A DNA stretch of 32,599 nucleotides from Candidatus Gastranaerophilales bacterium (GTDB lineage: Bacteria; Cyanobacteriota; Vampirovibrionia; Gastranaerophilales; UBA9579). Location: positions 1 through 32,599 of the forward strand of contig JAQVCB010000012.1 of the NCBI GenBank assembly GCA_028689995.1, given 5' to 3'. How positions within the stretch are numbered: position 1 is the first letter of the stretch; each line of letters begins with the position of its first letter. Below, piece by piece: positions 1 through 32,599 of the stretch. Below the pieces are notes generated by a model. It was not told the origin of the DNA. It saw only the letters and a list, made by a program, of their open reading frames with translations, and did not search any database. The position numbers and the translations under genes were made by a program.

Positions 1-1279
1 CGATAATTGCTATATATACGAAATCAAGTATTCCACTGCCGTCAATAGAAATAATATTTATTAAATTATGACCGGTTAAAGCAAGAAACGTTGAATCTAT
101 AAAATTAGTACCATTGGGATTAAATCTGAGCGCTAAAATTGCACATACAATTCCTACCAGGTAAATAATATTGACAGGAGCACGTTTTCTTTTAAATACG
201 TTGTCTGAAATATATCCGGCTCCGATTGTACCTATTATTCCGAACAGAGGAAGGAAACTTAATTTCATAGCAGCCATTGATAGAGTATTGTGCTTAGCTT
301 CAACCAGATATTTAATCATCCAGTCAATTGTACCCATAAGTGTAAAGTATACAAATACATATGCAAGAGCAAGCATCCATAATGTTTTATTGCAAAGGAT
401 ATGCTTTTTAAAGATATGCAGGTATGTTTCCTGATTTTCATCTTTGTCATCGCATTCAGCTTTTACTGCTGCAACTGCTTCAGGTTCTCTGTATTCTTCA
501 ATATCAGGTAAACCTATGCTGGTAGGTCTGTCTCTGAGTCTTTCAAACAAGAATAAACTCGCAAAAACAGCTAAAATTGCCGGTAAGTAGAAAGCTGCTT
601 TCCAGCCGAATCTTTCAATTAAAAATCCTGAAACAATAACGCTTAAGAAAGTTCCAATCTGGTGTGAAGTTGACCATAATGACCATTTGACACCACGTTC
701 GTTATTAGAAAACCAGTATGTTAAACTTCTTGCGATTGGAGGAAACCCCATTGACTGTACCCAGCCGTTACATCCCCAGAAAAATGCCAGTACCCAGAGT
801 AATATACTTGCTGAAGGAAGACCAAAAAATGTAGCTTTTCCAGGAGTGATAAAAATAGCACTTATTACAAATGCAATATTTGCAATAGCAGAGACAATTA
901 AAGCTGTTGGAAGAAATGTTCTGACGTTTGATCTGTCAGCCAAAACTCCGTTTGTAAATTTACCGATGGAATAAGTTAAATACAATGTACTGCCTAAAAG
1001 ACCGAGTTGAGTGTTTGAATATCCAAGGTCAGTCCCCATAACCGGCAGTGCTACGGAAATATTTTTTCTGCAAAGATAAAAAACGATATAAGCTAAAAAG
1101 CAAGATAGAAAAATTCTTAGTCTCCATATGGGATAACTTTTTGCAATTATGCCCTTGTCCTGTATTGTAGGGACATCAGGAGGACTTTTAAAAAAATCTA
1201 TAATTTTACTGCCTATTCCATTTTTTGTTTTTTGTTTTTTTTCAAGATTTAACTCTTCTTGCGATATTTTAACTTCCAT
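1..1279 (-). CDS. MFS transporter, organophosphate:phosphate antiporter (GlpT/UhpC-like), 3' end cut by window edge
   Basis: Read from the ATG at 1279-1277 down to base 1 the frame stays open for 426 codons, so the C-terminus lies outside the window. The N-terminus has about 50 hydrophilic residues and then repeated membrane segments. The organophosphate:phosphate antiporter signature is visible: an RKN motif near residue 71 at the end of the first membrane helix (the position of the phosphate-binding Arg in GlpT), a GKFxNGxLADRSNxR loop between helices 2 and 3, and WFSNNERG followed by a WSTSHQxG stretch. Family members exchange glycerol-3-phosphate, hexose phosphate or phosphoglycerate for phosphate across the inner membrane. 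The substrate cannot be read from sequence; the UhpC-like spacing could also mean a sensor, but no two-component genes are visible. It is transcribed away from the two hypothetical genes, with repeat A1 between. Confidence 0.85.
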   Translation of the reverse strand, partial: MEVKISQEELNLEKKQKTKNGIGSKIIDFFKSPPDVPTIQDKGIIAKSYPIWRLRIFLSCFLAYIVFYLCRKNISVALPVMGTDLGYSNTQLGLLGSTLYLTYSIGKFTNGVLADRSNVRTFLPTALIVSAIANIAFVISAIFITPGKATFFGLPSASILLWVLAFFWGCNGWVQSMGFPPIARSLTYWFSNNERGVKWSLWSTSHQIGTFLSVIVSGFLIERFGWKAAFYLPAILAVFASLFLFERLRDRPTSIGLPDIEEYREPEAVAAVKAECDDKDENQETYLHIFKKHILCNKTLWMLALAYVFVYFTLMGTIDWMIKYLVEAKHNTLSMAAMKLSFLPLFGIIGTIGAGYISDNVFKRKRAPVNIIYLVGIVCAILALRFNPNGTNFIDSTFLALTGHNLINIISIDGSGILDFVYIAII

Positions 1280-1437
1280 ATAATCCTTTCCCTACTAATT
1301 CCAACCTATTTTATATGCTTTTATATTAATTTCTCTACATATACATGATTATACATAAAAGCCTGAATTCATAAATAAAAATTGAATAAATTTTTATTAA
1401 GCAGTAAAAAATAGGTCTATTAGTGCGTTTTTAAATG

Positions 1438-1674
1438 AAAAAATTAGAAGTAGTTTGAACTTTTGAAATTATACTAAAACGAGTTTATATTTTCGAAGGC
1501 TTAAACGAGTTATTAAAAACCTCCAGCTCCTGCTGATCGCAGCAGCTTCAGTTTTTTTACACTCCCACTACCGTACAACGCCTCCGAAAATAACGCTCCT
1601 ACTACCGAATACCATTTTTTATTGGTTGCTAAAATTCCAAATTCATTTTTGAAGTGGTATACTTCTAATTTTTT
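1438..1674. repeat. Repeat A, copy 1, with 15-bp terminal inverted repeats
   Basis: The core at about 1471-1660 is repeated in the same orientation at about 5236-5427, with roughly nine of ten bases identical by eye. Inside it is a small palindrome, CTGCTG-ATCG-CAGCAG, near 1530, and arms around 1487-1500 and 1580-1594 that can pair imperfectly (a TTTCGAAGGC side against a GCCTCCGAAAA side). This copy is bounded by a perfect 15-bp inverted repeat, AAAAAATTAGAAGTA at 1438-1452 and its complement at 1660-1674. It fills most of the gap between the transporter start and the 3' end of the next gene. I see no coding potential. The rest of the gap (1280-1437) holds only AT-rich upstream sequence of the transporter. 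Confidence 0.85.
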
Positions 1675-1684
1675 TATTTATTTT

Positions 1685-2350
1685 TTAGATATTCAGATTT
1701 TTATCATCTTTTAAAAGTTTCTGATTTTCAGGTTCTGGATTGTCCATGTATTTTCTTTTGAACCATCCGGCTGTAGGCGTAGCTATGAAAGGAACAAGAA
1801 GTCTTTTGGCAATGATTGTAGATACGATTAAACCGGATGCAAGAGTAAAGCCTTGTTTACAGTTGCTAAAAACTTTATTGCCAAATTTTTCAGCAGTTTC
1901 TTTGGCAAGAATTTCGAGTTTTTGTCCGGATAAGTTTGGATTATTCTTTTTAACCATCTCTTTTGCATAATTTGCTGCTTTTTCTTTCAATCCGCCAAAT
2001 AATTTGTTTGTAATTTTATCCTGTATGGTTTTGTTTAAAATTGTAAATCCAAGAAGAAGTTGACTTCCCACCATAAATACGCCGTTTGTCAGGTCAAGTG
2101 CCGCTACAAATTTTCGTTTTTCTTCAGGTATTCTTTTGTTGTTGAAGCTTTGATTGACGTAAAATCCACAGTTAACAAGGTCTTTAGCAGCATTAGCAAC
2201 TACAAGAACTTTCCCCATTTTGTATTCGTCAATAGTACCGTTTTCTTTACAAAGATTGTTTACGAATGTTTTCGTAATGCCAAAACCGGAAACTTTTTCT
2301 ATCAGTTTTTCAGCCTGATTATTTATTATGCCTGTTCCATTTATTTTCAT
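1685..2350 (-). CDS. Hypothetical membrane-associated protein
   Basis: A 221-residue protein I do not recognise. It has no clear N-terminal signal peptide. A moderately hydrophobic stretch lies around residues 84-105 and a stronger one around 168-192, ending in a basic WFKRKYM segment and a charged Pro/Glu/Lys tail. Its start codon follows GAGGAG, and that ribosome site lies in the last codons of the upstream gene, whose stop is 6 bp before this ATG, so the two are probably translationally coupled. The C-terminal layout (hydrophobic helix, Trp, basic Lys/Arg-Tyr-Met) resembles that of the upstream neighbour (NWIYPRFM), so the two may be distant paralogues. Function unknown. Confidence 0.7.
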   Translation of the reverse strand: MKINGTGIINNQAEKLIEKVSGFGITKTFVNNLCKENGTIDEYKMGKVLVVANAAKDLVNCGFYVNQSFNNKRIPEEKRKFVAALDLTNGVFMVGSQLLLGFTILNKTIQDKITNKLFGGLKEKAANYAKEMVKKNNPNLSGQKLEILAKETAEKFGNKVFSNCKQGFTLASGLIVSTIIAKRLLVPFIATPTAGWFKRKYMDNPEPENQKLLKDDKNLNI

Positions 2351-2356
2351 AATTCC

Positions 2357-3082
2357 CTACTCCTCTTTTAATTTCTTGGCATTACTGATTTCGGGGAAGA
2401 ATTTTTCCATGAATCTTGGATAGATCCAGTTCAATGCACAGCAGGCAAAAGGCAGGGTTACTAATGAAAGTCCGATACCTGTCCAGTTTTTAAATGCTTT
2501 AAGGCGTGTCATAGCGTTTGAAACTTTGTCAAACTGATTTTTTGTTATTTCACCTGCGCTATGAAGAGTTTTAAGAATTTCAGAATCTTTTAGTCCGTTA
2601 AATTTATTTTTTAGAGGACTGTTTTCTTTTGCATTTTTGATAACGCTCAAGTCATAGAAATGAGCATTTTTTTGTGATTCTGTGCCGAGTTTATTATTAT
2701 AAGCAAGCCTGTCTATGATCTTATCAGCTTTCATGCACACTGCAAGCTGTGTAATAATTGCAATTACAGCAGAAATTGGCTGTCTTAAAGCTGAATATGT
2801 TTTAACATCTTTATCTTCTTTGGAAAGAGGATTATTTGCAATTACAAGGGGAGCTAAAAGACCTGTTCCTATAGCGTTTATAATAATGCTTGTCTTTTCG
2901 CCCGCACATTTGTTAAACCAGTTTGTCAGAGCTCCAAATTTAGAATTATTTTTAAGAAAGGTTTTAACAAGTTCATCTTCAGAAGCAATAGCTTTAAGTC
3001 CGCCTTTAAAACCAACTTTATCGTAAGCTGGTTTAATGGATGAATTAAAATTTATTTGAGTTATCCCGTCTCCTACCTTCAT
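2357..3082 (-). CDS. Hypothetical membrane-associated protein with N-terminal VGFKGG motif
   Basis: A 241-residue protein of unknown function, first gene of a two-gene minus-strand unit. The N-terminus reads INFNSS...VGFKGG; an early F-K-G motif is something I associate with uncharacterised Melainabacteria proteins (recollection, not a database result). Hydrophobic stretches lie near residues 66-84, 97-115 and 200-220, and the last ends in CCALNWIYPRFMEKFFPE. No catalytic motif is visible. The start is preceded by AAGGGTAAG at suitable spacing. The last codons plus stop (GAGGAGTAG) supply the ribosome site of the next gene. The unit is divergent from rlhA across about 180 bp. Confidence 0.7.
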   Translation of the reverse strand: MKVGDGITQINFNSSIKPAYDKVGFKGGLKAIASEDELVKTFLKNNSKFGALTNWFNKCAGEKTSIIINAIGTGLLAPLVIANNPLSKEDKDVKTYSALRQPISAVIAIITQLAVCMKADKIIDRLAYNNKLGTESQKNAHFYDLSVIKNAKENSPLKNKFNGLKDSEILKTLHSAGEITKNQFDKVSNAMTRLKAFKNWTGIGLSLVTLPFACCALNWIYPRFMEKFFPEISNAKKLKEE

Positions 3083-3261
3083 ATACTTACCCTTTTAAAA
3101 AAAATATACTATTCTCTATTTATATAAAAACAACGATTTAATAAAAAGTGCTATTTTATAGCTTTTTTATCAGTTTTTTATCAAGAATTCTTAATATATT
3201 CCCAAGTACACTTAATTATTTTGCTTCTGTTAAAATACTTTTGAAGGGTAAGAATTTAATT

Positions 3262-5214
3262 ATGAAACAGATAGAACTTCTCTCCCCGGCAAAGGATCTG
3301 GAATGTGGAATTGCGGCAATAAAATGCGGCGCTGATGCAGTCTATATTGGTGCAGGTAAATTTGGAGCCAGAGCATCAGCCGGAAATAACATTGAAGATA
3401 TAAAAAAACTCATTCAATTTGCCCATTTTTACAGGGCAAAGGTCTATGTTACCGTTAATACGATTCTTAACGACAACGAGATTGAACAAGCTCAAAAACT
3501 TATAAAAAAACTTTATGAAATATGTGCAGATGCAATAATTATTCAGGACATGGGGTTATTAGAACTGGATTTACCGCCAGTTCCAATTTTTGCAAGTACA
3601 CAATGCCATAATAGTACTTCAGAAAAAGTAAAATTTTTGGAGCAAGCTGGTTTTAGCAGGGTAATACTTGCAAGGGAACTTTCTCTCGAGCAGATTAAAG
3701 AAATAAGATTTCAAAGTGATATTGAGCTTGAATCTTTTATACACGGGGCTCTTTGTGTCAGCTACAGCGGGCAGTGTTATATGAGTTATGCCAATGGAGG
3801 CAGATCTGGCAACAAAGGAGAATGTGCTCAACCATGCCGCAAGCAGTATGAACTTGTTGATTCAAATAACAAGGTTATTTCAGACAAAAAACATTTACTT
3901 TCTTTAAAAGATTTAAACCTGTCAAATCATATAAAAGACCTGATAGATGCAGGGATAACCTCATTCAAGATCGAAGGCAGGCTAAAAGATATCAATTATA
4001 TAAAGAATATAGTTTCATTTTATAGAACTAAAATAGATGAAGTTCTTGAAGGAACTCGGCATAAAAAAAGTTCCAGCGGTAATGTCTTTATAGACTTTGT
4101 TCCTGATTTTTCAAAAACTTTTAACAGGGGCCATTCAGAATATTTTATAAACGGTAGAAAAAAAGAAATAACATCTTCGGATACCCCGAAATTCAAGGGA
4201 GAAGGTGTTGGAAAAATAACAAAAATATTCAAAGACAGCTTTATTCTGGATAAAAAGCCTGAAGTAATAATGAATAACGGTGATGGAATAAGTTTTTTCG
4301 ATCAACAAGGAAATCTATGCGGTACGGTGATAAATAATGTTGATGATAACAGAATTTATCCTAATATCATGAATTTTTTGCAGGTTAATACATACATATA
4401 TAGAAATCTTGATCATGAATTTATTAAAAAGATAAAAAATTCCAAAATTGAAAGAAAAATTCAGTTAAATTTGTGGCTTTCAGAAACTCCAGCAGGCTTA
4501 ATACTTCATGCCATAGATGAAGATGGTATTGAAGCAAATGCTTCAATTGATACAGAAAAAGAAATAGCAAAAAATCCACAAATGGCTATTGATAACATTA
4601 AAAAACAACTTTTAAAACTGGGAGAAACTGACTTTATTTGTTCAGATATAGAGATTAATCTTAAAAATAGCTATTTTATAAGAATAAAAGATCTTAATGA
4701 ATTGCGAAGAACCCTGATTGAAAAGCTTGAGCAAAACCGTATAAATAGCTATGAAAGACAAAATAGAATAATTACTAAAAACGATTATCAATATCATCTT
4801 TCGGAGCTCACTTTTGAAGGTAATGTCTTAAACAGCTATGCTGAAAAGTTTTATACAAGGCATGGAGTAAAGGCAATAGAACCTGCGGCAGAATCAGGAC
4901 TGGATATGAAGGACAGGAAAATTATGACAACAAAGCATTGTCTTAAATATCAATTTGACCTGTGTCCAAAGCATGATCTAGTATCAAGGCAGTTGTGCCA
5001 GCTCCTTGCCGCCACAACTGCCTTTCACCTTTCTAAGGTCGGGTTTGAAAAATTCGATTTTCCCAGAAAATCAAAATTTTCCCGTACCCTCGAAAAGAAT
5101 AAATCAGATTTTCAAGCACCCTTTTATCTTGTAGATGATCAGAATAAAAAATATTTACTCAAATTCAACTGTAAAAGATGTGAAATGGAGATTTATTTAA
5201 ACTTTACTAAATAG
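3262..5214 (+). CDS. rlhA: 23S rRNA C2501 hydroxylase-type U32 family protein (RlhA/YdcP-like) with C-terminal insertion
   Basis: The start at 3262 follows GAAGGGTAAG and gives the canonical U32 N-terminus MKQIELLSPAKD; the open frame reaches 38 codons further upstream but that part looks non-coding. The 650-residue length and architecture match E. coli RlhA (YdcP), which is required for 5-hydroxylation of C2501 in 23S rRNA. Family hallmarks are NTILND, QDMGLLELDLPPV, STQC, LARELSLEQI and FIHGALCVSYSGQC, then GECAQPC. Cys165, Cys172, Cys188 and Cys192 are in the region that carries Fe-S ligands in U32 relatives. The second half is the DUF3656-type domain ending in TTKHCLKY, LCPKH and FNCKRCEMEI. 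Between LCPKH and FYLVDD there are about 47 residues where E. coli (from memory) has about 11; this extra segment holds two palindromes, one being element P1. Peptidase activity is not expected. An older annotation would be 'peptidase U32/collagenase-like'. Confidence 0.85.
   Translation: MKQIELLSPAKDLECGIAAIKCGADAVYIGAGKFGARASAGNNIEDIKKLIQFAHFYRAKVYVTVNTILNDNEIEQAQKLIKKLYEICADAIIIQDMGLLELDLPPVPIFASTQCHNSTSEKVKFLEQAGFSRVILARELSLEQIKEIRFQSDIELESFIHGALCVSYSGQCYMSYANGGRSGNKGECAQPCRKQYELVDSNNKVISDKKHLLSLKDLNLSNHIKDLIDAGITSFKIEGRLKDINYIKNIVSFYRTKIDEVLEGTRHKKSSSGNVFIDFVPDFSKTFNRGHSEYFINGRKKEITSSDTPKFKGEGVGKITKIFKDSFILDKKPEVIMNNGDGISFFDQQGNLCGTVINNVDDNRIYPNIMNFLQVNTYIYRNLDHEFIKKIKNSKIERKIQLNLWLSETPAGLILHAIDEDGIEANASIDTEKEIAKNPQMAIDNIKKQLLKLGETDFICSDIEINLKNSYFIRIKDLNELRRTLIEKLEQNRINSYERQNRIITKNDYQYHLSELTFEGNVLNSYAEKFYTRHGVKAIEPAAESGLDMKDRKIMTTKHCLKYQFDLCPKHDLVSRQLCQLLAATTAFHLSKVGFEKFDFPRKSKFSRTLEKNKSDFQAPFYLVDDQNKKYLLKFNCKRCEMEIYLNFTK
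4986..5024. repeat. 12-bp perfect inverted repeat inside rlhA
   Basis: AAGGCAGTTGTG at 4986-4997 is exactly complementary to CACAACTGCCTT at 5013-5024, with a 15-base loop. It lies in frame in the inserted C-terminal segment of rlhA (about residues 575-588), just before palindromic element P1. No second copy was seen in this window. Confidence 0.8.
5040..5092 (-). repeat. Palindromic coding element P1 (inside rlhA)
   Basis: An imperfect palindrome around a CCCAG centre: the left arm GGGTTTGAAAAATTCGATTT mirrors the right arm AAATCAAAATTTTCCCG. Read on the minus strand it matches element P2 in the porin gene without gaps at 38 of the first 45 positions (hand count), starting GAGGGT and containing TTGATTTTCTGG versus CTGATTTTCTGG. 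In rlhA it is read on the other strand and encodes about residues 593-611 (EKFDFPRKSKFSRTLE). It sits where RlhA relatives have no sequence, so an insertion is the simplest explanation. Confidence 0.75.
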
Positions 5215-5235
5215 AGGTTTGAATTTAAAATAAAG

Positions 5236-5427
5236 TATACAAAAACGAGTTTATATTTCCGAAGGCTTGAACGAGTTACTAAAAGCCTCCAGCTCCTGCT
5301 GATCGCAGCAGCTTCAGCTTTTTTATACTCCCACTACCGTATATCGCCTCCGAAAATAACGCTCCTACTACCGAATACCACATTTTGTTTGCTGTTAAAA
5401 CCCCAAATTCATTTTTGAAGTGGTATA
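5236..5427. repeat. Repeat A, copy 2 (upstream of leuA)
   Basis: Second direct copy of the ~190-bp repeat seen at about 1471-1660. It keeps the CTGCTGATCGCAGCAG palindrome and the two blocks GCCTCCGAAAATAACGCTCC and CTACTACCGAATACCA. Near its right half ATACCAC (5386-5392 region) and GTGGTAT (5420-5426 region) can pair. It fills almost the whole 228-bp gap between the rlhA stop and leuA. The 15-bp outer inverted repeats of copy 1 are not preserved in this copy. Confidence 0.85.
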
Positions 5428-5429
5428 AT
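5421..5429 (+). promoter_or_regulatory. Extended -10 promoter at the end of repeat A2, driving leuA
   Basis: TGGTATAAT matches the extended -10 consensus TGnTATAAT exactly. No good -35 hexamer lies 16-18 bp upstream, which extended -10 promoters can do without. Transcription would start near 5436, about 25 bases before the leuA ATG at 5461. The same position in repeat A1 reads TGGTATACT. Confidence 0.55.
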
Positions 5430-5460
5430 TTAGAAGTTTAAAATGATGGAAGAGAAATTA

Positions 5461-7014
5461 ATGAGCAGAAAACCTTTTTTTTATGATGTAACTTTGAGAG
5501 ACGGCAATCAGGCTTTGAAAAAGCCCTGGAATACAAAGCAAAAAGAAATAATTTTTAATCAACTTGTAACACTTGGCGTTCAAGGAATAGAAGTAGGCTT
5601 TTCAGGTTCAAGTGATATGGACTTTGAAGCTTGTCAACATCTTGCAAATATTGCACCTGACAATATAGTAATATCAGGTCTTGCAAGAGCAGTTGAAAGA
5701 GATATTATCAAGGTTGCAGAAGCAATTAAGAACGCAAACAGACCCAGAATTCATACATTTATTGCAATGAGTCCGTTTAATATGGAACATGTGCTTAGAA
5801 AAGATCCTAAAGACGTTAGAAAAATTGCGGTTACTGCTGTTAAATATGCTAAATCTCTTTTAGGAGAAAAGGGTGAAGTTCAGTTTTCTGTTGAACATTT
5901 CGGTGATTGCAGAGAAAATTTGAGTTTTGTTATAGATTCTCTTCAGGAAATTGCAGCAGCAGGAGCAAAAGTTTTTAATCTGCCAAATACTGTTGAACGC
6001 ACACGGCCGCTTGAATTCGTTAATATGATCAAAGAAGTCAGAAATGCTCTCCCTGAAAATGTTATTGTTGCTGTTCATTGCCATAATGATCTTGGAATGG
6101 CAACAGCTACGACTGTTGAAAGTTACTTTGTAGGAGCAGATCAGCTTGAATGCAGTCTTAACGGACTTGGTGAAAGAGCAGGAAATACAAATTTATATGA
6201 AGTTGCAACAAGTCTTCATAACTGCAGTGTTGAAATTCCTTTGAATATGTCAAAAATATATGAAAGTGCGGTACTGGTTGCCGAAATGTCAGAAATTGAA
6301 ATTTATGAAAAAAGTCCTTTAATCGGCCCTGATGCACTTGCTCACAGAAGCGGAATTCATCAGGATGGTGCAATGAAAACTAAAAATATGGAAAAAGGTG
6401 CGTATAGACCTATTCATCCTTCATTAATCGGAAGAGATGACGATGAACATCTTGGCTTTACAAGTCAATCAGGCAAAACTGCCGTTTATGAAATTATTAC
6501 AAGAGCCGGGTATCCTATTACTACTGAAGAAGCAATCAGGATAACTCCTTCAATTAAAGAAAAAGCTGAAAAAATCGGTGAATTACCTACTGAAAGTATT
6601 CTTGAAATTTACTTTAAAGAAATATTTGACGTCAAAGGATTGTTTAAATTTCTTGAGTTTACAAAGATTAATGATGTTGAAAAAGAAAAATATAAATTAC
6701 GCTTTAGTTACAATGAAAAAGAATTTGAAGAAATTGGGCAGGGAGATGGCCCATTAGAGTCTTGTCTTTCAGCTCTTTCTCAGGCTGGTTTCCCTCAAAA
6801 GCTTGCGCATTATGAACAATTGGCGCTCGGTGAAGATACAAGAGGTGTCGCAGCTGATGCTATGACAATTATCCATTTAATGTCGCCTGACGGAGAAAAA
6901 GTTGTATGTAGAGGCATAGATCATAGTACAGCCAAGGCAAATGTTAAAGCAATATTTAATGGTTTAAACTTGATCTATAATAAAAAGCTGTCTGAAATAA
7001 AAAGCGCGAAATAA
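5461..7014 (+). CDS. leuA: 2-isopropylmalate synthase-type acyltransferase (LeuA family)
   Basis: The ATG at 5461 is preferred over in-frame ATGs at 5443 and 5446 because GGAAGAG at 5448-5454 sits six bases before it. The 517-residue protein is a DRE-TIM metallolyase: TLRDGNQ at 11-17 (Asp14 a metal ligand), HCHNDLG at 206-212 (both His metal ligands), GLGERAGN at 235-242, then SGIHQDG. The last ~120 residues form a LeuA-type regulatory domain (GDGPLES...A), which in the family binds leucine. Expected reaction: acetyl-CoA plus 2-oxoisovalerate to 2-isopropylmalate, first step of leucine synthesis. Citramalate or homocitrate synthase remain possible because they share the fold and the regulatory domain. 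The N-terminal DGNQALKKPWN and NLPNTVER recall long type-2 enzymes, while HCHNDLG and SGIHQDG are type-1-like. Its stop is 4 bp from the convergent porin gene. Confidence 0.8.
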   Translation: MSRKPFFYDVTLRDGNQALKKPWNTKQKEIIFNQLVTLGVQGIEVGFSGSSDMDFEACQHLANIAPDNIVISGLARAVERDIIKVAEAIKNANRPRIHTFIAMSPFNMEHVLRKDPKDVRKIAVTAVKYAKSLLGEKGEVQFSVEHFGDCRENLSFVIDSLQEIAAAGAKVFNLPNTVERTRPLEFVNMIKEVRNALPENVIVAVHCHNDLGMATATTVESYFVGADQLECSLNGLGERAGNTNLYEVATSLHNCSVEIPLNMSKIYESAVLVAEMSEIEIYEKSPLIGPDALAHRSGIHQDGAMKTKNMEKGAYRPIHPSLIGRDDDEHLGFTSQSGKTAVYEIITRAGYPITTEEAIRITPSIKEKAEKIGELPTESILEIYFKEIFDVKGLFKFLEFTKINDVEKEKYKLRFSYNEKEFEEIGQGDGPLESCLSALSQAGFPQKLAHYEQLALGEDTRGVAADAMTIIHLMSPDGEKVVCRGIDHSTAKANVKAIFNGLNLIYNKKLSEIKSAK

Positions 7015-7018
7015 TTGA

Positions 7019-8425
7019 TTATAGTGTTAGTACACTTCTTAAACCCAATACATAAGCGTTTTTAAATTGACCTCCCGGGTGAAAAACTATTTGAAAGTCA
7101 GGTTGAATAAAAAACCATGGCTTTATTTGAAACAGATAAAAAGTTTCAAGTGCAGTTTCAGTTCTTGCGCCACTGACATATTTGCTAAAATTGGCAAATC
7201 CTGCGCCAATACCTGTTGCGTCATTATCTCGTTTTGGTATTAAACCTTGATAGGAGACACCAAAAGCATACGTTCTTGTAACAGGGTTTCTGTCTTGAGG
7301 CGCCCAGCCAAATTGACCTACAAGAGATAATCCCTGAGTATCTTCTCCTTTAGCATTTTCTTTTAGGATAAGGGGATTAAAGCCTGCATATACTCCAAAA
7401 TTTGAGGAGAATGTTCCAGGGTTTGCCAAATCTTGTATTTGGTTTGTATCCTGCCAGAATCCGTATACCTGTTTTCCCTGTAAACGTTTATAAGTTGGAA
7501 ATAAATTTATTTCGGCTATTGTAAAATGTCCTTTCCCTGTAAATAGCGAATTAATTTCGGTAGATTTAGACGGATCAAGTGATTTAAACCAACCTGTTCT
7601 TAGTGCAAACACTTTATTGGGCTGAATTAATGCTGATATTCCTCCTGACGTAGCCGGAAATGTTGGAATTGGAATTGTTCGTGTAGAACTAAATGCAAAA
7701 TTTATAAATTTTACTCCCGGTCCAATAAATGCTAAATCAAGGTTAGCATCCTGTTTCCCAAATTTTATATTGAGTTTGTCAGAGAACAAACTTTGTCTGT
7801 ACCAGTATTCTGTTAATTCAGTAATAGGTCTGGTATCAAAGGAGTTTATTGCCTGTACATCACCTACATAATCCTGATCTATACTTGAACCTGTACTGTT
7901 TTGAAATAATACGTATATGTGTCCTCCCTTTAAGGGGACAAGTTTTTCTGTATGTATACCCAGAGCAACGCTTGTCAATCCCTGCGCAACAGGTTTATTT
8001 GTAGGGTTTTTTCCACCATAAAGCTTTTGGAAATTGTTATTCATATAGTTGACAATTATAGAGATTCCATATTCTGCAAGTTCCTCTCTCAGTCCAAACC
8101 AGTTCTTTGTTGCATAATTGCTTATTGTTGCCTGTTCAAAAGTAGGAAGATCTATAATCTGACTCTGATCAGAATTTTGTTCTTCTTTCTCATTTTGGTC
8201 GGCTATATTCAGTAAGTTATTATTATCAGGTAATTTAAGTTCTATAATTTCAAGCTCTTGTTTTTCAGGAAGTTCCTGTGCAAAAACCTGAAAATTAGAT
8301 AATAAAATTATGCTTAAGCAAAATGCTAAAGTCAGGATGGCAGTATGAAGATGCGGAAAAATTACATTTTTCCAGAAAATCAGAATTTCTCCGCACCCTC
8401 TAGATATTTCATGTTTTATTTTCAT
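7019..8425 (-). CDS. OprB-family (carbohydrate-selective) outer-membrane porin
   Basis: From the ATG at 8425 the protein has 468 residues. It has a long N-terminal lead, a hydrophobic signal core (AILTLAFCLSIILL) and a probable signal-peptidase-I site after VFA. The mature part shows OprB features: NWFGLREELAEYGISI, then YGG, ELTEYWYRQSLFSDKLNIKFGK with DANLDLAF, many alternating beta-strand segments, and a C-terminal beta-strand (YVLGLRSVLTL). A low-complexity Asn/Glu/Gln linker precedes the barrel. No S-layer-homology domain is present, unlike many cyanobacterial OprB proteins. An upstream ATG at 8470 would add 15 residues, but its frame is not conserved in repeat copy B2, whereas MKIKHEI is. 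Neither start has a clear Shine-Dalgarno. The first ~9 codons are repeat B and the next ~18 are element P2, so the N-terminus appears built from repeat DNA. Confidence 0.8.
   Translation of the reverse strand: MKIKHEISRGCGEILIFWKNVIFPHLHTAILTLAFCLSIILLSNFQVFAQELPEKQELEIIELKLPDNNNLLNIADQNEKEEQNSDQSQIIDLPTFEQATISNYATKNWFGLREELAEYGISIIVNYMNNNFQKLYGGKNPTNKPVAQGLTSVALGIHTEKLVPLKGGHIYVLFQNSTGSSIDQDYVGDVQAINSFDTRPITELTEYWYRQSLFSDKLNIKFGKQDANLDLAFIGPGVKFINFAFSSTRTIPIPTFPATSGGISALIQPNKVFALRTGWFKSLDPSKSTEINSLFTGKGHFTIAEINLFPTYKRLQGKQVYGFWQDTNQIQDLANPGTFSSNFGVYAGFNPLILKENAKGEDTQGLSLVGQFGWAPQDRNPVTRTYAFGVSYQGLIPKRDNDATGIGAGFANFSKYVSGARTETALETFYLFQIKPWFFIQPDFQIVFHPGGQFKNAYVLGLRSVLTL
8346..8400 (-). repeat. 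Palindromic coding element P2 (5' end of the porin gene)
   Basis: An imperfect palindrome: GATGCGGAAAAATTACATTT on the left mirrors AAATCAGAATTTCTCCGCAC on the right around TCCAG. On the minus strand it begins GAGGGTGCGGAG and aligns without gaps to P1 in rlhA (38 of the first 45 positions by hand). In the porin it is translated as GCGEILIFWKNVIFPHLH, just before the signal-peptide core, and abuts repeat B1. Confidence 0.75.
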
Positions 8426-8587
8426 ATATGCAAGCAGGAGTTGAGAAAAGCCGGGAAATTTAATTTGCATATGATTTGAGCTTTTCGCAACTCGTTCCTA
8501 AATTATGAAATTACAGGGTTAATCGTAGGTAAATCCTGTAAAAAATGACATTACTAATATTGCTACTTGTATTGCCTATGTGTATTA
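8401..8587 (-). repeat. Repeat B, copy 1
   Basis: About 187 bp repeated in the same orientation at 11180-11367, differing at only a dozen or so positions by eye. Internal arms AGTTGAGAAAAGC (8439-8451) and GCTTTTCGCAACT (8480-8492) pair with one mismatch. On the minus strand it carries the upstream region and first codons (MKIKHEI) of the porin gene. Confidence 0.9.
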
Positions 8588-8719
8588 ATGCTTACTGAAA
8601 TACTTTTAAATTTTGATATTTCATCAGATTTAAATTATCATCTGCATCTGTCCCAATTAAGTAATTTCAACAGTCCTATTAATTTATTTTTGTTTCTTTT
8701 ATCTTTTTATTCACTCCAA

Positions 8720-8773
8720 GCATAAAAAATGACATATCTTTTCCTGTTTTTCTTTGATATATCATTTTTTAGC
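8720..8773 (-). terminator. Hairpin terminator after the S74 gene
   Basis: GCATAAAAAATGACATATC (8720-8738) pairs with GATATATCATTTTTTAGC (8756-8773) with one bulge and one mismatch. It lies about 80 bp past the stop of the minus-strand S74 gene. The stem is AT-rich with A/T runs on both sides, so it could work in both directions. The remaining 8588-8719 stretch shows nothing I can identify. Confidence 0.5.
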
Positions 8774-8849
8774 ATAATTTAGTTATACAGTAATCTTTTG
8801 TTATGGATGTACCAAAACAGAAAGCTAAAGACTTTCAGTTTACCGTCGT

Positions 8850-10046
8850 TTAAGAAATTTTTTGTTTTAATTCATCAATTTCTTTTTGCTGTTTCTGAAT
8901 GATATCATTAAGTTCTCTTATTGAGTTAACCAAAACAGGAATTAATTTATTTTGTGAAATAGACCATAATTCTTTAGACTCGTCTTTGGGTTTCGATACT
9001 ACTTCTGGAATAACTTCATAAATTTCCTGAGCAAAGAAACCTATCTCTTGTATGTTCTCATCTGATAAAACCAATTCAGGAGTTTTAGTTAAATCATCAA
9101 TCAGCTCAGTAACTTTTTCGCCATTTTCATTAGTTATTTCTTTTTCTATTTTAGGATAAACAAATTCTGAAGAATGATGCGTATATTTTCTAGGCTTTAA
9201 CTGTAATATTTCATTTAAGCCATAGTGACAAGAGCCCAGATCTTTTTTAATTCTTGAGTCAGAATAAGTGTCCCAAGCTTGAGCTTTTGCCTTTTTAGTG
9301 GAACTATTAGGAAGTTGCAACAGATAATTTGTATCAACAACCGAAGAAGCGCCAATATAAACTGCGCTATTCTCATTAATAGTCATTGCTGAAGCAAATG
9401 TTGTTGAGCCATTGGGAGTAACATTTATATTAATCTTTGCTCCTTGAGCAGTATCAGACCAATTTTCCGCTGCCCTTAATTGAATACTTGTTCTTGAAGT
9501 TGAACTAAAATCCGAACTTCCATAACCTTTTCCTGAAATGAAAATTAAAAAATCTCCTAATTGTACCGGTTGCGGATTACCAATAGTTCCCCTGGCTCTA
9601 TTTCCTATTACATAGCATGCATTATTATCATCATTATATGTTGTTAAATTAATGGCTGGGATTGATGAAGTTATGTTAAGTCCCTCAAAGGTTGGGCTGG
9701 AAGTATTTCTTACATCCTGATTAATGTTTTCTGAAATATCAACGCCATCAACCAATCCATCCTTAACTGGTACACTTTCAATTGTTACACCTTGATCAGT
9801 AGTTTTTTCATTAATTGTGTCAGTACTGATTTCCACAAAGGTTGGGCTGGAAGTATTTCTTACATCCTGATTAATGTTTTCTGAAATATCAACGCCATCA
9901 ACCAATCCATCCTTAACTGGTACACTTTCAATTGTTACGCCTTGATCAGTAGTTTTTTCATTAATTGTGTCAGTGTTAACGCTTTCAGCTTCAATACTTA
10001 TTGCAGTCAATTTCCCACTATCATCAACAGTTACAAGTATACTCAC
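8850..10046 (-). CDS. Tail-fibre-like surface protein with C-terminal S74 intramolecular chaperone domain
   Basis: I start the gene at GTG 10046 because GGAGG lies eight bases upstream; the longer frame from TTG 10061 would put that ribosome site inside the gene. The product has about 398 residues and no signal peptide. Order: short N-terminal segment; two near-identical repeats with the phage/viral-fibre motif TDTINEKTTDQGVTIES; a beta-rich middle; then a C-terminal Peptidase_S74 domain of about 140 residues with YSDSRIKKD (the Ser-Arg-Ile-Lys region where these domains self-cleave), EIGFFAQEI and a final coiled coil. S74 domains help trimeric fibres fold and are then cut off. No other phage structural genes are nearby, so this is an isolated fibre: a domesticated adhesin, a prophage remnant or a horizontally acquired gene. 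It lies in a cassette bounded by direct copies of repeat B. Confidence 0.8.
   Translation of the reverse strand: MSILVTVDDSGKLTAISIEAESVNTDTINEKTTDQGVTIESVPVKDGLVDGVDISENINQDVRNTSSPTFVEISTDTINEKTTDQGVTIESVPVKDGLVDGVDISENINQDVRNTSSPTFEGLNITSSIPAINLTTYNDDNNACYVIGNRARGTIGNPQPVQLGDFLIFISGKGYGSSDFSSTSRTSIQLRAAENWSDTAQGAKININVTPNGSTTFASAMTINENSAVYIGASSVVDTNYLLQLPNSSTKKAKAQAWDTYSDSRIKKDLGSCHYGLNEILQLKPRKYTHHSSEFVYPKIEKEITNENGEKVTELIDDLTKTPELVLSDENIQEIGFFAQEIYEVIPEVVSKPKDESKELWSISQNKLIPVLVNSIRELNDIIQKQQKEIDELKQKIS
9686..9974. repeat. Tandem 150-bp duplication inside the S74 gene
   Basis: The 139-bp blocks 9686-9824 and 9836-9974 are identical except for one base that I could find (A versus G in TGTTACRCC) and are spaced 150 bp apart, exactly 50 codons. 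The reading frame is kept and each unit encodes TDTINEKTTDQGVTIES... through ...NTSSPTF. Confidence 0.9.
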
Positions 10047-10102
10047 AAAATTTTCCTCCAAACACTCTGTAAAAAGTATATTTAAATTATAAAAATATTA
10101 AC

Positions 10103-10158
10103 ACTTTCCAATTACACATACAATAACAAAATTACATTGTTGGAAAGTAGAACTTTCC
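10103..10158. promoter_or_regulatory. Possible operator between the divergent S74 and methyltransferase genes
   Basis: ACTTTCCAA (10103-10111) is exactly complementary to TTGGAAAGT (10140-10148), and a third ACTTTCC follows at 10152-10158. The sites sit in the middle of the 209-bp divergent intergenic region, where a regulator could act on both genes. No regulator gene is adjacent. The sites could instead be a transcript hairpin. Confidence 0.3.
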
Positions 10159-10255
10159 TCTTTTGAGAAAAGTTTAAATTAATTTTTTAGTGTTTTTGCA
10201 CTATATTTATTATAGTTTTAAATAAAATGAAGATATTCTACAAGGAGAATATAAA

Positions 10256-10915
10256 ATGAAGATTGAGAAAATAAGCAAAGTTGTTGATGGAATTCCTTGC
10301 ATGTCTCTGGTAAAAGCTAAAGAAATAACAAATTTTATATTAGAAAAAAAACCTGAAAATATTCTCGAACTTGGTTTTTTTCACGGAGTATCAACCTGTT
10401 ATATGGCAGGTGCACTTGATGAATTAGGAAGAGGTAGTATAACTACCATAGATAAAGTACGCTCACAAGAGTGTGACCCTGATATTGAAGCTTTGCTTGA
10501 TAAACTAGAATTAAAAAAGTATGTTAATTTTTATTATGAACCCTTTTCTCATCTTTGGAGATTAATGAAATTTATAGAGGAACCTTCTACTCCAAAATTT
10601 GATCTTTGTTATTTTGATGATTCTCATACCTGGTATGATACAGGTTTTGCCTTTTTTCTTGTAGATAAACTTTTAAAACCAAATGGATATATAATTTTTG
10701 ATGATTTAGACTGGTCATTCGATCTTTGGGTGCAAGCAGATACTTCAGGAACAGCCAAAGAAGAACCTAGAGTTAAGAATATGCCTGAAGAAGAGAGAAA
10801 AACAGCACAGGTAAGGAAAGTATTTGATCTATTGGTTAAACAACACCCATCATATACAGATATTTATGAACTAGATATTCTTACCGGATGGGGAATTGCA
10901 AAAAAAATCGGTTAA
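10256..10915 (+). CDS. Class I SAM-dependent methyltransferase (Methyltransf_24-like)
   Basis: A 219-residue protein with a strong ribosome site (AAGGAGAATATAAA before the ATG). Residues 35-50 read NILELGFFHGVSTCYMA, the glycine-containing SAM-binding loop I. SITTIDK follows as the acidic motif II that contacts the ribose. FDLCYFDDSHTWYDTG and NGYIIFDDLDW are the later Rossmann strands, and the acidic DDSH/DD pattern is typical of Methyltransf_24 and O-methyltransferase-3-like enzymes. The acceptor is not predictable; glycan, small-molecule or antibiotic-modifying enzymes share this fold. It is divergent from the S74 fibre gene and inside the same repeat-B-bounded cassette, so a surface-glycan role is possible but is inference. 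Confidence 0.7.
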   Translation: MKIEKISKVVDGIPCMSLVKAKEITNFILEKKPENILELGFFHGVSTCYMAGALDELGRGSITTIDKVRSQECDPDIEALLDKLELKKYVNFYYEPFSHLWRLMKFIEEPSTPKFDLCYFDDSHTWYDTGFAFFLVDKLLKPNGYIIFDDLDWSFDLWVQADTSGTAKEEPRVKNMPEEERKTAQVRKVFDLLVKQHPSYTDIYELDILTGWGIAKKIG

Positions 10916-11004
10916 TTTCTTTCCTGTATCATATTTAAAGTTGGATGGAAATGCTCCCAGATTTATGTCAATAATTGAAGCTTTTGAATCTATTAAGGAC
11001 AGCC

Positions 11005-11055
11005 TACATAAACCCTGCAATGAAAATGATGAATTTTCATTGCAGGGTTTATGTA
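11005..11055. repeat. Perfect 23-bp inverted repeat (hairpin)
   Basis: The arm 11005-11027 (TACATAAACCCTGCAATGAA...) is exactly complementary to 11033-11055, separated by the five bases GATGA. It begins about 90 bp after the methyltransferase stop. Only a short TTTT follows on the plus strand, so it is not a textbook terminator, though it could act as one or protect an mRNA 3' end. Short open frames through it look like artefacts. It is followed by a GCGAAGCGGGAGTGATGAAT stretch that resembles sequence at about 22818. Confidence 0.85.
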
Positions 11056-11179
11056 ACTCATTTTAAGCGAAGCGGGAGTGATGAATTTGAGCCGCTGATT
11101 CAACCAAAACTTTTGATTTATCAAGTTTTCCTATCAGTTGCTGAAGAATCAGATCATAATTAGCTTTTTCTGCATCCTT

Positions 11180-11367
11180 TAGGTATTTCATGTTTTATTT
11201 TCATATATGCAAGCAGGAGTTGAGAAAAGCCGGGGAATTTTAATTTGCATACGGTGTAAGCTTTTCGCAACTCGTTCCTAAATTATGAAATTACAGGGTT
11301 AATCGTAGGTAAATCTGGTAAAAAATGACATTACTAATATTGCTAATTGTATTGCCAACGTGTATTA
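11180..11367 (-). repeat. Repeat B, copy 2
   Basis: Direct copy of 8401-8587. On its minus strand it keeps the start MKIKHEI, but the frame stops a few codons later (…KGCRKS then TAA), so here it leads into no gene. The in-frame MQIK start seen in copy 1 is frame-shifted by one base. The stretch 11368-11468 between it and purB shows only AT-rich leader sequence. Confidence 0.9.
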
Positions 11368-11468
11368 CTACTAATTTACTTAAGTGTACATATGAATAAA
11401 TTTGATATATAAATGAAGTACTAAATAATTAAATTGAGATATAAATTTTATGATGTGAAAGGATAGAT

Positions 11469-12764
11469 ATGATTGAAAGATACTCACTTCCTGAAATGAT
11501 GGAAATATGGGAACCGGATTATAGATATAATTGCTGGCTTAAGGTTGAAATTGCAGCCTGCAGGGCTCAAAATAAGTTGGGTAATATACCGGACAAAGAT
11601 TTAAAAGAAATTGAAAAAAAGGCAAAATTTGATTTAAAAAGAATAGATGAAATAGAGCAGGAAGTTAAACACGATGTTATAGCTTTTTTGACCAGTGTAA
11701 ATGAAAATGTAGGTGAATCTTCAAGGTATATACATATGGGTATGACAAGCTCCGATGTACTCGATACAGCTCTTGCTCTTCAGATAAAAAAAGCTAATCA
11801 AATTCTCGAAAAAGATATTAAAGAAGTTATTGTTTCATTAAAAAACAAAATAAAATTGCATAAAGATACCGTTATGATCGGTAGATCTCACGGAATTCAC
11901 GCAGAACCGATAACTTTCGGACTCAAACTTTGTGTCTGGTTAGATATTTTCGAAAGAAATCTTGAAAGGTTTATAACAGCAAAAAATGAAATAAACGTAG
12001 GACAAATAAGCGGCCCAGTTGGAACTTACAGTAATATAGATCCGGCAATTGAAAAGTTTGTCTGTAAAGAACTTGATTTGAATCCTGCTATTGTTTCAAC
12101 TCAGGTTATCCAGAGAGATTTGCATGCCAGTTATATGCAGACGCTTGCTTTAATTGCATCAACAATAGAACAGTTTGCTACTGAAATAAGGCATCTTCAA
12201 AGAACAGAAGTTCTTGAAGTAGAAGAAGGCTTTTCAAAAGGACAAAAAGGCTCTTCAGCAATGCCTCACAAAAAGAATCCTATAGGTTCAGAAAATCTTT
12301 GCGGCCTTGCAAGAGTGATTAGATCAAATTCTATTGCAGCTCTTGAAAATATTGCCCTCTGGCATGAAAGAGATATTAGCCACAGTTCGGTGGAAAGAAT
12401 TATCCTACCGGATAGCACTATTTTGCTAGATTACATGTTAAACAGGTTTAAGAATATAGTTGATAACCTTCAAGTTTATCCTGAAAACATGAAAACAAAC
12501 ATGGAGCTTTACGGAGGGGTTGTTCACTCTCAAAGAGTACTGCTTGCCCTTATAAATAAAGGTTTATTAAGAGAAGAAGCTTATAAACTTGTTCAAGAAA
12601 ATGCACATAAGGCATGGAATACAAATGACGGCAATTTTAAGGAAAATCTTCTTAAAGATGAAAGAGTTACAAAGCTTTTGAGCGAAGTTGAAATTAATGA
12701 ATGTTTTGAGTCAAACTATTATTTGAGAAATATAAGGGCAATTTATACAAGAATGGGGATTTAA
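11469..12764 (+). CDS. purB: Adenylosuccinate lyase
   Basis: A 431-residue member of the fumarase/aspartase superfamily with the short-form PurB N-terminus MIERYSLPEM. Signature regions: SSRYIHMGMTSSDVLDTA (84-101), GRSHGIHAEP (138-147, His141 the expected general acid) and the flexible-loop signature GSSAMPHKKNP (261-271, catalytic Ser). It acts twice in purine synthesis: SAICAR to AICAR plus fumarate, and adenylosuccinate to AMP plus fumarate. AAAGGAT precedes the ATG. Its stop codon is directly followed by the ATG of the M16 peptidase gene, so the two are almost certainly co-transcribed. Confidence 0.95.
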   Translation: MIERYSLPEMMEIWEPDYRYNCWLKVEIAACRAQNKLGNIPDKDLKEIEKKAKFDLKRIDEIEQEVKHDVIAFLTSVNENVGESSRYIHMGMTSSDVLDTALALQIKKANQILEKDIKEVIVSLKNKIKLHKDTVMIGRSHGIHAEPITFGLKLCVWLDIFERNLERFITAKNEINVGQISGPVGTYSNIDPAIEKFVCKELDLNPAIVSTQVIQRDLHASYMQTLALIASTIEQFATEIRHLQRTEVLEVEEGFSKGQKGSSAMPHKKNPIGSENLCGLARVIRSNSIAALENIALWHERDISHSSVERIILPDSTILLDYMLNRFKNIVDNLQVYPENMKTNMELYGGVVHSQRVLLALINKGLLREEAYKLVQENAHKAWNTNDGNFKENLLKDERVTKLLSEVEINECFESNYYLRNIRAIYTRMGI

Positions 12765-15428
12765 ATGTTCAGAAATATTTTTAATGAGGTTATGGAAAAA
12801 TACAAATTTCTACAAAATTTAGAATTTTTTCATCACTGGATCTGCATAATTTTATTCTTATTGATTTTTTTATCAGTAAATTTAAATTGTAATGCTGTTC
12901 AAAATAGCGATAATATTAAGGTTTTTCATTTAAATAATGGACAGACAGTTGTAATTAAGGAAATTCATTCTAATCCTATTGTAACAGTTGATACCTGGGT
13001 TAAAACAGGTTCAGTTAATGAAGATGACAGTAATAACGGTGTATCGCACTTTCTAGAACATTTATTATTTAAAGGGACGAAAAAATATAAAGTTGGTGAA
13101 GTTGATAGAATTCTTGAATCCAGGGGAGGGCATTTTAATGCTGCTACAAGTAAGGATTTTACTCATTTTTATATAACACTGCCAAGCCAATATTTTGATA
13201 CGGCAGTTGATCTTCATTCAGATATGCTGCTTAATGCTCAAATTCCTGAGGCAGAGCTTAACAGAGAACGAAAAGTTGTTCAGGAAGAGATAAGAAGAGC
13301 AGATGATTCTCCGGAAAGAATTCAGTCAGATAACATAATAAAAACTCTTTTTAAATCCCATCCGTACAAATACGATACTCTCGGTACGTCAGAAATAATA
13401 GGGAGTATACCGAGAAGTGAAATTTTGAAATATTATCATAGATGGTATATTCCATCAAACATGATTACTGTTATTGTTGGAGATGTTGATACACATAAAG
13501 CTCTAAGTCTTGTAAAACAAAAATTTGGAGATAATTTAACTGCGAAAGCTCCACAAATTAAATATAGTCGTGAGCCTCAAGTTATAAAGACAGTTGAAAT
13601 AGTTAAAAAAGGTAATTATAATGTTGCATATCTCGATATTGCTTTTAAGGGAGTGCCTGTAACAGATCAAAAAGATAATAATGCTCTTGATATTGCCGCA
13701 AATGTACTTGGTAACGGCAGAACTTCCAGGCTTTATCAAAATGTTAAAGATAAACTTAATATTGTAACTTCTGTTGATGCTGGAAATCAATCAATGAAGG
13801 ATGACAGTATATTTATTGTTGATGCCAATCTTGATCCTCAAAATTATACTATTGCAAAAGAATCTATAATCAAAGAAATTGAAAAGCTCAAACAGGGGAT
13901 AACTCAGGAAGAACTAAAAAGAGCTAAAATACAGTTACAAAGACAATTTTTGTATAGCAGTGAATCAACAGAAAATATTGCAAATTCAATAGGATATACA
14001 ATGACAATTGGCGGTAATATTGATTATTACACTAAATATATTGATGAACTTAATAAAATTACAGCATATGATGTCAAACTGGCTGTTAATAAATATCTTT
14101 TGACTTCAAAAATGGCAGTTGCAGGACTTTTACCTGAAAATAGCAATGTTGGAGCAATTCCGAAGTCAGAAGAAACTTATAACAACATAACAAAATCAGT
14201 TTTAAGTAACGGAGCTACGTTGATTACGGATAAAAATATCTCCAATGAAATTATTTCGATGAGTTTAATTTTTAAGGGCGGAGATCTGATAGAAACAAAA
14301 CCCGGAATAACTGATTTAATAACGGGAATACTTTTAAAAGGTACAAAAAACAGGTCTGCTCTTGAATTATCAAAAGAACTTGAAAACTCAGGCATAATTA
14401 TTGCACCGTCTTCAAATCCTGATTATTTTGAAATTCAGCTTAAATCAACAGCTCAGGATTTTGATAAGGCTCTTGAGATTTTGGCAGATGTGGTAAATAA
14501 CCCTTTATTTAATCAGGAAGATATCGATAAGTTTAAAATTGATATATTACAGAGTATACAGAAATCAAGAGATAATCCTCTGCCTCTTGCAATGGAAAAG
14601 TTTAACAGAGAAGTATTTCCTAATCATCCTTATGGTTTTGTAGGAGAAGTGCTTGAAAAAAACATTCCAAACATAACCAGAGATGAAATTATTAACTTTT
14701 ATAAAGATTATTTTATCCCTGAAAACTTGGTAATAGCAGCATCAGGAAAAATTGATCAGAAGCTTCTTTCAGATAAAATAAACGCGTATTTTCCTCTGAA
14801 ATGCGGTAAAATTGTTGATATTGCCGGTCTGCAAAATCAATTCAAGCCTTTTGCTCAAAATAAGTCAGTAATGACTGCAAAACAAACTTCAGCGGCATGG
14901 GTCATCATGGGATGGCCGGTTAGAGGAATTGCAGCTGAAAAAGACTATGCAAGTTTAAAAATCATTGATGCTTTACTAGGAAGCGGGCTTAGTTCAAGAC
15001 TTTTCGTTGATTTAAGAGAAAAACAGGGGCTTGCATATCAGGTTGGCAGTGCTTATCCATCAAGACTTGATAATAATGTTTTTATGTTATATATAGGTAC
15101 AGAACCTAAAAATTTAAAAACGGTTACAGATGGTTTTTTAAGTGAGATAAACAGGATTAAGTCTGAGAATATAAGCGCAAAGGAACTTAGTGAAGAAAAA
15201 CAGAAAATAAACGGGCAGTTTTTATTATCACAGGAAACAAATCAGGGAAAAGCACATTACTTGGCGTGGTTTGAGTCGATAGGCAAAGGTTACAAGTTTA
15301 ATTATAATTTCCCCGATTTGATTAATTCAGTTACAATTGATGATGTTAAACAAACAGCAAATAAATATTTTAATTATCCTTATGCAATGTCAATTGTAGC
15401 TCCGCAAAGCAGCATAGCTGCACCATAA
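12765..15428 (+). CDS. M16 family zinc metallopeptidase, two M16 modules fused
   Basis: An 887-residue protein whose ATG abuts the purB stop. The N-terminus has a hydrophobic signal or anchor at about 26-41 ending NCNA, so export is likely. The first M16 module has the inverted zinc motif HFLEH (95-99) and the downstream Glu in ERKVVQEEI (Glu174/175). It continues through the usual inactive partner half (RTSRLYQNV). From about residue 485 a second pair of M16 halves follows: TDLITGILLKGTKNRSA occupies the place of the zinc motif without His residues, and RLFVDLREKQGLAYQVGS is the conserved substrate-site region. Cyanobacteria often have two adjacent M16 genes; here both modules are one polypeptide. 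The first ~25 residues, before the hydrophobic segment, overlap a diverged copy of the palindromic element (P3). Confidence 0.88.
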   Translation: MFRNIFNEVMEKYKFLQNLEFFHHWICIILFLLIFLSVNLNCNAVQNSDNIKVFHLNNGQTVVIKEIHSNPIVTVDTWVKTGSVNEDDSNNGVSHFLEHLLFKGTKKYKVGEVDRILESRGGHFNAATSKDFTHFYITLPSQYFDTAVDLHSDMLLNAQIPEAELNRERKVVQEEIRRADDSPERIQSDNIIKTLFKSHPYKYDTLGTSEIIGSIPRSEILKYYHRWYIPSNMITVIVGDVDTHKALSLVKQKFGDNLTAKAPQIKYSREPQVIKTVEIVKKGNYNVAYLDIAFKGVPVTDQKDNNALDIAANVLGNGRTSRLYQNVKDKLNIVTSVDAGNQSMKDDSIFIVDANLDPQNYTIAKESIIKEIEKLKQGITQEELKRAKIQLQRQFLYSSESTENIANSIGYTMTIGGNIDYYTKYIDELNKITAYDVKLAVNKYLLTSKMAVAGLLPENSNVGAIPKSEETYNNITKSVLSNGATLITDKNISNEIISMSLIFKGGDLIETKPGITDLITGILLKGTKNRSALELSKELENSGIIIAPSSNPDYFEIQLKSTAQDFDKALEILADVVNNPLFNQEDIDKFKIDILQSIQKSRDNPLPLAMEKFNREVFPNHPYGFVGEVLEKNIPNITRDEIINFYKDYFIPENLVIAASGKIDQKLLSDKINAYFPLKCGKIVDIAGLQNQFKPFAQNKSVMTAKQTSAAWVIMGWPVRGIAAEKDYASLKIIDALLGSGLSSRLFVDLREKQGLAYQVGSAYPSRLDNNVFMLYIGTEPKNLKTVTDGFLSEINRIKSENISAKELSEEKQKINGQFLLSQETNQGKAHYLAWFESIGKGYKFNYNFPDLINSVTIDDVKQTANKYFNYPYAMSIVAPQSSIAAP
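12786..12835 (+). repeat. Putative diverged palindromic coding element P3 (5' end of the M16 gene)
   Basis: An imperfect palindrome, TATGGAAAAATACAAATTT against AAATTTAGAATTTTTTCAT. It begins GAGGTTATGGAAAAAT, comparable with GAGGGTGCGGAGAAAT in P2; about 17 of the first 24 positions agree, then one gap is needed. Like P2 it lies just before a signal-peptide core, but it is read in another frame. AT richness could produce part of the likeness. Confidence 0.4.
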
Positions 15429-15460
15429 AAGTTTAGAATTTAAATAAGGGCATAAAAAAA

Positions 15461-16390
15461 TTGAAGGTAAGCGTTAAAGTACCGGCTACAACAGCAAATA
15501 TAGGTCCAGGGTTTGATTGCTTTGGCATGGCTTTGCCAATATATAATACTGTAACTCTCGAAGAAACAGTTTATCCTACAAATGGGCTTGAAATAAACAT
15601 TCTTGGTGATCAGGATGAGGGAATATCAGGTTTTCTTATTCCTACAGACAAGACCAATATAGTCTATAAAGCTGTAGAGCTCCTTTATAATTACACAGGG
15701 CAAACTCCTCCGGCATTGAAAATTAATATTCAATCAAATATACCTATTGCAAAAGGGTTAGGAAGCAGTGCATCTGTAATCGTTGGAGGAGTACTTGCAG
15801 CAAACGAACTGCTGGGAAATCCTGCCGATGAAGATGTTCTTTTATCTATAGCAAATGAAGTGGAAGGTCATCCTGATAATATTACCCCTGCCATGATTGG
15901 TGGGTTTACGTTATCTTCAGCTGAAGATGATGGCAGTATTATTTACAAAAAACTTGAATGGCCTGATAATTGGAAGTTAACAATCTGTATACCTGATTAT
16001 GAACTTGCAACCACAATATCAAGATCGGTACTTCCTGAAAATATTTCTCTTAAAGATGCAGCGTTTAATGGTAAAAGATGCGCAATGTTTATTGATGCAC
16101 TTCATACAAAAGATGCCGAGTTAATGAAACTGGCTCTGGCTGACAGAATACATCAGCCTTACAGGAGCAGGTTAGTGCCTGGATTTAATGAAATTATGAC
16201 AAGTCTTAAAGATATTGATAATGTAATGGGCGCTGTTTTAAGCGGAGCCGGTCCGAGTATTCTCGTTATATCAAAGAATAACAGTATTGAAAGTATAAAA
16301 AACAACGTAAAGTCTGTATGGGAAGGGCTTGGAATTAAAGCTGACATCAGGACAGTAAGTGTAGACACCAAAGGCGCTGTGATTTTATAA
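15461..16390 (+). CDS. thrB: Homoserine kinase
   Basis: A 309-residue GHMP kinase starting at TTG 15461, with AAGGG about ten bases upstream. The start gives the usual N-terminus MKVSVKVPATTANIGPGFDCFG (motif 1). The ATP-binding motif 2 is PIAKGLGSSASVIVGG (95-110), and motif 3 is VMGAVLSGAGPSILVI near the C-terminus. It phosphorylates homoserine to O-phosphohomoserine in threonine synthesis. It follows the M16 gene by 32 bp, so purB, M16 and thrB probably form one transcript. ATP-site residues are intact. Confidence 0.93.
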   Translation: MKVSVKVPATTANIGPGFDCFGMALPIYNTVTLEETVYPTNGLEINILGDQDEGISGFLIPTDKTNIVYKAVELLYNYTGQTPPALKINIQSNIPIAKGLGSSASVIVGGVLAANELLGNPADEDVLLSIANEVEGHPDNITPAMIGGFTLSSAEDDGSIIYKKLEWPDNWKLTICIPDYELATTISRSVLPENISLKDAAFNGKRCAMFIDALHTKDAELMKLALADRIHQPYRSRLVPGFNEIMTSLKDIDNVMGAVLSGAGPSILVISKNNSIESIKNNVKSVWEGLGIKADIRTVSVDTKGAVIL

Positions 16391-16408
16391 TAATATATTA
16401 AATAGTAG

Positions 16409-16427
16409 GATAGGCTGTTAGCCCATC
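16409..16427 (+). terminator. Hairpin after thrB
   Basis: GATAGGCT and AGCCCATC form an 8-bp stem with one mismatch and a three-base loop. No T-run follows immediately. The flanking GTAGGAT...GCCCATC resembles the sucCD terminator at 18270-18290, so both may derive from one common hairpin repeat. Confidence 0.4.
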
Positions 16428-16462
16428 AGTGTTGAGCTTCTAAAATTTTATTTCTATTTAAG

Positions 16463-17380
16463 TTAGAAATTTTCTGGGTTTGGGTTACCAAATTTATATT
16501 GATCGGAAAAAACTTCTACATTTTCTATTGAATATTGCTGACTTTTCTTAAGAAGTGGTTTAAATATTTCTTTGAAATCAAGAATTTTTTTAGATTGAAT
16601 TGCCAAACCTATATTGTTAGGAATGTTAGCATTAAATATTAAACTATCTTTAACAGGAGTACTTATAATTTCCGCTTGACCATTAATATTATAATGAAAA
16701 ACTGCAAAATTTATACCTATAAAAAATATTCTATTTCCTAAACTCAATCCCCCTTCTTTATTTGGATAATGACCAGGATTGTATATAAAAATAGGTGAAC
16801 CACTAGATCCTCCAAAAACAGACATATCAGTTAAAAAATAAGGTTTATTATTATAATCTTTTGCAGTATGAGAAGCTGTAATTCCTCTTCTAATTATAGG
16901 TAAATTATTTTCTTTATCCCATAAACCACAAGGATAACCTATCATTATTATATCTTCAGCATATTCTAGGCTTGTTAAAATATCATCGGAAGGAATTAAA
17001 CCTTCATTTAGTCTATAAAAAAATATATTGATTCCTTGATTCTTTAAATAATTATAAATCGGTCCAAATGGTAGTGCGCATAGATCAATATCTGGATTAG
17101 GATGAAGGTAACATTGTGATTCAAAGTCTCCTATACGAAAAAGAATTTTTTGACCAAAAATAGGATTATTATTTTCATCAGCAAGAGTAAAACAAAACTT
17201 ACAAAAATAAGCATCTTTTATAACATGTTTGTTGGTTATAAGTAAACCACAATCACAATCATCGATTGAAAGAGCTTGTAAAAAAGCTGATCCTACTCCA
17301 ATAGGAATATTTTCTCTGTTAAAAACTTCCAACCTCACAGTAGAATATATTAATTGATCTAATAAAGAAAAATTTTTCAT
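16463..17380 (-). CDS. Trypsin-like serine protease (chymotrypsin fold), no signal peptide
   Basis: A 305-residue protein with a readable triad: His52 in LLITNKHVIKDA, Asp99 (or Asp97) in NPDIDLCALPF, and Ser193 in VFGGSSGSPIF. Around these are GVGSAF and IMIGYPCGLWD, as in Trypsin_2 stress-type proteases. There is no signal peptide or PDZ domain and it is Cys-rich near the N-terminus (CDC, FCKFC), which suggests a cytoplasmic protein. No Shine-Dalgarno precedes the ATG. It lies alone, opposite in strand to thrB and beside a 0.9-kb repeat-rich stretch, so it looks like an accessory gene. Similar stand-alone proteases occur in some defence loci, but no effector partner is visible, so no such role is assigned. 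Confidence 0.75.
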   Translation of the reverse strand: MKNFSLLDQLIYSTVRLEVFNRENIPIGVGSAFLQALSIDDCDCGLLITNKHVIKDAYFCKFCFTLADENNNPIFGQKILFRIGDFESQCYLHPNPDIDLCALPFGPIYNYLKNQGINIFFYRLNEGLIPSDDILTSLEYAEDIIMIGYPCGLWDKENNLPIIRRGITASHTAKDYNNKPYFLTDMSVFGGSSGSPIFIYNPGHYPNKEGGLSLGNRIFFIGINFAVFHYNINGQAEIISTPVKDSLIFNANIPNNIGLAIQSKKILDFKEIFKPLLKKSQQYSIENVEVFSDQYKFGNPNPENF

Positions 17381-17598
17381 AATTTAATTTTAAAATAAAA
17401 AACGAAGCAAAAAAAGAAAAATTTTTTGTTCATTACTGACACTAAGCCCTTAATTTATAGTTTTTATTCAATGATGCTCATAATTCGCTGCGCTCAGACA
17501 GATGCGCTAAAGCATACATTTGACAGGCAAGTGTCAGTAAGCTGTGTTCAGCCAAAGGGGCTAGCCCCTTTGAAATCAACATCTTTGCTACTTTTTTG

Positions 17599-17698
17599 TG
17601 TCATGCCGAGCGAAGTCGAGGCATCTTGTCAACATTATAAAAATACTTCAGGATTGGTAAGATCTTTCGACTCCGCTATCGCTCCGCTCAAGATGACT
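17599..17698. repeat. Dispersed TGTCATGCCGAG...CTCAAGATGAC repeat
   Basis: The ends TGTCATGCCGAGCGAAGTCG and CGCTCCGCTCAAGATGAC form the partly inverted ends of a repeat type common in many bacterial genomes. A related element is at 20419-20532 and a half-element near 18184. The open frame running through 17426-17878 is made of this repeat and is not a gene. The rest of 17381-17950 shows no gene. Confidence 0.7.
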
Positions 17699-17951
17699 TT
17701 TTTAAAATTATTTTCTGGGGCGCTTTTCTTTTTGCTCACAAAGATAATAGACACGGGGTTTGGGTCGTTAATCCATTATAAATTCAAAAAATCCGAGTAT
17801 CGTAGGGTTTTAACCCACGCTGAAGAGGTTTGCTTGATTGTATCGGTAAAATTGTTAATTCGTCAGAACAATGTTTAATTACAACTATAAACAAAGATTA
17901 CTAGTTCTTCCTCACCCCTAAAGGGGATGGAACAATTTTACCTGTGTTACT

Positions 17952-18159
17952 CGCTCATAATGGATTGTAAAAAACCTTTTAAGGCGGCGGATTTACACAT
18001 AGCCCCTCCTTTTTTATTTTGTTTTTATTTATTTTAAGGAGGGTTGGGAAAGAAGTGTTTTTGGACTTAAATTGAAGTAGAGTTCTTTGTTGGTAGTAAT
18101 AGAAGAAGGAGCTATGTGTAAATCCTTGCTAAAAAAGATTTTAACAATCCATAATTCGC
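17952..18159. mobile_element. MITE-like element with long terminal inverted repeats
   Basis: About 208 bp without coding capacity. The outer ends ATAATGGATTGT (from 17957) and ACAATCCATAAT (to 18155) are complementary with one mismatch. Further in, GGATTTACACATAGC (17989-18003) pairs perfectly with GCTATGTGTAAATCC (18111-18125). A central CCCTCCTT / AAGGAGGG pair (about 18004-18011 and 18036-18043) adds an inner stem. No transposase is in the window. A related end sequence (TTAATCCATTATAAATTC) occurs near 17771. Confidence 0.65.
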
Positions 18160-18183
18160 TTCTTGGGAGTTTTATCAAATTTA

Positions 18184-18214
18184 TGTGTCATGCTGAACTT
18201 GTTTCAGCATCTTT
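18184..18214. repeat. Half element of the TGTCAT repeat family
   Basis: TGTCATGCTGAACTTGTTTC followed by AGCATCTT: one end of the dispersed repeat family, with ATGCTGAA / TTTCAGCAT able to form a short hairpin. The matching GATGACA end is missing. Confidence 0.5.
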
Positions 18215-18260
18215 CCGTTACCCCCCATAAAAGAATTTCGTACTTTTTATTTACAGACCA

Positions 18261-18290
18261 AATAAAAAAGATGGGCAAAGACTGCCCATC
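18261..18290 (-). terminator. Rho-independent terminator of sucCD
   Basis: On the minus strand, GATGGGCA-GTCTT-TGCCCATC is a perfect 8-bp GC-rich stem with a 5-base loop, followed directly by a T-run (CTTTTTTATT). It lies 23 bp beyond the sucD stop. Confidence 0.85.
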
Positions 18291-18312
18291 CTACGATTTT
18301 CAAATAAATAAC

Positions 18313-19203
18313 TTATGACTTAATAAGTTGTCTTTCTTCCAGTACTCGTTTAATAGTTACACCAATTTCAGCAGGGTTGATGCACACTCTTACTCCTGCT
18401 TCTTCAAGTGCTTTAATTTTCCCTTTTGCAGTTCCTTTTCCTCCTGAAATAATCGCTCCTGCATGCCCCATTCTTTTTCCGGGAGGTGCTGTCGTTCCTG
18501 CGATAAAACTAACAACAGGTTTTGATAAATTCTTTTTGATAAATTCTGCTGCTTCTTCTTCGGCTGTCCCGCCAATTTCTCCGACAAGACAGATTATTTC
18601 TGTTTCAGGGTCTTTTTCAAATTCTCTTAAACAATCAATAAATGAAGTCCCGATAATAGGATCACCGCCAATACCAATACAGGTGGACTGTCCTATTCCA
18701 AGCTGAGTCAATTGCCATACAGCTTCATATGTAAGAGTTCCACTTCTTGAAATAATTCCTGCAACGCCTTTTTTATGAATATGACCGGGCATGATTCCAA
18801 GTTTAGCTTCTTCAGGTGATATTATTCCGGGACAATTCGGACCGATAAGCCTGCATCCTTTTTCATCAACAAACTTCTTGACCTTGAGCATATCGATGAC
18901 AGGAATACCCTCTGTTATGCAAACTATAAGAGAAATATCATTTTTTGCCGCTTCCATAATCGCATCGGCTGCAAACTTTGGAGGGACAAATATTAATGAA
19001 GCATCGATATTATGTTCTTTTTTTGCGTCTGCTACGCAATTAAAAACAGGTATATCAAATATTTTCTGGCCTGATTTTCCGGGAGTGACTCCGCAAACTA
19101 TTTTAGTACCGTACTCAAGACATTTTTCAGTATGAAAAGAACCTTCTTTTCCGGTTATTCCCTGTACAAGGACTTTACTGTTTTTATTTACAAATATTGT
19201 CAT
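18313..19203 (-). CDS. sucD: Succinate-CoA ligase, alpha subunit
   Basis: A 296-residue protein with the CoA-binding Rossmann domain first ([24 protein letters not shown]), then [31 protein letters not shown] and [12 protein letters not shown]. The catalytic His247 is in [13 protein letters not shown] and is transiently phosphorylated in this family. It pairs with SucC to interconvert succinyl-CoA and succinate with NTP formation. The ATG overlaps the sucC stop by one base (TAATG), implying translational coupling. Length is normal. Confidence 0.95.
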
Positions 19204-20360
19204 TATATTTTTACCTCTAAAGCATCCATGATTAAGGTTACAGCATCATTTAATGAATCACATACTATAAATTTCAAGCCTGATTCGTTTAAAATCTTTT
19301 TGCCGATTTCTGCATTTGTACCTTCCAGTCTTACTATAACAGGAATACTCACATTTAAACTGGTTACAGCGCTTTTAATTCCTTCTGCAAGAATGTCGCA
19401 TCTTAGTATGCCGCCGAAAATATTAATAAATACAAGATTGACGTTTTTATCGCTCATTAATAATTTAAAAGCATTCTCAATGTTCTGTGAACTTGCGCCC
19501 CCTCCGACATCAAGGAAATTTGCAGGTTCAGCTCCTGCAAGTTTGACAATATCCATAGTTGCCATGGCAAGACCGGCACCGTTGACCATGCAGCCAACTG
19601 TACCGTTTAATTTTATATAATTAAGATTGTATTTAGAAGCTTCAACCTCAAGAGGATTTTCCTCTTCGATATCTCTTAGAGCTGCAATATCCTGATTTCT
19701 GTAAAGAGCGTTATCATCAAAGTTGATTTTTGCGTCAAGCGCGATTATTTTATTGTCTTTTGTTTTAACAAGCGGGTTAATTTCTACAAGAGAACAATCT
19801 TTTTCAATAAACAATCTGTATAAATTGGCCAAAAGAGTTGTAAAATCATTGTTAAGTCCAAGGTTTTCGGCTAATTTAGCTATTTTTTCCTGTTCAAGTC
19901 CTGTTTTGACATCAACATTTACCTTAAAAATAAGTTCAGGAGTTTTTTGAGCAATTTCTTCTATATCCATGCCGCCCTCTGTACTTGCAATAATTGTTAT
20001 GCATTCCTCGGATCTGTCAAGGACAAGACTTAAATAGTATTCTTTATCAATCAGGGCTGCCCCTTCGACTAAAACTTTTCTGACTTTTTTTACTTCTCCT
20101 GCGGTCTGGATACTTGAAAGTTCCATTCCTATTATTTGATCTGCTGCTTGTTTCACTTCATTAATAGTGCGTGCAAATTTAATTCCACCAGCCTTGCCCC
20201 TAGCCCCAGAATGCACCTGAGCTTTAATTACACAGGGAATACCTGTAATATTGTTTGCTATATTAATTGCTTCTTCTGCTGATAAAGCCAATTTGCTTTC
20301 AGGTACAGGGATATTATATTGTTTGAGCAGTTCTTTTGCCTGATATTCGTGAATTTTCAT
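19203..20360 (-). CDS. sucC: Succinate-CoA ligase (ADP-forming), beta subunit
   Basis: A 385-residue ATP-grasp protein starting [20 protein letters not shown] with AAAAGGAAAC upstream. It has the nucleotide-binding region [23 protein letters not shown] with downstream Asp in [15 protein letters not shown] for Mg, [21 protein letters not shown] and [13 protein letters not shown] near the CoA/phosphohistidine interface. First gene of a two-gene operon with sucD, ended by the hairpin at 18261-18290. Confidence 0.95.
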
Positions 20361-20418
20361 TACAGTTTCCTTTTAAATGGTAGTAAGATTTGCAAATAAT
20401 ATGTTAAAAGTGTATTCC

Positions 20419-20532
20419 TGTCATTGCGAGGGCTTTAGCCCGTGGCAATCTTACCGTCTGATTTAGTTATAAAATTGATATTAAATTTTATATTAGCAAG
20501 ATCCTCACGTCGCTTTGCTCCTCAGGATGACA
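20419..20532. repeat. Dispersed TGTCATTGCGAG...CTCAGGATGACA repeat
   Basis: TGTCATTGCGAG and CTCAGGATGACA bound a 114-bp non-coding element between the sucC start and the glycosyltransferase stop. TTGCGAGGGC-TTTA-GCCCGTGGCAA forms a hairpin at its left end. Confidence 0.75.
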
Positions 20533-20571
20533 ATTCGGGAAAGTATATCATATTATTTAGTAACCTATGCA

Positions 20572-21516
20572 CTAGATTTTTTTATCAAATAAAATTTTAA
20601 GTAATGATTTGATATATCCAGCATTATAATACACTCTCAAGTTTTGATAGTATTTTTCATACGGGGTTTTCTTAAAAAATTGAAATATTAAACCTGTAAA
20701 CAATCGTTTTATATGAATTATTATTTTAATCGTAATCTCTGAATAACTAAACATTTCAAGCATGTAATAGGCTTTTGCGTCAGAAATTCCTTGTAGATAG
20801 TATCTTTTTTTGTAATATTTATAGGTTAAAAAATCAGGCTGTATTTTGTGATATACAACCATATCAGGACAGTATGCAAGAGTATATCCGAGTTCTCTTA
20901 GTTTGTTTGCGAAAATAATATCTTCGTTTTCAACGGTTAAAGATTGATCAGCATTTTTTATTATTGAAAAACTGCCGACTTTATTTAGACATTTTCTTTT
21001 TATTGCCATATTTCCGCCGTATGGAACATGTTTTGGATGAGAATCATAAAGGCGTGGTTTATCTCCATAATCTGAATATCCAAGCCCCCCCAGAAGATAC
21101 CCTTCTATCCAGTCAGGTTTTGGAGCAAGGTATTTAGGAAGAATTTTTCCCCCGATCATATCAGGTTTAAATTCAGAATTACTAAAAAAATCAACTATGT
21201 CAGAAAGATAATTTTCTTCAAAGAGTAAATCATCATCGGCAAAAACAATAATTTCACCGCGGGATTGTTTTAAACCTTCGTTCCTTGAAATTGAAAGTCC
21301 TCTTGAATTTAATCTAAAATATCTGAAATTTGAATAATCTTTAAGTAGTTTTTCTGTTTCGTCATTTGTACTTTGATCCATTACAAGGACTTCATATCTG
21401 GATGTATCAAGAGATTGTGATAAAGCTGAATTTAATGTATCAGAAATTACATGATCTCTGTTTCGTGTACAGATTATCAATGATATTTCCGGGCTCATTT
21501 CTGTGTTTATATTCAA
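20572..21516 (-). CDS. Family 2 glycosyltransferase
   Basis: A 314-residue GT-A-fold enzyme. It begins ISLIICTRNRDHVISDTLNSAL (nucleotide-binding strand), continues RGLSISRNEGLKQSRGEIIVFADDD (the DxD motif at Asp94-Asp96 that holds the metal and sugar nucleotide), then PYGGNMAIKR and VENEDIIFANKLRELG, the acceptor-side acidic motif. The C-terminal ~70 residues are basic and partly hydrophobic (ITIKIIIHIKRLFTGLIFQFF), suggesting membrane attachment. Likely role: transfer of a sugar in surface polysaccharide or glycoprotein assembly; substrate unknown. It stands alone, so no pathway is implied by neighbours. An internal ATG at 21498 is an alternative start. Confidence 0.85.
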   Translation of the reverse strand: MNINTEMSPEISLIICTRNRDHVISDTLNSALSQSLDTSRYEVLVMDQSTNDETEKLLKDYSNFRYFRLNSRGLSISRNEGLKQSRGEIIVFADDDLLFEENYLSDIVDFFSNSEFKPDMIGGKILPKYLAPKPDWIEGYLLGGLGYSDYGDKPRLYDSHPKHVPYGGNMAIKRKCLNKVGSFSIIKNADQSLTVENEDIIFANKLRELGYTLAYCPDMVVYHKIQPDFLTYKYYKKRYYLQGISDAKAYYMLEMFSYSEITIKIIIHIKRLFTGLIFQFFKKTPYEKYYQNLRVYYNAGYIKSLLKILFDKKI

Positions 21517-21674
21517 CTTGAGTTCCTTTCAAGTCTTTTCAACGTTATTTTAAAGCATTGTATACAAAAGACTTTATGGAGTAACTGTCATACTCTCATT
21601 AGCTATTATAATATAAATTAGGGTACAATATTTATTATAAAAAATTTAATTAAGAATAAATATTAAGAATAATT

Positions 21675-22631
21675 ATGAAAAATATATTGGAAATTAAAGA
21701 TTTAAACATAAGTTTCAAACTGGAATCACAAATAGCAAAAGCAATTCATGGAATAAGTTTACAGCTAGAAAGAGCAAAATCTCTCGGGATTGTCGGTGAA
21801 TCTGGTTGTGGAAAATCTGTTACGGCCATGTCTGTTATGAGGCTTTTACCTTCAAATGCTGTCATAGAATCAGGAGAAATATTATGGAAAGAAAAAAATA
21901 TTTTAGGTTTTTCTGAAAAAGAAATGCAGCAAATCAGAGGAAATCAAATAGCGTTAATACCTCAGGATCCCATGACTTCGTTAAATCCTCTTTATACGGT
22001 AGGGGAGCAAATTCATGAAGTTATAGCGCTTCATCAAAAGGTATCAAAAAAGGAAGCAAAAGAAATTGCGATAGAATCTTTAAAAAATGTAAAAATTCCT
22101 GAAGCTGACAAAAGATACAATGATTATCCTCATCAATTTTCCGGCGGCATGAGGCAAAGAGCTATTATAGCCATGTCATTAAGTTGCAATCCGGAACTTA
22201 TAATTGCAGATGAACCAACAACTGCACTTGATGTCACTGTTCAGGCACAAATATTAAATCTAATTAAATCTGTTCAGGAAGAAAGAGGAACTTCTTTACT
22301 TTTGATTACCCATGATCTTGGAATCGTTGCAGAAACATGTAACAATGTGGCAGTGTTATATGCTGGCAGAATAGTTGAATATGCCGATGTCATGTCCATA
22401 TTTAAAAATCCTCTTCATCCTTATACTCAGGGTCTGCTCGAATCACTTCCGGTCAAAAACTCACAAAAACTAAAAGCTATAAAAGGCCAACCTCCGGCAA
22501 TATCTGATAATATTAGTGGTTGTCCATTTTATCCGAGATGTGGCCATAGGATAGAGCTTTGTAAAAATGTAAGTCCTGAATTGATTACAGTTTCTGAAAA
22601 TCATAGGGTAAGCTGTCACCTTTATAATTAA
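21675..22631 (+). CDS. Oligopeptide/dipeptide ABC transporter ATP-binding protein (DppD/OppD type)
   Basis: A 318-residue ABC ATPase with Walker A GESGCGKS, Q-loop QDPMTSLNP, signature FSGGMRQR, Walker B LIIADEP and H-loop ITHD. The C-terminal extension NPLHPYTQGLLESLP...GCPFYPRCGHRIELC carries the Cys cluster typical of the oligopeptide subfamily; some of these bind an Fe-S cluster there. In the usual operon it is followed by a DppF-type ATPase and accompanied by permeases and a binding protein; none is present here, so it must work with subunits encoded elsewhere or be an orphan. It is divergent from the glycosyltransferase across about 158 bp. Confidence 0.9.
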   Translation: MKNILEIKDLNISFKLESQIAKAIHGISLQLERAKSLGIVGESGCGKSVTAMSVMRLLPSNAVIESGEILWKEKNILGFSEKEMQQIRGNQIALIPQDPMTSLNPLYTVGEQIHEVIALHQKVSKKEAKEIAIESLKNVKIPEADKRYNDYPHQFSGGMRQRAIIAMSLSCNPELIIADEPTTALDVTVQAQILNLIKSVQEERGTSLLLITHDLGIVAETCNNVAVLYAGRIVEYADVMSIFKNPLHPYTQGLLESLPVKNSQKLKAIKGQPPAISDNISGCPFYPRCGHRIELCKNVSPELITVSENHRVSCHLYN

Positions 22632-22767
22632 TTGTATTAATTCAAATTTATTTTTATAAAAAAAGATTGTAAACATTTCTTAATACTTGAGCTTGATACT
22701 TAATTATTTTCGTGGTTTCTTAATGTAAGAGCGCACTTAGCGAATACTCTTTCATGCAATAAAAGTA

Positions 22768-22796
22768 TTGACAGTTAGCCATGTCCTTACTAATAT
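22768..22796 (+). promoter_or_regulatory. Sigma-70 promoter of the tRNA-tuf-ribosomal protein cluster
   Basis: A perfect -35 TTGACA (22768-22773), a 17-bp spacer, and TAATAT (22791-22796). It is the only strong promoter I see ahead of the three tRNAs and tuf. Transcription would start near 22803. Confidence 0.75.
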
Positions 22797-22891
22797 AAGA
22801 ATTCGCAAGCTCGATTGCGAAGCAGGAGTGAAGAAATTCTTTGCGGCGACGCGAAGGCGGCAGAGGTAAGGAATTCGTAACTCATTATCGA
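22797..22891. other. Structured, GC-richer leader upstream of the tRNA cluster
   Basis: Contains TTCGCA-AGCTCGAT-TGCGAA and TTGCG-GCGA-CGCGAA hairpins and a GCGAAGCAGGAGTGAAGAA block that recurs, slightly changed, at about 11064 and (shorter) in repeat B. It may be part of the transcript leader or a degenerate dispersed repeat. Confidence 0.4.
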
Positions 22892-22963
22892 GCCGGTGTA
22901 GCTCAAAGGTAGAGCAACGGTTTTGTAAACCGTAGGTTGCGGGTTCGATTCCCATCACCGGCT
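22892..22963 (+). tRNA. tRNA-Thr (anticodon UGU)
   Basis: A 72-base cloverleaf with acceptor GCCGGTG/CACCGGC and discriminator T. The anticodon stem is ACGGT/ACCGT around TTTGTAA, giving UGU. The T-arm contains GGTTCGATTCC. CCA is not encoded. Confidence 0.95.
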
Positions 22964-22969
22964 AAAAAT

Positions 22970-23050
22970 GGGTAGGTGCCCGAGTGGTTAAAGGGGGCGG
23001 ACTGTAAATCCGCTGATTCGTCTACGTTGGTTCAAATCCAACCCTGCCCA
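22970..23050 (+). tRNA. tRNA-Tyr (anticodon GUA)
   Basis: An 81-base class II tRNA with a long variable arm. The acceptor GGGTAGG/CCTGCCC has one U-G pair and discriminator A. The anticodon stem is GCGGA/TCCGC around CTGTAAA, giving GUA. It starts six bases after tRNA-Thr. CCA is not encoded. Confidence 0.95.
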
Positions 23051-23089
23051 ATTCCTACTTCCAAATCCATTGGGTGAAAGAAGTAAAAT

Positions 23090-23160
23090 GCCCATGTGGC
23101 GCAGGGGTAGCGCATCCCATGGTAAGGGGAAGGCCATGAGTTCAAATCTCATCATGGGCT
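23090..23160 (+). tRNA. tRNA-Thr (anticodon GGU)
   Basis: A 71-base tRNA with a perfect acceptor GCCCATG/CATGGGC and discriminator T. The anticodon loop ATGGTAA gives GGU. The anticodon stem is weak: three G-C pairs, one U-G and an A-A mismatch at 27-43. The T-stem is intact. CCA is not encoded. Confidence 0.9.
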
Positions 23161-23275
23161 AAAAAACAACGATGAAGCTAAAAGATAAGCTGAAATTTAT
23201 TTTTTAGACTAATCAAATAAAAAAACCTAGTAATAGAAATATTTAGTGTATAACTTACCTAAGAGGAGAATTAGA

Positions 23276-24490
23276 ATGGCTCGGGCAAAATTTGAACGTA
23301 CAAAGCCGCATGTTAACGTAGGAACTATTGGACACGTTGACCATGGTAAAACAACATTAACCGCTGCTATTACATTTTCATTAGCAGCAATGGGTCAGGC
23401 AGAAGCTAAAGCATTTGATCAAATCGATGCTGCCCCTGAAGAAAAAGCTAGAGGTATTACAATTTCAACAGCGCATGTTGAGTATGAAACAGCAAACAGA
23501 CATTATGCTCACGTTGATTGTCCTGGACATGCTGATTATGTTAAAAACATGATCACTGGTGCAGCTCAAATGGATGGAGCGATTCTTGTTCTTTCTGCAG
23601 CTGACGGTCCTATGCCACAAACCAGAGAGCATATTCTTTTAGCACGTCAGGTTGGCGTACCTAAATTAGTTGTGTTCATGAATAAATGTGATATGGTTGA
23701 TGATCCAGAATTACTTGAACTTGTTGAAATGGAAGCAAGAGAATTATTAACTTCATATGAATTTGATGGAGATAATATTCCTTTTATTCATGGAAGTGCT
23801 TTAAAAGCTTTAGAAGCTGTTACAGCTAATCCAAAAATTCAAAAAGGTGAAAATGAATGGGTAGATAAAATCTGGGATCTTATGGTAGCAGTTGATGATT
23901 ATATTCCAACTCCTGAAAGAGCTACAGATCTTCCATTCTTGATGCCCGTTGAAGATGTTTTCTCAATCACAGGTAGAGGTACAGTTGCTACCGGTAGAGT
24001 TGAAAGAGGAACAGTTAAAGTCGGTGAAGAAATAGAAATTATTGGTTTCAAAGCTACCAAGAAAACAGTTGTTACTGGAGTTGAAATGTTCAGAAAACAA
24101 TTAGACGAAGGTATTGCTGGGGATAACATCGGTGCTCTTATGAGAGGTGTTTCCAAGGACGATATTGAAAGAGGACAAGTACTTGCTAAACCAGGAAGTA
24201 TTAAACCTCATACAAAATTCAGTGCAAACGTATATGTATTATCCAAAGATGAAGGTGGAAGACATACTCCATTCTTCCCTGGATACAGACCACAATTCTA
24301 TATCAGAACAACTGACGTTACCGGTTCAATCAAATTACCTGAAGGAACTGAAATGGTAATGCCTGGTGATAACATCGTTATGGATGTTGAGCTTATCGCT
24401 CCGGTAGCTATCGAACAAGGTATGAGATTTGCTATCAGAGAAGGTGGACGTACAGTTGGAGCTGGCGTTGTAGATAAAATTACCGAATAG
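23276..24490 (+). CDS. tuf: Elongation factor Tu
   Basis: The start at 23276 ([20 protein letters not shown]) follows AAGAGGAGAA; a longer frame from 23246 would overlap that site. The 404-residue protein has the GTPase motifs GHVDHGKT (19-26), RGITI, DCPGH and NKCD, followed by EF-Tu domains 2 and 3, with [16 protein letters not shown] typical of the kirromycin/EF-Ts face. It delivers aminoacyl-tRNA to the ribosome. It lies just after tRNA-Thr(GGU) and before rpsJ, joining the tufB-like tRNA context of E. coli to the tufA-rpsJ order of cyanobacteria. Confidence 0.98.
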
Positions 24491-24503
24491 ATAATCAGAG
24501 TTT

Positions 24504-24534
24504 GGAAATCAAAAGCTAAAAGCTTTTGATTTCC
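24504..24534. other. Perfect 14-bp hairpin between tuf and rpsJ
   Basis: GGAAATCAAAAGCT and AGCTTTTGATTTCC are exact complements with a three-base loop. No T-run follows, so it is more likely an mRNA processing or stability element, or a partial attenuator, than a full terminator. Confidence 0.65.
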
Positions 24535-24617
24535 ATCTCAAAAAACTAGGCTGGGTTGCCGGCATAAACAGTTAGTAAATTAGTAAAGTAGGAAAGGTTT
24601 CGATCGGAAGTGCAATT

Positions 24618-24932
24618 ATGAGTACCAAACGTCACAGAATAAGAGTTTGCTTAAAAGCATACGACCATCGTTTAATAGATAGTTCAGCTGATAAAATTGT
24701 AGAAACAGCTAAACGTACAGATGCAAAGGTTGCTGGACCTATTCCTCTTCCTACAAGACGTAAGGTGTATTGCGTATTAAGATCACCTCATGTCGACAAA
24801 AAGTCAAGAGAACATTTTGAAACAAGAGTACATAAAAGAATAATTGATATTCTTGATCCTACTCGTCAGACAACAGAAGAACTAAGCAGGTTAGATTTAC
24901 CAGCTGGTGTTGATATTGAAGTTAAATTATAA
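24618..24932 (+). CDS. rpsJ: 30S ribosomal protein S10
   Basis: 104 residues with the conserved core [58 protein letters not shown] and C-terminal [14 protein letters not shown]10 binds the 30S head and, with NusB, acts in antitermination. The ribosome site is weak (CGGAAG seven bases before the ATG). It lies 127 bp after tuf and 124 bp before rplC; the latter gap can fold (GTGATCTACG against CGTAGCGCTCAC) and may be a regulatory leader. Confidence 0.97.
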
Positions 24933-25056
24933 TCTTTTAAGAAAGGATTATTAAAGGGAGAGGCTTGCTGAACCCGCTGAAAATTGAATAACAGTTGATA
25001 AATGTGATCTACGAAGTTTTTTAAACGTAGCGCTCACAAAAAGAGAGGTAAATACC

Positions 25057-25695
25057 GTGACCCTAGGAATAATTGGTGAAAAACTGGGTATGACCCAAGT
25101 GTTTGATAATGACGGTTTGGTCATTCCTGTTACAGTTGTAAAAGTCGACCCATTAACAGTTACACAAATAAAAACTAAAAATACAGATGGTTATGATGCC
25201 ATTCAGGTCGGCATTAATGCTGATAAGAAGAAGTATTTAACAAAAGCTCAATTAAATCATTTGGAAAAAAATGATCTACCTGCATTTAGAAAATTGCAGG
25301 AATTTAGAGTTGATAACGTTAGAGATTACACAGTTGGTCAAAAAATTGAAGTTTCAATTCTTAAAGAAGGCGATATTATTGATGTATCCGGAAAATCTAT
25401 AGGAAAAGGTTTTCAGGGAACAGTAAAAAGACATAATTTTGCTAGAGGACCGATGTCTCATGGTTCAAAGAATCATAGATTACCGGGCTCTATTGGTGCA
25501 GGTACAACTCCTTCAAGAGTTTATAAAGGCACAAAAATGGCAGGTAAAATGGGGAATAAAATGGTTACAGTTAAGAAATTAACTGTAGTTAAAGTTGATT
25601 CTGAAAAAAACCTTCTTTTAATCAAGGGTTCTGTGCCGGGCCCTGAAGGTAAATTGATTACCATTCAACCATCAATTACAAAATGGAATAAATAA
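25057..25695 (+). CDS. rplC: 50S ribosomal protein L3
   Basis: 212 residues starting at GTG with AGAGAGGTAA upstream: LGIIGEKLGMTQVFDNDG at the N-terminus, SKGKGFQGT-type loop as SIGKGFQGTVKRHNF, then RGPMSHGSKNHR and the L3 tip GSIGAGTTPSRVYKGTKMAGKMG near the peptidyl-transferase centre. First gene of the canonical rplC-D-W-B run. Confidence 0.97.
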   Translation: MTLGIIGEKLGMTQVFDNDGLVIPVTVVKVDPLTVTQIKTKNTDGYDAIQVGINADKKKYLTKAQLNHLEKNDLPAFRKLQEFRVDNVRDYTVGQKIEVSILKEGDIIDVSGKSIGKGFQGTVKRHNFARGPMSHGSKNHRLPGSIGAGTTPSRVYKGTKMAGKMGNKMVTVKKLTVVKVDSEKNLLLIKGSVPGPEGKLITIQPSITKWNK

Positions 25696-25730
25696 TTGTT
25701 CCAAAACACATTATTTCGAGGAAAAAAATT

Positions 25731-26369
25731 ATGCAAAAACAATTAACCATACACAGCAGCAATGGAGCAAATCTTGGTCAGATTGATCTTGATGATAACG
25801 TATTTGGTATAGAACCAAATATCCATGTGATGCATCTTGCATTAAAAAGACAGCTTTGTAATGCAAGAGCAGGAACAGCTTCAACCAAAACCCGTGCTGA
25901 GGTTAGAGGTGGAGGTAAAAAACCGTGGAAACAAAAAGGAACAGGCAGAGCCCGTGCAGGTAGTTTAAGAAGTCCATTATTTGTTGGTGGTGGCGTAATC
26001 TTTGGACCAAAACCAAGAAATTTTTCACTTTCTATGCCTGTAAAAGCTCGTAGATTAGCTTTAAGATCTGCACTTTCAGCCAGAAATGAAAATCTTAAAG
26101 TTGTAAAAGATTTTTCCGCATTAGAAGCACCAAAGACCAAAGAGTTTATGAAAGTGCTTGAATCAGTACAATTAAGTGGAAAAATTTTAGTAATTGCGGA
26201 TTATAATCTTGCAGGAAATCAGAATCTTGAATTATCAGCAAGAAATCTTCCAAATGTTAAATTAATCTTGCCTTCAAATATTAATGTAAAAGATATTCTG
26301 GAAGCTGAAAGCATTTTAATTACAGAATCAGCAATCGAGGATATAACAGAGAGGTTACTTAGAAAATGA
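25731..26369 (+). CDS. rplD: 50S ribosomal protein L4
   Basis: 212 residues with the conserved extended loop RAGTASTKTRAEVRGGGKKPWKQKGTGRARAGSLRSPLFVGGG that lines the exit tunnel, followed by the globular C-terminal half. In E. coli L4 autoregulates the S10 operon through the leader; whether this happens here is not visible. GAGGAAAAAATT precedes the ATG. Its stop overlaps the rplW start by four bases. Confidence 0.97.
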   Translation: MQKQLTIHSSNGANLGQIDLDDNVFGIEPNIHVMHLALKRQLCNARAGTASTKTRAEVRGGGKKPWKQKGTGRARAGSLRSPLFVGGGVIFGPKPRNFSLSMPVKARRLALRSALSARNENLKVVKDFSALEAPKTKEFMKVLESVQLSGKILVIADYNLAGNQNLELSARNLPNVKLILPSNINVKDILEAESILITESAIEDITERLLRK

Positions 26370-26671
26370 GCAGATTAAATGAAACAGAAAGACTTTATGA
26401 AGTACTAAAAAGACCTCTTATCACTGAAAAATCAACAAGTGCTATGGCTAGAGGACAATATACATTTGAAGTCTTAAAAGATGCCACAAAAATTGAAATT
26501 AAAAAAGCTATGGAATTATTGTTTCCTGGCAGAAAAGTAAAAGAAGTCAAAACGATATATATGCCAAGTCATGAAAAAAGACGCGGTACAAAACATGGTA
26601 GAACTCAATCTGGTAAAAAGGCAATTATTACCATTATTGGTGAACCTATTGAAGAAATAGTAGGAGCATAA
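26366..26671 (+). CDS. rplW: 50S ribosomal protein L23
   Basis: 101 residues; [14 protein letters not shown] at the N-terminus and a [27 protein letters not shown] loop. L23 sits at the tunnel exit and docks trigger factor and SRP. Start ATGA overlaps the rplD stop, indicating translational coupling. Confidence 0.96.
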
Positions 26672-26675
26672 AAAA

Positions 26676-27497
26676 ATGGGAATCCGTAAATTTAATCCAA
26701 CATCTCCCGGACTAAGAGGAATGACAATAAGTGATTTCTCAGAGATTACAACAGATAAATCTGAAAAATCATTAACAAAGTCATTAAAAGGAAGTACCGG
26801 AAGAAACAATAGAGGTATTATAACCTGCCAACATAAAGGCTGTGGTCATAAAAGAAATTACCGTCTTATTGATTTTAAAAGAAATAAACTGGAAGTTACC
26901 GGTACAGTTAAGACAATTGAATATGATCCAAACAGAAATGTAAGGATTTCACTGGTGTTTTATGCTGACGGTGAAAAAAGATATATCTTATCTCCAGTAG
27001 ACTTAAAAGTCGGTGATAAAATTCAGAGCGGACCTGAAAGCGAAATCAAAGTCGGAAATGCATTACCTATAGGCTGTATTCCACTTGGTACAATAGTTCA
27101 TAATATCGAACTAAAACCAAGAAGAGGCGGTCAATTGGTAAGAAGTGCCGGCGGCGGCGCTCAGGTTATGGCAAAAGAAGGCGAATATGTTACAGTTAAG
27201 TTACCAAGCTCAGAAATGAGAATGATTCATAAAAACTGCTATGCAACCATTGGTGTTCTTGGAAATATTGATTACAAAAACATCAGTATAGGAAAAGCAG
27301 GACGTAAACGCTGGATGGGTATAAAACCAACAGTAAGAGGCGTTGCTAAAAATGCTGTTGATCACCCCCACGGAGGCGGTGAAGGAAAGTCACCTATTGG
27401 CGGACAACCTCAAACACCTTGGGGAAAACCTGCAATGGGATATAAAACTAGAGGCAATAAGCCATCTGATAAATATATTGTCAGAAAACGCAAGTAA
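26676..27497 (+). CDS. rplB: 50S ribosomal protein L2
   Basis: 273 residues, normal length: [40 protein letters not shown], then [19 protein letters not shown] and the hallmark [20 protein letters not shown], whose His is at the subunit-interface/peptidyl-transferase side. AGGAGCATAAAAAA provides the ribosome site inside the end of rplW. Confidence 0.98.
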
Positions 27498-27511
27498 GGA
27501 GAGTTTAACTA

Positions 27512-27793
27512 ATGGCTCGATCACTTAAAAAAGGACCTTTCGTTAATGAATCACTTATGACTAAAGTTCAGAAAATGAACAGTCAAGGTGATAAGAAAGT
27601 TATAAAAACCTGGTCAAGAGATTCAATGATAATACCAGAGATGTTAAATCATACAATTGCCGTGCATAACGGTAAAACACATATTCCAGTTTATATTACA
27701 GAGCAAATGATTGGTCATAAACTTGGTGAGTTTTCACCCACCAGATATTTTAGAGGCCATGCAGGTTCTGATAAGACAGCAAAAAGGAAGTAG
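27512..27793 (+). CDS. rpsS: 30S ribosomal protein S19
   Basis: 93 residues, complete: [52 protein letters not shown]-type core and RGHAG near the C-terminus. AAGGAGAG upstream. Ends two bases before rplV. Confidence 0.97.
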
Positions 27794-27795
27794 TT

Positions 27796-28152
27796 ATGGA
27801 AGCTAGATCCAGACAAAAATATATTAAAATGCCTGCAAGAAAATTACGCAGGGTAATGAACGAAGTTCGTGGTAAAAGTGCTGATGAAGCAATGAATATT
27901 CTTCATTTTATGCCTTATACCGCAGCAAAAGTTGTTGAAATGAATTTAAAATGTGCAATAGCAAATGCAGCAGAAAAATGGGGAGTTTCATCTGAAGGAT
28001 TAACTTTAACAGAAATCTTTGCTGATGAAGGTCCTACATACAAGAGAATAAGACCAAGAGCGCAAGGTCGTGTTTATAAAAGATTAAAACGTACATCGCA
28101 TCTTTCGCTCAAAGTTACTGTTAATACAACAATCAAAAATAAATCTAAATAG
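27796..28152 (+). CDS. rplV: 50S ribosomal protein L22
   Basis: 118 residues: KYIKMPARKLRRVMNEVRGKSADEA at the N-terminus and a C-terminal beta-hairpin GPTYKRIRPRAQGRVYKRLKRTSHL that lines the exit tunnel. AAAAGGAAGTAG at the rpsS stop serves as ribosome site. Confidence 0.96.
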   Translation: MEARSRQKYIKMPARKLRRVMNEVRGKSADEAMNILHFMPYTAAKVVEMNLKCAIANAAEKWGVSSEGLTLTEIFADEGPTYKRIRPRAQGRVYKRLKRTSHLSLKVTVNTTIKNKSK

Positions 28153-28161
28153 GAGGCTACC

Positions 28162-28893
28162 TTGGGACAGAAAATTCATCCAATAGGACTCAGAATAGGA
28201 ATTATAAAACCATGGTTAAGCAATTGGTTTGCAACCAAGGAATATGCGAGTCTATTATCAGAAGATGATAAAATACGTAAATTCATAAAGAAAAAATTAT
28301 ATCAATCAGGTGTTAGCCGTATAGGAATTGATAGAAAAGCTCAACAGGTTAATATAACTATAGTTGCAGCCAAACCTGGCATGATTGTCGGTAGAGGCGG
28401 ACAAGGAATTGACGAATTAAGAAAAGATCTTACTAATCTTGTGAAAAAACGCATACAAATTGATGTTGTTGAAGTTGCAAGAATTGATGCAGATGCACAA
28501 CTTGTTGCTGAAGCAATAGCTGCACAACTTGAAAAGAGAGTTGTATTCAGAAGAGCGCTGAAGCAAGCAATACAAAGATCAATGCGTTCAGGTGTTCTTG
28601 GAATAAAAGTTGCTGTTTCAGGCAGATTAGGCGGAGCTGAAATTGCTCGTACAGAATGGGCAAAAGAAGGTCGAATTCCACTTCAAACACTCAGAGCTGA
28701 CGTCGACTACGGTGTTGCAGAAGCTGATACAATTATGGGGATTATAGGTATTAAAGTTTGGATATTCAAAGGTGAGATTCTCCCGGGAGAATCTGCTGAT
28801 CAGAATATTAAACCAAAATCGTCAGGTACAGAAGCAGCCCCAGGTCGTGGTCCTCGTAAAAGAGGTCGTGGCCCTGCACCAGCCAAAAGTTAG
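28162..28893 (+). CDS. rpsC: 30S ribosomal protein S3
   Basis: 243 residues from a TTG start with a near-perfect AGGAGG seven bases upstream; the N-terminus [14 protein letters not shown] is canonical. It contains a type II KH domain ([19 protein letters not shown]) and the C-terminal domain [32 protein letters not shown], ending in a basic Gly/Arg/Pro tail. S3 forms part of the mRNA entry site. Confidence 0.97.
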
Positions 28894-28904
28894 GAGTAGT
28901 TATA

Positions 28905-29309
28905 ATGTTAATGCCCAAAAGAACAAAATATCGTAAACAAATGCGAGGAAGAATGACTGGTACCGAAACCAGAGGTATCTCATTACAATATGGCGATTAT
29001 GGTCTTCAAAGCATGGAACCAGCGTGGATTAATAGTCGTCAAATAGAAGCTGCAAGAAGAGCAATGACCAGATCTATAAAAAGAGGCGGTCAAGTTTGGA
29101 TTAGAATTTTCCCTGACAAGCCTGTTACAGCAAAACCTGCTGAAACACGTATGGGTTCAGGCAAAGGTAATCCTGAATACTGGGTAGCTGTTGTTAAACC
29201 TGGAAGAATTCTTTTTGAGATGGCAGGAGTTGATAGAGAAACAGCTTCAACAGCTCTAAAGTTAGCAGCACAAAAACTTCCAATTAAAGTAAAAATGATT
29301 GAAAAATAA
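28905..29309 (+). CDS. rplP: 50S ribosomal protein L16
   Basis: 134 residues. The ATG at 28905 is eight bases after GGAG and gives [17 protein letters not shown], as in other L16 proteins; an ATG six bases later would be too far from the ribosome site. [37 protein letters not shown] is the conserved core, binding near the A-site elbow. The stop overlaps the longest rpmC frame by one base. Confidence 0.97.
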
Positions 29310-29323
29310 TGGTGGTGACAAAA

Positions 29324-29518
29324 GTGAAACTAAGTGAAATGCGCGAGCATACAATAGATGAGCTGAATGAAGAGATTATTTCTCTTAGAAAGAAACTTTT
29401 CGAGCTTAGAATGAATTTATCATTGCATAAGTTAGAAAATACTTCTGAAATCTCAAGGACAAGATCTCAAATAGCTCAATTTAAAACAGTAATAAGAGAA
29501 AAACAATTACAAAAATAG
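29324..29518 (+). CDS. rpmC: 50S ribosomal protein L29
   Basis: From GTG 29324 the protein is 64 residues, [20 protein letters not shown]..., the usual L29 start, with GGTGG about eight bases upstream. The longer frame from ATG 29309 (MVVTKV...) directly overlaps the rplP stop and remains possible. Helical hairpin with [19 protein letters not shown] and TVIREKQ at the end. L29 lies beside L23 at the tunnel exit. Confidence 0.9.
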
Positions 29519-29533
29519 TAGAGGTAAATAACA

Positions 29534-29779
29534 GTGCCTAAGAAAGAAAAAATTGGACAGGTTGTCAGTAACAAAATGAATAAGACCATTGTGGTTGAAG
29601 TTGCTGAATATAATCCGCATCCTAAATACAAAAAAATCATCGCTACAACCAAAAATTATTTGGCTGAAGATGCTAAAGAAATTTGCGGTGAAGGTGATAA
29701 GGTAAAAATTATTGAAAACCGTCCGGTAAGCAAACTAAAACGTTGGAGTGTAGCTGAAGTTATACAAAAAGCTACTTAA
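29534..29779 (+). CDS. rpsQ: 30S ribosomal protein S17
   Basis: 81 residues from a GTG start with AGAGGTAAATAACA upstream: GQVVSNKMNKTIVVEVAEYNPHPKYKKII, then GDKVKIIENRPVSKLKRW, the OB-fold signature. Followed by a 62-bp gap before rplN. Confidence 0.96.
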   Translation: MPKKEKIGQVVSNKMNKTIVVEVAEYNPHPKYKKIIATTKNYLAEDAKEICGEGDKVKIIENRPVSKLKRWSVAEVIQKAT

Positions 29780-29841
29780 TGTAAAATCACTCCGTAAATG
29801 TATAATGATCATCTAATTATTCCCAAAAAAGGACTATAACT

Positions 29842-30210
29842 ATGATACAACAAGAAAGTAGATTAAACGTAGCAGATAACACAGGTGCAAAGACAATTTT
29901 ATGTGTTAGAGTACTTGGTAGTTCAGGTAAAAGATATGCTGGAATAGGCGATATTATTGTAGGTGTTGTTAAAACAGCTGCACCTAATATGCCTGTTAAA
30001 AAATCTGACCTGGTTAAAGCAGTTGTTGTTCGTACCAAAGCAAGCCTAAAGAGAGCTGATGGCACAACAATCAGATTTGACGAAAACGCTGCTGTTATAA
30101 TTAACAAAGACGGAAATCCTACAGGTACACGTGTTTTTGGGCCTGTAGCACGTGAGCTTCGGGATAAAAACTTCATGAAAATAATCTCATTAGCTCCCGA
30201 AGTAATTTAG
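29842..30210 (+). CDS. rplN: 50S ribosomal protein L14
   Basis: 122 residues, normal length: [73 protein letters not shown] precedes the ATG. L14 contacts the 30S subunit and is the docking site of RsfS. Confidence 0.97.
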
Positions 30211-30220
30211 GAGAACAATT

Positions 30221-30556
30221 ATGGCAAAAGCTGAACAAAAAAGCATTCATTTAAAAACAGGTGATAGAGTTATCATAATTGCCGGTAAAGATAAAGGTAA
30301 AGTTGGTAACGTCAAAGAAGCATTACCTAAAGAAGGTAAAATTATTGTTGAAGGAGTTAATATTATTACAAAGGCAACCAAGCCAAATCCGATGAATAAT
30401 ATTCCTGGTGGATTGGTTAAATTTGAAGCACCTTTTAACTCATCAAAAGCAATGCTCTATTGCCCAAAATGCGAAAAACCGACAAGGATCAGACATGAGG
30501 AACCGGAAGGCGGTAAAAAATCACGTGTCTGTAAAAAATGTGGTGAACAATTATAA
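30221..30556 (+). CDS. rplX: 50S ribosomal protein L24 with C-terminal zinc ribbon
   Basis: 111 residues: KOW-type N-terminus [17 protein letters not shown] followed by a C-terminal four-Cys knuckle, Cys81-x2-Cys84 and Cys104-x2-Cys107 ([10 protein letters not shown]...VCKKCGE). Many bacterial L24 proteins have only part of this, so the Zn site is fully preserved here. L24 is an early assembly protein. TAGGAGAACAATT gives the ribosome site. Confidence 0.95.
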
Positions 30557-30567
30557 GGGTTAAAACA

Positions 30568-31119
30568 ATGCCAGTAACAAAAGATCTTAAGACAAAATAT
30601 GCAGAAGATGTAATACCTGCATTAACAAAACAATTTAGTTACAGTAACATCTATGAAGTGCCAAAGCTGGAAAAAATAGTGCTAAATATGGGTGTTGGAG
30701 AAGCTGTTCAGAATGTTAAAATTCTTGATGCAGCTGTTAAGGAATTAACAAGTATTGCTGGACAAAAAACAGTAATAACAAGAGCTAAAAAATCAATTGC
30801 TACTTTCAAGATCAGAGAAGGTATGCCAATTGGTACAATGGTTACTTTAAGAGGTCAGAAAATGTATGACTTCTTGCAAAAACTTCTAAATGTTGCACTT
30901 CCAAGAATTCGTGACTTTAGAGGCGTAAGTGACAAGAGTTTTGACGGAAGAGGAAATTATTCTCTTGGGTTAAAAGAACAGGTTTTATTTCCCGAAATCA
31001 ACTATGATGATGTTGAATTGGTTAAGGGAATGAATATTTCAATTGTAACAACAGCAAAAACTGATGAAGAAGCAAGAGCATTGCTGTCAGAATTGGGAAT
31101 GCCATTTAGAAAAAGATAG
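30568..31119 (+). CDS. rplE: 50S ribosomal protein L5
   Basis: 183 residues: [63 protein letters not shown] and [21 protein letters not shown]5 binds 5S rRNA and contacts P-site tRNA. Followed by rpsN after 52 bp. Confidence 0.97.
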
Positions 31120-31171
31120 GTGGAACGCCACTTAATGATATATAGTCAAAGATAATTTAAGGAGAATCACC

Positions 31172-31378
31172 TTGGCTAAAACTTCAATGAAAGTTAAAGA
31201 AGAACATAAAAGAGAACTGGTTGAAAAGGGTAAATGTTCAAAAGTAAAATTGCACAACCGTTGCAGCATCTGCGGCAGACCAAGAGGTTATTACCGTGAC
31301 TTTGGTCTTTGCAGATTACATCTTAGATCAATGGCTCACCAGGGCTTATTACCAGGCGTAACAAAATCCAGCTGGTAA
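31172..31378 (+). CDS. rpsN: 30S ribosomal protein S14, short form with CCCH zinc site
   Basis: 68 residues from a TTG start (AAGGAGAATCACC upstream). The C-terminal half [11 protein letters not shown] and [10 protein letters not shown] matches the cyanobacterial S14 pattern, but the protein lacks the long central part of that ~100-residue form and keeps a metal-like pattern: Cys31-x2-Cys34 and Cys47-x2-His50. Classical zinc-type S14 (about 61 residues) has four Cys; here the fourth ligand position is His. S14 sits in the 30S head. It occupies the canonical slot between rplE and rpsH. Confidence 0.93.
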
Positions 31379-31483
31379 TCTTCTTATAATATAAAAATAA
31401 TCTCAGTCTCTTTTTATAGAGCTGGTTATGAATAAATCTATCCGTTAGTAATCAGATATTCCTAAATTAAGGGGAAAAATAAA

Positions 31484-31879
31484 ATGAATACAGATCCTAT
31501 AGCAGATATGTTAACTCGAATTAGGAATGCTAATATTGTTAAGCATTCAAGTCTTGAGTTACCTCATTCAAAACTAAAAGAGCAGTTAGCTGTACTGCTT
31601 AAATCTGAAGGGTATATTACAGATCATTCAGTTAAAGAAGTTGGTAAATTTAAAGTTCTACATGTGGACTTAAAATACAATGAAAAAGATCAGCCAATCA
31701 TTACAAACTTAAAACGTGTTAGTAAACCCGGATTAAGAATTTACAGAAAATCCAAAAATATGCCAAAAGTATTTGATGGATTAGGAATTGCTATTATCAG
31801 TACAAGTAAAGGTCTTTTAACTGACAGAAAAGCCAAAAAAGAAAACATCGGTGGTGAAGTTCTTTGTTATGTTTGGTAA
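31484..31879 (+). CDS. rpsH: 30S ribosomal protein S8
   Basis: 131 residues: DPIADMLTRIRNANIVKHSSLELPHSKLK and the C-terminal VFDGLGIAIISTSKGLLTDRKAKKENIGGEVLCYVW, with the usual aromatic end. In E. coli S8 represses the spc operon by binding near rplE. AAGGGGAAAAATAAA precedes the ATG. The 184-bp gap that follows can form a short CTCTGA/TCAGAG stem but shows no other feature. Confidence 0.97.
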   Translation: MNTDPIADMLTRIRNANIVKHSSLELPHSKLKEQLAVLLKSEGYITDHSVKEVGKFKVLHVDLKYNEKDQPIITNLKRVSKPGLRIYRKSKNMPKVFDGLGIAIISTSKGLLTDRKAKKENIGGEVLCYVW

Positions 31880-32063
31880 TAGCATAAGTTATTTTATAAA
31901 CTAGTGTATGCTTTGAATAAAGATAAATATTGGTTTATGGATTCACAATAAATCACTGACAAAGTATAAACTCTGATTCGTAATTCCGAGAAAAGTCTCA
32001 GAGGGTAAAACAAGCAAATTTGCTTAAGTTATAGAATATATCGGAAAAGGAGACAAGAAGAAA

Positions 32064-32599
32064 ATGTCCAGAATTGGAAAAACTCCGGTTGATATTCCGG
32101 AAAAAGTTGAAGTTAAGATTGAGAAAAATGTTGTTAGTGCAAAAGGTCCTTTAGGGAGTTATAGTGTTACAATAAGACCTGAAATAACTGTTAAGATTGA
32201 AGATAATAAGATCATACTTGAAAGAGTAAATGAAGAACGTAAAACAAGATCGCTGCATGGACTTAGCCGAACACTTGTATCTAATCTTGTAAATGGAGTA
32301 AAAACAGGTTTTTCAAAGAATCTGGAAATTCATGGAGTAGGTTATAGAGCTGCAAAAGAAGGAAGAAAACTTGTTCTTCAGCTTGGATACAGTCATCCTG
32401 TTGAAGTGAATCCTCCTGAAGATATTGAGATCCAAGTTGAAGGTAACACAAAAATTAAAGTTACAGGTGCTAATAAACAAACAGTTGGCGATATTGCTGC
32501 TTTTATTCGTAGCAAGAGACCTCCTGAAGTTTATAAGGGTAAAGGTGTCAGGTATGTCGGCGAATACATTCGTAAAAAAGCCGGTAAAACTGGTAAAAA
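32064..32599 (+). CDS. rplF: 50S ribosomal protein L6, 3' end just beyond the window
   Basis: The ATG at 32064 follows AAAAGGAGACAAG. 178 codons are visible: MSRIGKTPVDIPEKVEV, the two tandem L6 folds, and the C-terminal motif RPPEVYKGKGVRYVGEYIRKKAGKTGK. Typical L6 proteins end within a few residues of this, so only the stop is missing. L6 lies at the base of the L7/L12 stalk near the GTPase centre. Confidence 0.96.
   Translation, partial: MSRIGKTPVDIPEKVEVKIEKNVVSAKGPLGSYSVTIRPEITVKIEDNKIILERVNEERKTRSLHGLSRTLVSNLVNGVKTGFSKNLEIHGVGYRAAKEGRKLVLQLGYSHPVEVNPPEDIEIQVEGNTKIKVTGANKQTVGDIAAFIRSKRPPEVYKGKGVRYVGEYIRKKAGKTGK

Follow-up and report, generated by a model that had tools for sequence, protein, structure and literature searches.

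The window, by which we mean the whole 32,599-bp stretch of DNA analysed, belongs to the genome of an uncultured, non-photosynthetic relative of cyanobacteria (order Gastranaerophilales), a 2.99-Mb draft in 201 contigs (89% complete, 6% contamination). We focused on three ORFs: rlhA (3262..5214, + strand; Peptidase_U32 and DUF3656 by Pfam and the ORF list), which is open throughout; an ORF for an OprB-family porin (7019..8425, - strand), whose Pfam homology begins at residue 158 and whose start codon is uncertain; and an ORF of the M16 peptidase type by sequence, carrying the HxxEH motif (12765..15428, + strand; ORF list). The initial annotation had reported two imperfect palindromes, P1 in rlhA and P2 in the porin gene, as the copies of one DNA element in this window. 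Both palindromes form more stable hairpins than their dinucleotide-shuffled versions (z -2.5 for P1, z -4.6 for P2), and the identity noted between them, 38 of 45 ungapped positions, was reproduced (5047-5091 against 8356-8400, 84%). The palindrome is, however, one arm of a larger MITE-like element of three hairpins, H1-H2-H3, and a model of H1 (R2) recovered a third copy in the window besides P1 and P2.

P1 consists of H1, the core linker, H2 and the 3' linker, with H3 missing. It is not bounded at 5040, as first described, but runs over 120 bp (4972..5091, - strand), in frame in rlhA at residues 575-614 (counted from 3250), and matches other copies at 86-92% identity across 117-120 bp (R1 E = 1.6e-13). 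Its parts are the H1 hairpin (5041..5091, -), with the left end GAGGGT...ACCC and an R2 E-value of 1.9e-16, P1 being among the sequences that built R2; the conserved core linker GACCTTAGAAAGGTGAA (5024..5040, -), placed by alignment A3 and alignment folding; the H2 hairpin (4986..5023, -), with covarying helices in A3; and the conserved 3' linker GATACTAGATCATG (4972..4985, -; alignments A2 and A3), which is also the end point of several other copies without H3. P2 (8347..8400, -), close to the span first noted, is a short derivative of 54 bp, or 18 codons, at the 5' end of the porin ORF, in which outer H3 is joined to outer H1. It was matched by R2 (E = 9.3e-10), its likeness to the left ends of other copies is 91-92%, and its right half matches their right ends. 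P2 is an internal-deletion derivative uniting both element ends. The third copy (12786..12845, +; 60 bp, R2 E = 3.4e-7) is degenerate and passes from H1 directly to the linker: the R2 match spans 12786-12839, and the 3' linker CACTGGATC adjoins it. It agrees at 41/49 positions with H1 of copy L144 and at 33/35 with L146. This copy falls in the N-terminal (signal-peptide n-region) codons of the M16-peptidase-like ORF, and the ATG at 12792 inside it could serve as the start codon.

The copy number of the element was established by searching the whole draft genome. Model R1 identified at least 31 loci (E < 3e-4, with E down to 1e-25), blastn with a 71-bp stretch of P1 gave 21 places at E < 1e-4, and a full-copy query gave 32 matches at E <= 1e-5. 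A simulated AT-matched 3-Mb genome with the dinucleotide make-up of the window yielded zero matches at E <= 1e-3. The initial annotation had proposed that the element should be given up if a genome-wide scan found no more copies than AT-matched sequence, and the scan came out on the other side.

Reading the full copies with their flanks showed that the intact element measures about 156 bp. Most full copies are 154-157 bp long, with subfamily B mostly at 157 bp and subfamily C at 138-140 bp; copies of all kinds span 54-157 bp and contain no gene. Along the intact element, H1 (GAGGGTGCGGAAAAATTCTGATTTTCTGGGAAAATCGAATTTTTCAAGCCC, starting GAGG) is followed by the linker GACCTTGGAAAGGTGAA, H2, the linker GACACTGGATCATG and H3 (GAAGATGCGG...CCGCATCTTC), the end of which is a palindrome; the ends of the element read GAGG(G/A)TGCGGAAAAA. 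A terminal inverted repeat check in subfamily A gave the two ends GAGGGTGCGGAAAAATT and GAAGATGCGGAAAAATT, the likeness between ends being weaker in other subfamilies. H3 or H2 is missing in some copies, and others carry nested inserts in the loops of H1 or H2.

Alignment A3, built from 14 core-H2-H3 sequences, showed strong covariation: 16 of 30 pairs were altered on both sides, which none of 500 shuffles matched, and paired cells reached 93.8%, compared to 84% in shuffles and 44-52% in slid versions. H2 accordingly keeps one fold in differing sequence (GGCAGTTGTGGCGGCGAGGAGCCGGCATGGCTGCC in a subfamily A copy, ACACATGCACAGCCGCGATGAGCGGGTGGGTTTGTGTGT in B, GGTAATATCGGCGGCGAAAAGCCGGCAATATTACC in C), and individual copies fold with z -6 to -11 against shuffles. 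A permissive cmscan of Rfam at the element returned no credible match, only miRNA and sRNA matches far under their gathering scores. HEARO/IscB RNA, group II introns, attC sites and hammerheads were weighed and set aside, as no defining motif was seen and Rfam was silent.

Under filters stricter than those of the host-genome run, R1 detected related elements in 73 of the 286 Gastranaerophilales genomes searched, spread over 19 of 50 genera. A sample of 386 genomes from the phylum, likewise under stricter filters, gave 26 genomes with a match, all (26/26) within the same order, with none detected elsewhere. RlhA homologues recorded as Candidatus Gastranaerophilales and Melainabacteria point to this order. 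These order-wide copies have the same architecture in other sequences and lie mostly between genes; L172 and L174, for example, read GAGGATGCGG...CCGACCTTAGGTGTGTGA - H2 - GAAACCGTTCC - H3 (GAGTTTGCG...CGCAAACTC). Terminal hairpins are more variable between subfamilies than the core, and across the order terminal hairpin variants (GAGGGTGCGG, GAGGCTACGG, GAGACCTTTGCATAAC) differ while core helices and linkers are kept.

Several copies interrupt conserved proteins in frame. In RlhA the insert adds roughly 39 residues after the CPKH motif and ahead of the C-terminal Cys motif and is absent in 18/18 homologues from Bacteroidetes and Gastranaerophilales; orthologues carrying the same peptide, named earlier as a ground for rejecting the element, were thus not encountered in this set. 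In the AlphaFold prediction (17 sequences), pLDDT was 43-58 over the insert and 81-88 immediately after it. Internal, in-frame insertions were also found in a 5'-nucleotidase (query 82 to 138 corresponding to 151 to 156 of PDB 2z1a) and a sugar-binding protein (query 121 to 185 corresponding to 107 to 124 of 6rjy). The element forms a C-terminal tail beyond the end of homology in TadA and KsgA, and follows the signal peptide in L040. Two junctions were left out of the firm coding insertions: that of GpmI, where the insert lies at an ambiguous N-terminus or start, and that of Lon, where the lon ORF ends within a truncated copy. The coding status of P2 is uncertain because the start region of the porin (8401-8587), with the start codon inside it, is another repeat, 92% identical to 11165-11367, and OprB homology begins only at residue 158; P2 may lie at the edge of the porin gene rather than in established coding sequence. 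The earlier placement of the element within coding sequence of unrelated genes therefore holds for rlhA and the other in-frame hosts but not firmly for the porin, and the majority of copies are intergenic.

The reading frame of the element differs between hosts. Most read frame a1, whose peptide (EIQCQGSSAGSSPPQLPFTFPRSGLKN...) is kept in several of them, while RlhA reads a0, and in most hosts the mRNA bears the complement of the element's conserved strand. As the initial annotation had it, rlhA (+) reads P1 antisense to the element and the porin ORF (-) reads P2 in the element's sense. The use of several frames, and of the opposite strand for P2, indicates that what the copies share is DNA and not a peptide; together with the homologues that lack the insert, this bears out the earlier view of a dispersed DNA element. 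The clear-ended genic copies measure 156, 156, 156, 120, 120 and 54 bp, all multiples of three with an open frame, so that a 3-bp duplication leaves the host frame intact. In tests devised after the data had been seen and resting on small counts, frame-compatible copies made up 6/6 of the genic and 1/9 of the intergenic copies (P = 0.0014), and the genic share was 7/13 in subfamily A, counting GpmI with its ambiguous 5' end, versus 0/14 in the other copies (P = 0.002). Copies of subfamilies B and C occur solely in intergenic DNA, and B, at mostly 157 bp, would shift the frame.

Identical 3-bp flanks were present in 6 of 14 two-ended copies, compared to 1.2 expected by re-pairing (P = 5e-5) and 0-1 in slid controls; the other 8 lack an exact 3-bp duplication. 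Among order-wide copies from other genomes, 5 of 10 have identical 4-bp flanks (P = 2e-4). L032 and L034, located in unrelated genes, share 98% identity and carry the duplications TTG and CTT. As traces in the sequence, these flank duplications indicate transposition of the element. No autonomous element with the same ends was found among the seven PF01609 transposase matches of the draft genome. An IS5-like element, L225, is flanked by a 3-bp TTA duplication, but its ends (GAAGCTGTTTTATT / GAAGCTGTTTTATTAAAAA) are only loosely like those of the element; it was rejected as the general mover because it is far rarer across the order (7 of 286 genomes, compared to 73 with the element).

Taken together, these results make it likely that all three copies in the window arose by insertion of a MITE-like, non-autonomous Gastranaerophilales element that is tolerated in genes when in phase. 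A transposase supplied in trans would insert the element at staggered cuts, which would leave 3-bp duplications in the host genome and apparently 4-bp ones in relatives. Subfamily A is 156 bp long, so that with a 3-bp duplication it adds 159 bp, a multiple of three, and its antisense strand has an open frame. An in-phase genic copy would then extend the host protein by about 40-53 residues without disrupting it, and copies landing in other phases would be removed by selection. We infer that the insert peptide is translated and that the host proteins still work, and selection, rather than targeting, probably lies behind the frame bias.

We weighed four other explanations against this one. That P1 and P2 are alike by chance, as AT-rich palindromes, has a negligible probability: the short common core TTTTCTGRRAAA by itself is indeed barely enriched (29 sites versus 23 for a reversed control), for which reason a short-motif search was dropped as sole detector, but the 31 loci, their E-values and the empty simulated genome refute chance. 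It is very unlikely that the insert behaves as an intron-like or bypass element, lost from the message or passed over in translation and so never made into protein. Strong hairpins and insertions within conserved domains would suit such a mechanism, yet it would work at any insert length and in the presence of stops, whereas all clear-ended genic copies have an open frame and are divisible by three in length, and the mRNA of most hosts carries the complement of the conserved strand. Even less probable is targeting to genes, or retention there, through a benefit of the peptide to host proteins; the a1 peptide kept in several hosts speaks for it, but a different frame is used in RlhA and the opposite strand in P2, no copy of subfamily B or C lies in a gene, and in the predicted structure of RlhA the insert has low confidence.

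A more serious alternative, though still an improbable one, is that the element acts primarily as structured RNA or as single-stranded DNA, its folded core being the functional and mobile part, and is not a degenerate MITE of an insertion sequence; gene insertion would then be incidental. The order-wide conservation of core helices and linkers beside differing terminal hairpins, the covariation, and the lack of an IS with matching ends among the PF01609 transposases of the genome are consistent with it, but short direct flank repeats are the trace of a DDE-type DNA transposase, Rfam gave no match, and palindrome correction can also produce covariation in DNA hairpins. In the same direction, and as tentatively, there might be a superfamily of structured mobile elements spanning the order, in which the folded core (RNA or single-stranded DNA) is what moves and is selected, the terminal hairpins are exchangeable, and the length and frame of one lineage allowed its spread inside protein genes.

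Among the closest known systems are bacterial MITEs (Correia, Nezha, MITEb/MITEe), which are likewise short, without a transposase, with short target duplications and internal-deletion forms; related ends in inverted orientation, clearest in subfamily A, may be a further likeness. It differs from a typical MITE in a core kept more than the ends across subfamilies, in ends that are each a hairpin, and in having no parent IS among the PF01609 transposases. REP and IS200-IS605-derived palindromes also have hairpins near their ends and insert without target duplication; unlike REP, PATE and IS200-IS605 derivatives, the present element shows duplications of 3-4 bp. Pneumococcal BOX elements vary in the number of boxB units, whereas here modules (H3, or H2) are lost or the H1/H2 loops take up nested inserts. 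Like the present element, BOX sequences are modular, small dispersed repeats with stem-loops (PMC3049150). Enterobacterial RU/ERIC sequences, set beside the element by description, are mobile repeats of 100-170 bp with open frames inside annotated genes, and intragenic RU elements were described by Delihas (PMC2759123).

The initial annotation had named Rickettsia palindromic elements (RPEs) as the precedent, and the behaviour is indeed alike: RPEs are dispersed, of comparable size (about 100-150 bp, against ~156 bp here), and inserted in frame in various unrelated genes without closing them (PMC10969869). In-frame fusions by small mobile elements are, however, known outside Rickettsia as well. 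According to a 2024 review, those made by intragenic MITEs are not unusual, and RPEs make them at an unusually high frequency (PMC10969869). We found no literature description of such an element in Gastranaerophilales or Melainabacteria. The initial annotation knew of no counterpart in cyanobacterial relatives; the review lists, among other ORF-bearing MITEs, MITEb and MITEe from the cyanobacterium Anabaena PCC 7120 (PMC10969869). Features that distinguish the present element from RPEs are its three covarying hairpins with conserved linkers, its occurrence in another phylum, the confinement of genic copies to one subfamily and the flank duplications. The element accounts for odd insertions in otherwise conserved Gastranaerophilales proteins, a caution for annotators. 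Sister subfamilies one base apart in length stay out of genes, which makes a rule testable: the sites that such elements can occupy should be predictable from whether the element and its target duplication together make a multiple of three and whether a frame is open. Rickettsia offers the best-known example of selfish DNA that settles in protein genes and leaves them alive, and judged by behaviour rather than by sequence homology, the Gastranaerophilales element appears to work like RPEs or intragenic MITEs, as a presumably unrelated case in a distant phylum.

A third copy of the element was located at 12786-12845, in the signal-peptide n-region of the M16-peptidase-like ORF (12765..15428, forward strand), and the ATG at 12792, inside this copy, may serve as the start codon of that ORF. 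The element copies at loci L037, L041, L042, L052, L054 and L084 carried a second hairpin module (TGAGTTATGCAAACCCTCCATGCAGGCAAAGCCTGCC...) nested in the loop of hairpin H1, with a common insertion place and GGGAA-like repeats on the module's flanks. Copies L036, L039, L046, L142 and L145 lacked hairpin H3 and ended at almost the same base, with GATCATG or GATCTCG as the terminal sequence. Subfamily B copies L046-L050 and L015 were located mostly between divergently transcribed genes.

Three copies of a cousin of the element, L212, L213 and L214 (contigs C17, C99:36067 and C136), were identical over 93 bp. Their ends were GAGACCGCTGCATAAC / GACTGATGCATAAC, with flank repeats of 5-6 bp, and this cousin has likely transposed recently.

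The window also contained a repeat of ~200 bp distinct from the element (8386-8587 and 11165-11367; 92% identity), one copy of which holds the putative porin start codon while the other is intergenic. A further ~200-bp repeat (1466-1664 and 5232-5430; 90% identity) included the palindrome CCTCCAGCTCCTGCTGATCGCAGCAGCTTCAG and recurred on contig C7 (L008) at 91-93% identity. Intergenic repeats, among them a VMPSEVEA-type stretch, occupied 17599-18173, and contig C101 (L018) matched 17838-18173 at 91% identity. Inside ORF 8850-10061, tandem units of 142 bp (9683-9824 and 9833-9974) were 98.6% identical.

Follow-up and report, generated by a model that had tools for sequence, protein, structure and literature searches.

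A palindromic transposable element probably translated in frame within an RlhA-like protein of a Gastranaerophilales bacterium

Can a palindromic piece of dispersed DNA settle inside a conserved protein and be read as part of it? This question is raised by a single gene in the stretch of DNA analyzed here (32,599 nucleotides, hereafter "the window"), for which the initial annotation had proposed that palindromic DNA was accepted in frame between the conserved cysteine motifs of an rRNA-modifying enzyme. The host ORF (3262–5214) matches Pfam Peptidase_U32 (3e-76) and DUF3656 (7e-22), i.e., the domain set of RlhA, and its conserved cysteines are intact on either side of the insert (C165, C172, C188, C192, C560, C568, C637, and C640), so that the features of RlhA membership are present in the protein. 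Orthologues of the gene were found in 60 of 60 relatives. By the similarity of its RlhA protein, the genome most likely belongs to the Gastranaerophilales (Melainabacteria) or lies near them. We name the gene only "RlhA-like" because the best-matching NCBIfam models score below their own cut-offs, and hydroxylation of C2501 in 23S rRNA is an activity predicted from its domains. The gene and the parts of its insert are as follows:

3262..5214, plus strand: RlhA-like U32-family gene carrying the insertion, 650 aa from ATG.
4975..5091, plus strand: element copy of 117 bp without the left hairpin; ~30 matches in its own genome at up to 93% identity; covariance model E-value 1.7e-24; absent from orthologues.
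4972..4978, plus strand: ambiguous left junction CATGATC, a heptamer common to host codons and element variants in the alignment of copies.
4986..5024, plus strand: element hairpin 2, arms 4986–5002/5008–5024 (17 bp, 88%), with inner perfect 12-bp arms 4986–4997/5013–5024.
5047..5081, plus strand: element hairpin 3 (P1 in the initial annotation), arms 5047–5062/5066–5081 (16 bp, 88%).
5076..5091, minus strand: right terminal inverted repeat GAGGGTACGGGAAAAT, 1 mismatch to GARGRTRCGGAAAAAT.

The 88% values for the arms of hairpins 2 and 3 come from a search with mismatches allowed.

The loop is missing from all 29 same-order orthologues inspected, as well as from orthologues in GTDB contigs, including Candidatus Gastranaerophilales and Bacteroidetes MAGs; a shared long loop in relatives, named at the outset as the finding that would speak against an insertion, was thus not seen. 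Relative to the three closest orthologues (62–64% identical, with both flanks and their cysteine motifs conserved), this protein is longer by exactly 40 residues (120 bp) rather than the ~36 first estimated, and 49 residues rather than about 47 separate LCPKH from FYLVDD; the long loop and its extra residues stand, with both lengths corrected. Foreign DNA had been drawn as far as position 5125, but the right end lies at 5091 and 5092–5125 are native. On the left, the boundary cannot be placed exactly within CATGATC, because this heptamer also occurs in other element copies. Read in element frame 0, the copy corresponds to residues 572–610, and the conserved tail FNCKRCEM follows in frame. Together with the dispersed copies and the empty orthologue sites (29/29), this bears out the proposal that palindromic DNA was accepted in frame in the RlhA-like protein. 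An ordinary long RlhA loop that is palindromic by coincidence has practically no probability, being absent from these orthologues and made of DNA that recurs ~30 times in unrelated places.

A structure prediction, suggested along with the initial annotation, places the insert in a low-confidence loop on a confident fold. AlphaFold2 (24 sequences) gave a mean pLDDT of 87.5 for the RlhA-like protein, with values <50 only at residues 572–580 and 594–616; this confinement to insert segments matches the expectation for a tolerated flexible loop, and the insert is probably disordered. The same loop could also be taken as damage, i.e., the insertion may have inactivated the gene, leaving an ORF that is open by chance and a protein that is non-functional or degraded. 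A 40-residue disordered loop near conserved cysteine motifs could indeed harm the enzyme, and the interrupted gene is known from one genome only. However, the frame is kept across the 117 bp and the native tail, the conserved cysteines are intact on both sides, and at least six further reading frames show the same pattern. We therefore regard inactivation as unlikely, and the kept frame and conserved residues suggest that the RlhA-like enzyme probably still works.

The palindromic nature of the insert is beyond what its composition would produce. The 12-bp inverted repeat at 4986–4997/5013–5024 is perfect as first described, its arms being exact reverse complements; of 300 dinucleotide-shuffled versions of the 151 bp, only one reached an arm of this length (mean longest arm, 6.4), and perfect 12-bp arms occur at only three loci in the entire window. 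Folding of 4975–5091 was likewise far from that of shuffles, with z-scores of -7.5 as DNA and -6.7 as RNA. Both of the "two adjacent palindromes" of the initial annotation are present, but they are not separate units: two independent palindromes were rejected because the alignment of copies and the covariance model show one element. Full copies measure 156 bp, with three hairpins and inverted GARGRTGCGGAAAAAT ends, and are ordered as a left hairpin (GAAGATGCGGAAAAATTGCATTTTTCCTGCATCTTC), a linker, a middle hairpin (AAGGCAG...CTACCTT), a second linker (TTTCACCTTTCCAAGGTCGGG), and a right hairpin ending in CCGCACCCTC. The RlhA-like copy consists of hairpins 2 and 3, the left hairpin having been lost, and the left end is diverged or lost in some other copies as well. 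In its own genome, the covariance model (156 positions) yielded 41 matches at E ≤ 0.1, 30 of them at E < 1e-4, and the inverted 16-mer GARGRTRCGGAAAAAT found at both ends had 43 genome matches vs 1 for a reversed control pattern.

Beyond this genome, the element was detected at E ≤ 1e-6 in 8 of 383 genomes of the order (its own included), spanning several families. In distant copies, the terminal repeats, the linkers, and the three hairpins are all retained, and the hairpin arms have changed yet still pair. Across seven genomes, 86 two-sided changes were counted vs 39 in shuffles (0/500 as high), in a test of 16 sequences whose shuffle leaves relatedness in, and sliding the hairpin partners reduced every covariation measure. 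Because the arms covary across genomes of the order, we consider the three hairpins to be maintained, be it for transposition or at the level of RNA. Searches of Rfam returned no known RNA family, ribozyme, or intron match; the element was unmatched in 72,556 plasmid and 50,697 phage records, its core was not found in viral contig collections, and the exact core pattern was not found in GTDB contigs. In one genome of the order, six full copies of a distant subfamily are almost identical to each other; they appear to lie outside genes and suggest recent activity there. Separately, a second repeat of ~80 bp occurs at the same point in the hairpin 3 loop in at least four copies.

Next, we evaluated the flanks of the copies for traces of transposition. 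For 10 two-ended copies in the genome of the RlhA-like gene, the flanking 3 bp match at 24 of 30 positions compared to 12.8 in shuffles (sd 2.6, p ~1e-4), with no signal at duplication lengths 2 and 4–9. Twelve copies from other genomes gave 25 matches out of 36 at 3 bp (p 4e-4), along with some excess at 4 bp (p 0.0015), and all 22 copies pooled reached 49/66 vs 25.9 expected, a value attained in 0 of 20,000 shuffles. Since the 3-bp target is duplicated, a full insertion adds 156 + 3 = 159 bp, which is a multiple of three. The RlhA-like copy shows no target duplication of its own, because its left end is lost. Short, dispersed, multicopy, bounded by terminal inverted repeats, and flanked by a target duplication, the element has the sequence characteristics by which we assign it to the non-autonomous transposable elements known as MITEs; it has no transposase coding capacity.

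Palindromes of the REP type, spread by a RAYT (Y1 transposase), would offer another route to a dispersed element composed of hairpins, and two Y1_Tnp (RAYT-like) genes over cut-off are present in this genome. REP elements are palindromes of 20–40 bp linked to a RAYT, and to our knowledge neither inverted terminal repeats nor a 3-bp target duplication is expected of them. Both are found here, however, the element is 156 bp long, and neither Y1 gene has copies of the element or its ends nearby, so that membership among REP elements with a RAYT was rejected and such an origin appears very unlikely. As for a partner of the MITE itself, no transposase lies near solitary element ends in this genome, and both IS3-like genes of the assembly are without the element's ends. 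An autonomous partner with these ends was not found in the assembly, an absence that is weak evidence at 89% completeness and 201 contigs.

The behavior seen in the RlhA-like gene is not confined to it. As judged on 1.5-kb flanks, 7 of the 16 copies of its subfamily lie in ORFs, all in the sense orientation, so that the element is inside at least six reading frames of the genome besides the rlhA-like ORF. A second subfamily, with stops in almost all of its frames, is represented by seven copies, none of them located in an ORF. The solute-binding protein has exactly 53 extra residues (159 bp) relative to 9 of 10 orthologues aligned, and the 5'-nucleotidase carries the element at a site empty in five orthologues; in other coding copies, the element directly follows a signal peptide, is C-terminal in a deaminase, or is N-terminal in the phosphoglycerate mutase GpmI. 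Proteins with a whole or partial element gain 40 to 53 amino acids. In the GpmI copy, which is among those with the ~80-bp repeat in the hairpin 3 loop, that repeat, too, is in frame, and the start codon may come from it.

These copies differ in the sense frame that is read: element frame 0 in the RlhA-like protein and frame 1 in the other coding copies, with the frame 1 peptide IQCQGSSAGSSPPQLPFTFPRSGLKN common to most coding copies. In the consensus, sense frames 0 and 1 are free of stops, which are found in sense frame 2 and all three antisense frames. With two of six frames open, roughly one in three random in-gene insertions would be readable, and with stops in all antisense frames, survivorship suffices to explain the sense-only orientation. 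Two open frames were also considered as a sign of selection for coding, an idea that found no support since at least two are open in 58% of dinucleotide shuffles.

It could be argued that the element never reaches the mature protein, being removed from the RNA like an intron or skipped by the ribosome as in mobile bypassing elements; its hairpins are strong at the RNA level and, as the covariation indicates, conserved across genomes. Against this, all seven coding copies are stop-free in the frame used and add a length that is a multiple of three, neither of which would be needed for skipping or splicing. The lack of ribozyme or intron matches in Rfam and the identical anatomy of intergenic copies point the same way, making removal or skipping highly improbable.

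One copy appears to join two genes. In this putative junction, which spans two contigs via an exact 127-bp overlap, the rsmA frame would run through the element into ispE, giving 617 residues. Three relatives have ispE as a separate gene that starts on its own, and the usual start codon region of ispE is lost in the joined rsmA–element–ispE frame.

Within the window, a mini-copy consisting of the two element ends only was also found:

8347..8400, plus strand: mini-copy of 54 bp at the start of the OprB porin ORF, antisense to it, 18 codons; flanks TAT/TAG.

Several other repeats share the window. A 203-bp repeat (8386–8587 and 11165–11367, 92% identical) covers the OprB ORF start region. A 199-bp direct repeat (1466–1664 and 5232–5430, 90% identical), whose second copy starts 18 bp past the rlhA stop codon, is probably another dispersed family. 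Perfect palindromes were noted at 11005–11055 (23-bp arms, 5-nt loop) and at 24503–24535 (15-bp arms), the latter just after the EF-Tu gene and possibly a terminator. A 142-bp tandem duplication, 99% identical, occupies 9683–9974 inside the minus-strand ORF 8850–10061.

The closest parallel in behavior is found among the Rickettsia palindromic elements (RPEs; Ogata et al. 2000 and 2002), which are ~100–150 bp palindromic sequences located in frame in ORFs (PMC10969869, PMC3767692). As with RPEs, nearly half of the copies here are inside ORFs, in unrelated metabolic genes, and would be translated as an added segment (PMC10969869, PMC3767692), and the hallmark of the RPE type, a palindromic element of ~100–150 bp lying in ORFs with the frame unbroken, is seen here as well. 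Unlike RPEs, however, this element belongs to an unrelated, Gastranaerophilales-like lineage, uses two different sense frames, appears in one copy to join two genes, and has measured terminal repeats, a 3-bp target duplication, and three hairpins that covary across the order. We thus suggest that the element works like an RPE, and we do not claim RPE membership, because the likeness drawn here is one of behavior and two frames are used. Enterobacterial RU-1, RU-2, RU-3, and ERIC, which are MITE-like, 103–168 bp long, and keep open frames within genes (PMC2759123), resemble the element by description in size class and intragenic open frames, in different hosts. Coxiella QMITE1 and QMITE2 reach ~50 copies per genome, with terminal inverted repeats, direct repeats of 2–3 nt for QMITE1, and effects on ORFs (PMC5896051); where genes of known function are affected, the effects mostly amount to short terminal overlaps, whereas here whole copies are found in the middle of conserved proteins. 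In the literature collection searched, elements of this kind were not described for Gastranaerophilales or Melainabacteria, which is only a weak sign of novelty.

Taken together, we conclude, with a probability of about 0.88, that the loop in the RlhA-like protein is a copy of a non-autonomous transposable element (MITE) that was inserted and is translated in frame. Its mobilization would have depended on a DDE-type transposase provided in trans, and selection would have removed gene-breaking insertions, leaving those in tolerant loops. In rlhA, the left hairpin would have been lost with the frame unchanged, resulting in 40 extra residues that would form a flexible loop between the C-terminal cysteine motifs.

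More speculatively, and at odds we place well below even, an order-wide MITE family with maintained hairpins, whose 156 + 3 bp and few stops would let it continually supply in-frame loops, tails, and gene fusions (with RsmA–element–IspE as one protein), might represent an independent, non-rickettsial origin of protein-coding palindromes. Protein-coding palindromes at high frequency have been known mainly from Rickettsia, and the same behavior is now seen in a lineage unrelated to it, where the ends of the element, its target duplication, the empty sites, and its distant relatives can all be observed together. Annotators of such genomes should bear in mind that an odd loop or a seeming gene fusion may consist of element DNA, and the rate and cost at which transposable elements become parts of proteins become testable.
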